Assembly: GCF_029892565.1 (NCBI RefSeq)
Contig: NZ_JARXVH010000006.1
Span: 186,001-250,000 of the forward strand
Length of the DNA: 64,000 bases
Source: Streptomyces pseudovenezuelae
GTDB lineage: Bacteria > Actinomycetota > Actinomycetes > Streptomycetales > Streptomycetaceae
Direction: 5' to 3'
The notes under the pieces: generated by a model
What the model saw: the letters and a program-made list of their open reading frames with translations, nothing else
Told to the model about the DNA's origin: nothing
Databases searched by the model: none
Shown: positions 1 to 64,000 of the stretch, in pieces
How positions within the stretch are numbered: position 1 is the first letter of the stretch
Layout: every line of letters starts with the position of its first letter
Translations under genes and position numbers: made by a program

Positions 1-1
1 C

Positions 2-2095
2 TGCCTGTTGGTCGCGAAGAACAGCCTGGCCGCGTTGAAGGCGGTCGCGGCGCAGGGCACCCGGGCCGGGTTCGTCGCGGTCACGCGGCTGGACGGGGCG
101 AGTGGGTATCGCGGTGCCGGAGACGCCTCCCCGCTGCTCGGCGGGGTCGCCGGGCTGGTGAAGACTCTTGCCATCGAGGTGCCCGAACTCTTCGTCCGTA
201 CCGTCGACTTCGCGCCGGAGCTGGCGCTGACCACGGTCGGTGCCCGGTTCCTCGCCGAGATCGACGACCTGTCCCGCGCGTACGCCGACGTGGCGCACGA
301 CCCCGCCGGACGCCGTACCGTCGCCCTCGCCGCCGAACCGCATCAGGCGCGCGCGGCGGCCGTTCCGGAGGTGTCCTCGGCCGACCTGTTCGTGGTGACC
401 GGGGGAGCCCGCGGCATCACCGCCGACTGCCTGCACGCGCTCGTCTCGGCGCGGCCCGCCGGGCTGCTGCTGCTGGGCCGCAGCCGACCCGCTCCCGAGC
501 CCGACTGGGCCGTCGGCACCGAGGGCCCGGCGCTGCGGGGGCTGATCGCGCGGCGTGCGGCGCAGGGTGGGCAGAAGCCCAACCCCCGTGCCGTGGAAGC
601 CGAGTTCAGGGAGATCACCGCCTCCCGCGAGATCGCCGCGAACCTCGCCCGGCTCACCGCCACCGGCGCCCGCGTCGAGTACCTCACCGTCGACATCACC
701 GACGCCGCCGAGACGCGCCGCGTGCTGACGCCGTACGCCGGTCGGGTCACCGGTGTCGTGCACGGGGCCGGCGTACTGGCCGACCGGCTCGTCGCGCAGA
801 AGTCCGCCGAGGAGATCCGCCGGGTGCTGGCCACGAAGCTGCTCGGCCTCGGCAATGTGCTCGATGTCCTGCGCGGTATCGCCGAGTTGCGGCATCTGGT
901 GCTGTTCTCCTCCGTCGCCGGGTTCTTCGGCAACCGCGGACAGTCCGACTACGCCATGGCGAACGAGGCGTTGAACCGGATCGCCGTACGCCTGAAGCGG
1001 GAACTGCCCAACGCGCGCGTCACCGCGATGAACTGGGGCGCCTGGGACGGCGGGATGGTCTCCGACGACCTGCGGGCGATGTTCGCTCAGCGCGGCATCG
1101 CGCTGGTGCCGCTCACGACCGGCGCGGGCATGTTCGCCGAGCAGTTCACGGCCGACCACGCGCACGACACGGTGATCGTCACCGGCCCGCTCACCCCGCT
1201 GTCCGCGCCGCCCGAGGCACAGGGTGCCGGGCTCGCCCCGCTGGTGGTCGACCGGACCCTGGCCGACCTGGCCGGCGAACCGCTGCTCACCGACCACACC
1301 ATCGGCGACCGACGGGTACTGCCCGCCACGGCGGCCCTCGGCCTGCTGGCCAACGCGATCGAGACGGCGACCGGTGAGGCCGTCACCGGGGCGAGCGGCT
1401 TCAAGGTGTTCAAGGGCGTCTCCTGGGACGAGCCCGACGGGCAGCAGCCCCAGCGGCTGCGGCTGGCCGTCGAGCCCGCCGCGGGCGGGGTGGGAGTCGA
1501 CGTACTCGCCTCCTCCGTGGACAGCGGCGGACGCAGCCGGCCCGCGTACAGCGTCCGGTTGAGCACCGGCGCCGCCGGGCCGCGGCCCGCGGACCGCACC
1601 GATCTGGCGGCCCTGGCCGGGAGCTCGGCCGGCCGGGACGCGGCACCGCTGTACCGCGACGGCACGCTCTTCCACGGGCCCTCCCTGCGCGGACTGCGCT
1701 CGGTGCTGGCCGTCGACGAGCAACGGCTGCTGGTACGGGCCCGGTTGGCCGACTCCCGCCCCGCGCACGGCGGTTACCACGGGCGGCTGCACAGCCCGGT
1801 CCTCGCCGACCTGTTGCTCCAGTCAGTGCTGGTCTGGGTGCGCGAGCGGCGCGGGCGGGCCTGCCTGCCCATGGAGATCGGGCGGCTGAGCCTGTTCGAA
1901 CCGCTTCCCTCCGACGGGGACTTCCTGATCGCCGTCGAGGACATCAGGCCCGGTCGGACCGGCGTGACCTGCACGGTGACCGCGTTCGATCCGCGCGGCC
2001 GCGTGCTGGCGGTCCTGCGGGACGTGGTCGCGGTCGAGGACGCGGAACTGGAGAGCCGGTTCCGGCAGCCGGGCCGGGCCGCGGTCTCGGTCTGA
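2..2095 (+). CDS. PfaA-like polyketide synthase, C-terminal part (KR-DH), 5' truncated by window edge
   Basis: The reading frame is open from the first bases, so the gene begins upstream; about 698 codons are visible. Early residues look like the structural half of a PUFA-synthase ketoreductase. The catalytic KR follows with the nucleotide-binding run VVTGGARGITA (about residues 129-139 of the visible part) and a Ser...Tyr region around FSSVAGFFGNRGQSDYAMAN. A C-terminal dehydratase-like domain has HTIGDRRVLP near residue 430, keeping the His-x8-Pro spacing of PKS dehydratases but with Asp where Gly is usual. KR followed by a PKS-type DH is the C-terminal order of PfaA (KS-AT-ACPs-KR-DH), so KS, AT and ACPs are expected upstream. 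It reduces and dehydrates beta-ketoacyl intermediates. The next gene starts 23 bases downstream, consistent with one operon. Confidence 0.85.
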   Translation, partial: CLLVAKNSLAALKAVAAQGTRAGFVAVTRLDGASGYRGAGDASPLLGGVAGLVKTLAIEVPELFVRTVDFAPELALTTVGARFLAEIDDLSRAYADVAHDPAGRRTVALAAEPHQARAAAVPEVSSADLFVVTGGARGITADCLHALVSARPAGLLLLGRSRPAPEPDWAVGTEGPALRGLIARRAAQGGQKPNPRAVEAEFREITASREIAANLARLTATGARVEYLTVDITDAAETRRVLTPYAGRVTGVVHGAGVLADRLVAQKSAEEIRRVLATKLLGLGNVLDVLRGIAELRHLVLFSSVAGFFGNRGQSDYAMANEALNRIAVRLKRELPNARVTAMNWGAWDGGMVSDDLRAMFAQRGIALVPLTTGAGMFAEQFTADHAHDTVIVTGPLTPLSAPPEAQGAGLAPLVVDRTLADLAGEPLLTDHTIGDRRVLPATAALGLLANAIETATGEAVTGASGFKVFKGVSWDEPDGQQPQRLRLAVEPAAGGVGVDVLASSVDSGGRSRPAYSVRLSTGAAGPRPADRTDLAALAGSSAGRDAAPLYRDGTLFHGPSLRGLRSVLAVDEQRLLVRARLADSRPAHGGYHGRLHSPVLADLLLQSVLVWVRERRGRACLPMEIGRLSLFEPLPSDGDFLIAVEDIRPGRTGVTCTVTAFDPRGRVLAVLRDVVAVEDAELESRFRQPGRAAVSV

Positions 2096-2118
2096 CGACG
2101 CTCGGAGGCTGATCGGTC

Positions 2119-5100
2119 ATGGGCAAGTACGCGATCGTCGGACTGTCGTGCCTCTTCCCGGGGGCGGCCACGCCGGACACCTACTGGAACAACCTGATGG
2201 ACGCGGTCGATTCGCGTACCGAGGGCGGCGAGCGGATCTTCGGGCACGAACCGCTCACCGAGGACGAGAGCGGGGACCGGCACCGCATCTACTGCACGCG
2301 CGGTGGGTTCGTCGAGGCCGGGGAGGTCATCGACCCGTCCGCGTACGCACTGCCCGCCGACTACCTGGCAGGCCTGGACCGCTCGTTCCACTGGGCGCTC
2401 CGGGTGGCCGACAACGCCCTGGCCGACGCGGGTGTATCCCCCGCTGCCGCGGACGGCCGGGGAGGCGACCGGAGGACCGGCGTGGTGTTCGGGAACTACC
2501 CGTTCCCCACGCCGTCCTCCGGCCGCACAGCGGGGAAGCTGTGGGACGCCGCGGTCTTCGAGGGCCTCGCGGCGGCCGGCTTCCCCGCGGCCGGGTTGCC
2601 GTCCTGTGCGGAGGACGGCAACCCGGCCAGGGCCGGGGGAGAGGGGGACGCCTCGGCCTTCGGTCCGGTCGGCTCCAACGGTCCGGCCGGCGCCGACAGT
2701 TCAGGCGATCCCCGCAACCCGGCCGACGCGCACAACCTCTGGCCCGGCGGCCTGCCCGCCCACGTCGTGGCCGCCGCCCTCGGCCTCGACGGCCCCCGCC
2801 ACACCCTGGACGCGGCCTGCTCGTCGGCGCTCTACGCGATCCAGCTCGCCTGCGCCCAACTGGCCACCGGAGGCGCCGACCTGATGCTGGCGGGCGGGGT
2901 CTGCGCACCCGACCCGACCGTCATCCACCTCTCCTTCTCCGACCTGCACGCCTATCCGCCGGACGGCTTCAGCCAGCCCTTCGACGCCCGTTCCAAGGGC
3001 ATCATCACCGGGCAGGGCGCGGCCATGGTCGCCCTGAAGCGGCTCGCCGACGCCCGGCGCGACGGGGACCGGGTGTACGCAGTGATCGACGCGGTCTCGC
3101 TCGGCAACGACGGCCCCGGCAAGCACCTGCTCGCCCCGAACGTCACCGGCCAGCTCGCCGCCTACGAACTCGCCTACCGCGACGCGGGCATCGAGCCGCG
3201 GGACGTCCAGTACGTCGAGTGCCACGCCACCGGCACCCCGCTCGGCGACCGCACCGAACTCGACGGCGTGGAACGGTACTTCGGGCGCGGCCCGCTGCTC
3301 GGCTCGGTCAAGGGCAACATCGGGCACCTGCTGACCGCGGCCGGCATGAGCAGCCTGGTCAAGGTGGTCCTCGCGCTGGGCCGGGGCGTCATCCCGCCGA
3401 CCACCGGCGTGGCCGTACCGCTGCCCGGCACGGTGGCGGACCGGGTGGTACGCGAACCCACGCCCTGGCCGGCCACCGACGGCGTACGCCGGGCCGCCGT
3501 CTCGGCGTTCGGCTTCGGCGGCACCAACGCGCACGTCGTCCTGTCCGGACCTGAGCAGGCCGCGCAGCCCGCCGACGACTACACCGAGCGGCCGCAGCCG
3601 CCGACCCTGGCGATCATCGGCATGGGCGCCCACTTCGGTTCCTTCAGCACGCTCGACGCGTTCGAGCGGGCCGGGTACGAAGGCCTCAGTGGAGTAAGGG
3701 AGTTGCCGCCGAACCGGTGGCGCGGCTTCGAGTCGGCGCCGGGCGGGCCGCTGGAGCGGGCCGGGCTGGCCCACGACCGGGTGCCGAAGGCGGCGTACCT
3801 CGACGGGTTCGAGGCCGACGCCACCTCCTACCGCATCCCGCCCAAGGACCTCGATCACTTCAACCAGCAGCACCTGCTGATGATGCGGGTCGCCGAGGAG
3901 GCCCTGAAGGACGCCGGATACGAGCGTCCCGGGCCCGGCGTCAAGGGGCGGCGGGTCGCCGTCGTCCTCGGCATGGAGATGGAGCCCAGCGCGGAGGGGC
4001 ACGGCGCCCGGTACGCGCTGGGCCGCAAGCTCGCCGCCTGGTGCGCGGCGGCCGGACTCGACCCCACGGACGAGCAGTTGGCCGCCCTCACCAAGGCCGC
4101 CCGGGACGGCATCCACGACTCCATCGAGGCCAACGAGGTCCTCAGCTACATCGGCAACATCATGGCCGCCCGGATCTCCTCCCTGTGGAACCTCACCGGG
4201 CCGTCCTTCACCGTCTCCTCCGACAGCGCGGTCGGCGTCGACGCCCTCGACACCGCCCGGCTGCTGCTGCTCGACCCGAGCGTCGAGGCCGTGCTGGTCG
4301 GCGCCGTCGACCTCGCGGCGGGGCCCGAGTCGCAGCTCGCCCGCTCGGTCCTGGAGCCCGGCACCGTACTGGGCGACGGCGCCGGCGCGGTGGTCGTCAC
4401 CCGGCCCGGCTCCATCCCGCCCGAACGGACCGTGTACGCCACCGTCGACGCCCTCGCCGTCCACCACGCGCCGACACTCGACCCGCGGCCCGCACCGGAA
4501 CTCGTCGCCGCCGCGGCCGAAGACGCCCTGGCGGCAGCCGGGTTGACGCCGGCCGACGTCGAACTGGTGGAGGCCGGGGCGGTACGGGAAGAGGTGGTCG
4601 AAGGACTCGCCCGCGTCTGGACGGGCGTACGGGTCGGCGGACTGCTGCGGACCTCGCTCGGCGGTGTCAACTCCCAGGTGGGGGACACCGGTTGCGCCTC
4701 CGCGCTGGCCTCCGTCATCCGGGCCGCGCTGTGCCTGCACTACGCCTACCAGCCGATCGCCCCCGGCGGGGTGGACGGCGCGCGGCTCGCCGGGTCCTCG
4801 TTCTTCCTCGCCACCGACTCGCGGCCCTGGCTGCGCGAACGCCGCGAGGGCCGGCGTACCGCCTCCGTCAGCGTCACCGGGACCGCGGGCAGCCACGCCC
4901 ACGTGGTGCTCGGCGGCGCGCAGACGCGGGGCGAGGTCGCCGCGACCGACTGGGTGCGCTCCGGCGGCAGCCTCGTGGTGCCCGTCGGTGCCGACGACAT
5001 CGACACGCTGGTACGACGGCTCGGCGAGGTCCGCGCGGCCGTCGAGGCCGGCGGCGACTGGGCGGCCCTCGCGGAGGACCGGCCGGCCGCGCTCAAGGCC

Positions 5101-8100
5101 GTACTGGTCGCCGACGATCCGGCAGGCCTGGTACGGCAGTTGGAGCAGGCGGCCAAAGATCTGCCGGGCGTGTACCGGGCCGGGGGCGAGTGGACCTCCC
5201 CGTCCGGGAGCAGCTTCGCGGCGCGACCGGCGGGCGGGCCCGGCACGAAGACGGCGCTGGTGTACCCCGGGGCCTTCAACTCGTATCTCGGCCTGGGCCG
5301 TGCCCTCTTCCGGGCCTTCCCCGGACTGCTGCCGCGCTTTGAGGCGCAGGCCGAACTGCCCGCCGAGATGCTCCGCTCGGCCGCGCTGTACCCGCGTGCC
5401 CTCGGGCCGCTCGACCGGCGTGAACTGATGCGCCGCGAGGCCGAGTTGATCGAGGACATCCCCTTGATGCTGGCCGTGGGCACGAGTTACGCGCTGCTGT
5501 CGACGGACCTGGTGCGCGAGGTGCTCGGGGTGCCGGTGCACGGGGCGTTCGGCTACAGCCTCGGTGAGAGCAGCATGCTGTTCGCGACCGGCGGCTGGGT
5601 CAAGGAGGCCCGCGGGACGGCGAAGATCGACGCGTCACCGTTGTTCGTGGACCGGCTGCGGGGGCCGAAGAAGACGGTCCGCGCGCTGTGGCATCTCGGC
5701 GACGACGTGCCCGACGCGGCGGTGTGGGCGACGCATGTGCTGCTCGCCCCGGCGGACACCGTCCGCGAGGCCGCCGCCCGCTACGACCGGGTCTTCATCA
5801 CCCACGTCAACACCCCCGACGAGGTCGTGGTCGCGGGTGACCCCGCCCAATGCCGCGACCTGATCGACGCGTTGGGCTGCCGCAGCGCGCGCTCACCCGC
5901 CAACCACGTCATGCACTGCCCCGTCGTGGACGGCGACCTCTCCGAACTCGCCGACCTCAACCGCTATCCCACCGGCGACGTCGGCGACCTCGTCCTCTAC
6001 AGCAGCCGGCACTACGCCCCCGTCGGCGACCTCGACCAGGACACCGTCGCCCACAACATCGCCGTCACCCTCCGCGAGACCGTCGACTTCCCCCGCCTCA
6101 TCCACCGCGCCTACGACGACGGCTTCCGCGCTTTCATCGAGGTCGGCCCCTCCAGCACCTGCACCCGCTGGATCCACGAGACCCTCGCCGACGCCCCCCA
6201 CATCTCGGTCCCCGTCGACCGCCGGGGCGCCCGCGGCGCGACGGACATCGCCCGCCTGGTCGCGCGCCTCGCCGCGCACGGCGTCCCGGTGGACCTGACT
6301 CCGTTCCGTCCGCGCACGACCGCCGCTCGACGCCCCTTGGGTCTGCGCACGTTCCCGGTGGGCGGCGAGCCGGTGGCGCCGCTGGTTGCGCGGGAGGCGG
6401 GGGAGATCGTCGGGGCGATTCGGAGGGTTCCGGTGGGGGAGCGGGTGGCGGTCCGGGTGCCGACGCCGGTCCTGACCACGCCGGCTTCCGAGCCGGTCCC
6501 GGTGCCCGTGCTGGCGCAGGTGCCGGTGACCGCGGCGGTGCTGTCCGAGCCGCGTCCCGTGGTCGACGTCCCGCTCATCGAGCCCGCGTCCGAACCTGCG
6601 GTGCCGTTCGGGGAGTTGGCACCCGAACCGACCCCGCCCCCCGCCCCGGACTTGTCTGCCCCGGAGTTCCCCGACCCGGAACTCCACCCCACGGAATGGG
6701 ACTCCGCGATGCCGATCCGCCCCGACGGTCCGCCCGTACCCGCGCTGACGCTGGAGCGGGAACCGATCACGATGGTGCCCGCCGACGCGGTCCCGGCACG
6801 GCCCCTGGACGCCGTACCGCCACCGGCTCCACGCCCCGACGTACCCCAGCGCCCGGCGATCTTCGGCGCGCCCCTGCCCGTGCCGCCGGCGGTGCAGCCG
6901 AAGCCGAGGCCGGAGCCGGAACCGTCGGCGCGGGCCGGCAGCGACCAGGCCTCCACCCTCGCCCTGGTGCGCAGCCTGCGTGCCGAGATCCTGGAGGCGC
7001 ATCAGGAAGTCCTCGAAGCCCAGCGGGAGTTGCGCGAGGAACTGGTCGCCGTGCTGTCGGCGGCGACAGCCGCACCGGTCGACACAGCCGCAGCCACAGT
7101 CGCGGCAGTCGTTGAACCGGTTGCCGCACCCGCGCCCGCACCCACCGCCGAAGCGGTCCTCGCTCCCGTGGTACCTCCGGTCCCCGAGTCCCCGGCAACC
7201 CGCTCGAACCGGCCCAAGCCCGAAGGTGTCGTCTGGGACGAGGAGGACCTCCTCGAATTCGCGACCGGCAAGGTCGGCAACGTCTTCGGCCCCCGTTTCG
7301 CCCGTATCGACGGCTATCAGCGCCGCGTACGACTCCCCGCCCCGCCCTACCTCTTCGCCACCCGCGTCACGCAACTGGACGCGGAGCCGGGGGAGTTCAA
7401 GCCGTCCTTCATCCGGACCGAGTACGACGTCCCGGAGGACGCCTGGTACGCGGTGGACGGGCAGGTGCCGCCCGCCGTCACGATCGAGGCCGGGCAGTGC
7501 GACCTGCTGCTGATCAGCTATCTCGGCGCCGACTTCACCAACCGCGGCAACCGCGTCTACCGCCTCCTCGACAGCAGCCTCAGCTTCGTCGGTGACCTGC
7601 CCCGCACCGGGCAGACCCTGCGCTACGACATCTGGATCGACCAGTTCGTGCGGCAGGGCGACACGCTGCTCTTCTTCTTCCACTACGACTGCTACGCCGA
7701 CGGTGAGCTGATCCTCAAGCTCAACAACGCCTGCGCGGGCTTCTTCACGGACGAGGAGCTGGAGAGTTCGCCGGGGCTGGTGCAGGGGCGGGTGGCTCCC
7801 GGGCTCAAGGTCCGTTCGGATCCCGGGCGTTCGGCGTTCAAGCCGCTCGCCACCACCCATCGCACCGCCCTCACCGCCGCCGACCTCGACGCCCTCTCCG
7901 AGGGCCGCATCGCCGACGTCTTCGGACCCGGCCACCGCCAGCCACCCGGCTGCAACACCTCCCTGCGACTGCCCAACCGCCCGCTGCTGATGGCGGACGA
8001 GGTCACCGTCCTCGATCGGAAGGGCGGCCCGCACGGGTTGGGGAGGATCGAGGCCGTCAAGGAACTCCAGCCGGATGCCTGGTACTTCACCAGTCACTTC

Positions 8101-9615
8101 CCGGACGACCCCGTACTCGCGGGCTCCCTCGTCGCCGAAGGCGCCGTCCAGCTCCTGGAGTTGTACGCCCTCTCGCTCGGCCTGCACCTCACGCTCCCCG
8201 ACGCCCGCTTCCAGCCCGTGCCGGACCTGCGTACCGAGGTGAAGGTGCGCGGCCAGATCACCCCGCGCAACAGCCGGATCGAATACCGCATCGACATCAC
8301 CGAGTTGACCCTGCTGCCCCGCCCCTCGCTCGTCGCCGACGTGGTCGTCCTGCGCGACGGCACCCCGTCCATCGGCGTCACCGGCCTCGGCATCCGGCTG
8401 CGCGAGAAGCCCGGCACGCCGTACCGCCCGGAGACCGCCGGCACGGTCCCGCACTTCCTCGGCCGGCTCTCCCCGGCCACCGGAGAACCCGCCCTGCTCA
8501 ACGAGTTCCACATGGCGCACGCGGCCAAGGGCGACCTGGCGATCGCGATGGGCCCGGAGTTCGAGGTCTACGCCGACAGCCGGGCCCCGTACATCCCCAA
8601 CGGCGACTTCCTGTTCGTCGACCGGGTGATGAAGCTGGAGGGCACCCGCGGCACGCTCAAGCGCGGGGCGGTGATGGTGACGGAGTACGACGCGCCCAAG
8701 GACGCCTGGTACTACACCGACAACGGCCACCCGTACATGCCGAACTGCATCTACATGGAGTCCAGCCTCCAGGCGGCCATCCTCCTCGGCTACTACCTCG
8801 GCGCCACCCTGGCCCTGCCGGAGGAGCAGTTCAGCATCCGCAACCTGGACGGCCACGCCACCCTCGTCAAGGACGTCGACCTGCGCGGAAAGACGATCCA
8901 GCACCGCTCGACCCTGCTGTCCAGCGACCGGATGCCGGGCTCGATCCTGCAGAACTTCTCCTACGAACTCTCCTGCGAAGGCGAGGTGTTCTACACCGGC
9001 GAGTCCCTCTTCGGCTACTTCAACGAGAAGGCGCTCGCCCACCAGGTCGGCCTCGACAAGGGACAGCACGTGCTGCCCTGGCTGGACACCCAGCCCGCGA
9101 GGCCGCCGGGAACCCGCCGGGTCGACCTGCGCGCCTACCGGTCCGCCGAGCCCGCCCGGCACGGACCGCGCCTGGCCGGCGGACACCTGGACCTCGTCGA
9201 GTGGCTGGACATCCTGCCCGGCGGCGGCGAGCACGGCCAGGGGTATCTGCGCGGGCACCGCTCCATCCGGCCCGACGAGTGGTACTTCTCCTGCCACTTC
9301 CACCGCGACCCGGTCATGCCCGGCTCGCTCGGCGTCGAGGCGCTGCTGCAGGGGCTTCAGGTGTATGCCGTCGAGAGCGGCCTGACCGACGGACTGCGCA
9401 ACCCGCGCTTCGCGCTCAGCACCGGCACCGAGACGAAGTGGAGCTACCGCGGCCAGATCCTGCGCACCGACCCCGACATGGAGTTCGACGTCCACGTCAA
9501 GGAGATCCGCCGCGAACCCGGCCGGATCATCCTCCTCGGCACCGCCCACGTCTGGAAGTCGACCCTGCGGATCTACCGCCTCGACGACGTCGGCATCGAG
9601 ATCCACCACGACTAG
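2119..9615 (+). CDS. PUFA-synthase-like megasynthase KS-CLF-AT-DH-DH (PfaC-type with internal AT)
   Basis: The protein has 2498 aa. The N-terminal ketosynthase (about 1-475) has DAACSSAL with Cys234 and the two KS histidines in ECHATGTPLGD and GNIGHLL. A second KS-fold domain (about 490-960) has SSDSAVGVDAL where the Cys motif should be, so it is a chain-length-factor-like partner. An acyltransferase (about 1050-1400) carries GYSLGES with Ser1147. A Pro/Val/Ala-rich linker of about 250 residues follows, containing a short charged helix. The C-terminal third holds four FabA-like hotdog folds forming two dehydratases; the active halves carry SHFPDDPVLAGSL (His1993) and CHFHRDPVMPGSL (His2393). 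PfaC is normally KS-CLF-DH-DH; an AT between CLF and DH resembles myxobacterial or thraustochytrid arrangements. The start ATG follows a CGGAGG ribosome-binding site. Confidence 0.92.
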   Translation: MGKYAIVGLSCLFPGAATPDTYWNNLMDAVDSRTEGGERIFGHEPLTEDESGDRHRIYCTRGGFVEAGEVIDPSAYALPADYLAGLDRSFHWALRVADNALADAGVSPAAADGRGGDRRTGVVFGNYPFPTPSSGRTAGKLWDAAVFEGLAAAGFPAAGLPSCAEDGNPARAGGEGDASAFGPVGSNGPAGADSSGDPRNPADAHNLWPGGLPAHVVAAALGLDGPRHTLDAACSSALYAIQLACAQLATGGADLMLAGGVCAPDPTVIHLSFSDLHAYPPDGFSQPFDARSKGIITGQGAAMVALKRLADARRDGDRVYAVIDAVSLGNDGPGKHLLAPNVTGQLAAYELAYRDAGIEPRDVQYVECHATGTPLGDRTELDGVERYFGRGPLLGSVKGNIGHLLTAAGMSSLVKVVLALGRGVIPPTTGVAVPLPGTVADRVVREPTPWPATDGVRRAAVSAFGFGGTNAHVVLSGPEQAAQPADDYTERPQPPTLAIIGMGAHFGSFSTLDAFERAGYEGLSGVRELPPNRWRGFESAPGGPLERAGLAHDRVPKAAYLDGFEADATSYRIPPKDLDHFNQQHLLMMRVAEEALKDAGYERPGPGVKGRRVAVVLGMEMEPSAEGHGARYALGRKLAAWCAAAGLDPTDEQLAALTKAARDGIHDSIEANEVLSYIGNIMAARISSLWNLTGPSFTVSSDSAVGVDALDTARLLLLDPSVEAVLVGAVDLAAGPESQLARSVLEPGTVLGDGAGAVVVTRPGSIPPERTVYATVDALAVHHAPTLDPRPAPELVAAAAEDALAAAGLTPADVELVEAGAVREEVVEGLARVWTGVRVGGLLRTSLGGVNSQVGDTGCASALASVIRAALCLHYAYQPIAPGGVDGARLAGSSFFLATDSRPWLRERREGRRTASVSVTGTAGSHAHVVLGGAQTRGEVAATDWVRSGGSLVVPVGADDIDTLVRRLGEVRAAVEAGGDWAALAEDRPAALKAVLVADDPAGLVRQLEQAAKDLPGVYRAGGEWTSPSGSSFAARPAGGPGTKTALVYPGAFNSYLGLGRALFRAFPGLLPRFEAQAELPAEMLRSAALYPRALGPLDRRELMRREAELIEDIPLMLAVGTSYALLSTDLVREVLGVPVHGAFGYSLGESSMLFATGGWVKEARGTAKIDASPLFVDRLRGPKKTVRALWHLGDDVPDAAVWATHVLLAPADTVREAAARYDRVFITHVNTPDEVVVAGDPAQCRDLIDALGCRSARSPANHVMHCPVVDGDLSELADLNRYPTGDVGDLVLYSSRHYAPVGDLDQDTVAHNIAVTLRETVDFPRLIHRAYDDGFRAFIEVGPSSTCTRWIHETLADAPHISVPVDRRGARGATDIARLVARLAAHGVPVDLTPFRPRTTAARRPLGLRTFPVGGEPVAPLVAREAGEIVGAIRRVPVGERVAVRVPTPVLTTPASEPVPVPVLAQVPVTAAVLSEPRPVVDVPLIEPASEPAVPFGELAPEPTPPPAPDLSAPEFPDPELHPTEWDSAMPIRPDGPPVPALTLEREPITMVPADAVPARPLDAVPPPAPRPDVPQRPAIFGAPLPVPPAVQPKPRPEPEPSARAGSDQASTLALVRSLRAEILEAHQEVLEAQRELREELVAVLSAATAAPVDTAAATVAAVVEPVAAPAPAPTAEAVLAPVVPPVPESPATRSNRPKPEGVVWDEEDLLEFATGKVGNVFGPRFARIDGYQRRVRLPAPPYLFATRVTQLDAEPGEFKPSFIRTEYDVPEDAWYAVDGQVPPAVTIEAGQCDLLLISYLGADFTNRGNRVYRLLDSSLSFVGDLPRTGQTLRYDIWIDQFVRQGDTLLFFFHYDCYADGELILKLNNACAGFFTDEELESSPGLVQGRVAPGLKVRSDPGRSAFKPLATTHRTALTAADLDALSEGRIADVFGPGHRQPPGCNTSLRLPNRPLLMADEVTVLDRKGGPHGLGRIEAVKELQPDAWYFTSHFPDDPVLAGSLVAEGAVQLLELYALSLGLHLTLPDARFQPVPDLRTEVKVRGQITPRNSRIEYRIDITELTLLPRPSLVADVVVLRDGTPSIGVTGLGIRLREKPGTPYRPETAGTVPHFLGRLSPATGEPALLNEFHMAHAAKGDLAIAMGPEFEVYADSRAPYIPNGDFLFVDRVMKLEGTRGTLKRGAVMVTEYDAPKDAWYYTDNGHPYMPNCIYMESSLQAAILLGYYLGATLALPEEQFSIRNLDGHATLVKDVDLRGKTIQHRSTLLSSDRMPGSILQNFSYELSCEGEVFYTGESLFGYFNEKALAHQVGLDKGQHVLPWLDTQPARPPGTRRVDLRAYRSAEPARHGPRLAGGHLDLVEWLDILPGGGEHGQGYLRGHRSIRPDEWYFSCHFHRDPVMPGSLGVEALLQGLQVYAVESGLTDGLRNPRFALSTGTETKWSYRGQILRTDPDMEFDVHVKEIRREPGRIILLGTAHVWKSTLRIYRLDDVGIEIHHD

Positions 9616-9639
9616 CGGCCACACCTAGGAGACACATCC

Positions 9640-11250
9640 ATGAGCACCGAAAAGCCGCGGCCGCGGTGGAGCGGACCGGGGGAACCGGCGGTCGGCGAGA
9701 CCGGGATCCAGGACGCGCTCGCGCGTCTCGACGAAGCCGTCTACATCCTGCGCGGACGCTACGGCCTCGGCGCGGCCGTCGGCGGGAGCGTGCGAGCGGG
9801 CGGGGAGCACGAGGTCGTCGCCGCCGTACCGCCGATGGGGCCCGAACGCCTGGGCAGCGGCGCCTTCCTGGCGGCGTACGGCGTGCGCGAGGCGTACATG
9901 AGCGGCGCGATGGCGAACGGCATCGCCTCCGCCGACCTGGTGATCGCCATGGCGCGGGCCGGCTACCTCGCCTCGTACGGGGCGGCCGGGCTGCTGCCCG
10001 AGACGGTGGAGAAGGCGCTGGGCCGGTTCGCCGCCGAGATCCCCGGACTGCCGTACGCCTGCAACCTGATCCACAGCCCGAGCGAGGAACGCCTGGAGCG
10101 CACCGCCATCGACCTCTACCTGCACCACAAGGTGCCGTGCGTCGAGGCGTCCGCCTTCCTCGGGCTCACCCCGCACATCGTGCGCTACCGGCTCGCCGGG
10201 CTGCGCGCGGGCGGGCCGCACGGGGTCGTGGCGGAGAACAAGGTGATCGCCAAGATCTCGCGCACGGAGATCGCGGAGCAGTTCATCCGGCCCGCGCCCG
10301 AGGCGATGGTGCGGGCGCTGCTGGAGGAGGGCGCGATCACCGCGGAGCAGGCGCGGCTGGCCGAACACATGCCGCTCGCCGACGACATCACTGTCGAGGC
10401 GGACTCCGGCGGCCACACCGACCGGCGCCCGCTGCCCGCGCAGCTGCCCGTGATCATGCGTCAACGGGACGCCCTGATGAAGGAGTTGGGGTACCCGACG
10501 CGCATCCGGGTCGGCGCGGCCGGCGGCATCGGCACCCCCGAGGCGGCCTGGGCGGCCTTCGCGATGGGCGCCGACTACGTGGTGACCGGGTCGGTCAACC
10601 AGTCCTGCGTCGAGGCCGGTACCTCCACCCAGGTCAAGGAGATGCTCGCGCAGGCCGACCTCGCCGACTTCGAGATGGCGCCCGCGGCCGACATGTTCGA
10701 GATGGGCGTAGAGCTCCAAGTCCTCAAGCGCGGCACGCTCTTCCCGATGCGGGCCCGACTCCTCTACGAGCTCTACCGCAACCACGACGGCATCGACGAC
10801 CTCCCGGCGGCGGCCCGCAGGCGGATCGAGACGCAGATCTTCCGGCGCCCCCTGGAGGACGTCTGGGCGGAGACCGTCAGCTACTTCGAGCGCCGCGACC
10901 CCGACCAGCTCGCCCGCGCCGCCGCCAGTCCCAAGCGGCGGGCCGCGCTGGTCTTCCGCTGGTACCTGGGCATGGCCTCGCGCTGGGCGAAGACGGGCGA
11001 GGCGGACCGCGCCGTGGACTACCAGATCTGGTGCGGCCCGTCGATGGGCAGCTTCAACTCCTGGGTGCGCGGCACCTACTTGGCCGCCCCGCGCAACCGT
11101 CATGTCGCCGACGTCGCCCGCCACATCATGGCCGGCGCCGCCTTCCACCAACGTCTGTCGATGCTGCGCGCGGCCGGCCTCGCCCTCTCCCCGGCGATCG
11201 CCGACTACCCGGTACCACAGCCCGACCAGGCCCTGGAGGTACGGCCATGA
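9640..11250 (+). CDS. pfaD: PfaD-type FMN-dependent trans-enoyl reductase
   Basis: A 536-aa protein of the 2-nitropropane-dioxygenase-like PfaD family, the stand-alone enoyl reductase that serves PUFA synthases in trans. Features seen are the N-terminal gate region (LGSGAFLAAYGVREAYMSG, about residues 68-88), the FMN-barrel run RVGAAGGIGTPEAAWAAFAMGAD (about 288-310), the GSVNQSCVEAGTS segment and the family-typical tail ending in a DLPAAARR stretch and a YLGMASRWAKTGEA-like block. The ribosome-binding site is AGGAGA before ATG. Its stop overlaps the first candidate start of the next gene. It sits directly after the KS-CLF-AT-DH gene, the usual order in pfa operons, so it very likely saturates selected double bonds during chain growth. 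Confidence 0.93.
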   Translation: MSTEKPRPRWSGPGEPAVGETGIQDALARLDEAVYILRGRYGLGAAVGGSVRAGGEHEVVAAVPPMGPERLGSGAFLAAYGVREAYMSGAMANGIASADLVIAMARAGYLASYGAAGLLPETVEKALGRFAAEIPGLPYACNLIHSPSEERLERTAIDLYLHHKVPCVEASAFLGLTPHIVRYRLAGLRAGGPHGVVAENKVIAKISRTEIAEQFIRPAPEAMVRALLEEGAITAEQARLAEHMPLADDITVEADSGGHTDRRPLPAQLPVIMRQRDALMKELGYPTRIRVGAAGGIGTPEAAWAAFAMGADYVVTGSVNQSCVEAGTSTQVKEMLAQADLADFEMAPAADMFEMGVELQVLKRGTLFPMRARLLYELYRNHDGIDDLPAAARRRIETQIFRRPLEDVWAETVSYFERRDPDQLARAAASPKRRAALVFRWYLGMASRWAKTGEADRAVDYQIWCGPSMGSFNSWVRGTYLAAPRNRHVADVARHIMAGAAFHQRLSMLRAAGLALSPAIADYPVPQPDQALEVRP

Positions 11251-11305
11251 GCGGATCTGGAGGTACGGCTGTGAGCAGTTCCGGAGATACGGCCGTGAGC
11301 GCCGA
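11234..11305 (+). repeat. Three tandem 24-nt copies of a ribosome-binding site plus start codon
   Basis: Three adjacent 24-nt units begin at 11234, 11258 and 11282. Each contains a purine-rich GGAGGT/GGAGAT core, then TACGGC and an in-frame ATG or GTG followed by AGC. Candidate starts are therefore ATG 11247, GTG 11271 and GTG 11295, each with its own well-spaced ribosome-binding site. The repeat spans the end of the PfaD gene and the beginning of the acyl-CoA dehydrogenase gene. Confidence 0.85.
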
Positions 11306-13070
11306 GTTCGCCGCCGTCGCGCGGCTCGACGATCTGCTCGGCGATCCCTGGCGGGCCGAGAACGTCTACGGGTTCGCCGCCGGCGCGGCCCGGGACGCCC
11401 GTGGGGACTTCCCGCACGCCTTCGCCGCCCGACTCGACTCCGTCGACTTCCCGCTCGCCTATCTGCCGCCGTCGCTGGGCGGCACGCTGCGCGGACTCGA
11501 CGAGACGTTGCTCCTGGTCCGGGTGGCGGCCCGGCGCGACGCCGCGCTGATGCCGGCCACATTGCTGTCCTGCTCCGCCGTGCTGACGGTGCTCGCGGCC
11601 GGCTCGGACGAGCAGGCGAAGACCGTCGCCGACTGGGTCCAGGAGGGGCGGACGATCGCGTTCGCGCTCTCCGAGGAACAGGCCGGCAGCGATGTCCTCG
11701 CCGGTGAGGCCAAGCTCGACCCGACGGGCGACGGCTACCGGCTCTGGGGCCGCAAATGGCTCGTCGGGCGGGGCGCCACCGCCGACGCGGTGGTCGTGGT
11801 GGCCCGTACGGCGGAACGCGGACCGGCCGCGTTCACGGCCGTGCTGCTCGGGCCGCGCGAGTTGGCCCACCGGGTACGGCGGCAGCCCGCGCAGACCGTC
11901 ACCGGGATGCGCGGGATCGACTTCGCCGACCTGGTCTTCGAAGGGACCCCGGTGCCGCGGGCGGCGGTGATCGGGGCCGTGGGCGGTGGCCTCGCGGGAG
12001 CGATGCGGGCCCAACAGGTGGTGCGTCTGCTCAGCACCGGGGCCTGCCTGGCCACCGCCGACACGGCCCTGCGTACCGCTCTGCGGTTCACCCGTGACAG
12101 GCGGGTCGGCGGCGTCCGCGTCGCCGACACGGGATACGGCTCGCGCGAACTGGCCGTGGCCGCCGCGGAGTTGTTCGCGGCCGATCTCCTCTCCCTGACG
12201 GCGGCCCGCTATGTCCACCTCTCACCGGCCACATTCGGCCTGTGCTCCTCGGTCGTCAAACGCGTCGCCACCCGCCTGACCTCCTCCTCCATCACCCGCT
12301 CCCGCACCCTCCTCGGCGCGCGGGCCGTCCTGGCCCACGGCCCCGGCGCCGTCGTCGACAAGGCCCGACGGGACAACGAGATCGTCGAGACCATCGACAC
12401 GAGTCCCTTCGGGGTTCTGCGGGCGATAGCCGTCCAACTCCCGGGTTACGCACCGTCGTTACCCGTCGATCCGGGCACCGTTCAGACCTCTGCGGCACCC
12501 GTTGACGTCGCTTCCCTCTTCGCCTTCGGCGAGCAACTCCCCGACCTCGACCCCGCCGCCCTCGACCTCTCCGCCCGGCCCAAGGACCTCGTGCTGCTCG
12601 GGTTCGTCGAGCAGGCAGAGGGCGCGGCCCGGCAGGTTGCGGCCGGTGGGGACGAGCGTGGCGCGGAGCTCGTGCGTGAGCTGCGAGCCGCGCTGGCCGA
12701 CACCTTCGCCACCGCCGCCGAGGCCCAGCGGGACCGGGCCCGAGGGCTCGGAGCGTCGGCCGAGCTGCTTGATCTCGCCGAGCGGTGTTGCCTGTTGTAC
12801 GCCGGTGCGGCGGCCGTCCTCGCGTGGCGGGCGTATCCCGACCGGGGGTTGTACGGGGAGGAGCCCGGCGGCAGCGGATGGCTCACCGCCGTACTGGCCG
12901 TGCTGCTCGCCCTCGCCGACGGACGCGACCCGCGGCAGGCCGCGCCCGAACTGCCGCCCGCCGTGCGCGCGCTCACCCGGCTCGACGCGGCCGGGCTCCT
13001 GTTCACCGCGCTCCCGGTCCAACTGTCCGACGGACGACCGGAGTCCGAGGAGGGGGACGCGACGTCATGA
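11247..13070 (+). CDS. Acyl-CoA dehydrogenase family protein 1
   Basis: A flavoprotein dehydrogenase of about 607 aa, or 599/591 aa if one of the two in-frame downstream starts is used. The FAD/acyl-binding middle part is recognisable from FALSEEQAGSDVLAGEA and GYRLWGRKWLVGRGATADAV, followed by the helical C-terminal domain. The usual catalytic-base region (Tyr-Glu-Gly-Thr in classical enzymes) reads ETIDTSP, so Asp may replace Glu. An extra helical domain extends past residue 420. One in-frame TTA leucine codon lies at 12459-12461. The start overlaps the PfaD stop and its own stop overlaps the next acyl-CoA dehydrogenase, suggesting that the two form a translationally coupled pair and perhaps a heterodimer. 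An oxidation step on the PKS acyl chain is inferred; the substrate is unknown. Confidence 0.82.
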   Translation: MSGSGGTAVSSSGDTAVSAEFAAVARLDDLLGDPWRAENVYGFAAGAARDARGDFPHAFAARLDSVDFPLAYLPPSLGGTLRGLDETLLLVRVAARRDAALMPATLLSCSAVLTVLAAGSDEQAKTVADWVQEGRTIAFALSEEQAGSDVLAGEAKLDPTGDGYRLWGRKWLVGRGATADAVVVVARTAERGPAAFTAVLLGPRELAHRVRRQPAQTVTGMRGIDFADLVFEGTPVPRAAVIGAVGGGLAGAMRAQQVVRLLSTGACLATADTALRTALRFTRDRRVGGVRVADTGYGSRELAVAAAELFAADLLSLTAARYVHLSPATFGLCSSVVKRVATRLTSSSITRSRTLLGARAVLAHGPGAVVDKARRDNEIVETIDTSPFGVLRAIAVQLPGYAPSLPVDPGTVQTSAAPVDVASLFAFGEQLPDLDPAALDLSARPKDLVLLGFVEQAEGAARQVAAGGDERGAELVRELRAALADTFATAAEAQRDRARGLGASAELLDLAERCCLLYAGAAAVLAWRAYPDRGLYGEEPGGSGWLTAVLAVLLALADGRDPRQAAPELPPAVRALTRLDAAGLLFTALPVQLSDGRPESEEGDATS

Positions 13071-14824
13071 CCGATCTCATCGCGCTCATGGGGGACTTGG
13101 AGGCGTACCTCGGCGACCCCTGGGATCCCACCGGCCCCATGCCGTACCCACGCATCCTCGATCTCGACGAACGCCAGGAGTACCCGCACGAGTTCGTGGA
13201 CGTGCTGGCGGGCTGGGGGCTGTACGACTGGATCGTGCCGGCCGCCAACGGAGGCAAGGCCGTGCACGTCGAGGACGGGTTCAATCTCTACCGTCTCGTC
13301 GGGCGCCGCGACCCCACCTCCGCGACCGCCATGGTGTTGACCAGCCTCAGCTACATGCCGGTGTGGATCGCCGGCAGTCCCGACCAGCGTCAGCACTTCG
13401 CCGACGCCATCCGGGCCGGACGGAAGCTGGCCTGGGGGCTGTCCGAGCGCGGGCACGGCAGCGACATCCTCGCCAACGAGACGACCGCGCGCCGGACCGA
13501 GGGCGGCTGGCTGCTGAACGGTGAGAAGTGGACCATCGGCAACGCCACCGTCGCCGCCGCCGTCATGGTCTTCGCCCGGACCTCGGAGAAGGCCGGGCCC
13601 GGGGGTTACTCCATCTTCGCCGTGGAGAAGGACGGGATTCCGGAAGAGCAGTTGGCGCACCTGCGCGACGAGCCCCTGCACGGACTGCGCGGGCTCGACA
13701 TGAGCGGCGTACGCCTCACCGACTGCTTCGTGCCGGACTCCGCGCTCGTCGGACGGGTCGGGCAGGGGCTCGAAGTCGCGCTGAAGAGCAGCCAGTTGGC
13801 GCGGATCGCCATCTCCAGCATCGCCATGAGCTGTGTCGACACCGCGCTGCGCTCCACCCTCGACTTCGCCTCCGGACGCGTCATCTTCGGCGGGACCGTG
13901 CTCGAAGTGCCGTACTCCCAAAGGCAGTTGGCGGAGAGTTTCGCCGAGCTGCTGATCGCCGACGCGCTGACGACCGGTGCCGTGCGGTCGCTCCAGCTCG
14001 CGCCCGCCCAGGCCAGCATCTGGTCCTCGGTCGTGAAGTACTTCGTGCCGACGCTGCTTGAGGAGACCCTGGCCCGGCTGACCACCGTTCTCGGCGCCCG
14101 TTACTACCTGCGCGCCCATCCCCGCCACGGCATCTTCCAGAAGGTGCTGCGGGACTTCGCCATCTCCAACTTCGCCGACGGCAACACCGTGGTGAACCTC
14201 AAGAACATCGCGCTCCAACTGCCCGCCCTGCTCGCCAACGCGGTCGCGCAGGAGCCGGGTCCGGTGACGGAAGCGGTCGCTGCCACCGGGCGGCTCTTCG
14301 ACCCCGCGCATCCGATGAATCCGTACGAGCCCGCCGCGCAGCAGCTGTTCAGCCGTGGTGGTGACGACTCGGTGCTCGCCCTGCGCTCGGCCGTCGCCGA
14401 ACTGCGCCGGGCCGCCGATTCCGCCGAGGGGCGCGAGGCCGGCTGGCTGGCCGGCTGTGCCGAGACCGCGGGGCTGCTCGCCGACGAGGTGCACCGGCTC
14501 GCCGACGAACACGCCAAGCTCGTGGCCGAACAGGGGCGCCGGGCCGGGCAGTCGGCGGAGCTGTACGACCTCGCCAAGCAGTACGCGGCGGTGTCGGCGG
14601 CGGCCGCCTGCGTCCATCTCTACCTGCGGGGACGCGACAGCTTCGCGCCCGCGCTGCGCTCGCCCGCCGTGCTGCTGCTCTGTCTTGAGCGGCTGCTGCG
14701 GCGCTTCCACCCCACGCGGTGGACGACCGGACCCGCGGACATCGAGGCCGTCGCCGAGGTCATGGCGGACGCCCACCGCGCGGGCCGGCTGTTCTCCTTC
14801 CGTCCGTTCCAGGTGAGTTGGTGA
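13067..14824 (+). CDS. Acyl-CoA dehydrogenase family protein 2
   Basis: A 585-aa paralogue of the preceding protein with the same domain order. Family signatures include WGLSERGHGSDILANETTA and GGWLLNGEKWTIGNATVAAAV (about residues 125-170), a helical C-terminal core (SSVVKYFVPTLLEETLARLTTVLGAR, written here only as landmarks) and an additional helical tail. Around the expected catalytic Glu the sequence is FADGNTVV, with Asp in place of Glu and one extra residue. The ATG overlaps the stop of partner 1. Two diverged dehydrogenases inside a PUFA-synthase operon suggest controlled introduction or shuttling of a double bond in the product, but whether both are catalytic cannot be judged from sequence alone. 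Confidence 0.85.
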   Translation: MTDLIALMGDLEAYLGDPWDPTGPMPYPRILDLDERQEYPHEFVDVLAGWGLYDWIVPAANGGKAVHVEDGFNLYRLVGRRDPTSATAMVLTSLSYMPVWIAGSPDQRQHFADAIRAGRKLAWGLSERGHGSDILANETTARRTEGGWLLNGEKWTIGNATVAAAVMVFARTSEKAGPGGYSIFAVEKDGIPEEQLAHLRDEPLHGLRGLDMSGVRLTDCFVPDSALVGRVGQGLEVALKSSQLARIAISSIAMSCVDTALRSTLDFASGRVIFGGTVLEVPYSQRQLAESFAELLIADALTTGAVRSLQLAPAQASIWSSVVKYFVPTLLEETLARLTTVLGARYYLRAHPRHGIFQKVLRDFAISNFADGNTVVNLKNIALQLPALLANAVAQEPGPVTEAVAATGRLFDPAHPMNPYEPAAQQLFSRGGDDSVLALRSAVAELRRAADSAEGREAGWLAGCAETAGLLADEVHRLADEHAKLVAEQGRRAGQSAELYDLAKQYAAVSAAAACVHLYLRGRDSFAPALRSPAVLLLCLERLLRRFHPTRWTTGPADIEAVAEVMADAHRAGRLFSFRPFQVSW

Positions 14825-14831
14825 CCCGCAG

Positions 14832-15635
14832 ATGCCCGTGACCGCCGAGGCCCCCGACACCGCGCGCGAGCCGGCCGACGACCCGTTGGCCGGCGGAGCG
14901 GACGTCTGGCTGCTCGCCGAGGAGGACGTGGAGGAGTTCGCCGCCGCGACCGGCGGCCTCGAACTGCTCACCGAGGAGGAACGCGCCCGGCACGACCGGC
15001 TGCTCTTCCCCGCCGCCCGCACCCGCTTCCTGGGCGCCCGGCTGCTCTCCCGCGAGGTGCTGTCGCAGTACGCCGACGTGGCGCCGGAGGAATGGCGCTT
15101 CGACAAGGGCAGGTTCGGCCGGCCCAGCGTCCACGGCGCCGACTGGGGGCTCGACTTCAACCTCACCCACACCAACGGGCTGATCGCCGCGATCGTCGTC
15201 CGCGGCCGTACCGCGGGCGTCGACGCCGAGAACACCCCGGCCCGCCCCGAGGCCGTCCGGTTCGCGCCGAAGGTCTTCACGCCGCTGGAGCAGGAGGTGC
15301 TGCGCCGCGACCGCGAGGACCAGCGGGGGCACGCCTTCGCGGACTCCTGGGTGGCGAAGGAGGCGTACACCAAGGCCACCGGCATGGGCATGGCGCGCGG
15401 CTTCGACGCCTTCTCCGTGCACCGGCTGCGGGGCGGCGGGCTGGCCGTCGTGGACGAGGAGATCCCCGAGCCCGAGCGGCCGTTGTGGCAGATCCAGGTG
15501 CTCCAGGTGTGGGACCGGTTCGCGCTCGGCATCGCCATCCGGGCCAGCGAGGACGACGCCGGGCCGATCCCCGTACGGCTGCGGTCGGCCATGGCCGAGC
15601 TGCTGCCGGGCGTCTCCCGGAGCGGCGTGCGATGA
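14832..15635 (+). CDS. Sfp-type 4'-phosphopantetheinyl transferase
   Basis: A 267-aa enzyme that converts apo-ACPs to holo-ACPs using coenzyme A. The two family signatures are present: GVDAE (Asp131 and Glu133, Mg/CoA ligands) and WVAKEAYTKATGMGM (Lys176, Glu177, Lys180 region). An upstream FNLTHTNGL segment matches the conserved substrate-contact histidine block. It starts 7 bases after the acyl-CoA dehydrogenase stop. PUFA synthases carry tandem ACPs and are normally accompanied by such an enzyme (PfaE), so activation of the ACPs of the truncated PfaA-like protein is the likely job. Confidence 0.93.
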   Translation: MPVTAEAPDTAREPADDPLAGGADVWLLAEEDVEEFAAATGGLELLTEEERARHDRLLFPAARTRFLGARLLSREVLSQYADVAPEEWRFDKGRFGRPSVHGADWGLDFNLTHTNGLIAAIVVRGRTAGVDAENTPARPEAVRFAPKVFTPLEQEVLRRDREDQRGHAFADSWVAKEAYTKATGMGMARGFDAFSVHRLRGGGLAVVDEEIPEPERPLWQIQVLQVWDRFALGIAIRASEDDAGPIPVRLRSAMAELLPGVSRSGVR

Positions 15636-15766
15636 ACCGCCGCGCTGTCCACTCCTGGCATGACCGCTACCTGACGCCGTCATCCGTATCCGGCCACCGT
15701 GTCCGGTGTGTTGCATGGAAGCCGGATCCCGCCACAGCGCGGGCGGTCGCAGACGGAGGACGAGCG

Positions 15767-16426
15767 ATGCCGGCGAAGGGGAACGCGGAGCTGCTCGCGG
15801 GCTGTGCCCGCGGGGAGGCGGAGGCGTGGGACGAGACGGTCGACCGGTTCGGCCGGCTGGTCTGGTCGGTGGCGCGAAGCCACCGGGTCAGCCGGGTCGA
15901 CGCCGAGGACGTGCGGCAGGTCACCTGGTTCCGGCTGATGCAGAACGCCGACCGCATCCGTGACCCGGACCGGCTGGGGGACTGGCTGGCCACCGTGGCC
16001 CGCCGCGAGGCCATCAAGGCGGCCACCCGCGACCGGCGCCTGGTGATGGTCGGGGACAGCGCGACGCTTGAGCACTTCCTGGACCACCACGAGAGCCCCG
16101 AGCAGATCACCCTGCGCGCCGACCGCGGCCAGGAGGTGCTGCGCGCCATCGACAGCCTCTCCGACCAGTGCCGTGAGCTGTTGTTACGGGCCCTGCAGGA
16201 TCCGCCGGCCTCCTACCAGGAGATCGCCGCCGCCCTGTCCATGCCGCTCGGCTCGGTCGGCCCCATCCGCACCCGCTGCCTGCGCAGACTGCGCCGCGCG
16301 CTGGACCGGGACGGTACCCCGGCGGCCGTGGAGGCCGATTGCACCGGCTGCCCGGCCCGCACGGCGGGCGCGTCCCACCCCCCAGCCTCCGTACGCACCT
16401 CCGACGGAACCGAGGTACCCAGGTGA
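15767..16426 (+). CDS. ECF-type RNA polymerase sigma factor
   Basis: The protein has 219 aa. Region 2 is seen as WSVARSHRVSRVDAEDVRQVTWFRLMQN (landmark, about residues 29-56), the Asp-Ala-Glu-Asp-Val-x-Gln core being typical. Region 4 is a helix-turn-helix with SYQEIAAALSMPLGSVGP (about 148-165). The short C-terminal tail is Ala/Pro-rich with two Cys (CTGC). ATG 15767 was chosen because CGGAGGA precedes it; the frame is open further upstream to 15632 but without a good ribosome-binding site. A TTA codon at 16184-16186 (residue 140) predicts bldA dependence. Its stop overlaps the next start as GTGA. No anti-sigma gene is adjacent. It may drive this operon, which is unproven. Confidence 0.85.
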   Translation: MPAKGNAELLAGCARGEAEAWDETVDRFGRLVWSVARSHRVSRVDAEDVRQVTWFRLMQNADRIRDPDRLGDWLATVARREAIKAATRDRRLVMVGDSATLEHFLDHHESPEQITLRADRGQEVLRAIDSLSDQCRELLLRALQDPPASYQEIAAALSMPLGSVGPIRTRCLRRLRRALDRDGTPAAVEADCTGCPARTAGASHPPASVRTSDGTEVPR

Positions 16427-17838
16427 CCACCCTCGCCGAAACCGAGACCCAGTTGGTCAGCCGGGAGATCGTCACCGGTGAGCCGCTCGGGACCGTCGAG
16501 CTGTGCACGCCCGAGCACGTGTCGTCGGCCGGCCGGCGGGCCGGGGCCGCCGCGCCCGCGTGGGCCGCCACGCCCGCCGAGGAGCGGGCCGCGATCGTCG
16601 AGCGGGCCGCCGAGCTGCTGGTCGAACGGGCGCCGCAGGCACAGGAGTTGCTGGTCCGGGAGGGCGGCGCGATTCCCGGCAAGGCGTTCTTCGAGGTCTA
16701 CCAGTCAGCCCAGGAGCTGCGCCACGGCGCCGCCCTCGCCCGTCACCCCGGCTTCCCGCACCCGCCCGCCGACGACCCGTCGCGCGCCTCCGAGGTGACC
16801 CGCGTCCCGCTGGGCGTGGTCGGGGTGATCGTGCCCTGGAACTTCCCGCTGCTGCTCGCCGCCCGCTCGGTCGGCCCGGCGCTCGCCCTCGGCAACGCCG
16901 TCCTGCTCAAGCCCGACCCGCACACCCCGCTCAGCGGCGGTCGGCTCCTCGCCGAGGTGTTCGCCGACGCGGGCCTGCCGCCGGACGTCCTGGAGGTCGT
17001 GCACGGCGACGCGGAGACCGGCGCGGCGCTCGTCCAGGCGCCCGACGTGGTGATGGTGTCCTTCACCGGCTCGACCGAGGTGGGCCGCGAGGTCGGCGCC
17101 GCCTGCGGCCGGCTGCTCAAGCGGGTCGTGCTCGAACTCGGCGGCCAGAACGCCTTCGTGGTCCTCGACGACGTGGACGTGGAGGAGGCCGCGGCGGCCG
17201 GCGCCTGGGGTTCCTTCCTGCACCAGGGCCAGATCTGCATGTCCGCCCGGCGCCACCTCGTCCACCACTCGATCGCCGACGCCTATACGGAGGCGCTCGC
17301 CCGGCACGCCGACGCCCTGCGCATCGGCGACCCGCACCGCTCCGACGCCCAGATCGGCCCGATGATCGACCGGCGTCAACTCACCACCGTCGCCAACGCC
17401 GTCGAGCAGGCCGTCGCCCAGGGCGCCCGGCTCGTCACCGGCGGACGGCCGCTGCCCCCGTACTACCCGCCGACCGTACTGGCCGACGTCACCGAGCAGT
17501 TGGACGTCTTCCACACCGAGGTCTTCGGACCGGTCGCCACCGTCACCCCCTTCGCCGACGACAACGACGCCGTCCGCCTCGCCAACACCTCCGACTACGG
17601 ACTGACCGCCGCCGTCTACACCGGCGACACCACGCGCGGCGAGGCGATCGCCGACCGGCTGCACACCGGTGTCGTGCACGTCGGCGACCAGCCCGTCGTC
17701 CAGGACGCCGCCCTGCCCTTCGCCGGCGTCGGCGCCTCCGGCAACGGTTCCGGCTTCGGCGGCCGGGCCGCCCTGGAGGCGTTCACCCGCTGGCGGACCC
17801 GCACGACCAGCACGCCGCCCCGCACGTACCCCTTCTGA
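16423..17838 (+). CDS. NAD(P)-dependent aldehyde dehydrogenase
   Basis: A 471-aa enzyme of the ALDH superfamily. The Rossmann-fold entry GVIVPWNFPLLLA, the cofactor loop FTGSTEVGREV, the general base Glu238 in LELGGQN and the nucleophile Cys272 in GQICMSARR are all present, as is the late EVFGPVATVTPF motif. The GTG start overlaps the sigma-factor stop. It would oxidise an aldehyde to the acid; in this operon a fatty aldehyde released from the PKS, or a toxic intermediate, are candidates, but the substrate cannot be read from sequence. Confidence 0.92.
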   Translation: MTTLAETETQLVSREIVTGEPLGTVELCTPEHVSSAGRRAGAAAPAWAATPAEERAAIVERAAELLVERAPQAQELLVREGGAIPGKAFFEVYQSAQELRHGAALARHPGFPHPPADDPSRASEVTRVPLGVVGVIVPWNFPLLLAARSVGPALALGNAVLLKPDPHTPLSGGRLLAEVFADAGLPPDVLEVVHGDAETGAALVQAPDVVMVSFTGSTEVGREVGAACGRLLKRVVLELGGQNAFVVLDDVDVEEAAAAGAWGSFLHQGQICMSARRHLVHHSIADAYTEALARHADALRIGDPHRSDAQIGPMIDRRQLTTVANAVEQAVAQGARLVTGGRPLPPYYPPTVLADVTEQLDVFHTEVFGPVATVTPFADDNDAVRLANTSDYGLTAAVYTGDTTRGEAIADRLHTGVVHVGDQPVVQDAALPFAGVGASGNGSGFGGRAALEAFTRWRTRTTSTPPRTYPF

Positions 17839-17847
17839 GGAGTCCCC

Positions 17848-18315
17848 GTGGCAGTCGAGGTCCAGCGCGTGCCCCAGGTGGCCGATCCGCCCGCGGGCAC
17901 CGTCGTCTTCCTGATCGGCATGCGCGTCAACAGCCTCTGGAAGGTGCACCGTTGGGTGCCCTCCTTCCTGGCGATGATCCGCATGCTGACCGAGCTGCAC
18001 CGGCAGCGGGAGTACGGCTTCCTCGCCGCCCGGACCTGGCTCGCCCGCACGGTCGTCGTCGTCCAGTACTGGCGCTCGATGGACGAGCTGATGGCGTACG
18101 CGCACGACCTCGACGCCGAACACCGGCCCGCCTGGGCCCGCTTCAACCGGGCCGTCGGCGACAACGGAGCGGTCGGCATCTACCACGAGGCGTACGTCGT
18201 GGACCCGGCGCGCACGCACACCGTCTACCGCAACATGCCGCCGTTCGGCCTCGGCGCGGCCACCGCGCACCGGCCGCAGCGGTCCGCTCCGGTGCCGTCC
18301 GGCGACGGCAGTTGA
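17848..18315 (+). CDS. DUF4188 (monooxygenase-family) protein
   Basis: A 155-aa protein with the DUF4188 pattern: a start around GTVVFLIGMRVNSLWKVHRW, a middle segment YGFLAARTWLARTVVVVQYW and a following helix with DLDAEHRPAW. Members are dimeric alpha/beta-barrel-like proteins often labelled monooxygenases, but the chemistry of most is undefined. GTG follows GAGGAG at good distance, 9 bases after the aldehyde dehydrogenase. Because both are embedded in the PKS operon, a role in processing the acyl chain terminus together with the aldehyde dehydrogenase is a reasonable guess only. Confidence 0.72.
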   Translation: MAVEVQRVPQVADPPAGTVVFLIGMRVNSLWKVHRWVPSFLAMIRMLTELHRQREYGFLAARTWLARTVVVVQYWRSMDELMAYAHDLDAEHRPAWARFNRAVGDNGAVGIYHEAYVVDPARTHTVYRNMPPFGLGAATAHRPQRSAPVPSGDGS

Positions 18316-18331
18316 GAGGGAGGGAGCCCTC

Positions 18332-20104
18332 GTGTCGACCCCACAGATGCCACAGATTCCGCAGCCGCCGATGAGCCCGCAGGTGTCACAGAGCCCGCCG
18401 AGCCCATCGCCCGTACGGGCCGCGCAGCAGGACGTGCAGTGGCGCAGGTGCGCCTCCTGCGGTTCGTTCGTCTACGGCAAACGCCTGGACCGCAACCTCA
18501 AGGTGTGCCCCGAGTGCGGCTTCCACTTCCGCATCCCGCCGGACGTCCGGATCGGCCAACTCGCCGACCCGGGCAGCTTCGAGGCGTTCCCCGACACCTA
18601 CGCGCCGCGCGACCTGCTCGGCTTCAGCGACAGCAAGCCCTACCCGGACCGGCTGCGGGACGCACAGGCCCGCACCGGCCGGCAGGACGCGATCCTCACC
18701 GGCCGGATGACCGTGCGCGGCCGGGCGGTCGTGGTGGCCGTCCTCGACTTCACGTTCATGGGCGGCAGCATGGGCACGGTGGTCGGCGAGGCCGTCGCCG
18801 CCGCGGCCCGGCAGGCGCTGGCCCAGCGCCTGCCGCTGCTGCTGATCGCCGCCTCCGGCGGGGCCCGCATGCAGGAGGGCGCGCTGTCGCTGATGCAGAT
18901 GGCCAAGACCGCCCAGTGGATCGCCGCACTGCGCGAGGCCCGCGTGCCCGTCATCAACCTCAACACCGACCCGACCTTCGGCGGCGTCAGCGCCTCCTTC
19001 GCGATGCTCGGCGACGTCATCCTCGCCGAACCCGGCGCCCTCATCGGCTTCGCCGGACCCCAGGTCATCCGCAACACCATCCGCCAGGAACTGCCGGCCG
19101 GCTTCCAGAGCGCCGAGTTCCTGCTGGAGCACGGGATGATCGACGCCGTCGTACCGCGCGAGAACCAGCGCGAGCAACTGGCGCGGCTGCTAGCCCTGTT
19201 GGGCCCGTCGCTGCCCGAACTCCCGGACGCCACCGGCCCCGAGGCGGTGCGCACCACGCCGGTCGCGAGCACCCGCACCACCCGCCAGACCGTCGCGCTG
19301 GCCCGGGACATCGGGCGGCCCACCACCCTGGAGTACTTCGGCCACGTCTTCGACGACTTCGTGGCCCTGCACGGCGACCGGGTCTTCGGCGACGACCACG
19401 CGCTGGTCGGCGGCATCGCCCGGTTCGGCGGCCAGAGCCTGGTCGTCCTCGGGCACCAGAAGGGCCACGACACCGCCGAGTTGGTGCGCAGCAACTTCGG
19501 CATGCCCAATCCCGAGGGCTACCGCAAAGCGCTGCGGCTGATGCGCTTCGCCGACCGGTTCGGGCTGCCGGTGGTCAACTTCATCGACACGCCGGGCGCC
19601 TTCCCGGGCATCGAGGCCGAACAGCGCGGCCAGAGCCTCGCCATCGCCGACTGCATCCTCGAACTGTCCCGGCTGCGCGTCCCCGTGGTCTCCGTGGTCA
19701 CCGGAGAGGGCGGCAGCGGCGGCGCCCTCGCGCTCGGCGTCGCCGACACGGTGCTGATCCTGGAGAACGCCTACTACTCGGTGATCAGCCCCGAAGGCTG
19801 CTCCACGATCCTCTTCGGCACGGCCGAACACGCGGACCGCGCCGCCGACGCGCTGCGGCTGACCGCCTCCGAACTGCTCCGCCTCGGCGTGGTCGACGGC
19901 GTCGTGCCCGAACCGCCCGACGGCGCCCACACCGCCCCCCACACCACCGCCCTGACGGTGAAGAACGCCCTGGCGCACGCCCTGGCCCCGCTGCTCGACC
20001 TCGACGGCGAGCAACTCGTCGCAGCCCGACGGAGGCGGTACGACCGCTTCGGGGATCCGCAACTGCAGCCCGTAGTGGACTGGGAGACGCACGATGAGCA
20101 CTGA
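18332..20104 (+). CDS. Acetyl-CoA carboxylase carboxyltransferase, AccD-AccA fusion
   Basis: The 590-aa protein fuses the beta and alpha carboxyltransferase halves. The AccD part carries a zinc finger with two Cys-x2-Cys pairs (Cys40/43 and Cys59/62) and the ASGGARMQEGALSLMQM oxyanion region. The AccA part begins near residue 300 and contains GHQKGHD, FIDTPGAFPG and GEGGSGGALALG. With the next two genes it makes a complete acetyl-CoA carboxylase that turns acetyl-CoA into malonyl-CoA. The start GTG follows GAGAGGGAGGG. The E. coli-type split carboxyltransferase is unusual for Streptomyces, whose housekeeping enzymes are AccA2/AccB acyl-CoA carboxylases; its fused form inside the operon indicates a dedicated malonyl-CoA supply. 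Confidence 0.93.
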   Translation: MSTPQMPQIPQPPMSPQVSQSPPSPSPVRAAQQDVQWRRCASCGSFVYGKRLDRNLKVCPECGFHFRIPPDVRIGQLADPGSFEAFPDTYAPRDLLGFSDSKPYPDRLRDAQARTGRQDAILTGRMTVRGRAVVVAVLDFTFMGGSMGTVVGEAVAAAARQALAQRLPLLLIAASGGARMQEGALSLMQMAKTAQWIAALREARVPVINLNTDPTFGGVSASFAMLGDVILAEPGALIGFAGPQVIRNTIRQELPAGFQSAEFLLEHGMIDAVVPRENQREQLARLLALLGPSLPELPDATGPEAVRTTPVASTRTTRQTVALARDIGRPTTLEYFGHVFDDFVALHGDRVFGDDHALVGGIARFGGQSLVVLGHQKGHDTAELVRSNFGMPNPEGYRKALRLMRFADRFGLPVVNFIDTPGAFPGIEAEQRGQSLAIADCILELSRLRVPVVSVVTGEGGSGGALALGVADTVLILENAYYSVISPEGCSTILFGTAEHADRAADALRLTASELLRLGVVDGVVPEPPDGAHTAPHTTALTVKNALAHALAPLLDLDGEQLVAARRRRYDRFGDPQLQPVVDWETHDEH

Positions 20105-20600
20105 GCTGAACACCACGGCCGAGGACGGCGCAGACCTGACGGTGGAGCAGCTGCGGGCCCAGACCCGCCTGCTCGCCGGTGAACTCCCTGGCACCCTGCG
20201 GCGGATCACGCTGCGGGCCGGTTCCCTGAGCGTGGACGTGGAGTGGGACAACGCCCCCGCGGCGCCGGCCGCCGCGGTCGCGCCCGCCGCGCCGGTCGCG
20301 TCGGCGGCCCCGCCCGCGCAGGCCGCCCCCGCCGAGGCGCAGCAGCCGCCCGCCGGCGTCGTCCAGGTCACCGCCCCCCTCGTCGGCACCTACTACCAGG
20401 CCCCCTCCCCGGGCGCCGACCCCTTCGTCCAGGTCGGCGACACCGTCGAGGCGGGACAGCAACTCGCCGTCATCGAGGCCATGAAGCTGCTCAACTCCAT
20501 CACCGCCGAGGTCCGGGGCGTCGTGCACGCCGTCCACGTCCAGGACGGCGAGGTCGTCGAGTACGACCAGCCCCTGATCGACCTCGTCCCGGCCGGCTGA
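20094..20600 (+). CDS. accB: Biotin carboxyl carrier protein of acetyl-CoA carboxylase
   Basis: A 168-aa protein with an N-terminal helical region, an Ala/Pro-rich mobile linker (about residues 58-92) and a C-terminal biotinyl domain. The biotin attachment site is EAMKLLN with Lys131, and PLVGTYYQAPSPGADPFV is the conserved start of the domain including the AccB-type thumb region. The gene overlaps the carboxyltransferase gene by 11 bases in another frame and lies just ahead of the biotin carboxylase. It carries the carboxybiotin between AccC and the AccDA fusion. Confidence 0.95.
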   Translation: MSTELNTTAEDGADLTVEQLRAQTRLLAGELPGTLRRITLRAGSLSVDVEWDNAPAAPAAAVAPAAPVASAAPPAQAAPAEAQQPPAGVVQVTAPLVGTYYQAPSPGADPFVQVGDTVEAGQQLAVIEAMKLLNSITAEVRGVVHAVHVQDGEVVEYDQPLIDLVPAG

Positions 20601-20611
20601 GGCGGACCGCC

Positions 20612-21973
<1,362 letters not shown>

Positions 21974-22078
21974 AAGGGCGCCGGAAGTGGCCCACATGGA
22001 AATTATTGATCGGCCCTTTCTGTATTTCCGCTCGGATAAGCCTGTACATATCCCCGGGTGATTCGAAGAGTGAGGGGT

Positions 22079-22579
22079 ATGTCTGAATACCCGATTAGGA
22101 CCCCGATGCCCGTAGGCTCCCTGCGCGTCGTGGTCTCCAGCGTCTCGTCCGACGCGCACATGTGGAACCTGGTGTTTCTCCAGCTGCTCCTCGAAGAGGC
22201 GGGGCACGAGGTCACCAATCTCGGCGTGTGCCCCCCGGACGCGACCGTGATGGACGCCTGCCGCGGTGCCGACCGGCCCGACCTCGTCGTCCTCAGCACC
22301 GTGAACGGGCACGGCCACCTCGACGGACTCCGGCTGATCCGGGCGATCCGGCGGGATCCCGAACTCGCCCTGCTGCCCGTCGTGATCGGCGGCAAGCTCG
22401 GCGTGCGCGGGGGCGACGACGGGTTCGGCGAGCGCCTGCTCGACGCCGGCTTCAACGCGGTGTTCAACGAGTCGGAGGCGCCGGTCGCCCGGATGCTCGC
22501 CGACTTCGGCGCCTTCCTGCGGACGTTGGCCGGGAATCTCGCGCCCAGGGAGCCCGCGGTCGCGGCCGGGGCACGCTGA
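22079..22579 (+). CDS. Cobalamin-binding subunit, glutamate mutase sigma (GlmS)-like
   Basis: The protein has about 166 aa and a B12-binding Rossmann fold. The cobalamin signature begins DAH (Asp25, His27) and continues MWN, so the sixth position of the canonical Asp-x-His-x-x-Gly motif is Asn. The later VIGGKLGVRGGD corresponds to the GG loop of methylaspartate mutase S subunits. ATG 22079 is preferred over GTG 22058, which lacks a ribosome-binding site, but GAGGGG lies very close to this ATG, so the start is uncertain. The stop overlaps the mutase E subunit. Together they should rearrange L-glutamate to L-threo-3-methylaspartate with adenosylcobalamin. Confidence 0.85.
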   Translation: MSEYPIRTPMPVGSLRVVVSSVSSDAHMWNLVFLQLLLEEAGHEVTNLGVCPPDATVMDACRGADRPDLVVLSTVNGHGHLDGLRLIRAIRRDPELALLPVVIGGKLGVRGGDDGFGERLLDAGFNAVFNESEAPVARMLADFGAFLRTLAGNLAPREPAVAAGAR

Positions 22580-23856
22580 TGTCACGGTTCGCCGACTTCG
22601 TGCGCACCGCGGCGGGGGCGGGCGTGCTCGTCGTCCAGCCCCGGATGGGCTTCGGCCCGCTCGACCGCATGCGCGCAGGCCTCACCGCCGTACGCGACTG
22701 CCGGGCCTCCACCGTCGGCACCGTGACCCTCGACAGCTACACCCGCGTCGGGGACTTCGACTCCGCGCGCCGCGCCCTGCGCGCCGGTGACGAGCTCAAC
22801 GGCTTCCCGCTGGCGGCCCACGGGGTGGGCGCCGTACGGGAGTTGCTGGACGAGGTGAGTTCCCGGAACTTCCCGGTCCAGGTCCGCCACGGCTCCCCGC
22901 TGCCGCTGGGCCTGTTCCGCATCATGGTCGCGGCCGGCGTCGACGCCACCGAGGGCGGCCCCGTCTCCTACTGCCTGCCCTACGGCCGTGTACCCCTGCC
23001 GGAGGCCACCGACAACTGGGCCCGCTGCTGCGAACTCGCCGCCGCCGCGCCCGATCCCATGCACCTGGAGACCTTCGGCGGCTGCATGCTCGGCCAACTC
23101 TGCCCGCCCTCCCTGCTGGTGGCGCTCAGCGTCCTGGAGGGGATGTTCTTCCGCGAGCACGGACTGCCCTCGGTCTCCCTCAGCTACGCCCAACAGGTCC
23201 ACCTCGGCCAGGACTTGGAGGCCCTCGCGGCCCTGCGCTCGCTGGCCGCCGAGCACCTCGCCGACATCGACTGGCACGTGACGCTCTACACGTACATGGG
23301 CGTCTTCCCGCGCACCCCCGTCGGCTCCTTCCGACTCCTGGAGGACAGCGTGCGGCTCGCCGTGCACAGCGGCACCGAGCGGCTCATCGTCAAGACGCCC
23401 GCCGAGGCGCGGCGCATCCCCGCGGTCGAGGAGAACGTGGAGGCACTGGAGTTCGCCGCCGCAGTCGGCGCCAAGGAGGCCGCCGACTGCGCGACCGCGC
23501 ACTGCCCGCCGCCCGCCGAGACCGGTCTCCTGGAGGAGACCAGGACGCTGCTCGCGGCCACCCTCGAACTGGGCCGCACCGTCGGCTCCGCCCTCGTCGC
23601 GGCCTTCGCCCGGGGCGTCCTGGACGTCCCCTACTGTCTGCACCGGGACAACGCGGGCGAGTCCAGGGCCGTCATCGACGAACGCGGCATGCTGGCCTGG
23701 TCCCGCGCCGGCGGCATGCCCGTCCGGGTGCCCCGCACCGACGCCATGGCCGCGGCCCCCCTCACGGCGGCCCGCCTGACGCGGATGCTCTCCCACAACG
23801 AACGCCGCTACGACCGCGAGGACATCGCGGGCTCCCTGCTGCGGAGCGCGGCATGA
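22579..23856 (+). CDS. Methylaspartate mutase epsilon subunit (GlmE/MutE-like)
   Basis: A 425-aa protein with the TIM-barrel pattern of glutamate mutase catalytic subunits: VVQPRMGFGPLDRMRAGL at the start, TVTLDSYTRVGDF, FPLAAHG, the RHGSPLP segment with the substrate-binding Arg, and EGGPVSYCLPYGRVPL. Bacterial GlmE is about 480 aa; this shorter form is typical of secondary-metabolite clusters. It overlaps the S subunit by one base and the next gene by four. The product, 3-methylaspartate, is a known building block or precursor in several actinomycete natural products. Confidence 0.88.
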   Translation: MSRFADFVRTAAGAGVLVVQPRMGFGPLDRMRAGLTAVRDCRASTVGTVTLDSYTRVGDFDSARRALRAGDELNGFPLAAHGVGAVRELLDEVSSRNFPVQVRHGSPLPLGLFRIMVAAGVDATEGGPVSYCLPYGRVPLPEATDNWARCCELAAAAPDPMHLETFGGCMLGQLCPPSLLVALSVLEGMFFREHGLPSVSLSYAQQVHLGQDLEALAALRSLAAEHLADIDWHVTLYTYMGVFPRTPVGSFRLLEDSVRLAVHSGTERLIVKTPAEARRIPAVEENVEALEFAAAVGAKEAADCATAHCPPPAETGLLEETRTLLAATLELGRTVGSALVAAFARGVLDVPYCLHRDNAGESRAVIDERGMLAWSRAGGMPVRVPRTDAMAAAPLTAARLTRMLSHNERRYDREDIAGSLLRSAA

Positions 23857-24845
23857 ACGGCCCGACGCCCATGTCGCCGCTGACGCCGACGAGTCCGGTC
23901 GTGCCGCCCGTGCTCCCGTTCGTCGACACCCTCGCCGAGGTCCGCGCCCGCGGCGCCGTACGGGCGCTGGTCTCGCGCGGTCAGCCGGGGCTGTCGCTGT
24001 GCACCGCCGAGGGCCGCTGGACCGGCCTGGACGCCGACGTGGCCAGGGCGCTCGCCGCCGCCGTGCTCGACGACGCCGAGGCCGTCGACTGGCGGCCCGC
24101 CGACTCCGCCGCCCGGCTGACCCGGCTCGCCGCCGGAGAGGCCGACGTGACGGTGTGCAACGTCAGTTGGACCATGGGCCGCGAGGCCGCGCACGGGCTG
24201 CTGTTCGCCGGCGTCACCTGCTACGACGGCGAGGGCTTCCTGGTGCCGGCCGGCTCCGGTGTCGAGGACCCGGCCGACCTCGCCGGACAGCGCCTGGCCG
24301 TGCACGCCGGCTCCACCACCCCGATCAACCTCACCGCCTGGTACCGGCCGCGCGGCCTCTCGGTCACCCCGGTCGTCTTCGGCGACCCGCAGGAGGCCCT
24401 GCACGCCTACGCGGCCGGCGACTGCGCGGCGTACGTCCTCGACAAGGTCGCCCTGGCCGGCGCCCGCCGCACCCTGCCCGACCCCGGGGCGCACCGCATC
24501 CTGCCCGCGGAGATCTCCCGCGAACCCATGGCCGCCGTCGTGCGCGACGACGACCCGCGCTGGTTCCGCGTCTGCCGCTGGGTCCTGCAACTCCTGTTCG
24601 CCGCCGAGTACGAGACCCACCGTGACGGCCGCCCCGGCCGCGCCGCCGTCGCCCGCCAGGCCGGCCGGCACGGTCCCGCGGCCGGCCTCGACGAGGCCTG
24701 GGCGGCCCGGGTCCTGGACGCCGTCGGCAGCTACGCCGAGCTGTACGAGCGCAACCTCGGCCACACCTCGGGGCTCGACGTGCCCCGCGGCCCCAACGAG
24801 CTGTGGACCAGAGGCGGTCTGCACTACGCCGTGCCCCTGCACTGA
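23853..24845 (+). CDS. Cytosolic solute-binding-protein-fold protein (family 3)
   Basis: A 330-aa protein with the fold of amino-acid ABC transporter binding proteins: GLDADVARALAAAVL, LAAGEADVTVCNVSWTMGREA and LAGQRLAVHAGSTTPINL follow the family-3 pattern of two lobes. There is no signal peptide or lipobox at the N-terminus, which starts Pro-rich, and no permease or ATPase next to it. It is coupled to the mutase by a four-base overlap. Known cytosolic or enzymatic members of this fold include cyclohexadienyl dehydratases (PheC), so an enzyme acting on an amino-acid intermediate, or an intracellular binding protein, is more likely than an importer component. Confidence 0.7.
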   Translation: MNGPTPMSPLTPTSPVVPPVLPFVDTLAEVRARGAVRALVSRGQPGLSLCTAEGRWTGLDADVARALAAAVLDDAEAVDWRPADSAARLTRLAAGEADVTVCNVSWTMGREAAHGLLFAGVTCYDGEGFLVPAGSGVEDPADLAGQRLAVHAGSTTPINLTAWYRPRGLSVTPVVFGDPQEALHAYAAGDCAAYVLDKVALAGARRTLPDPGAHRILPAEISREPMAAVVRDDDPRWFRVCRWVLQLLFAAEYETHRDGRPGRAAVARQAGRHGPAAGLDEAWAARVLDAVGSYAELYERNLGHTSGLDVPRGPNELWTRGGLHYAVPLH

Positions 24846-24878
24846 CCCCCACACGCGACCGGAGACGAGGTACCGACC

Positions 24879-25831
24879 GTGACCACTCCCGCCAACCGAC
24901 AGCAGACCAGAGGGGCGTTGGAGTTAACCGCCGCCATGGTCCTGTCGGGCACCTTGGGCGTCTTCGTCCTGGAGTCGGGCCAGCCGAGCTTCAACGTGGT
25001 CTTCTTCCGCTGCGTCTTCGGCGCCCTGGCCCTCGGCGCGTACTGCCTGGCCCGCGGCCTGTTCAAAACGCACAACTTCACCCGCCGCACCTTCGGGCTC
25101 GCGGTGCTCGGCGGCGTGTGCATCGTCTTCAACTGGGTGCTGCTGTTCAGCGCGTACAGCAAGACGTCGATCTCGGTGGCCACCGTCGTCTACCACACCC
25201 AGCCGTTCTACGTCGTGCTGCTGGGCCTGATCCTGTTCAAGGAGCGCCTCGACCGCCACCAGGCCGGCTGGATCCTGCTCGCCTTCGCGGGCGTGGTCCT
25301 GGTCGCCGACCTCGGCTCGGCCACCGGCGACAAGGGCGGCACCTACCTCCTGGGCGTCGGGCAGGCCCTGCTCGCCGCGCTGCTGTACGCCTTCGCCACC
25401 GTCATCGCCAAGCACCTGACGTCCATCCGCCCCGAGATCACCGCGTTCACCCAGGCATCTGTCGGCATCCCGCTGCTGCTGCCGTTCACCGCGCTGGGCC
25501 GCACCGCCGGACTCGGCGCCGACTGGGGCTGGCTGGTCGGGCTCGGCGTGATCCACACGTGCCTGCTGTACATCCTGCTCTACGCCTCGTACCAGAAGCT
25601 GCCCACCGCGAGGATCGCGGTGCTGTCCTTCGTCTACCCGGCCGTGGCGATCCTCGTCGACTTCACGGTCTACGGCCACCACATCTCACTGCTCCAGGCC
25701 CTGGGCATCCCGCTGATCGTCCTGGCGGGCCTCGGCGTGAACCTCGGCTGGCACCTGCTGCCGGCCTTCGGGCGCCGCCCCTCTCGGGACGACACATCGC
25801 CTGCCGCGCTCACCCGGATCGGAGAACCCCG

Positions 25832-25835
<4 letters not shown>
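24879..25835 (+). CDS. EamA/DMT-family transporter (RhtA-like permease)
   Basis: A 318-aa membrane protein with about ten hydrophobic segments arranged as two EamA repeats (SGTLGVFVLESG...VFFRCVFGALAL in the first, LLAALLYAFATVIAKHL in the second). This family includes exporters of threonine, homoserine and other amino acids. The GTG start follows GGAGACGAGG. A TTA leucine codon occurs at residue 16 (24924-24926). Its stop overlaps the start of the semialdehyde dehydrogenase, tying it to the amino-acid pathway; export of the amino-acid product or self-protection is the likely role. Confidence 0.88.
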
Positions 25836-26874
<1,039 letters not shown>

Positions 26875-26878
<4 letters not shown>

Positions 26879-27981
26879 GCGACACCGCCATTCTCAAGTT
26901 CGGCGGCTCCACCTTCCGTTCCCACTCCTCCTACGACGACCTCGCGGCCGGTCTGGAACGCCGGCTGGACACCGAGGGACGCCGGCTGGCCGTCGTGGTC
27001 AGCGCCATGCAGGGGGAGACCGAGCAACTGCGCGGCCGGCTGCACGACGTCAACGTGCACCCCGAGGACGCCACTTCGGCCGGCATGCTCGCCACCGCCG
27101 ACCTGATCAGCGCCCATCTGCTGGCCACCGCCCTGCACCGCAGGGGCCGCAGTGCCACCGTGCTGGCCGGCCACCAGGTCGGGCTGATCACCAACTCCGC
27201 GTTCCTGTGGGCCCGGGTGATCGAGACCGACCCGGGACCGCTCAGCCGCACGCTCCAGGAGTACGAGGTCGTGGTCGTGCCCGGCGGACAGGCCGTGGAC
27301 GCCCAGCGGCGGCCCACCTGGCTGGGCAAGAACAGCTCCGACCTGTCCGCGATCGCCGTCGCGCGCGCCTCCGGCGGCAGCGCCTGCGAGATCCACTCCG
27401 ACGTCGACGGCATCTACACCTCCGACCCGCACCTGGTGCGCGGGGCGCGGATGCTGCCGCACGTCTCCTTCAACATGGCCGCGCTGATGTCCCTGTACGG
27501 CGCCAAGGTGCTGCACCGGCGCGCGGTCCAACTCGCCCTGCGGCACAACATCGAGATCGTCTGCCGCTACAACCGTGCCCCGTTCACGCAGGGCACGACG
27601 ATCAGCCGTGAGGGCAACCAGCTCACCGCCATCGTCTTCAACCAGCGCTCCGTGGTGCTCGGTTACGACTCCGACGACGCCGCCGACATCGCGCACGGCC
27701 TCTTCCACGCGGCCGGCATCGACACCGTGCGGCTCACCGAGAAGCCCTGGGTCGCGGTGGTGGGCGGGTTCGTCGACCTGGAGGAGGTGCAGCGCCGCCA
27801 GAACCTCAAACCCGGTACGTACGTGGGGGTTCCGGTGGCCGAGATCCGCGGCTCCAAGGTCGTCACCCACATCGCAGGGGACGGTGAGGACGCCCTGCAC
27901 CTGGCCCAGCGACTGCACGACACCATCGACCTGCCGAGCGCGGGCCCCGCGGCCCCGCAGCCGCAACTCGCCGGAGTGTGA
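26875..27981 (+). CDS. Aspartate kinase homologue
   Basis: A 368-aa amino-acid kinase-family protein starting with ILKFGGSTF, a slightly altered form of the aspartokinase KFGGTS motif, followed by VVVSAMQGETEQL and the GKNSSDLSAIAVARASGG nucleotide/substrate loop. EIHSDVDGIYTSDP matches the aspartokinase metal region. The C-terminal regulatory part is short (about 100 residues) and does not show two clear ACT domains, so lysine/threonine feedback may be absent. GTG start overlaps the dehydrogenase stop. The pair with the upstream dehydrogenase forms a phosphorylation-reduction module; the substrate may be 3-methylaspartate. Confidence 0.88.
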
Positions 27982-27985
27982 CGCC

Positions 27986-28975
27986 TTGACCTTCGCCGAC
28001 CTCGCGCTGCCCGATCACGTCCGCGACGCCCTCGGCGCCCGGCTGCGCCCGCTGCCCGACCCGGCGGCCGACGTCGACCGCGCGCTGACCCGCTACCACC
28101 AGGCCTTCGCGGACCTGCCCACCCCCCTGCTGCAACAGATCATCGACTTCGGCCGGCACAACGACGCGCCCGGTCTGATGCTCGTCCGCAATCTGCCGCG
28201 GGACGCGGAGCTGCCGCCGACCCCGGCCGACGGCGGACCGGCGACAGGCCGCACCAGCTTCGTCGCCGAGGGGGTGCTGCTCGGCCTCACCGGACTGCTC
28301 GGCGAACCGATCGGCGTCCTGACGGAGAAGGACGGCCGGATCGTCCACGACGTCGTCCCGATGCCGGAGGGAGCGCACGCCCAGACCAACCAGGGCTCCG
28401 CGGTCTTCCTCAACTTCCACAGCGACATCACCTACGACGCCATCGGCCGCTACGACCTCGCCAACCCCGACTTCCTGGTGCTCAACTGTCTGCGCGGCGC
28501 ACCCGACGACGACGCCGTCACGTACTACGCGGACGCCCGCGCGATCTGCGCGGCGCTGCCCGACAGCGTCGTCGACACCCTGCGCAGCCCGCTGTTCCGG
28601 CTGAACGCGCCCGGCAGTTACACCCGGGACATCGCCGAGGGCGACGAGGTGCTCTCCGAACCGGTGCCGATCCTCAGCGGCGCGGCCCGGTTCCCGGAGA
28701 TCGCCGTCTCCGCCAACGGCACGCGTCCGCTGACCCGCGGCGCGACGGCGGCCCTGGAGGCGCTGCGGCAGGCCTGCCGGGTGGCCGCCGACGAGGTCCG
28801 GCTGAGCCCGGGCCAGGCCCTGCTCATCAACAACCGCAAGGGCGTGCACGCCCGTTCCGTGTTCCAGACCCGTTACGACGGGCGGGACCGGTGGCTGCAG
28901 CGCACCTACATACGGCGCAACCTGTGGAGCGTGCGCTACCGCGCGACCCCGGAGGACCGGCGCGTGCACTACTGA
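27986..28975 (+). CDS. Fe(II)/2-oxoglutarate-dependent oxygenase (TauD / clavaminate-synthase-like)
   Basis: A 329-aa protein that starts at TTG after CGGAG; no ATG or GTG is available at this point. The iron-binding facial triad is visible as H145SD147 and the distal His288 in GVHARSVFQTRYD. The C-terminal RWLQRTYIRRN is characteristic of the clavaminate-synthase-like branch, which includes asparagine and arginine beta-hydroxylases. It likely hydroxylates an amino acid or a carrier-bound amino acid. It follows aspartate kinase by four bases and closes the amino-acid cassette. Confidence 0.87.
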   Translation: MTFADLALPDHVRDALGARLRPLPDPAADVDRALTRYHQAFADLPTPLLQQIIDFGRHNDAPGLMLVRNLPRDAELPPTPADGGPATGRTSFVAEGVLLGLTGLLGEPIGVLTEKDGRIVHDVVPMPEGAHAQTNQGSAVFLNFHSDITYDAIGRYDLANPDFLVLNCLRGAPDDDAVTYYADARAICAALPDSVVDTLRSPLFRLNAPGSYTRDIAEGDEVLSEPVPILSGAARFPEIAVSANGTRPLTRGATAALEALRQACRVAADEVRLSPGQALLINNRKGVHARSVFQTRYDGRDRWLQRTYIRRNLWSVRYRATPEDRRVHY

Positions 28976-29085
28976 GCCCCCGAGATGACGTTGTCGAATG
29001 CGCGGACGGGTGGCAGGACTTCGGGACGGCCCCGGTGTCCTAGGGTGGAAAAGGCACACCCACGCGCCCGCCGCGGCCGGGCGAA

Positions 29086-30147
29086 GTGACGGGGAAGGGT
29101 GATGAGTTGTCCGACGGCATTCCTCTTCTGGGCGACCTCGCGGTCCGGGCGTACGAAATCGCCCTGGACCACGGGCGGTTCGAGGACGAGGAGATCGCCG
29201 CCGAACTCGGCGCCGAGCCGGGCGCGGTCACCCGGATCCGCAAGGCCCTTCAGGAACTGCGCCTGTTGAGCCCGGACCTGCCCGGCCGGCCCGTCGTCCC
29301 GCTCGACCCCGAGGTCGCGGAGGCCGAACTCGTCACCCCGCTGGAGGTCGCGGTCGCCCGGCGCCGCCGGGAGATCGCCCGGATCCAGCAGGAGTTGCGC
29401 TCGCTGGCCGCCACCTACCGCACCCGGCGCGACGGCACCGCCGACGAGGTGCCCATCACCGTCCTCGACGACTTCGAGGAGGTGCGGCGCGAGATCGACC
29501 GCGCCCGCTACGGCTGCGGCGAGGAGCGCATGAGCCTGCAGTCCGGCGGCGGCCGGCCCCCCGAACTCCTGGAGGCCGACCGGGAGCACACCCTCGAACT
29601 GCTGCGCCGCGGTGTGCGGGTACGCATCCTGTACCAGCACACCGCCCGCACCAGCCTCGCCACCCGCACCTACGTGCAGGAGATCACCCGCCGCGGCGCC
29701 GAGGTCCGCACCGTCGAGGACCTCTCCGAGCGGCTCATCGTCTACGACCGCAAGGTCGCCTTCATCCCCAAGGAGCGACCGGACAGCCGGCCCCCCGGCG
29801 CCGCCGTCGTCACCGAACCCACCCTCGTCGCCTACCTCTGCCGGTCCTTCGAGGCCGTGTGGCAGGTCGGCCGCCCCTGGGCGGCCGACGTCAGGCCCGA
29901 CGAGTACCACCAGCTCGCGGAGGAGGTACGGATGTCCATCATCCGCCTCATGGCGCTCGGCCTGAAGGACGAGGTGATCGCCCGCCGGCTCGGCATGGCG
30001 ACCCGGACCTGCCGCCGCCACATCTCCGCGATCATGGAGGAAATGGGCGCCGTGAGCCGATTCCAGGCCGGCCTCATGATTGGCCGTCAGGGCCTGCTTT
30101 CCGACGCCGAATTCGACGCCGACCTCACCGACTTGGCCGCTAAATGA
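29086..30147 (+). CDS. TrmB/LuxR-type transcriptional regulator
   Basis: A 353-aa regulator. The N-terminus (about 15-70) looks like a winged helix resembling TrmB/ArsR types (EIAAELGAEPGAVTRIRKAL). The middle part (ELLRRGVRVRILYQ...RTVEDLSERLIVYDRKVAFIP) matches the phospholipase-D-like sensor region of TrmB-related actinobacterial regulators. The C-terminal LuxR helix-turn-helix is LGLKDEVIARRLGMATRTCRRHI (about 297-319). GTG 29086 was taken as start; a TTG at 29107 with GGGAAGGG upstream is an alternative. It sits between the amino-acid cassette and the LysR gene and may control either. Confidence 0.85.
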   Translation: MTGKGDELSDGIPLLGDLAVRAYEIALDHGRFEDEEIAAELGAEPGAVTRIRKALQELRLLSPDLPGRPVVPLDPEVAEAELVTPLEVAVARRRREIARIQQELRSLAATYRTRRDGTADEVPITVLDDFEEVRREIDRARYGCGEERMSLQSGGGRPPELLEADREHTLELLRRGVRVRILYQHTARTSLATRTYVQEITRRGAEVRTVEDLSERLIVYDRKVAFIPKERPDSRPPGAAVVTEPTLVAYLCRSFEAVWQVGRPWAADVRPDEYHQLAEEVRMSIIRLMALGLKDEVIARRLGMATRTCRRHISAIMEEMGAVSRFQAGLMIGRQGLLSDAEFDADLTDLAAK

Positions 30148-30295
30148 CGCCGTTGGCCGCAATGTGACATCCCGGGGACATGGCGTTCCCGTACGGCCCG
30201 GTGTTCTCCTGGAAAGAGAAACGGCACCGTAGGACCGGTACCAGAGAACTGGCACGAGAAATCCATCCGGTGTCGACCCATAAAGGGAGTGGACC

Positions 30296-31192
30296 ATGGA
30301 TATCAGGCAGCTGGCGGCGTTCCACAAAGTGGCCACGCTGCTGAGCTTCTCGAAGGCGGCCACCGAGCTGAAGTACGCACAATCCAGCGTCACCAGCCAG
30401 ATCAAAGGGCTGGAGATGTCGCTCGGCGTGGACCTCTTCGACCGCCTCGGCGGCCGCATACAACTGACCGAGGCGGGCCAGCGGCTCCTGCCCTACGCCG
30501 AGCAGATGCTCGCCCTGGCCGGCGAGGCGCGCGGCGCCACCGTCGGCACCGGCGACCCCGCCGGCGTGCTCACCGTCGGCTCGATGGAGTCCATCACCTC
30601 CTATCGCATGCCGCCCCTGCTGGAGTTCTTCCACCACCGCTATCCGGCCCTGCACATCGTGCTGCGGCCCAGCCTGTGCGCCGAGACCTGTCACGCGCTG
30701 CGCCAGGGCATGTTCGACATGGGCTTCCTCATGGAGGCCGAGACGAGCCATCCCGGCGTGCAGACCGAGGTCCTCGGCTCCGAACCGCTCAGCGTCGTCG
30801 CCGCCCCCGACCACCCGCTCACCCGGCTGCCCAAGGTGACCACGGAGGAGCTGCGCCGCACCCAGGTCATCTCCGCCGAGGCCGGCTGCGCCTACCGCGA
30901 GCTGTTCGAGGCCGAGTTGAACGACGGCACCGGAGAGGCGCTGCCGTTCCTGGAGTTCGGCACCAGCGAGTCCATCAAGCGCGGGGTGGCCGCGGGCCTG
31001 GGCATCAGCCTGCTGCCCACCGCCACCGTCCAGGACGCCCTGGACGCGGGCCTGCTGGTCAAACTCGACTGGGAGATCCCCTTCGAGGTCTTCACCCAGC
31101 TCGCCTGGCGGCGCGGCAAGAACCTCACCCGCGAGATGCGGGTCTTCGTCGACCAGACGATCCGGTTCCTCGCCGAGGAGTACGGGCGATAG
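30296..31192 (+). CDS. LysR-family transcriptional regulator
   Basis: A 298-aa protein with the LysR winged helix at residues 1-60 (IRQLAAFHKVATLLSFSKAA and SQIKGLEMSLGVDLFDR), then the two-lobed effector-binding domain starting near GVLTVGSMESITSYRMP. The ATG is preceded by AAAGGGAG. It is convergent with the LLM oxidoreductase gene. LysR regulators usually sense a small pathway metabolite; divergent or nearby targets could be the small-enzyme cluster starting at 32527. Confidence 0.92.
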   Translation: MDIRQLAAFHKVATLLSFSKAATELKYAQSSVTSQIKGLEMSLGVDLFDRLGGRIQLTEAGQRLLPYAEQMLALAGEARGATVGTGDPAGVLTVGSMESITSYRMPPLLEFFHHRYPALHIVLRPSLCAETCHALRQGMFDMGFLMEAETSHPGVQTEVLGSEPLSVVAAPDHPLTRLPKVTTEELRRTQVISAEAGCAYRELFEAELNDGTGEALPFLEFGTSESIKRGVAAGLGISLLPTATVQDALDAGLLVKLDWEIPFEVFTQLAWRRGKNLTREMRVFVDQTIRFLAEEYGR

Positions 31193-31202
31193 GGGCACGG
31201 TC

Positions 31203-31252
31203 GGCGGGGGAGCGGCCGGCGGCGGCGTCGCCGCAGCGCTCATCTCCCCGCC
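31203..31252. terminator. Possible bidirectional terminator between convergent genes
   Basis: GGCGGGGGAG at 31203-31212 can pair with CTCCCCGCC at 31244-31252, with a nested GCGGCG/CGCCGC hairpin between them. It sits between the LysR stop and the stop of the convergent LLM gene. No T-tract is seen. Confidence 0.35.
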
Positions 31253-32133
31253 ACGGGCCCCAGATCGCGCAGGGTGCTGTGCAGCATCCGGATGTGGTCG
31301 TCGGCGGTGGCCAGGCCCAGGCCCATCGTGCTCACGCACAGGTGGGTGGCCCCCAGGTCGCGCCAACCCGCCACGAAGTCCGGCCACTTGGGCTCCGGCA
31401 CCTCGGCCAGCACCAGCCGGGCCTCGAAGCTGAGCTCGGCCGGATCGCGCCCGGCGGCCAGGGCGTAGGAGCGCACCCGGCCCACCATGGCCCGGGCCGT
31501 CTCGTCCGGCGGGCGCTGCGGCAGCCAGCCGTCGCCGATCTCGCCGGCCCGGCGCAGCACCGGCTCGGCGTTCCCGCCGAACCACACCGGAATCGTGCCG
31601 CGCACCGGCCGGGGCAGGATCCCGGCGTTGTCCACCCGGTCCCAGCGCCCGCGGAAGGTGACGGTGGGCTCCGCCCACAGCGCCCGCATCAGCTCGACCT
31701 GCTCGGCACTGCGGGCGCCCCGGTGCGCGAACGGCATGCCCAGGGCGTCGTACTCGACCTTGTTCCAGCCGATGCCGACACCGAGCCGTAGCCGGCCGCC
31801 GCTGAGGACGTCGACCTCGGCGGCCTGCTTGGCCACCAGCGCGGTCTGCCGCTGCGGCAGCACCAGGACGCCGGTGGCGAGTTCGAGAGTGGTGGTGATC
31901 CCGGCCAGATAGCCGAACAGCACGAACACCTCGTGGAAGAGGTCCTCGTGGGTGTAGCCGTACCACCCCGGCCGGGTATCGGTGCCGGCCCCCAGCACAT
32001 GGTCGAAGGCGACCACGTGCCGGAAGCCGATCTCCTCCACGGCCTCGGCCCAGGCGCGCACCGCGCCGGGGTCCGCGCCGATCTCCAGATGCGGGAACAC
32101 CGCACCCATACGCATGCTCTTGGGATTCTCCAT
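31240..32133 (-). CDS. LLM-class (probably F420-dependent) oxidoreductase
   Basis: A 297-aa luciferase-like TIM-barrel protein. The N-terminus MRMGAVFPHLEIGADPGAV, the GLRLGVGIGWN-type segment (here RLRLGVGIGWNKVEYDALG) and VWFGGNAEPVLRRAGEIGDGWLP match the F420-dependent LLM subfamily found in actinomycetes. Such enzymes transfer hydride between F420 and a substrate. The start lies 7 bases after the stop of a 26-codon ORF on the same strand, so the two are probably co-translated. It is the only minus-strand unit in this part of the cluster. Confidence 0.85.
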   Translation of the reverse strand: MENPKSMRMGAVFPHLEIGADPGAVRAWAEAVEEIGFRHVVAFDHVLGAGTDTRPGWYGYTHEDLFHEVFVLFGYLAGITTTLELATGVLVLPQRQTALVAKQAAEVDVLSGGRLRLGVGIGWNKVEYDALGMPFAHRGARSAEQVELMRALWAEPTVTFRGRWDRVDNAGILPRPVRGTIPVWFGGNAEPVLRRAGEIGDGWLPQRPPDETARAMVGRVRSYALAAGRDPAELSFEARLVLAEVPEPKWPDFVAGWRDLGATHLCVSTMGLGLATADDHIRMLHSTLRDLGPVAGR

Positions 32134-32140
32134 CGCCGCG

Positions 32141-32221
32141 TTATCCGATACCGACCAGACCCCAGCCGTCGTCCTCGCCGGACGTCGTCCACCTGTAGTA
32201 CCCGCCGGTGACGTTCACCAT
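32141..32221 (-). CDS. Small ORF (26 aa), candidate RiPP precursor or leader peptide
   Basis: The ORF encodes 26 residues, rich in Gly (7) and aromatic residues (2 Tyr, 2 Trp), including GGYYRW and GEDDGWGLVGIG. The ATG is preceded by GAGAGGAGG at 5-7 bases, one of the best ribosome-binding sites in the window, and the TAA lies 7 bases ahead of the LLM gene. No similar known peptide is recognised. It may be a ribosomally synthesised precursor modified by the LLM enzyme, or a short leader ORF controlling it. The strong start signal argues that it is really translated. Confidence 0.6.
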   Translation of the reverse strand: MVNVTGGYYRWTTSGEDDGWGLVGIG

Positions 32222-32526
32222 GGGGACCTCCTCTCGGGTCGCTGCAGAAGCGATCCCACCCTCCCGACCAGGTGCGTCGCTCCGTGGCCGGACCCGCGGG
32301 CGGCCGGCGGATTCAGTCAGACACCGCATGACACTGCGTCAAGTGAGAAGCCAGATCACGGGGCCGGAGCGCCCTTGTGACGCAGTACGGACCACGGCCG
32401 CATGACCGCGTTCCACCCCCGCCCGCCGTGGCTACGTTGCCAGGAAACCGGACCCGCAGGGCGTCTCGCCCTGATCTCGGCACGCACCGGCGGCACGAGC
32501 GGCACGAGAGGAAAGAGGAACACGGC
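32222..32526. promoter_or_regulatory. Divergent intergenic region with paired ACTGCGTCA sites
   Basis: This 305-base gap separates the minus-strand small ORF/LLM unit from the plus-strand SDR operon and holds no convincing gene. ACTGCGTCA at 32333-32341 and its exact complement TGACGCAGT at 32378-32386 form an inverted pair 36 bases apart. A one-mismatch copy, TGACGTAGT, lies at 33328-33336 ahead of the SnoaL-like gene. These look like operator half-sites for a common regulator; a nearby LysR or LuxR protein could be the binder, which is inference. Confidence 0.45.
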
Positions 32527-33306
32527 ATGAAGCTGGATCTCGAGGGCAAGACCGCGCTGATCACCGGAGCCAGCCGGGGGATCGGCCTGGAGATCGCCAG
32601 GAGCCTGGTCGCCGAGGGCGCCCAGGTGGTCGGCGGAGCCCGCAACGTCAGCGAGGAGCTGCGGGCGGTGACGCCGTACGTCCACTCCGTGGACCTGGCG
32701 ACCGAGGGCGGGCCCGCGGAACTGGTCGACCTCGCCCTGTCCGACCTGGGCGGCATCGACATCCTGGTGAACAACCTGGGCTTCCCGTACACCCGGCCGC
32801 AGGGCTTCCTGTCCGTCGACGACAAGGGCTGGGAGGAGGCGCTGAACCTGAACCTGATGACCGCGGTCCGCACCACCAGGGCCGCGCTGCCCAGCATCAT
32901 CGAGCGCCAGGGCTCGATCGTGAGCCTGGGCTCCACCAACGCCCACACACCGGTCGGCGTGGTGGTCGACTACTCCGCGGCCAAGGCGGCGCTGCTGAAC
33001 CTCGGCAAGGCGCTCGCGGAGGAGTTCGGACCGCGCGGCGTGCGCGTCAACACGGTCGCGGCGGGCCCGGTGATGACCGACGCCTGGACCGGTCCCGGCG
33101 GCATCGCCGACACCATGGCCGAGCAGTCCGGGCTCCCCAAGGACGAGGTGCTGGGACAGGTGCCGGACATGCTCGGCAGCTCGACCGGACAGAACACGAC
33201 GGCGCAGGAGATCGCCGCGGTCGTGACCTTCCTCGTGTCGCGCAAGGCCCCCAACGCCAACGGCGCCGAGTGGATCGTCGACGGCGGGTTCCTGAAGAGC
33301 ATCTGA
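32527..33306 (+). CDS. Short-chain dehydrogenase/reductase (classical SDR)
   Basis: A 259-aa oxidoreductase with TGASRGIG cofactor motif (residues 14-21), NNLG near residue 83, and the catalytic Ser...Tyr149-x3-Lys153 in VDYSAAKAAL. The C-terminus ANGAEWIVDGG is typical. It reduces or oxidises an alcohol/ketone with NAD(P). AGAGGA lies ahead of the ATG. It opens the run of small enzymes and is separated from the next gene by 145 bases that contain a TGACGTAGT site. Confidence 0.92.
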   Translation: MKLDLEGKTALITGASRGIGLEIARSLVAEGAQVVGGARNVSEELRAVTPYVHSVDLATEGGPAELVDLALSDLGGIDILVNNLGFPYTRPQGFLSVDDKGWEEALNLNLMTAVRTTRAALPSIIERQGSIVSLGSTNAHTPVGVVVDYSAAKAALLNLGKALAEEFGPRGVRVNTVAAGPVMTDAWTGPGGIADTMAEQSGLPKDEVLGQVPDMLGSSTGQNTTAQEIAAVVTFLVSRKAPNANGAEWIVDGGFLKSI

Positions 33307-33451
33307 ACCACCGCCCGGTCCGTGAACTGACGTAGTGCCTGATCGGACCTCGCACAGTCGGGCGAGCGCCCCCGCGCCTCCGACAACCCCGCTGAGGTGC
33401 GTCGTTAGCGTCGTGACGGACATACCCCGCACTACCCGACGGAGTTGCCCC

Positions 33452-33937
33452 ATGAGTTCCGCGGAAGACCGTCTCGACGTGATCGAGACCTGCACCAGGA
33501 TGCTGTGGTACGTCGATCTGCGGCGCTGGGACGCCCTGCCGGCCGTCCTCGCCGAGAAGGTGACGCTGGACTACACCAGCCTCAACGGCGGCACCCCCGT
33601 CACGCTCCCCGCGGACCGGATCATCGCCGACTGGGCGGCCGGGCTCGGGCACCTCCGGGCCACCCAGCACCTGATCGGCAACCAGATCGCCGAGGTCGAC
33701 GGCGACACCGCGGTGCTGACGGCGCACTTCCAGGCCACCCATCTGCTGCCCAACCCCTACGGCGCCCCCACCTGGACGCTGGGCGGCCGTTACCGCTTCG
33801 ACCTGACCCGCGCCACGGCCGGCTGGCGGATCGCCGGCGTGGTGATGACGACCCTGTGGGCGGACGGCAACCAGCAGATCATGACCTCCTCGGACGGCAC
33901 CGACAGCTCCGGGGACAGCCACAAGGAGACGACATGA
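33452..33937 (+). CDS. SnoaL-like / NTF2-fold protein 1
   Basis: A 161-aa protein with the cone-shaped NTF2 fold pattern: an N-terminal helical segment (RLDVIETCTRMLWYVDLRRWDAL), a DYTSLNGG strand and a C-terminal sheet ending GRYRFDLTRATAGWRIAGVV. It resembles actinomycete SnoaL-like proteins that act as cyclases, hydroxylases or dehydratases on small aromatic or polyketide substrates. The preceding motif is GGAGTTG. It overlaps the next SnoaL-like gene by four bases, suggesting a pair acting together. Confidence 0.82.
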   Translation: MSSAEDRLDVIETCTRMLWYVDLRRWDALPAVLAEKVTLDYTSLNGGTPVTLPADRIIADWAAGLGHLRATQHLIGNQIAEVDGDTAVLTAHFQATHLLPNPYGAPTWTLGGRYRFDLTRATAGWRIAGVVMTTLWADGNQQIMTSSDGTDSSGDSHKETT

Positions 33938-34389
33938 GCGAGCACAGCGAGCTCACCGAGCAGACCCGGGACGTGGCCAAGCAGTGGTTCACCGCCCTCA
34001 CCGGCGGCGATTTCCCCACCGCGCTCGGGGTCCTCGCCGACGACGTGGAGTGGATCAACTACCGCGTGGTGCCCGGCTACAACGACGACATGAAGTGGAT
34101 CGGCACCTTCCACACCCGCGACGACGTCGCCGCCAGCGTGGGCGTCTTCGCCGGCCAGTGCGACGTGATCTCCGAGGAGTTGCTCGACCTCGCCGTCGAC
34201 GGCGACAAGGCCGCCGGCGTCATCTACGAGGTCTCGCGGGTCAAGGAGACCGGCCAGGTCTTCGAGATCACCTTCACCCACTGGCTCACCGTCCGCGACG
34301 GCCGGATCGTCCGCTGGGAGTCGCACACCGACCCCTCGACGATCATCCGCGCCCTGCGCGGCGACGCCCCCGAGGACGACGGCTCATGA
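33934..34389 (+). CDS. SnoaL-like / NTF2-fold protein 2
   Basis: A 151-aa NTF2-fold protein (VAKQWFTALTGGDFPTALGVLADDVEW at the start; THWLTVRDGRIVRWESH near the end, the usual final strands of this family). It differs clearly from the preceding SnoaL-like protein, so the pair is not a recent duplication. Start and stop overlap both neighbours. A function as isomerase, dehydratase or cyclase is plausible; no catalytic residues can be assigned with confidence. Confidence 0.82.
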   Translation: MSEHSELTEQTRDVAKQWFTALTGGDFPTALGVLADDVEWINYRVVPGYNDDMKWIGTFHTRDDVAASVGVFAGQCDVISEELLDLAVDGDKAAGVIYEVSRVKETGQVFEITFTHWLTVRDGRIVRWESHTDPSTIIRALRGDAPEDDGS

Positions 34390-35420
34390 GCACCGAACTG
34401 ATCGCCGCCGTACGCGATCGCCGGACCGAGGAGGTACGGCGGCTCCTCGCGGCCGGCGCCGACCCGTCCACCCGGGACAGCGCCTCCGGGCTCACGGTGC
34501 TGATGATCGCCGCCGGCCAGGCAGACCCCGTCACCACCGGTGTGCTGATCGACGCCGGCGCCGACGTGCACACCACCGACACCCGGGCCGGCGCCACCGC
34601 GCTGCACAAGGCCTGCCAGGGCGGCGACCTCAAGGTGGCCCAACTGCTCGTCGAGGCAGGGGCGTTCGTGGACGCCGTGTCCCCGACGACCGGGCACACC
34701 GCGCTGATGGACGCCCTCTGGTACAAGTACCCCGACCTCGTCGAGTACCTGCTGGAGCGCGGCGCCGGACTCAAGCTCCACACGCACTACGGCTTCTCCA
34801 TGGAGGAGCACTTCGCGTACGAGCTGAACGTCAACACCTTTGGCAAGGACAAGCTCCTGCGCGCCGAGCAACTGCTCAAGGAGCGCCGCGAGCACGACGC
34901 ATCGGCCGTCGAGGCACAGCCCCTGATGGCCGCCGTCGCCGCCGGGGACACCGACAAGGCGCGCGAACTGATCGCCGCCGGCGCCGAGGTGGACGCCCGC
35001 GCCCCCATGCTCAACGGCTTCAACGACGCCCACACCCCGCTGCTCGTCGCCTCCCGCGACGGTCACGCCGAGATCGTCCGGCTGCTGCTGGCCGCGGGCG
35101 CCGACATCAACGCCGTCGAGCCCTGCTTCGGCGCCGTACCGCTGCACAAGGCCGTCTACAACGGCCACGCCGGCATCACCGCCGACCTGGTCGCCCACGA
35201 CGGTATCGATCTCAACTTCCAAGGCGCGACGAACGGTTACAGCCCCCTGCACGACGCCCTGTGGCACGGCTACGCCGACTGCGTGGCCGCGCTCCTCGAC
35301 GCCGGCGCCCGGCTCGACCTGGTCGGCCACGACGGCAAGACCCCGCTCGACCTGGCCGTCGAGGTCTTCGGCGAGGAAGACCCCACCACCCGGCGGATCG
35401 CGGCACTCGCCGCGGCCTGA
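34386..35420 (+). CDS. Ankyrin-repeat protein
   Basis: A 344-aa protein made almost entirely of ankyrin repeats, about seven to eight units seen by recurring GADPSTRD, GLTVLMIAAGQ, GATALHKACQGGDLKVAQLLVEAGA, GHTALMDAL and TPLLVASRDGHAEIVRLLLAAGADIN (landmarks, the last around residues 217-242). No signal peptide or other domain is visible. It is co-translated with the SnoaL-like gene. Ankyrin proteins are protein-binding scaffolds; an enzyme-assembly or regulatory role within this cluster is inferred. Confidence 0.88.
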   Translation: MSTELIAAVRDRRTEEVRRLLAAGADPSTRDSASGLTVLMIAAGQADPVTTGVLIDAGADVHTTDTRAGATALHKACQGGDLKVAQLLVEAGAFVDAVSPTTGHTALMDALWYKYPDLVEYLLERGAGLKLHTHYGFSMEEHFAYELNVNTFGKDKLLRAEQLLKERREHDASAVEAQPLMAAVAAGDTDKARELIAAGAEVDARAPMLNGFNDAHTPLLVASRDGHAEIVRLLLAAGADINAVEPCFGAVPLHKAVYNGHAGITADLVAHDGIDLNFQGATNGYSPLHDALWHGYADCVAALLDAGARLDLVGHDGKTPLDLAVEVFGEEDPTTRRIAALAAA

Positions 35421-35446
35421 CCGCCACATCCCCCTAAGGAACCGCC

Positions 35447-35755
35447 ATGTTGTTCTACGTCCAGATGCGCTGGAAGCACGAGGGACGGATCACCCTGGAC
35501 GAACTGTGGGAGGTCGAGCGCGAAGAGGCCGAACACGCCCAGGAAACCCTCGACTCCGGGTTCGCCGTCGGCCTGTGGAAGGTCGCCGCCAAGAAGATGG
35601 TGATCGGGATCATCGACGCCCCGAACGCCGAGGAACTCGACCGGACCGCGCTCGGCAGGCTGCCGATGCGCGAGTACCTGGAGTTCGAGGAGGTCTGGCC
35701 GCTGCGCGACTACCTCGGCTTCGCCGAAGACGTCAAGAAGGCCTACAAGGTCTGA
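35447..35755 (+). CDS. Muconolactone isomerase-like small protein
   Basis: A 102-aa ferredoxin-like alpha/beta barrel that begins MLFYVQMRWKHEG and ends with EVWPLRDYLGFAEDVKKAYKV, matching the pattern of muconolactone delta-isomerase family proteins, which have about 95-105 residues and form decamers. In catabolism MmlI shifts the double bond of muconolactone. No other beta-ketoadipate gene is nearby, so a different lactone or enol substrate is likely. The ribosome-binding site is AAGGA ahead of ATG. Confidence 0.78.
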   Translation: MLFYVQMRWKHEGRITLDELWEVEREEAEHAQETLDSGFAVGLWKVAAKKMVIGIIDAPNAEELDRTALGRLPMREYLEFEEVWPLRDYLGFAEDVKKAYKV

Positions 35756-35780
35756 CCACCGCGCCCCTCAGGAGACCGCC

Positions 35781-36473
35781 ATGATCCACCAGTTGATCTT
35801 CGCGCACCCCAAACCCGGCATGACCGAGCAGGAGTTCCAGGACTACTGGGTCGACGTCCACGCCGTGCAGTACGCCAGCAAGATCCCCCAGATCAAGAAG
35901 TACGCGGTCGACACCCGCATCCCCTTCGGCCCCGAGCCCGAGGACCCGCTGTGGAGCGGCATCGCGGAGATCTGGCTGGAGAACGACGAGGACCAGCTGG
36001 CCTCCCTGCAGACCCCGGAGTTCCTCGACGGAGCCCGCCTGGACGAACCGAAGTGGGCCGCCTTCTGGCGCACCGTCGTGCTCGACACCGACGCCCACGT
36101 CCTGCGCGCCGGCGACCACCCGGCACCCGAGGAGGGCGTGAAGCTGGTCCTCCTGGTCAAGCGCGCCGAGGGCGCCACCGTCGAGGAGTTCCGCCGCACC
36201 AGCCTCGGCGAACAGGCCGAACTGACGCTCCAGGTACCCGGCCTGCGCCGCTACCTGCAGTGCTTCATGCGGGACGGCGCCTACGCGATAGGCGAGGCCG
36301 TCCTGGACGCGGCGTACCTGCTGTCCTTCGACAGCCTCGCCGCGCTGGAGGAGGCCACCTCCTCCGCCGAGTACATCAAGGCGCAGTCCAACCTCGTCAC
36401 CTTCGTCCAGCCCCGCTACCTCCATCAGATGGCGGTCCAAGAGCACTGGATCGTCGGCTCGGAGAACAGCTGA
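35781..36473 (+). CDS. EthD-domain protein (tandem dimeric alpha/beta barrel)
   Basis: A 230-aa protein with two EthD-like halves: the first has FAHPKPGMTEQEFQDYWVDVHAVQYASKIPQIKKY and the second KLVLLVKRAEGATVEEFRRTSLGEQAEL, both landmarks of the family. EthD-type barrels include decarboxylases, cyclases and mono-oxygenases of aromatic polyketides. AGGAG precedes the ATG. It lies between two other small-barrel genes in a tight operon. Confidence 0.82.
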   Translation: MIHQLIFAHPKPGMTEQEFQDYWVDVHAVQYASKIPQIKKYAVDTRIPFGPEPEDPLWSGIAEIWLENDEDQLASLQTPEFLDGARLDEPKWAAFWRTVVLDTDAHVLRAGDHPAPEEGVKLVLLVKRAEGATVEEFRRTSLGEQAELTLQVPGLRRYLQCFMRDGAYAIGEAVLDAAYLLSFDSLAALEEATSSAEYIKAQSNLVTFVQPRYLHQMAVQEHWIVGSENS

Positions 36474-36493
36474 ACCCCCGGAGGGACACGGCC

Positions 36494-36895
36494 ATGCAGA
36501 TCGTCAAGAGGCACACCCTGCCCACCGTCCAGATCAACGGCGAGGTGGCCGCCTACATCTTCAACGCGAGCAAGTACCCGGACGCCACCGTCTCCGCGTT
36601 CATCGTCGACGTCGCGGCCGCGGCCGGCCCGCCGCGCCATCTCCACCCCTACGAGGAGATCTTCATCATCGTCGAGGGGACCGTGCGGCTTGAGTCGGAC
36701 GGCAAGGAGATCGACGCGACCCCGGACGACATATGCGTCGTCCCGGCGGGCGTACCCCACAAGTTCACCAACCTCGGCCCGGGCCGGGCCCGCATGGTCA
36801 ACATCCACGCGGCCCAGGACGTCGTCACCGAGTTCGTACCCGACGAGGCGGCGAACTCCTCGTACGCGTACAACCGCCCGGTCGACCAGCACTGA
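36494..36895 (+). CDS. Cupin-domain protein
   Basis: A 133-aa single-domain cupin with the metal-binding motif HLHPYEEIFIIVEG (two His and one Glu) and the second motif VVPAGVPHKF with the fourth ligand His. Single-domain cupins act as dioxygenases, isomerases or ligand sensors. It is preceded by CGGAGGG and follows the EthD gene by 20 bases. Confidence 0.88.
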   Translation: MQIVKRHTLPTVQINGEVAAYIFNASKYPDATVSAFIVDVAAAAGPPRHLHPYEEIFIIVEGTVRLESDGKEIDATPDDICVVPAGVPHKFTNLGPGRARMVNIHAAQDVVTEFVPDEAANSSYAYNRPVDQH

Positions 36896-36940
36896 TCAAC
36901 GTAACTGCGAACCACACCGCGACACACGAGGACAGCACAC

Positions 36941-37726
36941 ATGAGCACTGGATTCCAGGAGACGTCGACGCTGCGCGGCACCACGGTCGTCGTCATCGGC
37001 GGCAGCAGCGGCATGGGGATGGGGGTGGCACGGTCGGCCGCCGCACAGGGCGCCGACGTCGTCATCGCCTCCCGTGACGCGGCCCGGCTGGAGGTCACCC
37101 GCGACCGGATCACCGGCGAACTCGCCGCGGCCGGCGTCACCGCGCCCGGCTCCGTCACGGCGCAGCCGTGCGACCTGGCGGACGAGGACTCCGTACGCGG
37201 GCTCTTCGACCGGGTCGGCCGGCTCGACCACCTGGTGATCACGGCGTCCCCCGGTTCCGCCGGGGGCGCCTTCCTCGACACCCCGGCGGCGCAGGCCCGC
37301 GGGCTCGCCGACGGGAAGCTGTGGGGTTCGTGGACGGCGGCCCGCGAGGCCGCGCTGCGGATGAAACGCGACACCTCCGCCGGCTCCATCCTGTTCGGCA
37401 CCGGCGGCCTGGCGGTCAAGCCCGCGCCGGGACGCGCCGCCGTCACCGTCGCGTTCGCGGCCGTGGAGGCGCTGGCCCGGGCGCTGGCGGTCGAGCTGGC
37501 GCCGCTGCGGGTCAACGCCATCCGGCCGGGCCTGACCGACAGCGACATGTGGTCGTCGGTGCCCCAGGCCCAACGGGAGCAGATCTTCGGGGAGTTCGCC
37601 CGGACCGCCCCCGTGCGGCGGGTCGGCAGCCCCGAGGACTTCGGGACCGCCGCCACCTATCTGATGACCGCCACCTTCGTCACCGGAGTCGTCCTCGACG
37701 TGGACGGAGGCGCGGCCTACGTCTGA
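36941..37726 (+). CDS. SDR-fold protein lacking the Tyr/Lys catalytic pair
   Basis: The 261-aa protein has a good cofactor loop (GGSSGMGMGVARSAA, residues about 19-33) and the SDR C-terminal strand NAIRPGLTDSDMW. Where the Tyr-x3-Lys motif should be, aligned on the following ARALAVELAPLRVN segment, it reads VTVAF, so both residues are absent. It may bind NAD(P) without classical catalysis, use another base or be a structural partner. It ends 60 bases before an NADP-binding oxidoreductase gene. Confidence 0.82.
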   Translation: MSTGFQETSTLRGTTVVVIGGSSGMGMGVARSAAAQGADVVIASRDAARLEVTRDRITGELAAAGVTAPGSVTAQPCDLADEDSVRGLFDRVGRLDHLVITASPGSAGGAFLDTPAAQARGLADGKLWGSWTAAREAALRMKRDTSAGSILFGTGGLAVKPAPGRAAVTVAFAAVEALARALAVELAPLRVNAIRPGLTDSDMWSSVPQAQREQIFGEFARTAPVRRVGSPEDFGTAATYLMTATFVTGVVLDVDGGAAYV

Positions 37727-37786
37727 GGCCGCCGAGCACGACCGCAACCGGGGGACCAGCGCACGACCGAGGAGAGGGACACGCAC

Positions 37787-38413
37787 GTGAGGATCGGGAT
37801 TGTGGGCAGCGGCGAGATCGGCGCCACCGTGGCCGGGTTGTTCGTCCGCGCGGGGCACGAGGTCGCCGTCTCCAACACACGCGGCCCCGCGTCGCTCGCC
37901 GCACTCGTCTCCGAGCTGGGCCCCCGGGCCCGCGCGGCCACCGTCGAGGACGCCGTCGCCTTCGGCGACCCGGTGGTGGTGCTGGCCATCCCGTTCAACG
38001 GGTACCGCACCCTGCCGGCCGACCTCCTGACCGGCAAGGTCCTCGTCGACACCACCAACTACGTACCGGGCCGCGACGGAGCCGACGAGGCACTGCAGTC
38101 CGGGGCGCTCACCTCGTCCGAGCGGATCGCCGAACACGCCAAGAGCGCGCGGGTGGTGAAGGCCGTCAACACCCTCAACTACACCTACCTGCTCGACCGC
38201 GGGCGGCCCGGCGCGGCCCGGAAGGACAGGACCGCGCTGTTCGTCGCCGGGGACGACCGGGAGGCGGTCCGGATCGTCGCCGGCCTCATCGACGAGATCG
38301 GCTTCGCGCCCGTGGAGACCGGGTCGCTCGCCGAAGGAGGCCGTCGCCAGCAGATGGACAGTCCCGTCTTCAACCGGCCGCTGAAGTACGGGCAGTTGCG
38401 GCTCGCCGACTGA
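37787..38413 (+). CDS. NADP-binding F420-reductase-like oxidoreductase
   Basis: A 208-aa protein with an N-terminal Rossmann motif GIVGSGEIGATVAGLF (residues 4-19), VSNTRGP for NADP phosphate recognition and VKAVNTLNY near the middle, the pattern of NADPH-dependent F420 reductases and related proteins of the pyrroline-5-carboxylate reductase superfamily. The GTG start follows GAGGAGAGGG. It may recycle F420 for the LLM enzyme at 31240, or reduce a pathway intermediate directly. Confidence 0.85.
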   Translation: MRIGIVGSGEIGATVAGLFVRAGHEVAVSNTRGPASLAALVSELGPRARAATVEDAVAFGDPVVVLAIPFNGYRTLPADLLTGKVLVDTTNYVPGRDGADEALQSGALTSSERIAEHAKSARVVKAVNTLNYTYLLDRGRPGAARKDRTALFVAGDDREAVRIVAGLIDEIGFAPVETGSLAEGGRRQQMDSPVFNRPLKYGQLRLAD

Positions 38414-38444
38414 ACACGACCCCACCCAGCGGAGAGGCACCGAG

Positions 38445-38741
38445 ATGACCGTCGTGGAGACCATCAGGTTCAAGCTGCGCGAAGGCGTCGACGACGCCGA
38501 GTTCCAGCAGATCAACCGCACGATGGAGAAGGAGTACATGCAACCGCGCCCCGGCTTCCTCAGCCGGCGCACCGCGTTGAGCGGCGAGGGAGAGTATCTC
38601 GTCGTCGTGGAGTGGCGCTCCCCCGAGGAGGCCGAGGCCACCATCGGCGTCTTCTTCGCCGCCCCCGAGACCCAGGATTTCCTGGCCGCCGTCGATGTCC
38701 GGACGGTCCAGCCGGGACGCTACGCCCTCGTCGAGTCCTAG
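38445..38741 (+). CDS. Antibiotic biosynthesis monooxygenase (ABM) domain protein
   Basis: A 98-aa dimeric alpha/beta-barrel protein: VVETIRFKLREGVDDAEF begins the barrel and EYLVVVEWRSPEEAEA is the typical second half. ABM proteins include cofactor-free quinone-forming oxygenases and heme-degrading enzymes; no diagnostic residues for either are assigned. GGAGAGG precedes the ATG. It forms the third small-barrel gene in this region. Confidence 0.82.
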   Translation: MTVVETIRFKLREGVDDAEFQQINRTMEKEYMQPRPGFLSRRTALSGEGEYLVVVEWRSPEEAEATIGVFFAAPETQDFLAAVDVRTVQPGRYALVES

Positions 38742-38781
38742 CCGATCGCGAAGACCAATCGCGAAGAACAGTGGTGGACCC

Positions 38782-40170
38782 ATGGCTATGTCACACCCAT
38801 CCGCCGCGACGGCAGCCGCCGCACGCGCCCTGCGCACCGCGTTGCGCGGCAGCGTGCTGGTCGCCGGGGACTCGGCGTACGAAAGCGCGCGCCAGGTCTG
38901 GAACGGCGCGATAGACCGGCGCCCGGCGGCCGTGGTCCGCTGCGCGGACGAGTCGGACGTCGTGCACGCCGTGCGCGTCGCCCGGCACCACGGCCTGCCG
39001 CTGTCCGTACGCGGCGGCGGCCACGACTGGGCCGGCCGCGCGGTGCGCGAGGGCGGCCTGGTCCTGGACCTCTCCGAGATGCGCGCGGTCACCGTCGACC
39101 CGGCCGGCCGCACCGTCCAGTTCCAGGGCGGCGCCCGGGCCGGTGACGTCCTCGGGGCGACCAGCCCCTTCGGGCTCGCGCCCGTCACCGGCACCGTCAA
39201 GGCCGTCGGCGTCACCGGGCTCCTGCTCGGCGGCGGCTACGGACTGCTGGCCGGCCGGCACGGCCTCGCCGTGGACAACCTGATCGAGGCCCGGGTCGTC
39301 CTGGCCGACGGCCGCGCCGTCACCGCGAACGCGGCCGAGAACCCCGATCTGTACTGGGCGTTGCGGGGCGGCGGCGGCAACTTCGGCGTCGTCACCTCCA
39401 TGCGCTGCCGGGTGCACCCGATCGGCACCGTGCTGTCCGGGATGATCCTGCACCCGGCCGAGCGGGCCGTCGACGTACTGCGCGGCCACCGCGACATCAT
39501 CGCCGACGCGCCCGACGAACTCACCGTCCTGACCGGCTTCTTCGGCGGCCCCGACGGCCGCCCGCTGATCTTCCTGCTGCCGGTGTGGTGCGGGGAGCTG
39601 GAACAGGGCCGCGACCTCGCCGACCGGTTCGACGCGATCGGCAAACCGCTGGCCGGCCGGGTCTGCCCGATGGACTACGCCAACGTCCTCGGCATGTTCG
39701 ACCAGGCGGTCGTCGACGGGCGGCCCACCGAGATGGGCACCCGCTCGGTGGCCGAGCCGACCGACGAGGTGATCGACATCCTCGCCGGCGCCGCGCACGA
39801 GGCCACCTCGCCCCTGTCCGGGCTCTACGTGCACCACTTCCACGGCGCCGCGAGCCGGGTGCCGGAGACGGACACGCCCTTCGCGACCCGCCGGGACCAC
39901 CTGCAGATCGAGATCGCCGCCTGCTGGGAGCCCGCCGACGACGGGGAGAAGCACCGGCGCTGGGCGCGCGAGGTGTCGCAGCGGCTCTCCGAGCACGCAC
40001 TGCCCGGCGGCTACCCCAATCTGCTCGGCGCGGACGAACTCCCGCGCACCGTGGCCCACTTCGGCCCGAACGCCGACCGACTGCTGAAGACGAAGGACCG
40101 ATACGACCCGGACCACGTCTTCAGCGCGGTGGCGTCGCTCGACCCGACCACAACCGACCCAGGAGACTGA
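38782..40170 (+). CDS. FAD-linked oxidase with BBE-type C-terminus
   Basis: A 462-aa flavoprotein of the berberine-bridge/VAO class. The FAD-binding half has RGGGHDWAGRAV (His for covalent 8-alpha linkage in such oxidases), GVTGLLLGGGYGLLAGRHG and LRGGGGNFGVVTSM. The second covalent-link cysteine expected before GLLLGGG is replaced (TGTVKAVGVTG), so attachment would be through His only. The short C-terminal YDPDHVF motif is the BBE signature. It may oxidise an alcohol or amine in the product pathway. Confidence 0.9.
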   Translation: MAMSHPSAATAAAARALRTALRGSVLVAGDSAYESARQVWNGAIDRRPAAVVRCADESDVVHAVRVARHHGLPLSVRGGGHDWAGRAVREGGLVLDLSEMRAVTVDPAGRTVQFQGGARAGDVLGATSPFGLAPVTGTVKAVGVTGLLLGGGYGLLAGRHGLAVDNLIEARVVLADGRAVTANAAENPDLYWALRGGGGNFGVVTSMRCRVHPIGTVLSGMILHPAERAVDVLRGHRDIIADAPDELTVLTGFFGGPDGRPLIFLLPVWCGELEQGRDLADRFDAIGKPLAGRVCPMDYANVLGMFDQAVVDGRPTEMGTRSVAEPTDEVIDILAGAAHEATSPLSGLYVHHFHGAASRVPETDTPFATRRDHLQIEIAACWEPADDGEKHRRWAREVSQRLSEHALPGGYPNLLGADELPRTVAHFGPNADRLLKTKDRYDPDHVFSAVASLDPTTTDPGD

Positions 40171-40175
40171 TCACC

Positions 40176-41828
40176 GTGACCGAAGAGGCAAGCGCCTCCC
40201 GCACCGTGCGTGAGGCCACGCTCGACGTGCTGCGCGAGCTGGGCCTGACCACCGTCTTCAGCAACCCCAGCCACACCGAGATGAAGCTGTTCGAGTACTG
40301 GCCCGAGGACGAGTTCCGTTTCGTCATGGGCCTCCAGGAGGCCAGCGTCGTCGGCATGGCCGACGGCTACGCCCAGGCCACCGGCGAGCCCTCGCTCGTC
40401 CTCATCAACGGCGGGCCGGGACTGGGCAACGCGATGGGCAGCGTCTACACCGCGGCCTCCGCGCACACCCCGATGGTGATACTCGGCGGGCAACAGGCCC
40501 GCAAGATGCTGCTGGGCGAACCGTTCCTGGTCGCCAAGGACGCCACCCAGCTGCCCAAGCCGTACATCAAGTGGGCCGGTGAGCCGGCCCGGCCGCAGGA
40601 CATCCCGGGGATGATCGCGCAGGCCTACCACATCGCCCGACAGGCTCCGCAGGGACCGGTGTTCGTGGCCGTTCCCGAGGACGACTGGATCCGTCCGGCC
40701 GGCCCGGAGCCGGTGCGGGTCGCCAGCGTGGAGAGCGCCGTCGTGCCCGACCCCGCCGTCCTCGCCAGGATCGCCGAGGCGCTGAACGGCGCCGAGCGGC
40801 CGGGGCTGATCGCCGGCCCGACCGTGGACGCGCAGGGCGCCCGCGGCGCGCTGGTCGCCCTGGCCGAGAAGCTCAACGCGCGGGTGTGGGGCAGCCCCGT
40901 CTGGCCGCGCAGCAGCTTCCCTGAGAACCACCCGCTGTTCGCCGGTGTGCTGCCGCCCATCCCGGAGCTGATCAACGAGCGGCTGGCCGCCCAGCACGAC
41001 GTGGTCGTCGTCCTCGGCGCGCCCGCCTTCACCCTGTTCACCGCCTGGGACCTGTTCTCCACCAACCCGGCCGATCCGGACCAGAGCGCCCGGCCCGCGC
41101 TGCCGGAGTCGGTCCGCTTCCTGCACGTGACCGACAACCCGGAGGCGGCGGCCGCGACCCTGGCCGGACAGAGCTTCGTGGCGCCGCCGGGAGCCGTGGT
41201 GGAGGGCCTGGTGCCGCTGGTGACCCAGCACGAGCGGGTCGCCCTGACGCCGGTGCGCGAACCCGTCCCGGTGCCCGAGGCCTCCGAACCCCTCAGCCAG
41301 GCTTATCTGTTCCACCTGCTCTCCCAGGAACTGCCGGAGGACGCGGTCCTGTTCGAGGAACTGCCCATCGCCCGGGCCGACTTCCACGAGCAGATCCCGC
41401 TGGGCGCCGACAACGGCTACTTCGCCACGGCCAGCGGCGCGCTCGGCTTCCCGTTCGCCGGCGCGGTGGGCTACGCGCTGGCCCGCCCCGACGTCCGTAC
41501 CGTCGTCGTGGTGGGCGAGGGGTCGGCCCAGTACACGCTGCACTCGCTGTGGACGGCCGCGCGGCACAACCTGCCGGTCACCTTCGTCATCCCGGACAAC
41601 GCCGGTTACCTGTCCCTGAAGTACTACCTCCAGGACCAGAAGTCCTGGCAGAAGGGCTACGACCTGAGCGGCGTCGACATGGCCCAGCTCGCCCGCGGCT
41701 TCGGCGTGCGCGGCGAACGCATCGAGAAGCCCGAGGGGCTTCGCGCGGCGCTCAAGGACGCCCTGACCGCCGACGGCCCGGTCCTCCTCGACGTCGTCGT
41801 CGCCGACCCGGGGCTGTTCCGGCTCTGA
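40176..41828 (+). CDS. Thiamine-diphosphate enzyme 1 (benzoylformate-decarboxylase-like)
   Basis: A 550-aa enzyme with the three domains of ThDP decarboxylases/lyases. The cofactor-activating Glu55 lies in GLQEASVVGMADGYA, and the C-terminal diphosphate-binding region begins VVGEGSAQYTLHSLWTAA with Asn-Ala about 30 residues later. The best-fitting family is benzoylformate decarboxylase. It would decarboxylate an aromatic or branched 2-keto acid or join it to an aldehyde. GTG is preceded by AGGAGA. A strong terminator follows. Confidence 0.9.
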   Translation: MTEEASASRTVREATLDVLRELGLTTVFSNPSHTEMKLFEYWPEDEFRFVMGLQEASVVGMADGYAQATGEPSLVLINGGPGLGNAMGSVYTAASAHTPMVILGGQQARKMLLGEPFLVAKDATQLPKPYIKWAGEPARPQDIPGMIAQAYHIARQAPQGPVFVAVPEDDWIRPAGPEPVRVASVESAVVPDPAVLARIAEALNGAERPGLIAGPTVDAQGARGALVALAEKLNARVWGSPVWPRSSFPENHPLFAGVLPPIPELINERLAAQHDVVVVLGAPAFTLFTAWDLFSTNPADPDQSARPALPESVRFLHVTDNPEAAAATLAGQSFVAPPGAVVEGLVPLVTQHERVALTPVREPVPVPEASEPLSQAYLFHLLSQELPEDAVLFEELPIARADFHEQIPLGADNGYFATASGALGFPFAGAVGYALARPDVRTVVVVGEGSAQYTLHSLWTAARHNLPVTFVIPDNAGYLSLKYYLQDQKSWQKGYDLSGVDMAQLARGFGVRGERIEKPEGLRAALKDALTADGPVLLDVVVADPGLFRL

Positions 41829-41853
41829 ACAGGCGCGCCCGTACCGCCACTTG

Positions 41854-41882
41854 GGACGCCCTCCGCCGAGCGGGGGGCGTCC
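41854..41882 (+). terminator. Terminator hairpin after the first ThDP enzyme
   Basis: A 13-bp stem with one G-T pair (GGACGCCCTCCGC / GCGGGGGGCGTCC) and a three-base loop starts 26 bases after the stop codon. It separates the small-enzyme operon from the MFS gene. Confidence 0.7.
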
Positions 41883-41953
41883 TGTCGTAGGGCGGCGGGC
41901 CCGCGCCCGCGGCAGAGACGGAGGCCCCCCTCCCACCCTCAGGAACCCCCACC

Positions 41954-43375
41954 ATGCCCCGCACCCCACAACCGTCGGCCGGCCGCGCCCCGAGACCCGG
42001 AGCGGGCCGCGGCCCCGGACGGCCGGGCGCGGACGCCGCCGACGGCACCGACCGATGTCCCGGCGTCGTCCGCTGGGCGGCGGCGGTGGCCAACGCGGAC
42101 TGGCACGTCACCGCGCCCCTGCTGGTGTCGCTGGCCGCGGCCCTCGGCACCGGGATCGACACGGTGACCGCGGCCGTCGGCGCGTACTCCCTCGGCCACG
42201 GCCTGGCCCTGCCCCTGTGGGGCCGTGTCGCGGACCGCTGCGGACCCCGCCGCATCCTGCGCTGCGGACTGGCCCTGGCCGCCGTCCTGTCGGCCGCCGC
42301 CGCCCTGTGCTCCTCCGGCACCGACTGGCTGGTCCTGCGCACCGCCACGGGGGCGGCGTTCGCCGCCGTGACCCCCGCCGTGGCGCTGTACTGCCACGAG
42401 ACGGCCGGTACCGCCCTGGCCCGTCAGCGCCGCTTCGCCGACATCCTGGCCGTCTCCGCCGTGACCGCGATCGCGGCCCCCCTTTATGCCGACGCCACCG
42501 ACCGTCTGACCACCTGGCGCCTGACCTTCGCCACCCTCGCCCTGGCCTCGGCCGCCCTTGCTCTGCGGGCCCGCACCCTCCCCGCCCCGCCGGTCCCGGT
42601 CCGGCCCACCCCCGGCGCACCCGCGGATGGCACCGCGCCTGCGGACAACACCGCGCCCCCCGCCGACGCCCGCGCAGTTCGCCGCACCCTCGCCGTCATC
42701 CTCCTCATCGGCACCGTCGAAGGCGCCGTGCTGCTCGGGACGCCCGCCCTGCTGGCGCCCGCGCTCGCCGCCCGGGGCGATCCGGGAGGCACCGAGGTGG
42801 CCGTCGCCTACGGGGCGAGCGTGCTCGTCGGGAGCGTGCTGGTACGGCGCTGGCTGGGGCGCCGGTCGCCCGCGCTGCTGGTCGCGGCCGGCGGCACCAT
42901 CGGTGTCCTCGCGACCCTCGGCGCGGCCGTGCGGCAGACGCCCACGGCGCTCACCGGGTGCGCCGTGCTGCTCGGTCTGTCCTGGACGCTCACCCAGACC
43001 ACGCTGCAGACCTGGCTGCCCCGGCTGCTGCCGACCAGCCGACGGGCCACCGCCGCCTCGCTGTTCGCGACGGCGGGTGTGCTGGCCGGCGGAGTGGCCG
43101 TGACCGTCGTGGCCCCCGAGTTGCAGGCGGGCCGGGCGCCCGCGGTCTTCCTGGCCGCGGCCGTGCTGTGCGCCGTCATGACGTGCTCGGTGGCGCCGGC
43201 CGCCCGCCGGTGGACAACAGGCCTCGTCGTCCAGCGATTTGCCGTAGTGCCGCCTGCCACTTCCCGATGTGCGGCGCCGACCCCTGCCCTGCCTGGTAGG
43301 GACCGACCACCAAAAACTAGACATGAGTTCGGCAGTTCGCGTGTCCGAACCGCCCGCCGAACGAGAGGAACCCCC
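41954..43375 (+). CDS. MFS transporter (frame continues without stop into the DJ-1 gene)
   Basis: A membrane transporter with a Pro/Arg-rich N-terminus followed by about twelve hydrophobic segments (for example WHVTAPLLVSLAAALGTGI, GHGLALPLWGRVADRCGPRR with the loop 2-3 motif, VFLAAAVLCAVMTC near residue 405). It resembles drug-efflux MFS proteins and would export the pathway product. The homology ends around residue 416, but no stop codon occurs in this frame; the next 56 codons run straight into the downstream DJ-1 start at 43376. In the +1 frame there is a TAG at 43297. The end given here is therefore the end of MFS-side sequence, not a seen stop. Confidence 0.75.
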
Positions 43376-44212
43376 ATGAGCAGGCGCATCCTCGTCATCC
43401 TGTCCGAGTACGGCTACTGGGGCGAGGAACTCATCGGCCCCCTGGAGACCTTCGACAAGGCCGGCTACCACGTCACCTTCGCCACACCGACCGGCAAGAA
43501 GCCCCTGGCCCTGCCGCCGAGCATGGACCCCGACTACATCGACCCGCCGCTCGGGCGGTCCGTCACCACCCCCGAGATGGCCGCCAAGGTCAAGGCGGTC
43601 GAGGCGTCCGACCGCCTCGACAACCCCCTCGACCTCTCCTCCTGGCTCCCGGAGAAGCCCTACCGCGCCAAGCCGTACTTCCTGCGCGACTGGGAGGGCT
43701 ACCACACCCGGCTGGAGAGGATCCGCGAGCAGATCGCCGACCGCTACGACGCCATGCTCATCGTCGGCGGCAGCGGACCGATCGTCGACCTCGCCAACAA
43801 CTGGCGCGTGCACGACCTGATCCTCGCCTTCTACGAGCTCGACCGGCCGATCGCCGCCGAGTGCTACGGCGTGACCTGCCTGGCCTTCGCCCGCGACGAG
43901 GGCGACCGCAAGAGCATCATCCGCGGCAAGCACGTCACCGGCCACTGCATCGAGTACGACTACCTGGACGGCACCGGGTTCGTCGGCGTCCCCGACTTCA
44001 ACATGGGCCCGCCGGCCTATCCGCTGGAGTACATCCTGAGCGACGCCACCGCTCCCGACGGCGCCTACCACGGCAACTTCGGCAAGGTCACCTCCGTGAT
44101 CGTGGACTACCCGTTCATCACCGGGCGCTCCACCCCCGACTCCTACCTCACCGGCCAGAAGACCGTCGAGGTGCTCGAAGAGGGTCTGCGCCAGTGGGGG
44201 TTCCACGCCTGA
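43376..44212 (+). CDS. DJ-1/PfpI-family protein 1 (Hsp31 / glyoxalase III-like)
   Basis: A 278-aa protein with the DJ-1 fold, starting RRILVILSEYGYWGEELIGPLETF and carrying the nucleophile elbow AAECYGVTCLAFA with Cys163. GERIREQIADRYDAMLIVGGSGP precedes it, and the long insertion resembles Hsp31/glyoxalase III-type members. ATG has GAGAGGAA 6 bases upstream, so independent initiation is expected even though the frame is open to the MFS gene. Members remove methylglyoxal-type adducts, hydrolyse glyoxals or act as isonitrile hydratases. Confidence 0.87.
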   Translation: MSRRILVILSEYGYWGEELIGPLETFDKAGYHVTFATPTGKKPLALPPSMDPDYIDPPLGRSVTTPEMAAKVKAVEASDRLDNPLDLSSWLPEKPYRAKPYFLRDWEGYHTRLERIREQIADRYDAMLIVGGSGPIVDLANNWRVHDLILAFYELDRPIAAECYGVTCLAFARDEGDRKSIIRGKHVTGHCIEYDYLDGTGFVGVPDFNMGPPAYPLEYILSDATAPDGAYHGNFGKVTSVIVDYPFITGRSTPDSYLTGQKTVEVLEEGLRQWGFHA

Positions 44213-44270
44213 GCCCGCGGCCGCTCCCGAGCACGGGCGGTCCCGCTACCGGACGAGAGGTGGACAGACC

Positions 44271-45950
44271 ATGGACAGCAGGCCGGCCCGGGCCGCGTTC
44301 CTGGAGCAACTGACGGCGGACGGGGTGCCGTACATGTTCGGCAACCCCGGCACCGTGGAGCAGGGTTTCCTGGACGAACTCCGGCACTTCCCCGACCTCG
44401 AGTACATCCTCACCCTGCACGAGACCGTGGCCGTGGGCATGGCCGACGGCCACGCCCGGGCCACCCGCCGGCCGACCGTCGTCCAGCTCCACTCCGGAGT
44501 GGGCCTCGGCAACGGCATCGGCATGCTGTACCAGGCCATGCGGGGCCACGCCCCGCTGGTCGTCGTGGTCGGCGAGGCGGGCCTGCGCTACGAGGCCATG
44601 GAGGCGCAGATGGCCGCGGACCTGGTCGGCATGGCCAGGCCCGTGACCAAGTGGGCGACCCGCGTGGTCGACCCGGACTCCACGCTGCGGGTGCTGCGGC
44701 GGGCCTTCAAGGTCGCCGGCACCCCGCCGTACGGCCCGGTCCTGGTGGTCCTGCCCGCCGATGTGATGGACCGGCACACCAGCGAGGAAGCGGTGCCGGT
44801 GGTGTATCCCGACACCGCTTCCGCACCACGTCCCGAACAGATCGCCCACGCCGCCGTGCTGCTGTCCGGCGCCCGGCGCCCGATCGTCGTCGCCGGGGAC
44901 GGGGTCCACTTCGCCGGGGCCCAGCAGGAGCTGGCCCGGCTGGCCGAGGTGTGGGGCGCGGAGGTGTGGGGCGCGGACTGGGCAGAGGTGAACCTGTCCG
45001 TGGAACACCCTGCGTATGCCGGCCAGCTGGGTCACATGTTCGGCGAGAGCAGCCGCCGGGTCACGGGCGCCGCGGACGCCGTCCTGCTGTGCGGGACGTA
45101 CGCGCTGCCCGAGGTCTTCCCGGCCCTGGACGGGGTGTTCGGCAAGGGGGTGCCGGTCGTCCACATCGACCTCGACACCGATGCCATCGCCAAGAACCAC
45201 CCCGTCGACCTCGGTCTGGCGGCCGACCCCAAGCGCACCCTGGCGCTGCTCGCCGGCGCCCTCGACGAGCGGATGAGCGACGAGGAGCGCGAGGCGGCGG
45301 CCGAACGGCTTCGCCTGGGAGCCGCCGAACGCGCCCGGGACCGGGCGGAGGCGGCGGAGCACGTCCGCGAGAACGCCGCCGCGCAGGACCTGCCGCACCT
45401 CGCCTTCGCCGAGGAGCTCGCGGCCCGACTGCCCGAGGACGCCGTGCTGTTCGACGAGTCGCTGACCGCCGGGCCCGCGCTCTTCGGTCCGTTGCGGGCG
45501 GCCGTGCCCGGTCACTGGCACCAGACCCGCGGCGGTTCCCTCGGGGTCGGCATCCCGGGTGCGCTGGGCGCCCAACTGGCCCATCCCGAACGGACGGTGG
45601 TCGGGTTCACCGGCGACGGCGGCAGCATGTACACCTTCCAGGCGCTGTGGACGGCGGCCCGGCACGGCATCGGCGCGAAGCTCGTGATCTGCAACAACAG
45701 CAGCTACAAGCTGCTGGAGGACAACATCGAGCAGTACTGGCGGGAGCAGGACATCCCCGCCCACGCGCAGCCGGAGATCTTCGACCTCTCCCGGCCCGCC
45801 ATCGACTTCAGCGCGCTGTCGAGGTCGCTGGGCGTGCCCGCGGTGCGGGTGGAGAAGCCGAGCCAGGTCCAGGGGGCGGTGGCCGAGGCGCTGGCGCACC
45901 CCGGCCCGTTCCTGATCGATCTGGTCACCGGACGCGGGAAGGGGCAGTAG
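44271..45950 (+). CDS. Thiamine-diphosphate enzyme 2
   Basis: A 559-aa ThDP enzyme, distinct from the one at 40176. The activating Glu51 sits in LHETVAVGMADGHARAT, and the diphosphate-binding segment is GFTGDGGSMYTFQALWTAARHGIGAKLVICNN (landmark at about 445-476). The family is the acetolactate-synthase/benzoylformate-decarboxylase group; the linker DERMSDEEREAAAERLR is not diagnostic. It overlaps in function with the first ThDP enzyme and is followed after two bases by a second DJ-1 protein. Confidence 0.9.
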   Translation: MDSRPARAAFLEQLTADGVPYMFGNPGTVEQGFLDELRHFPDLEYILTLHETVAVGMADGHARATRRPTVVQLHSGVGLGNGIGMLYQAMRGHAPLVVVVGEAGLRYEAMEAQMAADLVGMARPVTKWATRVVDPDSTLRVLRRAFKVAGTPPYGPVLVVLPADVMDRHTSEEAVPVVYPDTASAPRPEQIAHAAVLLSGARRPIVVAGDGVHFAGAQQELARLAEVWGAEVWGADWAEVNLSVEHPAYAGQLGHMFGESSRRVTGAADAVLLCGTYALPEVFPALDGVFGKGVPVVHIDLDTDAIAKNHPVDLGLAADPKRTLALLAGALDERMSDEEREAAAERLRLGAAERARDRAEAAEHVRENAAAQDLPHLAFAEELAARLPEDAVLFDESLTAGPALFGPLRAAVPGHWHQTRGGSLGVGIPGALGAQLAHPERTVVGFTGDGGSMYTFQALWTAARHGIGAKLVICNNSSYKLLEDNIEQYWREQDIPAHAQPEIFDLSRPAIDFSALSRSLGVPAVRVEKPSQVQGAVAEALAHPGPFLIDLVTGRGKGQ

Positions 45951-45952
45951 CC

Positions 45953-46594
45953 GTGCGCTTGTCGGGGCACAAGATCGCCGTACTGATGGAGAGCGACTTC
46001 TACGAGCCCGAGATCCTCTACTACCAGCGCCGGTTCCCCGAGGAGGGCGCGGAGGTCCACTTCCTGACCCGGCTGTGGGGCGCGGACCGGATCACCTTCC
46101 AGGGGCACGAGCACCGGATGCCGTTCACGGTCTCCGAATCGTTCGAGGACATCGACGAGTTCGCCCTGCGGGACTTCAGCGCCGTCATCGTGCCCTCCGG
46201 CATCGTGGCCGACCGGCTCCGCTACACCGAGGACCCCAAGCAACTGCCGCCCGCCTCGCAGTTCCTGCGCCGGGCGTTCGCCGACCCGGTCATCATCAAG
46301 GGGATCATCTGCCACGGCATGTGGCTGGCCGCCCCGGTGCCCGGACTGGTCCGCGGCCGGCGCGCGGTGGTCCACAACAACCTGCTCGGCGACCTGCGCA
46401 ACATGGACGGCGTCTACGTCGACCAGGACGTGGTCGTCGACGACGACCTGGTCACCGCGCGCACCGGCGAGCACTGCCACCTGTTCGCCCGCACGATCAT
46501 CGAGCTGCTCGCCAGCCATCCGCGGGGGCTGCCGGCCACGTCCTGGTCGACGCCGCGGCTGACCGGGCAGCCTCCCGCGGCGGCGCTCCCGTGA
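45953..46594 (+). CDS. DJ-1/PfpI-family protein 2
   Basis: A 213-aa DJ-1 fold protein with an N-terminal Glu (AVLMESDFYEPEI), the nucleophile elbow GIICHGMWLAA containing Cys120, and the closing VDQDVVVDDDLVTAR strand. It belongs to the PfpI/YhbO-like branch. GTG starts 2 bases after the ThDP stop, so the two are translationally linked. The repeated pairing of a DJ-1 protein with a ThDP enzyme suggests handling of a reactive 2-oxoaldehyde or similar. Confidence 0.87.
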   Translation: MRLSGHKIAVLMESDFYEPEILYYQRRFPEEGAEVHFLTRLWGADRITFQGHEHRMPFTVSESFEDIDEFALRDFSAVIVPSGIVADRLRYTEDPKQLPPASQFLRRAFADPVIIKGIICHGMWLAAPVPGLVRGRRAVVHNNLLGDLRNMDGVYVDQDVVVDDDLVTARTGEHCHLFARTIIELLASHPRGLPATSWSTPRLTGQPPAAALP

Positions 46595-46947
46595 CCGCGC
46601 CGCCGTCCGAGGCCGCCTGCGAAGTGGCGGCCGGGCACCGCACCCAGGCGGTTCCTCCCCCCGCCGCGGTGCCCGGCCCGCCGCAGACCCCCCACCTCGC
46701 GGGCGGCCCACCGGAGCAGACCGTGACCACACCGCCCGATCACCCCGCATTGCCGGCGGGGGAGGACCCCCCACCACCGAGCCCACCCGTCCCGACTCCC
46801 GTCCCGGCTCTTGCCGGCGCCGTGCACCGCCACGGCGACGCGGGCTTTCGTGCGCGGCGCATTCGTGTGGAACGCACGTCCGCCGCACCGCGGTTGAGCG
46901 GTGCGGCGGTCACGCCTGAGAGACCGACGGGGGGAGTACGCCGATGA
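46591..46947 (+). CDS. Doubtful Pro-rich ORF
   Basis: An open frame of 118 codons starts at a GTG that overlaps the DJ-1 stop. The translation is Pro/Ala/Arg-rich without a recognised domain, and a perfect 12-bp hairpin lies inside it. It is probably an open but non-coding trailer; it is listed because the start overlaps the upstream gene in the manner of coupled genes. Confidence 0.2.
   Translation: MTAPPSEAACEVAAGHRTQAVPPPAAVPGPPQTPHLAGGPPEQTVTTPPDHPALPAGEDPPPPSPPVPTPVPALAGAVHRHGDAGFRARRIRVERTSAAPRLSGAAVTPERPTGGVRR
46880..46909. terminator. Terminator hairpin after the D-region operon
   Basis: A perfect 12-bp stem (CCGCCGCACCGC / GCGGTGCGGCGG) with a six-base GGTTGA loop, located about 290 bases after the second DJ-1 stop and 92 bases before the convergent regulator stop. 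It can serve both strands. Confidence 0.7.
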
Positions 46948-47000
46948 CGTCAGGTGGGGGAACACGGGGGGCCGCGGTGACGGCGCCCCCGTGGACCGGG

Positions 47001-48356
47001 TCAGCGCCGGCTCTCCTGGGTCAGGGCCTGCGCAGGGTCGTAGGTCATGGGCATCCCCGAGGCCTGCAGCGCGTGGTCGTAGGCGTCCAGCGCCTCCTTC
47101 GAGCGGCCCTGGCGCTTCCATACGTCACCGATGTGACGCCATTCCTGGGCCGTCTCGTACGACGCGGTGAAGTGCCGCAGCTGACGCGTCGCCGCGTGCA
47201 GCGCCTGCAGGCCCTGGTCGGCGTCACCGCGCAGCAGATGTATCTCGGCGAGCCGGACGCGTGCCCCGACCGCCTCGACCCGGGGACCCGAGCTCATCAG
47301 ACCGAGCGCGCGCCGGGCGTGGTCGGCCGCCTCGTCCCAGCGCCCGAGCTGCATGTTGGCGTCCACCAGGCAGATCTCGCACCGGCCCTGCTCGACGGCG
47401 GTGCCGAACTGCGCGAGGGTCTCGCCGGCGTCCTCCAGCAGTTCCCTGGCCCGCGCGGGGTCGGGGTTGCCGGACTGGAGCTCCAGCCAGGCGACGTTGA
47501 CCTTGAGCATCGCCACATGGCGCAGGTTGTCGTCGTCGGCCATCATCGCCAGCGCCCGCTCGGTGAGCGCCAGCGCCTCGGGCAGCTGCCGGCGGGAGAC
47601 GGCGACCAGTCCGGCGTTCCAGTACACGGCGCCCCGGCCGGTCCGGCCGCCGTGCTCCTCCGCCACCGGGATCAGCTTCTGGGCGAGCAGATGCGCCCGG
47701 GTGATGTCGCCGCGCATCAGGTAGGACGCGATGAGGGTCGAGCCGACCTGGATGTGGTCCACCGTGACGTCGAGTCCGAGAGAGTCCAGTGTGGCGAGCG
47801 CCCGTTCGCAGATCTCGATGCTGAGGGTGACGTCGCCCATCGTGCGGTAGCAGCGGCCGAGAGCGACCGAGACGCGGCACCACTCGTCCGAACCGGCCGC
47901 GAGGGACGGGTCCTTGACGAGGTCTTCCAGTACGGGGATGGCGGCCTCGACCCGGTCCAGCTTCTCCAGCGCGGTCGCCTGCCCGATGCGGGCACGCAAC
48001 CGCATCGACAGGTCGAGGAGTGCGCCCTTCGACAGGAGTTCGCCGAACGCCTGGAGAGCTTCCCCGTTGTCGCCGTTGCGCAGGGCCATTTCGGCGAAAG
48101 AGAGCCTCAGTCTTGCGTCTTCGGTGGCGTGGTCGTCGCGGCCGGTCCGGAGATGCTCCGGCGAGCAGCCGAGTTTCCGGGCCAATGTGGTGAGCACGGC
48201 ATCCGAGGGAGCCCTTTTGCCTGATTCGATGAGCGAGATGTAGCTCGCGGAAATATCCGTGGAGGCCAGATCCTGCTGCTTCAGACCGAGCTTGGCTCGT
48301 AGGTCTCGGATGCGCCTGCCCACCTGGACCGGAGATACACCTTCCACATGATCCAT
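47001..48356 (-). CDS. XRE-type HTH regulator with tetratricopeptide (TPR) domain, RRNPP-like
   Basis: The 451-aa protein has an N-terminal XRE helix-turn-helix (about residues 8-62; LKQQDLASTDISASYISLIESGKRAP is the landmark) and then about 380 residues of helical repeats recognisable as TPRs (ELLSKGALLDLSMRLRARIGQATALEKL, ALGRCYRTMGDVTLSIEICERAL, VWKRQGRSKEALDAYDHAL). HTH plus TPR array is the architecture of RRNPP peptide receptors (Rgg, NprR, PlcR, PrgX). ATG 48356 was chosen over the longer frame because GGGAAG lies 5 bases ahead. It is transcribed away from a 47-aa secreted-peptide gene and next to an oligopeptide permease. Confidence 0.87.
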   Translation of the reverse strand: MDHVEGVSPVQVGRRIRDLRAKLGLKQQDLASTDISASYISLIESGKRAPSDAVLTTLARKLGCSPEHLRTGRDDHATEDARLRLSFAEMALRNGDNGEALQAFGELLSKGALLDLSMRLRARIGQATALEKLDRVEAAIPVLEDLVKDPSLAAGSDEWCRVSVALGRCYRTMGDVTLSIEICERALATLDSLGLDVTVDHIQVGSTLIASYLMRGDITRAHLLAQKLIPVAEEHGGRTGRGAVYWNAGLVAVSRRQLPEALALTERALAMMADDDNLRHVAMLKVNVAWLELQSGNPDPARARELLEDAGETLAQFGTAVEQGRCEICLVDANMQLGRWDEAADHARRALGLMSSGPRVEAVGARVRLAEIHLLRGDADQGLQALHAATRQLRHFTASYETAQEWRHIGDVWKRQGRSKEALDAYDHALQASGMPMTYDPAQALTQESRR

Positions 48357-48617
48357 TTGGCTTCCCAGGGTGAGCACATGACTTGAGATGTCATAGATCA
48401 CAATACCAGCATGACTGGGGCACGCCAATGGGTGTGGCGGCCCAACTCCCGCTGATGGCCCGAAATGCGGTGTTCCAGGGGCTGATCTTTAGCGCGCGCA
48501 CAGGAAAGGGAAATTCCGTTTCCGCTGATCTGATTTTTGTAAAAGCGCTCTTGACTTGATCTGTAATTAGCGATTGACTGAGGTTGTAAAGCAAAGAATG
48601 CGGGAGAGGAGAGAAAA
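48357..48617. promoter_or_regulatory. Divergent promoter region between TPR regulator and peptide gene
   Basis: A 261-base, unusually AT-rich stretch. On the regulator side, ATGAC (48378-48382) and GTCAT (48390-48394) form an inverted repeat with a seven-base spacer, and another ATGAC occurs at 48411. On the peptide side two TTGACT hexamers (48551-48556 and 48574-48579) and repeated TTGTAAA(A)GC stretches (around 48536 and 48584) look like -35 elements or operator repeats. No convincing -10 was placed. Confidence 0.5.
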
Positions 48618-48761
48618 GTGATTCCGAAACACGTCATATTGCTTGTGGCAATGCTGCTGGTTGCCGGCCTCGCCGCCTCCGGTCTCTATGTCACGGCAGG
48701 TGGGCCGTCGAAGGAACCGGTCAAGCAGTCCATGCAGAACGGTCCGAACGGCTGCTGCTGA
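48618..48761 (+). CDS. Small secreted peptide (47 aa), candidate signalling pre-peptide
   Basis: The gene starts at GTG with GAGGAG six bases upstream. The 47-residue product has a short basic start (VIPKH), one hydrophobic segment of about 20 residues (ILLVAMLLVAGLAASGLYV) and a soluble tail of about 20 residues ending NGPNGCC. This is the layout of pheromone pre-peptides that are exported by Sec and trimmed. It lies 261 bases from the divergent XRE-TPR regulator and 60 bases from the end of the permease operon. Too short for routine gene callers. An alternative is a small membrane protein. Confidence 0.72.
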   Translation: MIPKHVILLVAMLLVAGLAASGLYVTAGGPSKEPVKQSMQNGPNGCC

Positions 48762-48821
48762 GCCCGCAGGTCACCGGCGGTTCGACCGTTCGTGACATTC
48801 ACGTGCCGTTCCGAGTCGGCG

Positions 48822-50936
48822 TCACGTGAGCGGGAAATGGCAGACGACCGAACGGCCGAGGTCGACGGGTGCCTGTACCGCTCCTGGGAATTCCCTTTCA
48901 CAGCGCGATCGTTGACCGGGCTCCAATGACTCGAACACCGGGCAACGTGGCCTGAACCGACATCCCCGCCCATCGTCACCACCTGATGGTGGGTCACCGC
49001 GCAGCACCATCGAGGAACGCGAGCGCGCCACCGCGGGATCCGGTACCGGAACCGCGTCCAGCAAGGCTTTGGTGTACGGATGGCAGGGCCGTCCGAACAC
49101 TTCGTCCACCGTGCCGGTCTCGACGACGCGACCGGCGTACATCACCGCGACCCGGTCGGCGATCTGCCGGACCATTGCCAGGTCGTGGGAGACGAACAAG
49201 CACGAAGGGCCAGGATCCTCCTTCAGCCGGCGCAGCAGATCGAGGATCCCGGCCCGCACCGACACGTCCAGCGCCGACACCGGCTCGTCGAGCAGCAGCA
49301 GTCGCGGCTCCACGGCCAACGCGCGGGCGATGGCGATGCGTTGCCGCTGACCACCGGAGTACCGGTGCGGCAGGGCGGCCGCGTCGTCCGGGCTCAGCCC
49401 GACCAGTCGCAGCACCTCGGACACCCGGGCGGCGACCCGTTCCGCCGGAGCCCGCTGCACCAGCAACGGCTCGGCGACGATGTCACCCACCGTCATCCGC
49501 GGATCCAGGCTCGCCATCGGATCCTGGAACACGATCTGCAGCGCGCCCCGCAACCGCCGCTCGGCGGCCCGGGAGAGCGTGCCGGTGTCCTGCCCGAGCA
49601 CCTCGATGGTGCCGTGCCGCGGCGCCCTGAGGGCGATCACCTCCAGCAGCGTGGTGGACTTCCCGCAGCCGGACTCGCCCACCAGCCCGAGCGTCTCGCC
49701 CCGGCCCACCTCCAGGTCGACCCCCTCCAGCGCCCACACCTCGCGCCCGCCCCGCCGCCACCGCCCCGAACCGCCGCTCGCCGGGAACGACTTGGCAAGC
49801 CCCCTGATCCGCAACACCGGCTCCACCACGCCCCGCACACCCGCCGCCCGCCGCGGCACCGACGGCGGAAACAAGGTCGCGGCCCCGATCCGCACGGCCT
49901 CCTCACCACGCCGACAGGCGACAAGATGCGGCTCACCGCCGCCCGCCTGTCCCTCGCCCCCCGCCGACCGCTCCTGGTCACCGACCAGTTCCGGCACCCG
50001 TGTCCGGCACTCCGGTTCGGCGAGCGGGCAGCGTGGGGCGAAGGCGCAGCCGGTGTCCGGGGTTCCCGCCACCGGCGGAGCGCCCGGCATCGGGGTCGGC
50101 GGGGTGTCGCGGTCGAGTCGCGGCACGGAGCCGATCAGCCCCGCGGTGTACGGCATCCGGGGCCGGGCGAACAGCTCCCGGGTGCCGCCGTACTCCACGA
50201 TCCGCCCGCCGTACATCACCGCCACCCGGTCCGCGGCACCGGCCAGCACCCCCAGGTCGTGGCTGATCAGCAGCAGCGCGGCGCCGGTCTCGCGGCGCGC
50301 GGTGACCAGCGCCTGGAGCACCTGCGCCTGGACGGTGACGTCCAGGGCGCTGGTGGGCTCGTCGGCCACGATGACGTCCGGGCGGTTCGCCATCGCCATC
50401 GCGATCATCGCCCGCTGGCGGGTGCCGCCGGACAGCTGGTGCGGATAGGCGCCGGCGACCCGGCCGGGCTCCGGCACCCCGACCGCGTCCAGCAGCTCGG
50501 CCGCCGCGCGGCGGGCCGACTCCCGTCCGGGGCGCGGGCGTTGGTGGATGCGCAGCGCCTCGCCTATCTGGTCGCCTATCCGCTGCACCGGGGTGAAGGC
50601 GGCCAGCGCGTCCTGGAAGACCATGGCGATGTGCCGGCCGCGCAGCCGGGCCAGGTCACGCACCGGCAGCCCGACCAGCTCGCGGTCCAACAGCCGTACC
50701 GACCCGGCCACTTCGAGCCCCGGCGGGCACAACCCCAGCAGGGCCAGGGCGGTGAGGGTCTTGCCCGCCCCCGACTCGCCCGCAAGGCCCAGCACCTCGC
50801 CCCGGCGCAGCCGCAGATCGACGCCCCGCACCAGGGGCAGGGCGGGGGAGCGCCGGGAGGAGGGCCGTCCGACCCGCAGCCCGCGCGCCTCCAGCAGTAC
50901 CTCCCGCGAGGGTGTCCCGGCACCCGGTGCCGTCAT
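48822..50936 (-). CDS. Oligopeptide ABC transporter ATPase, fused OppD-OppF
   Basis: A 704-aa protein containing two complete ABC domains. The first has Walker A GESGAGKT, signature LSGGTRQR and Walker B VIVADEP; the second has GESGCGKST, YSGGQRQR and LLLLDEP. Each is followed by an oligopeptide-type C-terminal extension with Cys clusters (CAFAPRCPLAEPEC and CRFRPRCPVFE) that bind an iron-sulfur cluster in characterised relatives. OppD and OppF are usually separate genes. The start overlaps the OppC stop. It powers import of peptides through OppBC. Confidence 0.93.
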   Translation of the reverse strand: MTAPGAGTPSREVLLEARGLRVGRPSSRRSPALPLVRGVDLRLRRGEVLGLAGESGAGKTLTALALLGLCPPGLEVAGSVRLLDRELVGLPVRDLARLRGRHIAMVFQDALAAFTPVQRIGDQIGEALRIHQRPRPGRESARRAAAELLDAVGVPEPGRVAGAYPHQLSGGTRQRAMIAMAMANRPDVIVADEPTSALDVTVQAQVLQALVTARRETGAALLLISHDLGVLAGAADRVAVMYGGRIVEYGGTRELFARPRMPYTAGLIGSVPRLDRDTPPTPMPGAPPVAGTPDTGCAFAPRCPLAEPECRTRVPELVGDQERSAGGEGQAGGGEPHLVACRRGEEAVRIGAATLFPPSVPRRAAGVRGVVEPVLRIRGLAKSFPASGGSGRWRRGGREVWALEGVDLEVGRGETLGLVGESGCGKSTTLLEVIALRAPRHGTIEVLGQDTGTLSRAAERRLRGALQIVFQDPMASLDPRMTVGDIVAEPLLVQRAPAERVAARVSEVLRLVGLSPDDAAALPHRYSGGQRQRIAIARALAVEPRLLLLDEPVSALDVSVRAGILDLLRRLKEDPGPSCLFVSHDLAMVRQIADRVAVMYAGRVVETGTVDEVFGRPCHPYTKALLDAVPVPDPAVARSRSSMVLRGDPPSGGDDGRGCRFRPRCPVFESLEPGQRSRCEREFPGAVQAPVDLGRSVVCHFPLT

Positions 50937-51832
50937 ACCCGGCCCACCGCCGGACCGTTCTCCACGGGCACCGCACCGGCCGCACCGGCCGCCCCCACCG
51001 GGTCGAACGCGTCCCGCAGCCCCTCGCCGACCAGATGACAGGCGAGGACCAGCAGCACCAGCAGCCCGACCGGGAAGTAGAACATCCACGGATACGTCGT
51101 CGGCACGTCCGAGGAGTCGGCGATCAGCGTGCCCAGCGAGACGTCCGGGGGCTGCACGCCGAAACCGACGTACGACAGTCCCGTCTCGCTGATCACCGCG
51201 CCCGCCACCGCGACCGTGGCATCGGTGGTGAGGAAGGAGACCAGGTGCGGCAGGATGTGGCGGCGCACCACCGCGATCGGCCCGAGCCCCATGTACCGTG
51301 CGGCCACCACGAACTGACGCTCCTTCAGCGACCGGGTCATGGCGCGCACAGCGCGGGCGGTGATCATCCAGCCGAACGCCGCGAGCAGCCCGCCGTAGCC
51401 GATCCAGCCCACCTCGCGCAGCCGGGGCGCGGCGACCACCAGGACCAGGAACGCCGGCACCACCAGCATCAGGTCGACCAGGAACATCAGCAGCCGGTCC
51501 GGCCAGCCGCCCAGATAACCGGCGCACACGCCGACGACCGTCCCGCCCGCCGTCGAGACGACGGCCACCAGGAACCCGATGAGCAGCGACTTCTGCAACC
51601 CTCGAAGGCACTGGGCGAAGACGTCCTGGCCGATCCGGTTGGTGCCGAACCAGTGTTCCGACCCGGGCGGCACGCGCAGCGCCGTGTAGTCGACGGCGGT
51701 GTACGACCAGCCGGCCAGCGCGGGGCCGGCGAAGGCCAGCACGAGCAGCGCGCACAGCAGCGCGGTGCCGGTGACCGCCGAGGGCGAGCGGACCAGCCGA
51801 CGCAGCGTCCGTCCGCGTCTCGGGTAGCTCAT
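50933..51832 (-). CDS. Oligopeptide ABC transporter permease OppC-like
   Basis: A 299-aa inner-membrane permease: an N-terminal helix (GTALLCALLVLAFAGPAL), an extracellular segment with HWFGTNRIGQDVFAQ (family signature) and five further helices with the EAA loop around AARYMGLGPIAVVRRHILPH. It starts at an ATG that overlaps OppB and ends over the ATPase start, so the three genes form one translational unit. Confidence 0.92.
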   Translation of the reverse strand: MSYPRRGRTLRRLVRSPSAVTGTALLCALLVLAFAGPALAGWSYTAVDYTALRVPPGSEHWFGTNRIGQDVFAQCLRGLQKSLLIGFLVAVVSTAGGTVVGVCAGYLGGWPDRLLMFLVDLMLVVPAFLVLVVAAPRLREVGWIGYGGLLAAFGWMITARAVRAMTRSLKERQFVVAARYMGLGPIAVVRRHILPHLVSFLTTDATVAVAGAVISETGLSYVGFGVQPPDVSLGTLIADSSDVPTTYPWMFYFPVGLLVLLVLACHLVGEGLRDAFDPVGAAGAAGAVPVENGPAVGRV

Positions 51833-52812
51833 GCGAACCGGACTCTGGGGTCGAGGGCGGCGTGCAGCAGGTCCGCGCACAGGCCGGCCAGCAGGACGAG
51901 CGCGGCGCCGAACACCTCGATCGCGACGACGGCGTTGACATCGCCCTTCTGGACCGAGTCGAGGAACCAACTCCCCATGCCGTGCCAGCCGTAGATCTTC
52001 TCCGTGAACACCGCGCCGGTGAACATCGTCACGAACCCGAAGGCGAACACGGAGGTCAGGGGGATCAGCGAGGTGCGCAGACCGTGCCGGAGCAGGGCGC
52101 GTCCCGGCGTGAGTCCCTTGGCCTGGGCGGTCCGCAGATGTTCCGCGGCGAGCACGTCGAGGGTCGCCCCGCGCTGATAGCGGCTGTAGAGGGCGACGGC
52201 GCCCAGGGCGACGGACAGCGTGGGCAGCACCAAATGGGCGGCCGTGTCACGGAGTTGGATCAGGGCGCCGCCGTGGAGACCGGGGGTCCGCTCGCCGGTG
52301 TAGCGGATCACGCTGCGGCCCGAGGCGTCGTTGACCGCGATCGCGCCGGTCTGCAACAGCAGCCCGAGCACGAAGGGCGGCACCGACAGCACCGTGAACG
52401 ACAGCAGCGTCAGCCCCCGGTCCGGCAGCCGGCCGCGTCGCACGGCCGCCCACACCCCGGCGACCACTCCCAGCGCCGTACCCGTCACCGTGCCCACCAG
52501 CAACAACCGCGCGGTCACCCCGACCCGGCGGCCGAACTCGGCGGACACCGATGTTCCGTCGAGCGTGCGGCCCAGGTCTCCGTGCAGGGCACGCCACGAC
52601 CAGTGCCCGAACCGCTCGACGACCGGCGTGCGCCGGTCGAGTCCGAGCTCGGCCAGCCGCTGGTCGACCACCCGCCCGGGCGGCGGCGGTGTCCGCTCCT
52701 CGTAGTACGCGCGAGGGTCAAGAGCGGCCGAGGAAAGCAAATAGCAAAGGAAAGTTGACGTGATGAGTAATAGACAGTAGTTCGCCAGACGTTTTGACAG
52801 CATCGCGCACAA
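51829..52812 (-). CDS. Oligopeptide ABC transporter permease OppB-like
   Basis: A 327-aa permease. The first hydrophobic helix follows KRLANYC, then a periplasmic loop with LGLDRRTPVVERFGHW and the EAA-type motif HLRTAQAKGLTPGRALLRHGLR. A TTG at 52812 with GGGGGA upstream is used as start; ATG 52803 is possible but poorly spaced. A TTA leucine codon lies near residue 15, so translation of the whole OppBCDF unit may depend on bldA tRNA. Confidence 0.9.
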   Translation of the reverse strand: MCAMLSKRLANYCLLLITSTFLCYLLSSAALDPRAYYEERTPPPPGRVVDQRLAELGLDRRTPVVERFGHWSWRALHGDLGRTLDGTSVSAEFGRRVGVTARLLLVGTVTGTALGVVAGVWAAVRRGRLPDRGLTLLSFTVLSVPPFVLGLLLQTGAIAVNDASGRSVIRYTGERTPGLHGGALIQLRDTAAHLVLPTLSVALGAVALYSRYQRGATLDVLAAEHLRTAQAKGLTPGRALLRHGLRTSLIPLTSVFAFGFVTMFTGAVFTEKIYGWHGMGSWFLDSVQKGDVNAVVAIEVFGAALVLLAGLCADLLHAALDPRVRFA

Positions 52813-52891
52813 TGCGACTCCCCCTGCCGGGCTTCACAGCCTTGACATGAGCCAATGTTAAACTTCCGAACCGCTCGGGAGGGGCATCGAA
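52813..52891. promoter_or_regulatory. Divergent promoter region oppB / oppA
   Basis: A 79-base gap between divergent permease and binding-protein genes. TTGACAT at 52842-52848 and ATGTTAA at 52855-52861 form an imperfect inverted repeat. TGACAT also occurs on the minus strand in the ATGAC/GTCAT element at 48378-48394, so both may be bound by the TPR regulator; this is speculative. Confidence 0.35.
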
Positions 52892-54610
52892 ATGACTAGA
52901 TACCCGGAACGACGCAGATTCTTATGGGCCGCGCCGGTGTGGATCGCGCTCGTCGCGCTGCTGGCCGGTTGTACGTCGTCCGGCGGATCGAACAGAGGTG
53001 ACGACCGGGAATCGGGCGGCGTTCTTCCCGCGTACGACCACGCGGACGTCAACGCCCGACCCCGCAGCGAACTCCGTGAAGGCGGCACCCTCACCCTCTC
53101 CATCGTCCAGTGGCTCACCCAGTTCAACTACTTCCAGTTGGACGGCGCCCTCGACGACACACTCACCGTGGTGGGACTCTTCGAGCCACGGCTGTTCACC
53201 CGCGACTCGAAGGGCGTGCCGCATCCGGACCCCGACTATCTGCGCTCCGCGAAGGTGACCTCGACCTCTCCCCAGACGGTCACCTACCGGCTCAACCCCG
53301 AGGCCCGCTGGTCCGACGGCACGGCCCTGGGCTGGCAGGACTTCGCCGCCCAGTGGCACGCCCTCGGCCGCGGCGACCAGCGCTACCAGATCGCCGACCC
53401 GAGCGGATACGAGGACATCGCGTCGGTCACCGAGGGCGCCGACGCGCACGAGGTGAAGGTCACCTTCAAGACGCCGTTCGCCGACTGGCAGCGCCTGTTC
53501 ACCCCGCTGTATCCCGCCGCCGCGTTCAGCACCCCCGAGGAGTTCAACGAGGGCTGGCGGTCCGGACTGCCCATCACCGCGGGCCCGTTCAGGATCGGCT
53601 CGCTGGACACCACCGGCAAGACCCTGACCGCCGTACGCGATCCGAAATGGTGGGGCACCCGGCCGCTCCTGGACCAGGTCGTCTTCCGCACCCTCGACCC
53701 CACGACCGCCGTCCAGGCCTACCTCAACGGCGAGATCAGCGCCGTCAACGCGGCCTCCGGGGACGTGTACGACCGGCTCAAGGGCGCCTCCGACACCGAC
53801 ATCCGCACCGGCTCCGCCTGGGACGAGGTACTGGTCGCCTTCAACGGCGCGAACGGCCCGCTCGCCGATGTCCAGGTGCGCCGCGCCGTGCTGCGGGCCG
53901 TCGACCGGAATGCCCTGGCACAGGTCGCCGGTGAGGGGCTGCCGATCGGAGTGCCGTTGCTCGGCAATCACTTCTTCATGACCAACCAGCCCGGCTACAC
54001 AGACAATTCGGGGACTCTTGGCCGCTACGACGTGAAGGAGGCCGAGCGAATTCTCGATGCGCGGGGCTGGCGCCGGAAGAACGGAAGCGGAACACGCGTC
54101 AAGGACGGGCAGGAGTTGAGGCTGCGTTTCGTGCTCAGCCAGTCGACCAACCGCCTCGGTCTCGACCTCTCCCAGCTGATCCAGCAAATGCTGGCCCGGG
54201 TCGGCATCGCCGTGGAGATCCAGAAGGTGCCCGCCGACGACTACTTGTCGAAGTACCTCAACCGCGGGAATTTCGACATGGCGATCTTCCGATTCATCGG
54301 CCAGACCTATCCCAGCTCGCTGTACTCGATCTACCGGCAGCCGACCGACGGCCAGGCCTATGAGAACTACGGCAGGATTTCCAGTCCCGACATCGACGCC
54401 CTGCTGCGGGAGGCGGTGCACACCCTGGACACCGCGCGCCGCGCCCGCCTCTACCGCCAGGCCGACACCGAGATCTGGGAGGCGGCCCACGACCTCCTGC
54501 TCTACCAGCGCCCCCAGATGCTCGCCGTCCGCGAGGACCTCGCCAACTACGGCGTGCCCGGCCTGGGCGACATCGACTTCACCCAGGTCGGCTGGGAGAA
54601 AACGGGGTAG
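52892..54610 (+). CDS. Oligopeptide-binding lipoprotein OppA-like
   Basis: A 572-aa extracytoplasmic binding protein. The N-terminus is a lipoprotein signal with lipobox LLAGC and acylated Cys27. The mature part follows the family-5 peptide/nickel binding pattern (EGGTLTLSIVQWLTQFNYF, VTYRLNPEARWSDGTALGWQDF and ITAGPFRI). A TTA leucine codon is residue 11, inside the signal peptide. It is divergent to oppBCDF. In peptide quorum sensing the OppA protein captures the pheromone outside the cell; here it probably captures the 47-aa precursor's processed tail. Confidence 0.92.
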   Translation: MTRYPERRRFLWAAPVWIALVALLAGCTSSGGSNRGDDRESGGVLPAYDHADVNARPRSELREGGTLTLSIVQWLTQFNYFQLDGALDDTLTVVGLFEPRLFTRDSKGVPHPDPDYLRSAKVTSTSPQTVTYRLNPEARWSDGTALGWQDFAAQWHALGRGDQRYQIADPSGYEDIASVTEGADAHEVKVTFKTPFADWQRLFTPLYPAAAFSTPEEFNEGWRSGLPITAGPFRIGSLDTTGKTLTAVRDPKWWGTRPLLDQVVFRTLDPTTAVQAYLNGEISAVNAASGDVYDRLKGASDTDIRTGSAWDEVLVAFNGANGPLADVQVRRAVLRAVDRNALAQVAGEGLPIGVPLLGNHFFMTNQPGYTDNSGTLGRYDVKEAERILDARGWRRKNGSGTRVKDGQELRLRFVLSQSTNRLGLDLSQLIQQMLARVGIAVEIQKVPADDYLSKYLNRGNFDMAIFRFIGQTYPSSLYSIYRQPTDGQAYENYGRISSPDIDALLREAVHTLDTARRARLYRQADTEIWEAAHDLLLYQRPQMLAVREDLANYGVPGLGDIDFTQVGWEKTG

Positions 54611-54632
54611 CGAGGTATTCCGGCAAAGGAGG

Positions 54633-54657
54633 GGGGCGCCGCGAAATGCGGCGCCCC
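54633..54657 (+). terminator. Terminator hairpin downstream of oppA
   Basis: A perfect 10-bp stem (GGGGCGCCGC / GCGGCGCCCC) with a five-base GAAAT loop, beginning 22 bases after the stop codon. It also lies 39 bases beyond the end of the convergent transposase-like gene and could act on both. Confidence 0.75.
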
Positions 54658-54695
54658 AAAGGTGTTACGGCGAATGCCGCCGACCCGCCTCCCGC

Positions 54696-55937
54696 CTATC
54701 CGGCCGAGCCCGGCGGGATCGTCCGGGGCCGGCGCAGCGTGTCGTAGCCCAGCGCGACCGAGGCCAGCGTGACGTGGTGGTGCCAGCCCCGGAACGAGCG
54801 GCCCTCGAAGTCGCCGAGGCCGAAGTCCTGTTGGAGCCGCGCCAGGCTGTTGCCGCACAGCGCCCGCAGCTGCGCGAGCGGCAGCACGTCGGCGATCCTG
54901 CGCGCGGGCAGGTTCGTCAGCCAGTAGGTGCGCGGGGCGGGCCTGCCGTAGGGCCAGTCGGCGACCAGGTGCCGGGGGCGCTGCGGCGGGCGTTCGGGCA
55001 GCGGGCGCCCGGCCGCCGTACCGAGCCGCGCCTCCGCGAGCAGCAGCGCGGGCATCGACAGCACCTGGGACTGCCGCATCCGGGAGGTCACCCGGTCCTG
55101 CCAGGCGATCGGCATCCGCTGGCGGTGCTGGACGGCATGCCGGGCCAGCTCCGACAGAGTGCCGCGGCCGGGCGCCGAACCGGCGCACGGCCGCGGCAGT
55201 GTGACCGCCACGGTGGGCGCGACCTCCACCAGATAGGCGAGACCGCGTGCTTCGAGACCGTGCAGCAACGGCGTCACATCGCCGTCGCAGCGCCAGTCCA
55301 CCAGGACCGGCAGCGGCTCCAGGTACCACTCCTCGAGCATCTCGTCGATCGCTTCCAACACATACCGCCAACGCGGCTTGGCGCGCTCGTCCGGCGGTAC
55401 GTGCGCCTGTGTGCGCAGCGCCTCGTCCCGGTCCCAGCGCTGCGGCAGCAGCAACTGCCAGCTCACCGGCACCCCGCCGTACCGTCCGGCCAGCGAAGTG
55501 GACAGCGCCAGCTGGCAGTTGACGGTCCGCTCCAGCGAGGGCGCGTACTGCCGGGCCACGCCCACCGAACGGTCGCCGTTCTTGGCGAAGACGACCTCGT
55601 CGAAGCACCAGGCCTCCGCCTGCAGTGCCCGACTGATCCGGTGGGCGAGCCGTTCACGCACCGGCCGGCACGGCCACGGGCTCTGGTTGACGAACTGCTG
55701 GATCTGCTGGACCGCACGACGACCCAGCACCTCTTCGGTGATCCGGGCCGGCGTCTTGCGCCCGGGCACGTCGAGCAGGCCCTGGACGTACACCTCGCCC
55801 CAGCGGCGCTGGTCGGAGCGGGACAGCGCGCCGAAGAGGTCCTGGCAGTAGGCGGAGAAGTCCACCGGCTCGGGCGGCGGAGCGGTCTCCGCCGGCCGGT
55901 CCATGACGTACCTGGGGGGGAGCAGGGTCGTGGTCAT
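54696..55937 (-). CDS. IS701-family transposase-like protein, probably domesticated
   Basis: A 413-aa DDE protein. The IS701-family landmark NGDRSVGVARQY and its preceding Asp (CFDE), a second Asp in VLVDWRCDGD and the Glu in DFEGRSFRGWHHHVTL are all present, so the catalytic triad seems intact. The start codon lies six bases after the stop of the AGE-STAS gene with GAGGAGGA overlapping that stop, which leaves no room for an insertion-sequence end. It thus looks like part of a glgX-AGE operon rather than a recent insertion. No terminal inverted repeats were recognised. Confidence 0.82.
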   Translation of the reverse strand: MTTTLLPPRYVMDRPAETAPPPEPVDFSAYCQDLFGALSRSDQRRWGEVYVQGLLDVPGRKTPARITEEVLGRRAVQQIQQFVNQSPWPCRPVRERLAHRISRALQAEAWCFDEVVFAKNGDRSVGVARQYAPSLERTVNCQLALSTSLAGRYGGVPVSWQLLLPQRWDRDEALRTQAHVPPDERAKPRWRYVLEAIDEMLEEWYLEPLPVLVDWRCDGDVTPLLHGLEARGLAYLVEVAPTVAVTLPRPCAGSAPGRGTLSELARHAVQHRQRMPIAWQDRVTSRMRQSQVLSMPALLLAEARLGTAAGRPLPERPPQRPRHLVADWPYGRPAPRTYWLTNLPARRIADVLPLAQLRALCGNSLARLQQDFGLGDFEGRSFRGWHHHVTLASVALGYDTLRRPRTIPPGSAG

Positions 55938-55943
55938 GTCGGC

Positions 55944-58091
55944 TCAGTCCTCCTCGCCCTCGAACAGGAAGGCGTCGGTGGCCAGCAGGGCTTCGCGTAC
56001 CTCGGGCAGTACGGAACCCACGACCACGAAGTCGACTTCGAGGCCCGCCTTGGTGCGCTGCACGAGCAGCTCGTTGACCGCGGGCCGGCACATCTCGGTG
56101 AGTTCGCCCAGGTGCAGTTCGACCCGGCGCGGTCCGGCCGCCATCACCTCGCCCAGGACGTGCCGGAAGCGGTCCAGCTCGACCGCGTCGACGGCCCCGG
56201 AGCAGCGCACGTGCGCGGTGCCGCCGGCCACCTCGCTGCGCACCCGCAGCCGCATCCGGGCGGGCTCCATCTCGACCCGCACCCGCACCGGCTCGTCGCC
56301 CTCCGGCAGCTTCACGGTCAGCAGCTTGGCGTCGAAGTTGTGGTGCTCCTGGCCGTCGACCCACACCCGGGTCAGCTCCACCGAACCGGTGGGCAGCAGA
56401 TCCGGCGCCACCCGCAGCTCCCGCTGCGGAAGATCGGACGGGCGCGGCCGGAAGTGCAGGGTCAGCGGCTCGTGGCTGATCAGCAGGCCGGTGTAGGCCG
56501 CCGAGAGGTAACACAGTTCGAGCGCGTGGTAGCCGGCCATGGCGTGCGAGCCCTTGAACCGCTCGGTGCCCACCAGATACGGGATGCCGTCGGCCAGCAC
56601 GTTGAAGTACACGCCGCCGTCCTGGTGGTCCAGGAAGAAGGCGTTGTAGAAGGCGGACGCCTCCCGGGCCAGCCGCAGCGACTCGGGGTCGTCGCCGGTG
56701 CCGGCCAGGATCAGATAGGCGAGTATCGCCTGCTCCTGCTGCCACCAGGCTTTGCGGTTGTGCCAGACCATGCGGTGGATGCCGCTGTCCGCGTCGGGCC
56801 GCCGCTCGACGACGTCGTACCAGCCGCCGCGCTGCTGGTCGCTGCCGACCGGTGGCATGATCTCGCCGATCCGGCGGGCCGCCTCGGCGTACTCCGGCTT
56901 GTCGTGCAGCGCCCGGATCCGGGTCAGGTTCCAGGCGATCTTGAGGTTGTGCCCGACCACCGCGCGGTCCTGCTGCCAGCCCCAGGTGCGGTCCGCGCTC
57001 CAGTCCTCGTGGAAGCGCTCCTGTACGAAGGGGCTCTCCGACTCGTCCGGGAAGCGGGCCACGATGGTGTCCGCGGTCTCCTCCAGGAGCTCGGCGAAGT
57101 CCGTGCGCCCGGTGGCCAGATAGGCGTTGATCAGGTACGCGGGGGCGTGGTCGCCGACCGAGTTCCAGTTCTTGCGGGAGCGGTTGCGGCCCAGGGCGTC
57201 GTCGCACGGGCTGAGGTTGATCGGGTCGATGTGCGAGAAGAAGCCACCGCGCTCGTCGTCCCGGAAGTAGCGCTGGAAGAGCGCCACCGTACGGTCGATG
57301 TCCTGCAGGATCCGCGGGTCGCCGGTCACCCGGTAGGTCTGGGTGGGGCCGGCCAGCGCGTAGATCTGCTCGTACATCGGGATGGCGTCGTAGTCGTCGC
57401 CGAACTCCGAGGCGTAGACCTTGCGCCGCCCGGTCGGGGTGATGTCCATGCCGTGGTACCAGTAGACGATCCCGTCGTGCTTGTCGTCCACGCGCATGTA
57501 CTGGCGCAGGTACTCCGTGCCGCTCTCGGCCGCGTCCAGGAACCGGTCCTCGCCGGTCAGCAGGTACGCGGTCGACAGGCCGTACACCAGGCGGGAGATG
57601 GTGTCGGTCTCCTGCCGCACGTTGGCGCCCGCGTGCTCGGGCAGCTGGGCGCCGTCGAGCGTGAGCTGGGTGCGGTAGTGGCGCCAGTCGTACTCCCCGT
57701 CGGGGAACTGGCCGCGCAGGTAGAAGTCGGCGATCTCGGCGGCCTGCTGCACCCACCAGCGGGGGTGCTCGAAGACGTAGTGGCCGCGGCTCTCCTCGGC
57801 GAAGGTGATCTCCTTCACCTCGAAGCGCGAGCCGCCCTCCCACTCGTAGAAGACGCCGTACGCGAACAGGAAGCGCCCGGTGCTGAGCATGTCCTGGGTC
57901 TGCGCGGTGGTGTCGTGGTAGGGGTCGCCGAGGTTGCGGACGATGCGGGAGACGACGTTGCGGGCCAGGTGCACGGTGAACTCGCGGCCGTCGGAGGTGC
58001 GCAGCCCGAAACGGTACTCCGTGGGGCTGAAGTAGGTGACGTAGCCGGCGACGGTGTCGGAGAGGATGCGGTGGTTGGCGGTGTCGGTCAT
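55944..58091 (-). CDS. AGE-family epimerase/isomerase with C-terminal STAS domain
   Basis: A 715-aa protein. Residues about 140-540 are an (alpha/alpha)6-barrel of the N-acylglucosamine 2-epimerase type (DITPTGRRKVYASEFGDDYDAIPMYE; GHNLKIAWNLTRI; GGWYDVVERRP are landmarks). An N-terminal region of about 130 residues precedes it. The last 100 residues (VRCSGAVDAVELDRFRHVLGEV...HLGELTEMCRPAVNELL) resemble a STAS/anti-sigma-antagonist domain. The start is two bases from the glgX stop. It probably acts on a sugar or glucan fragment released by the debranching enzyme; a STAS fusion in this family is unusual. Confidence 0.82.
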   Translation of the reverse strand: MTDTANHRILSDTVAGYVTYFSPTEYRFGLRTSDGREFTVHLARNVVSRIVRNLGDPYHDTTAQTQDMLSTGRFLFAYGVFYEWEGGSRFEVKEITFAEESRGHYVFEHPRWWVQQAAEIADFYLRGQFPDGEYDWRHYRTQLTLDGAQLPEHAGANVRQETDTISRLVYGLSTAYLLTGEDRFLDAAESGTEYLRQYMRVDDKHDGIVYWYHGMDITPTGRRKVYASEFGDDYDAIPMYEQIYALAGPTQTYRVTGDPRILQDIDRTVALFQRYFRDDERGGFFSHIDPINLSPCDDALGRNRSRKNWNSVGDHAPAYLINAYLATGRTDFAELLEETADTIVARFPDESESPFVQERFHEDWSADRTWGWQQDRAVVGHNLKIAWNLTRIRALHDKPEYAEAARRIGEIMPPVGSDQQRGGWYDVVERRPDADSGIHRMVWHNRKAWWQQEQAILAYLILAGTGDDPESLRLAREASAFYNAFFLDHQDGGVYFNVLADGIPYLVGTERFKGSHAMAGYHALELCYLSAAYTGLLISHEPLTLHFRPRPSDLPQRELRVAPDLLPTGSVELTRVWVDGQEHHNFDAKLLTVKLPEGDEPVRVRVEMEPARMRLRVRSEVAGGTAHVRCSGAVDAVELDRFRHVLGEVMAAGPRRVELHLGELTEMCRPAVNELLVQRTKAGLEVDFVVVGSVLPEVREALLATDAFLFEGEED

Positions 58092-58093
58092 CG

Positions 58094-60229
<2,136 letters not shown>

Positions 60230-60460
60230 AGAGCTTCACCTCTTGTCACCTGAGTAGTCGAGCGTCAGTCAGGTCCCTTGTGAATCCGTCTGACGGTGGT
60301 TCCGTGACATGGCTGGCTGCACCCAAGCCAGTCAACAAGCCTTGTAAGGTTGAGTCAAGTGGCTTGTAAAACTGGATGCGTACCCGCACAACTCGACAGG
60401 CGCAGGGCGGGGGAAGGGGGGCGGTGCTCCCAGGGGCGCCGACGGCGCCGGGAACGACAA

Positions 60461-60493
60461 GATCCCCCCGGCCGCTGAGCGACCGAGGGGATC
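60461..60493 (-). terminator. Terminator-like stem downstream of tRNA-Leu
   Basis: GATCCCC at 60461-60467 pairs with GGGGATC at 60487-60493 across a 19-base loop, just past the 3' end of the minus-strand tRNA. The rest of the 267-base gap up to the glgX start holds no gene that can be supported. Confidence 0.5.
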
Positions 60494-60496
60494 TGC

Positions 60497-60584
60497 TGGT
60501 GTCCGAGGGGGGACTTGAACCCCCACGCCCGTTAAAGGGCACTAGCACCTCAAGCTAGCGCGTCTGCCATTCCGCCACCCGGAC
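60497..60584 (-). tRNA. tRNA-Leu (anticodon GAG)
   Basis: The 85-nt tRNA plus encoded CCA reads on the minus strand from 60584. The acceptor arms GTCCGGG/CTCGGAC pair with one G-T, the anticodon stem CTAGC/GCTAG encloses the loop TTGAGGT, the long variable arm expected of leucine tRNAs pairs CCC with GGG, and the T loop is TTCAAGT. The discriminator is A and CCA is encoded at 60499-60497. It reads CUC and CUU leucine codons. Confidence 0.95.
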
Positions 60585-60802
60585 AAGGTGTCTGTCGCGC
60601 GGGACTGGCCGCAGCGACGAAGGAAACATTACCAGGCTTTCGAGGGCGCCCGATCACCCCCCTGACCAGCCCCTGACCGGCCCCCGGCCCCTCCCGCCGG
60701 TGTGTGAACCGCGTGTGACGGGCAGGGCCCGCCCTTGGGGCGCGGCCCCGGGGAGAGGGAGGATGAGGGGAACCACCAGCAGTGACAGCGGGAGGAAGCA
60801 GC

Positions 60803-62128
60803 GTGAGCGAGACGGACACGGCCAGGGTCGTCACCGGCGAGGACGAGGTCGTGGACCTCTGCCGCGAGCTGATCCAGATCGACACCAGCAACTACGGCGA
60901 CCACTCGGGGCCGGGTGAGCGCAAGGCGGCCGAGTACGTCGCCGAGAAGCTCGCCGAGGTCGGTCTCGACCCGCAGATCTTCGAGTCGCACCCGGGGCGG
61001 GCGTCCACCGTGGCCCGGATCGAGGGCGCGGACCCGTCCAGGCCCGCCCTGCTGATCCACGGCCACCTCGACGTCGTGCCGGCCAACGCGGCCGACTGGA
61101 CCCACCACCCCTTCGCCGGCGAGGTCGCCGACGGGTGCGTGTGGGGACGCGGCGCCGTCGACATGAAGGACATGGACGCGATGACCCTCGCGGTCGTCCG
61201 CGACCGGCTGCGCAGCGGACGCAAGCCCCCGCGCGACATCGTGCTCGCGTTCCTCGCGGACGAGGAGGCGGGCGGTACGTACGGGGCGCGGCACCTCGTC
61301 GACAAGCACCCCCACCTCTTCGAGGGCGTCACCGAGGGCATCAGCGAGGTGGGCGGCTTCTCCTTCACCGTCAGCGAGGAGCGGCGGCTCTATCTGATCC
61401 AGACGGCCGAGAAGGGCATGCACTGGCTGAAGCTGACCGTGGCCGGCACCGCCGGGCACGGTTCGATGATCCACCGGGACAACGCGATCACCGAGCTGTC
61501 CGAGGCCGTCGCGCGGGTCGGCCGGCACAAGTTCCCGGTACGGGTCACCAAGACCACCCGGGCCTTCCTCGACGAACTGGGCGACGCGCTCGGCACCCAA
61601 CTGGACCCGGAGGACATGGAGTCGACGCTCGCCCGGCTCGGCGGCATCGCCAAGCTCATCGGCGCGACCCTGAGCAACACCGCCAACCCCACGCAGCTGA
61701 ACGCCGGTTACAAGGTGAACGTCATTCCGGGCGAGGCCACCGCGCATGTCGACGGGCGTTTCCTGCCCGGATTCGAGGACGAATTCCTCGCGGATCTCGA
61801 CAAGCTGCTCGGACCGAACGTACGGCGCGAGGACGTGCATTCGGACAAGGCGCTGGAGACCGATTTCGACGGCGCCCTCGTCGCCGCGATGCAGTCCTCA
61901 CTGCTCGCCGAGGACCCCACGGCGAAGGCGGTCCCGTACATGCTCTCGGGCGGCACGGACGCCAAGTCCTTCGACGACCTGGGCATCCGCGGCTTCGGCT
62001 TCGCCCCGCTCAAGCTGCCCCCGGAGCTGGACTTCGCCGGGATGTTCCACGGCGTGGACGAGCGGGTGCCGGTGGAGGGGCTCAAGTTCGGCGTGCGCGT
62101 GCTCGACCGGTTCATCGACGCGTCGTAA
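60803..62128 (+). CDS. M20-family metallopeptidase
   Basis: A 441-aa metal-dependent hydrolase with the two-domain M20 layout. Zinc ligands are visible in LIHGHLDVVPA, WGRGAVDMKD, AFLADEEAGG and near the C-terminus FHGVDERVP; the dimerisation insertion contains GTAGHGSMIH. GTG 60803 was chosen over the in-frame ATG at 60782 because GGAGGAAG lies 6 bases upstream. It would release acyl or dipeptide-linked amino acids. It neighbours the chaplins and looks chromosomal. Confidence 0.9.
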   Translation: MSETDTARVVTGEDEVVDLCRELIQIDTSNYGDHSGPGERKAAEYVAEKLAEVGLDPQIFESHPGRASTVARIEGADPSRPALLIHGHLDVVPANAADWTHHPFAGEVADGCVWGRGAVDMKDMDAMTLAVVRDRLRSGRKPPRDIVLAFLADEEAGGTYGARHLVDKHPHLFEGVTEGISEVGGFSFTVSEERRLYLIQTAEKGMHWLKLTVAGTAGHGSMIHRDNAITELSEAVARVGRHKFPVRVTKTTRAFLDELGDALGTQLDPEDMESTLARLGGIAKLIGATLSNTANPTQLNAGYKVNVIPGEATAHVDGRFLPGFEDEFLADLDKLLGPNVRREDVHSDKALETDFDGALVAAMQSSLLAEDPTAKAVPYMLSGGTDAKSFDDLGIRGFGFAPLKLPPELDFAGMFHGVDERVPVEGLKFGVRVLDRFIDAS

Positions 62129-62232
62129 AACGCCGGTTGACGCCGGAATTCGCCAGCGCGTACGGAGATGACTGAGACGGGTGAATGTGCTCATAAGCTC
62201 GTAGCTCCATTACTCCCTCCTCGTTACTGGTG

Positions 62233-62258
62233 ATGCGATCCGCTACTTGGGATCGCAT
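62233..62258 (+). promoter_or_regulatory. Stem-loop in the 5' leader of the short chaplin gene
   Basis: A perfect 9-bp inverted repeat (ATGCGATCC / GGATCGCAT) with an eight-base loop ends 19 bases before the start codon, just ahead of the AAGGAGGA ribosome-binding site. It may control translation or mRNA stability. Confidence 0.5.
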
Positions 62259-62276
62259 TGCCAACAAGGAGGAATA

Positions 62277-62510
62277 ATGATCAAGAAGGTCGTCGCCGCT
62301 GCGGCTGCCACTGGTGGTCTGGTTCTCGCGGGTGCGGGCCTGGCCGTCGCCGACTCGGGTGCCCAGGGTGCTGCCGTGCACTCCCCGGGCGTTCTGTCCG
62401 GCAACGTCGTTCAGGTTCCGGTGCACATCCCGGTGAACGTCTGCGGCAACACGGTCTCCGTGATCGGGCTGCTGAACCCCGCCTTCGGCAACACCTGCAT
62501 CAACAAGTGA
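62277..62510 (+). CDS. chpH: Short chaplin (ChpH-like)
   Basis: A 77-aa secreted surfactant protein. The signal peptide (MIKKVVAAAAATGGLVLAGAGLAVA) is followed by one chaplin domain, starting SPGVLSGN and with the two Cys of VNVCGNTVSVIGLLNP and NTCIN. Short chaplins self-assemble into amyloid-like fibrils on aerial hyphae. AAGGAGGA precedes the ATG. It is followed by a very strong terminator. Confidence 0.93.
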   Translation: MIKKVVAAAAATGGLVLAGAGLAVADSGAQGAAVHSPGVLSGNVVQVPVHIPVNVCGNTVSVIGLLNPAFGNTCINK

Positions 62511-62536
62511 CGTCGACCCCCTGAGGGTCGTGCACG

Positions 62537-62587
62537 CCCGTCGGCTCCGGAGCGCGCGCCATGCGCTCCGGAGCCGACGGGTCTTTT
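62537..62587 (+). terminator. Strong terminator after the short chaplin
   Basis: A perfect 19-bp stem (arms 62537-62555 and 62563-62581) with a seven-base loop, followed by TCTTTTC. Classic intrinsic terminator 27 bases after the stop codon. Confidence 0.9.
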
Positions 62588-62677
62588 CAGGACAAGATCG
62601 AAGGCAATGTCGAAGAGAAGCTCGATAACCACCTCGATAACCAGGTCGACGGCAAGCTCGAAGGCAGGGATTCAGCA

Positions 62678-63625
62678 ATGCGACAGGTCACCCGCAAGGG
62701 CCTGATGACCGTGGCGGCCGCGACCGGCGTGATCGCCGCCGCCGGCAGTGGGTACGCCCACGCGGACTCCGGTGCCACCGGCTCGAGTTCGGACTCGCCC
62801 GGCGTGCTGTCGGGCAACACGGTGCAGGCACCGGTGCATGTGCCGGTCAACGCCTGCGGCAACACGGTCAACGTCGTCGGGGTCCTGAACCCGGCGGTGG
62901 GCAACAAGTGCGCCAACCGGAGCGGCGGCAGCGGCTCTTCGGGCGGTTACGGCGACTCGGGCAGCCACGGCGGCCACGGAGGTTCGGGCGGTCACGGCGG
63001 TCATGGCGGCTCCGGCGGACACGGTGGCTCAGGGGGCTCGCACGCCGGCGGACACACCGGGGGCTCGCCCGGCGTGGGTTCCGGCAACACGGTCCAGGCG
63101 CCGGTGGACGTGCCCGTGAACGTCTGCGGGAACAGCGTCGACATCGTCGGCGTCGGCAACCCGACCGTCGGCAACGACTGCGACAACGACGGTTATGGCG
63201 GCGGCGGCCACCACGGCACGCCTCCGGGGGGTCATCACGGCGGGGGCCACCAAGGCGGCGGTCACCATGGTGGGGGCCACCACGGCGGCGGTCACCACGG
63301 TGGGGGACACCACGGCGGCGGCCACCACACGCCTCCGCCCGGAACACCCGGGCAGCCCGGGAACCCCGGCACTCCTGGGACTCCGGGTCACCCCGGCACT
63401 CCCGGTCACCCCGGCACCGGCACCCCGCCGGTCGCGGGCCACGGGACACCGGGCGGCTCCTCGTACGTCAACCAGCCGGGCGCCGAGTCGGTCACGCAGC
63501 CGACGGGTACCGCGCAGCTCGCGCACACCGGCAGTGAACTGCCGCTGGGCCTGGCGCTCCCGGTGGGCGCCGGAGCACTGCTCGCCGGCGCGGTCCTGTA
63601 CCGCAAGGCGCGTGCGTCGGCGTAG
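62678..63625 (+). CDS. chpC: Long sortase-anchored chaplin (ChpC-like) with Gly/His-rich linker
   Basis: A 315-aa cell-wall protein. After a signal peptide there are two chaplin domains, each with SPGV...SGNTVQAPV...VN(A/V)CGN and a second Cys. They are separated by a Gly/Ser/His stretch and followed by a second Gly/His-rich stretch with repeated HHGGG (about residues 180-220) and a Pro/Gly-rich PGTPG region. The C-terminus has the sortase signal LAHTG, a hydrophobic helix and a basic tail, so sortase E anchoring is expected. The ATG is preceded by GCAGGGA. Confidence 0.92.
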   Translation: MRQVTRKGLMTVAAATGVIAAAGSGYAHADSGATGSSSDSPGVLSGNTVQAPVHVPVNACGNTVNVVGVLNPAVGNKCANRSGGSGSSGGYGDSGSHGGHGGSGGHGGHGGSGGHGGSGGSHAGGHTGGSPGVGSGNTVQAPVDVPVNVCGNSVDIVGVGNPTVGNDCDNDGYGGGGHHGTPPGGHHGGGHQGGGHHGGGHHGGGHHGGGHHGGGHHTPPPGTPGQPGNPGTPGTPGHPGTPGHPGTGTPPVAGHGTPGGSSYVNQPGAESVTQPTGTAQLAHTGSELPLGLALPVGAGALLAGAVLYRKARASA

Positions 63626-63646
63626 CACCGCCCTCATGAACGCACT

Positions 63647-63682
63647 ACGGAGCGGGCCCCGTCGTCACGGGGCCCGCTCCGT
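63647..63682. terminator. Terminator after the long chaplin
   Basis: A perfect 16-bp stem (ACGGAGCGGGCCCCGT / ACGGGGCCCGCTCCGT) with a CGTC loop, followed on the plus strand by CTCGTCTTCGTCTC. It also faces the convergent DUF5703 gene. Confidence 0.85.
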
Positions 63683-63699
63683 CTCGTCTTCGTCTCAGC

Positions 63700-63888
63700 T
63701 CACCACGTGGCGCGTACCTGGCGGATGATCCGCCGGCGCAACCGCACCCTGCGGCTGCCGTCGCGCAGCAGACTCAGGCGGTCCAACTCCCAGTGTCCGT
63801 ACTCGGCATGGTCCGTCAGCAGGCGAGTGGCGTCCTTGCGGGAAACCCCGCGCGGTACGTACACGTCGACAAATTCGTATTCCGGCAT
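63700..63888 (-). CDS. DUF5703 family protein
   Basis: A 62-aa basic protein (EYEFVDVYVPRGVSRKDATRLL, ending in an Arg-rich RRVRLRRRIIRQVRATW). The pattern corresponds to the small, widely conserved actinomycete DUF5703 family of unknown function. It is convergent to the chaplin gene and divergent from the gene that starts at 63936. Confidence 0.8.
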   Translation of the reverse strand: MPEYEFVDVYVPRGVSRKDATRLLTDHAEYGHWELDRLSLLRDGSRRVRLRRRIIRQVRATW

Positions 63889-63935
63889 CGCATCTATTGT
63901 GCGGGCTGGGGCCCGGTACGGATAGCGTCTGCCCT

Positions 63936-64000
63936 ATGTCTGATGCTGCGCAGCCCACCGCTGCCGAGGTACGAGCCGCCGCCGAGGCGGTCAAGACCGC
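63936..64000 (+). CDS. Start of an unidentified gene, cut by the window edge
   Basis: Only 21 complete codons are visible, beginning ATG and reading an Ala/Glu-rich amphipathic helix (AAEVRAAAEAVKTA). No function can be assigned. It is divergent from the DUF5703 gene with 47 bases between the start codons. Confidence 0.5.
   Translation, partial: MSDAAQPTAAEVRAAAEAVKT

Follow-up and report, generated by a model that had tools for sequence, protein, structure and literature searches.

A Cys-Cys-ended short peptide gene beside a divergent HTH-TPR regulator in Streptomyces: a candidate peptide-receptor circuit tied to glycogen metabolism

We propose that the product of a 47-codon open reading frame (ORF) in Streptomyces pseudovenezuelae is the pro-peptide in a peptide-receptor circuit working in the manner of the RRNPP systems of Bacillota, tied here to glycogen metabolism and with a signal that ends in Cys-Cys (-CC); we put the probability of this reading at about 0.6. 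The ORF lies in a 64,000-nucleotide stretch, the window, of an 11.3 Mb genome (Table 1). At the level of sequence, the proposal is carried by the gene itself, the selection acting on it, its pairing with a regulator gene, the recurrent -CC ending, the operator-like sites and the genes behind those sites.

Table 1. Features of the window that bear on the proposed circuit (positions in the window).
Feature	Position	Strand	Basis or remark
47-aa pro-peptide	48618..48761	+	N-basic hydrophobic segment, tail GGPSKEPVKQSMQNGPNGCC, Cys-Cys terminus
Ribosome-binding site GAGGAG	48606..48611	+	read from sequence; 6 nt before the GTG of the peptide gene
Tandem operator-like sites, TTGACTTGATCTGTAAT (1 mismatch) and TTGACTGAGGTTGTAAA (0 mismatches)	48551..48590	+	upstream of peptide gene
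Weaker palindromic motif copy ATGACTTGAGATGTCAT, 2 mismatches	48378..48394	+	just upstream of regulator start
451-aa XRE/HTH and TPR regulator, putative cytoplasmic receptor	47001..48356	-	Pfam, alignments, model
Oligopeptide ABC transporter ATPase, fused OppD-OppF cassettes	48822..50921	-	Pfam ABC_tran x2, oligo_HPY x2; start codon approximate
OppC-type permease	50933..51832	-	BPD_transp_1 and OppC_N; conserved position
OppB-type permease	51829..52812	-	BPD_transp_1; conserved position
Family-5 peptide/solute-binding protein	52892..54610	+	SBP_bac_5; conserved position
glgX, glycogen debranching enzyme, putative target	58094..60229	-	NCBIfam TIGR02100 above cut-off
Second tandem TTGACT site, 23-bp spacing	60330..60358	-	glgX match starts 130 bp from site start

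The ORF translates as VIPKHVILLVAMLLVAGLAASGLYVTAGGPSKEPVKQSMQNGPNGCC followed by a stop, running from a GTG start to the codons TGC TGC TGA. An earlier note, made from the letters of the window, had held it to be a real gene, and we concur: besides the GTG and the GAGGAG upstream of it, there are relatives at the same place and signs of purifying selection. Across eight groups of close relatives the pooled pN/pS of the peptide is 0.41; the tightest group, with six members, stands at 0.05 and two pairs at 0.06 and 1.00. Given this ratio and the conservation at related loci, it is very probable that the ORF is a gene selected at the protein level. A hydrophobic stretch follows K4/H5, the tail ends NGPNGCC, and cleavage at a predicted [AV]xA site (VTA) would free GGPSKEPVKQSMQNGPNGCC. 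Only two of the 469 ORFs of 25-110 aa in the window end in CC, and this is the only hydrophobic one. The peptide gave sub-cut-off matches only in Pfam and NCBIfam and none in PHROGs; of the further peptides compared with these libraries, six had no Pfam match, five no NCBIfam match and two no PHROGs match. Streptomyces sp. Mg1 has a distant relative on its plasmid pSMg1-1 that does carry an annotation, under the label hypothetical protein (WP_008741297.1). A genus search with the peptide as query gave matches in 33 of 295 genomes at E<=0.1, and reached the place beside the regulator in four (G016, G274, G182, G067); the remaining matches were mostly short membrane-like stretches inside long frames. 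Relatives were therefore collected by regulator searches.

The regulator gene is divergent from the peptide gene, 261 bp away. Searching the genus with the regulator gave 13 of 295 genomes at E<=1e-60. Beyond the window's own, the seven best relatives (52-79% identity) each have a divergent short -CC ORF, and five at about 35% identity have none at the divergent place. A scan of named genomes yielded 35 regulator loci, 30 of them with a divergent hydrophobic -CC ORF at the same place as in the window. Profile searches carried the regulator further: in the order, 22 of the 293 genomes searched had a match at E<=1e-60, and in the class 50 of 296 did at E<=1e-40. Among the first 29 class-level loci scanned, 26 have a divergent -CC ORF; of the three without, two are on contigs that stop within about 310 bp. 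The full set comprises 108 distinct regulators with 29-86% identity to that of the window, and 79 of them have a hydrophobic -CC ORF within 1 kb, mostly divergent, at times downstream or co-directional. The other 29 (two of them on the contigs ending within about 310 bp) lack a neighbouring -CC ORF, and whole regulator subclades are without one. On the regulator tree the -CC label falls on 80 of 109 rows and covers the whole tree, with at least 16 changes against a shuffled mean of 25.8; the window's own clade has it in 25 of 26 rows. The counts in control ORFs are these: elsewhere in the 35 loci 3 of 3717 end in CC, none of them hydrophobic; in the named loci, none of the 3223 short ORFs lying over 1 kb away from the start of the regulator is a hydrophobic -CC ORF; and none of the 648 short ORFs in 26 unrelated loci of 3 kb ends in CC. 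Ten loci (eight places) around other HTH/TPR matches in the same genome likewise held no hydrophobic -CC ORF.

The set of 108 is what remains of 111 regulator loci after removal of three identical sequences. Loci of repeat genomes were left out (L001, L006, L008-L012, L048, L050-L054, L090-L093, L095, L097, L100, L102, L113, L114, L173-L192), as were L007 and L049, from a genome otherwise absent from the set that carries a -CC ORF (G067), and the plasmid/phage rows L150 (partial) and L151; the same-genome HTH/TPR matches L002-L005 and L193-L198 were kept out and used as the separate control. At L159 one of two upstream -CC ORFs may be a chance frame, with a 12-residue score of 1.83, just above the limit of 1.8.

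Several arrangements depart from the simple divergent pair. In L129, L130, L132 and L136 one regulator stands between two unlike -CC peptides, one divergent and one convergent downstream (ending, for example, SPGDFCC and DGGSDFCC), possibly two signals for one receptor. In L110 (G378) a -CC ORF ending DTDFPPCC closely precedes the regulator in the same orientation, operon-like. Tandem regulator copies occur in G503 (L114 with L103) and G418 (L113 with L104), with a -CC peptide at one copy per pair. A scan of viral contigs showed no relative, and a phage or prophage version was dropped as a candidate, the one partial match among phage records, in an unverified faecal contig, being without a -CC ORF in the part examined.

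The region between the two genes carries the motif TTGACT-N5-TGTMAA, with direct copies starting at 48551 and 48574, 23 bp apart. Allowing up to two mismatches, we counted 98 hits on both strands (so that palindromic sites count twice) in 35 stretches of 420 bp beside regulators, against 0 in 507 kb elsewhere; as the motif was derived from the regulator-adjacent regions, the near count is not independent, and the far count and the joint absence are. All 30 peptide-bearing named loci have at least one copy and 26 have a same-strand pair (25 at 23 bp, one at 22 bp), with a single passing copy in each of L072-L075. Of the five peptide-less named loci only L071 has one. We regard the TTGACT sites as the putative operator of the regulator. 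That the ORF is a chance frame or annotation artefact deserves practically no credence: GC-rich DNA is rich in short ORFs, but none of the control -CC ORFs (3/3717 and 0/648) is hydrophobic, the peptide is under purifying selection, and the motif is missing in four of five loci without a peptide.

A second tandem site lies before glgX in the window. We sought the strict half-site pair TTGACT-N17-TTGACT in 21 regulator-bearing genomes and found 29 sites in 18 of them. Seventeen are at a regulator (one at a paralogue for which no -CC ORF was found), four lie 72-143 bp before a glgX match, five are found 68 bp ahead of a sugar nucleotidyltransferase-like gene, and three are elsewhere. The nucleotidyltransferase-like gene, named by Pfam NTP_transferase and below every NCBIfam cut-off shown, heads a same-strand row that includes glgX in both of the loci followed (two of the five). 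Tandem half-sites thus stand before glgX, or before the gene heading the glgX operon where checked, in 9 of the 21 genomes. In the 295 genus genomes the pair occurs in 8 of 8 with a regulator at >=52% identity versus 14 of the 287 others, five of these 287 having a relative with about 35% identity. Not one of the sites in those 14 genomes lies near glgX or a regulator. Since the reversed pattern is found, by our count, in 44 of 295 genomes, and in 1 of the 21 regulator-bearing ones, half-site pairs are not rare in themselves; the weight lies in their tie to the regulator and glgX. Streptomyces sporulation is linked to glycogen turnover, and c-di-GMP activates the GlgX of S. venezuelae (PMC9530166). 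In a separate case (L112 / L233; G394:C26), a paralogue without a -CC ORF retains a tandem TTGACT site before a gene that looks by eye thioesterase-like, hinting at control of a biosynthetic cluster.

Glycogen genes recur at two more distant loci, L081 and L083, in which the peptide gene stands before glycogen synthase (TIGR02149), with glgB and phosphomannomutase (NCBIfam, above cut-off), GlgE (Pfam) and a maltokinase-like protein (below its own cut-off) nearby. Loci of this kind raise the thought that the ORF is a Cys-codon leader peptide, an attenuator at whose TGC TGC the ribosome stalls so that a downstream gene is controlled. The Cys codons are indeed the final two, several relatives (for example L058, L073, L081, L083) have a co-directional glycosyltransferase gene downstream, identified by TIGR02149 as glycogen synthase in both scanned, and mycobacteria have Cys-rich leader ORFs. 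An attenuator has no need for a hydrophobic N-basic leader, however; the ORF is downstream of the regulator for 14 of the 81 distinct peptides; and the next gene is convergent in the window, L055, L061 and L069, where -CC is nonetheless retained. With the window's next gene being the convergent Opp ATPase and no co-directional gene directly downstream, we consider attenuation very improbable.

The peptides themselves share little. An alignment of eight (the window's and seven relatives) leaves only G22, C46 and C47 invariant, and in 81 distinct peptides, selected for hydrophobicity and the CC end, no further tail position is fixed: the residue before CC is G in 18, F in 11, Y and M in 7 each, W, L and A in 6 each, T in 5 and others in the remainder. 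Three properties played no part in selection. K/R occurs within 12 residues ahead of the hydrophobic core in 81/81; an [AV]xA site follows the core in 68, leaving 6-17 residues in 45 of these; and 79 lack any further Cys among their final 20 residues. The earlier note had predicted that only the last 7-10 residues would be conserved, and named a conserved helix with a variable tail as the pattern that would speak for a small membrane protein. The tail proved constant only in -CC, among the 8 aligned as among the 81, and the helix drifts as well as the tail, so neither picture was found. Its pheromone reading survives in outline (a probably exported short peptide with a constant Cys-Cys, and a TPR regulator and importer nearby), shorn of the conserved 7-10-residue tail. 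A second group of Streptomyces regulators at about 35-37% identity (L014, L016, L017, L105, L108, L145) has its peptides downstream of the regulator, and these end D-[IVL]-PLCC, a longer conserved end. At the DNA level the last two codons and stop of 85 peptides are TGC TGC TGA (68), TGC TGC TAG (8), TGT TGC TGA (7), TGC TGT TGA (1) and TGT TGC TAG (1); because these codon and stop variants encode the same -CC end, we discarded a DNA-level signal there as unlikely.

Two adjacent thiols might also mark a secreted metal-binding product, or a modified natural product (RiPP), that is no signal and whose production the regulator controls. Genes that we take, by eye, to be copper-resistance copC/copD lie beside the regulator and -CC peptide at L187 and L188, and others nearby at L173 and L179 are presumably metal transporters, again by eye. 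The neighbours vary by family, though, and no modifying enzyme was recognised, recurring or otherwise, among those read, part of which were scanned with profile libraries. The recurring elements are the regulator and the peptide, joined by the operator-like motif where the loci are the named Streptomycetaceae ones, and in the window clade a second site stands before the glycogen operon. We judge a metal-binding or RiPP product quite improbable, and return to the signalling circuit.

Its candidate receptor has an N-terminal HTH (Pfam HTH_3) and TPRs (TPR_2/TPR_12) above cut-off, in a scan of a longer 475-aa frame. An AlphaFold2 model built from 36 aligned regulators reached a mean pLDDT of 88.6 and a pTM of 0.75. 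Among the VIA-align matches of the model, APPBP2, a degron reader, scored Z 27.5, the best Rap 25-26, NprR 24.6 and PlcR-PapR7 19.6, the last in an alignment covering HTH and TPR; other TPR proteins (APPBP2, LGN, MalT) fit about equally well and are mixed among the best matches. The predicted fold resembles those of Rap, NprR and PlcR among other TPR proteins, and a fold is no proof of function. A PDB profile search found PlcR (E 1.6e-6) via HTH residues 8-63 only. Pfam RNPP_C (PF18768), which to our knowledge spans just part of the RRNPP superfamily, matched nothing in the genome even when E values up to 10 were allowed. In 33 peptide-bearing representatives below 70% identity, R168, G216, W246 and R279 of the TPR part are invariant, N247, R215 and D217 are at 97% and W406 at 94%. 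The first helix of a TPR pair is the side that usually forms the ligand groove, and the model, with the helices paired by us, places R168, R215, W246, N247, R279 and W406 there; the TPR fold and the groove are in this sense predicted, from the model and family knowledge. Peptide-less regulators retain most of the conserved TPR residues and so may use a distant peptide or another ligand. The receptor residue C169 was weighed as a covalent partner of the peptide and rejected: present in 73 of 80 peptide-bearing regulators (absent from 7) and in 26 of 29 peptide-less ones, it is equally common where a -CC ORF is lacking and so has no tie to peptide presence.

A plausible importer adjoins the pair. 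The window's peptide gene is followed by the convergent Opp ATPase gene, and all 23 named loci of the close clade (L055-L076, L089) have OppDF no more than 4 kb away on the side of the peptide, in some behind a glycosyltransferase gene, with OppC, OppB and the solute-binding protein after it in all 21 loci with enough flank; these counts take in L071, where the peptide is lost and the Opp genes are kept. Twelve more distant named loci are without the Opp set, four of them showing 33-35% matches to just the ATPase, so that a different permease would be needed for any import at these loci. Other neighbours were noted in passing. A block at 40206-46594 adjoins the regulator and is found again in many relatives; its genes code for DJ-1/PfpI proteins and for two TPP enzymes, one of them benzoylformate-decarboxylase-like (above the NF005485 cut-off). 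Within it, at 41954-44212, an MFS transporter and a DJ-1/PfpI protein share one open frame of 752 aa in the window, and the DJ-1/PfpI gene of L055 is a separate frame (DJ-1/PfpI identity from Pfam in both). A protein that by eye is transposase-like (54696-55937) comes after the GlcNAc-2-epimerase-like gene that follows glgX, and a similar one stands behind the same genes in L229 and L230.

From these elements we infer the following circuit. The 47-aa product would be exported via its N-basic hydrophobic leader, Sec secretion being plausible from the sequence, and trimmed to a short C-terminal peptide ending -Cys-Cys-COOH. This peptide would re-enter by an oligopeptide permease, for which the nearby Opp set is the candidate in the window clade, and sit in the TPR groove of the divergent regulator. 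Binding would alter the regulator's grip on the operator at the peptide promoter, and the same operator control at the glgX operon in the window clade would couple the signal to glycogen/alpha-glucan turnover. Density dependence, the direction of control and a role for the thiols belong to the same conjectural layer of the scheme as export, processing, import and the binding of peptide and DNA. The peptide tails have nothing in common except the dithiol and the C-terminal carboxylate, and the simplest reading is therefore that a conserved receptor groove reads the -CC end and that the variable residues give specificity. The thiols may act free, in a disulfide or with a metal; the earlier note suggested a disulfide, a thiolactone or metal/heme binding.

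A different fate for the product seems unlikely to us: an uncut, unshared and unimported small protein tethered in the membrane, whose extracytoplasmic Cys-Cys tail senses redox state or metal and whose dedicated partner or repressor is the regulator. The N-basic hydrophobic segments agree with tethering, the hydrophobic stretch in the window clade could remain in the membrane, and vicinal thiols are suited to redox or metal sensing as a matter of general chemistry. Yet 68 of 81 peptides have an [AV]xA site behind the core, with 6-17 residues left in 45; the TPR fold and Opp neighbours suggest a soluble peptide ligand; and an extracellular tail would be without direct access to a cytoplasmic regulator. 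Keeping to the exported and re-imported peptide, one may go further, although we rate the following extension at somewhat less than even odds. Actinomycetota might share a class-wide peptide-pheromone language in which every word ends in Cys-Cys, with the variable tail as specificity and the terminal dithiol as a common chemical key (read only when reduced in the cell, for example, or as a ring or metal complex), so that density and redox state would be reported together; in the window's clade such a signal would set glycogen turnover.

The data suggest that peptide signalling exists in Streptomyces and other actinomycetes, bacteria whose signals are regarded as mainly small molecules. The BldK permease has long led to the suspicion that an imported peptide acts in Streptomyces development, and we know of no general family of genetically encoded candidates. 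Loci of the present type can be searched for by three marks, an HTH-TPR regulator, an N-basic short ORF and a -CC stop, and they yield dozens of pairs open to testing, together with operator-like sites and a metabolic target that is predicted. If the reading is true, it would open peptide-based control of differentiation, and natural-product clusters would come under peptide control where regulators adjoin biosynthetic genes. RRNPP_detector was applied to Firmicutes and viruses, with actinomycete signals said to be typically small molecules (PMC10075063), and the main text of a study of RRNPPA evolution concerns Firmicutes, without actinobacteria or Streptomyces (PMC9765709). No such actinomycete system was among the matches listed from the open-licence literature, a scope outside which subscription papers and preprints fall, so that this proves little.

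Among known systems, the NsdA-family TPR regulators of Streptomyces (NF053720) are weakly matched by the regulator, at 39.5 bits, below the family cut-off of 75; we know of no peptide partner for NsdA. The SHP and ComS peptides of streptococci (Rgg-SHP, ComR-ComS) are short and adjoin HTH regulators, and ComS has a doubled residue (WW); here the doubled residue is Cys-Cys and stands at the extreme C-terminus, and ComR was found in the PDB profile search via the HTH only. PlcR-PapR of the Bacillus cereus group likewise joins HTH and TPR, and the PlcR-PapR7-DNA structure 3u3w aligns to model residues 9-288, with only 18% identity in the structural alignment, an unrelated peptide and a shorter PlcR (280-293 residues). 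RRNPP/RRNPPA systems as a whole (Rap-Phr, NprR-NprX, PlcR-PapR, Rgg-SHP, AimR-AimP) share with this locus a small N-basic hydrophobic pro-peptide adjacent to an HTH-TPR receptor of 250-500 aa and, by the model, a similar TPR superhelix. RRNPP_detector looks for a peptide of 10-100 aa, a receptor of 250-500 aa, TPRs, adjacency and Sec secretion (PMC10075063). Four of these five are found here (47 aa, 451 aa, TPRs, adjacency), Sec secretion is only plausible, and kinship by RNPP_C did not appear; we say for this reason that the locus works like an RRNPP system and do not call it a proven member. It differs from them in belonging to Actinomycetota rather than Bacillota, in its TTGACT operator-like motif, in its glycogen target in the window clade and in peptides alike only in the terminal -CC; the new element is this Cys-Cys, common to otherwise unlike peptides.
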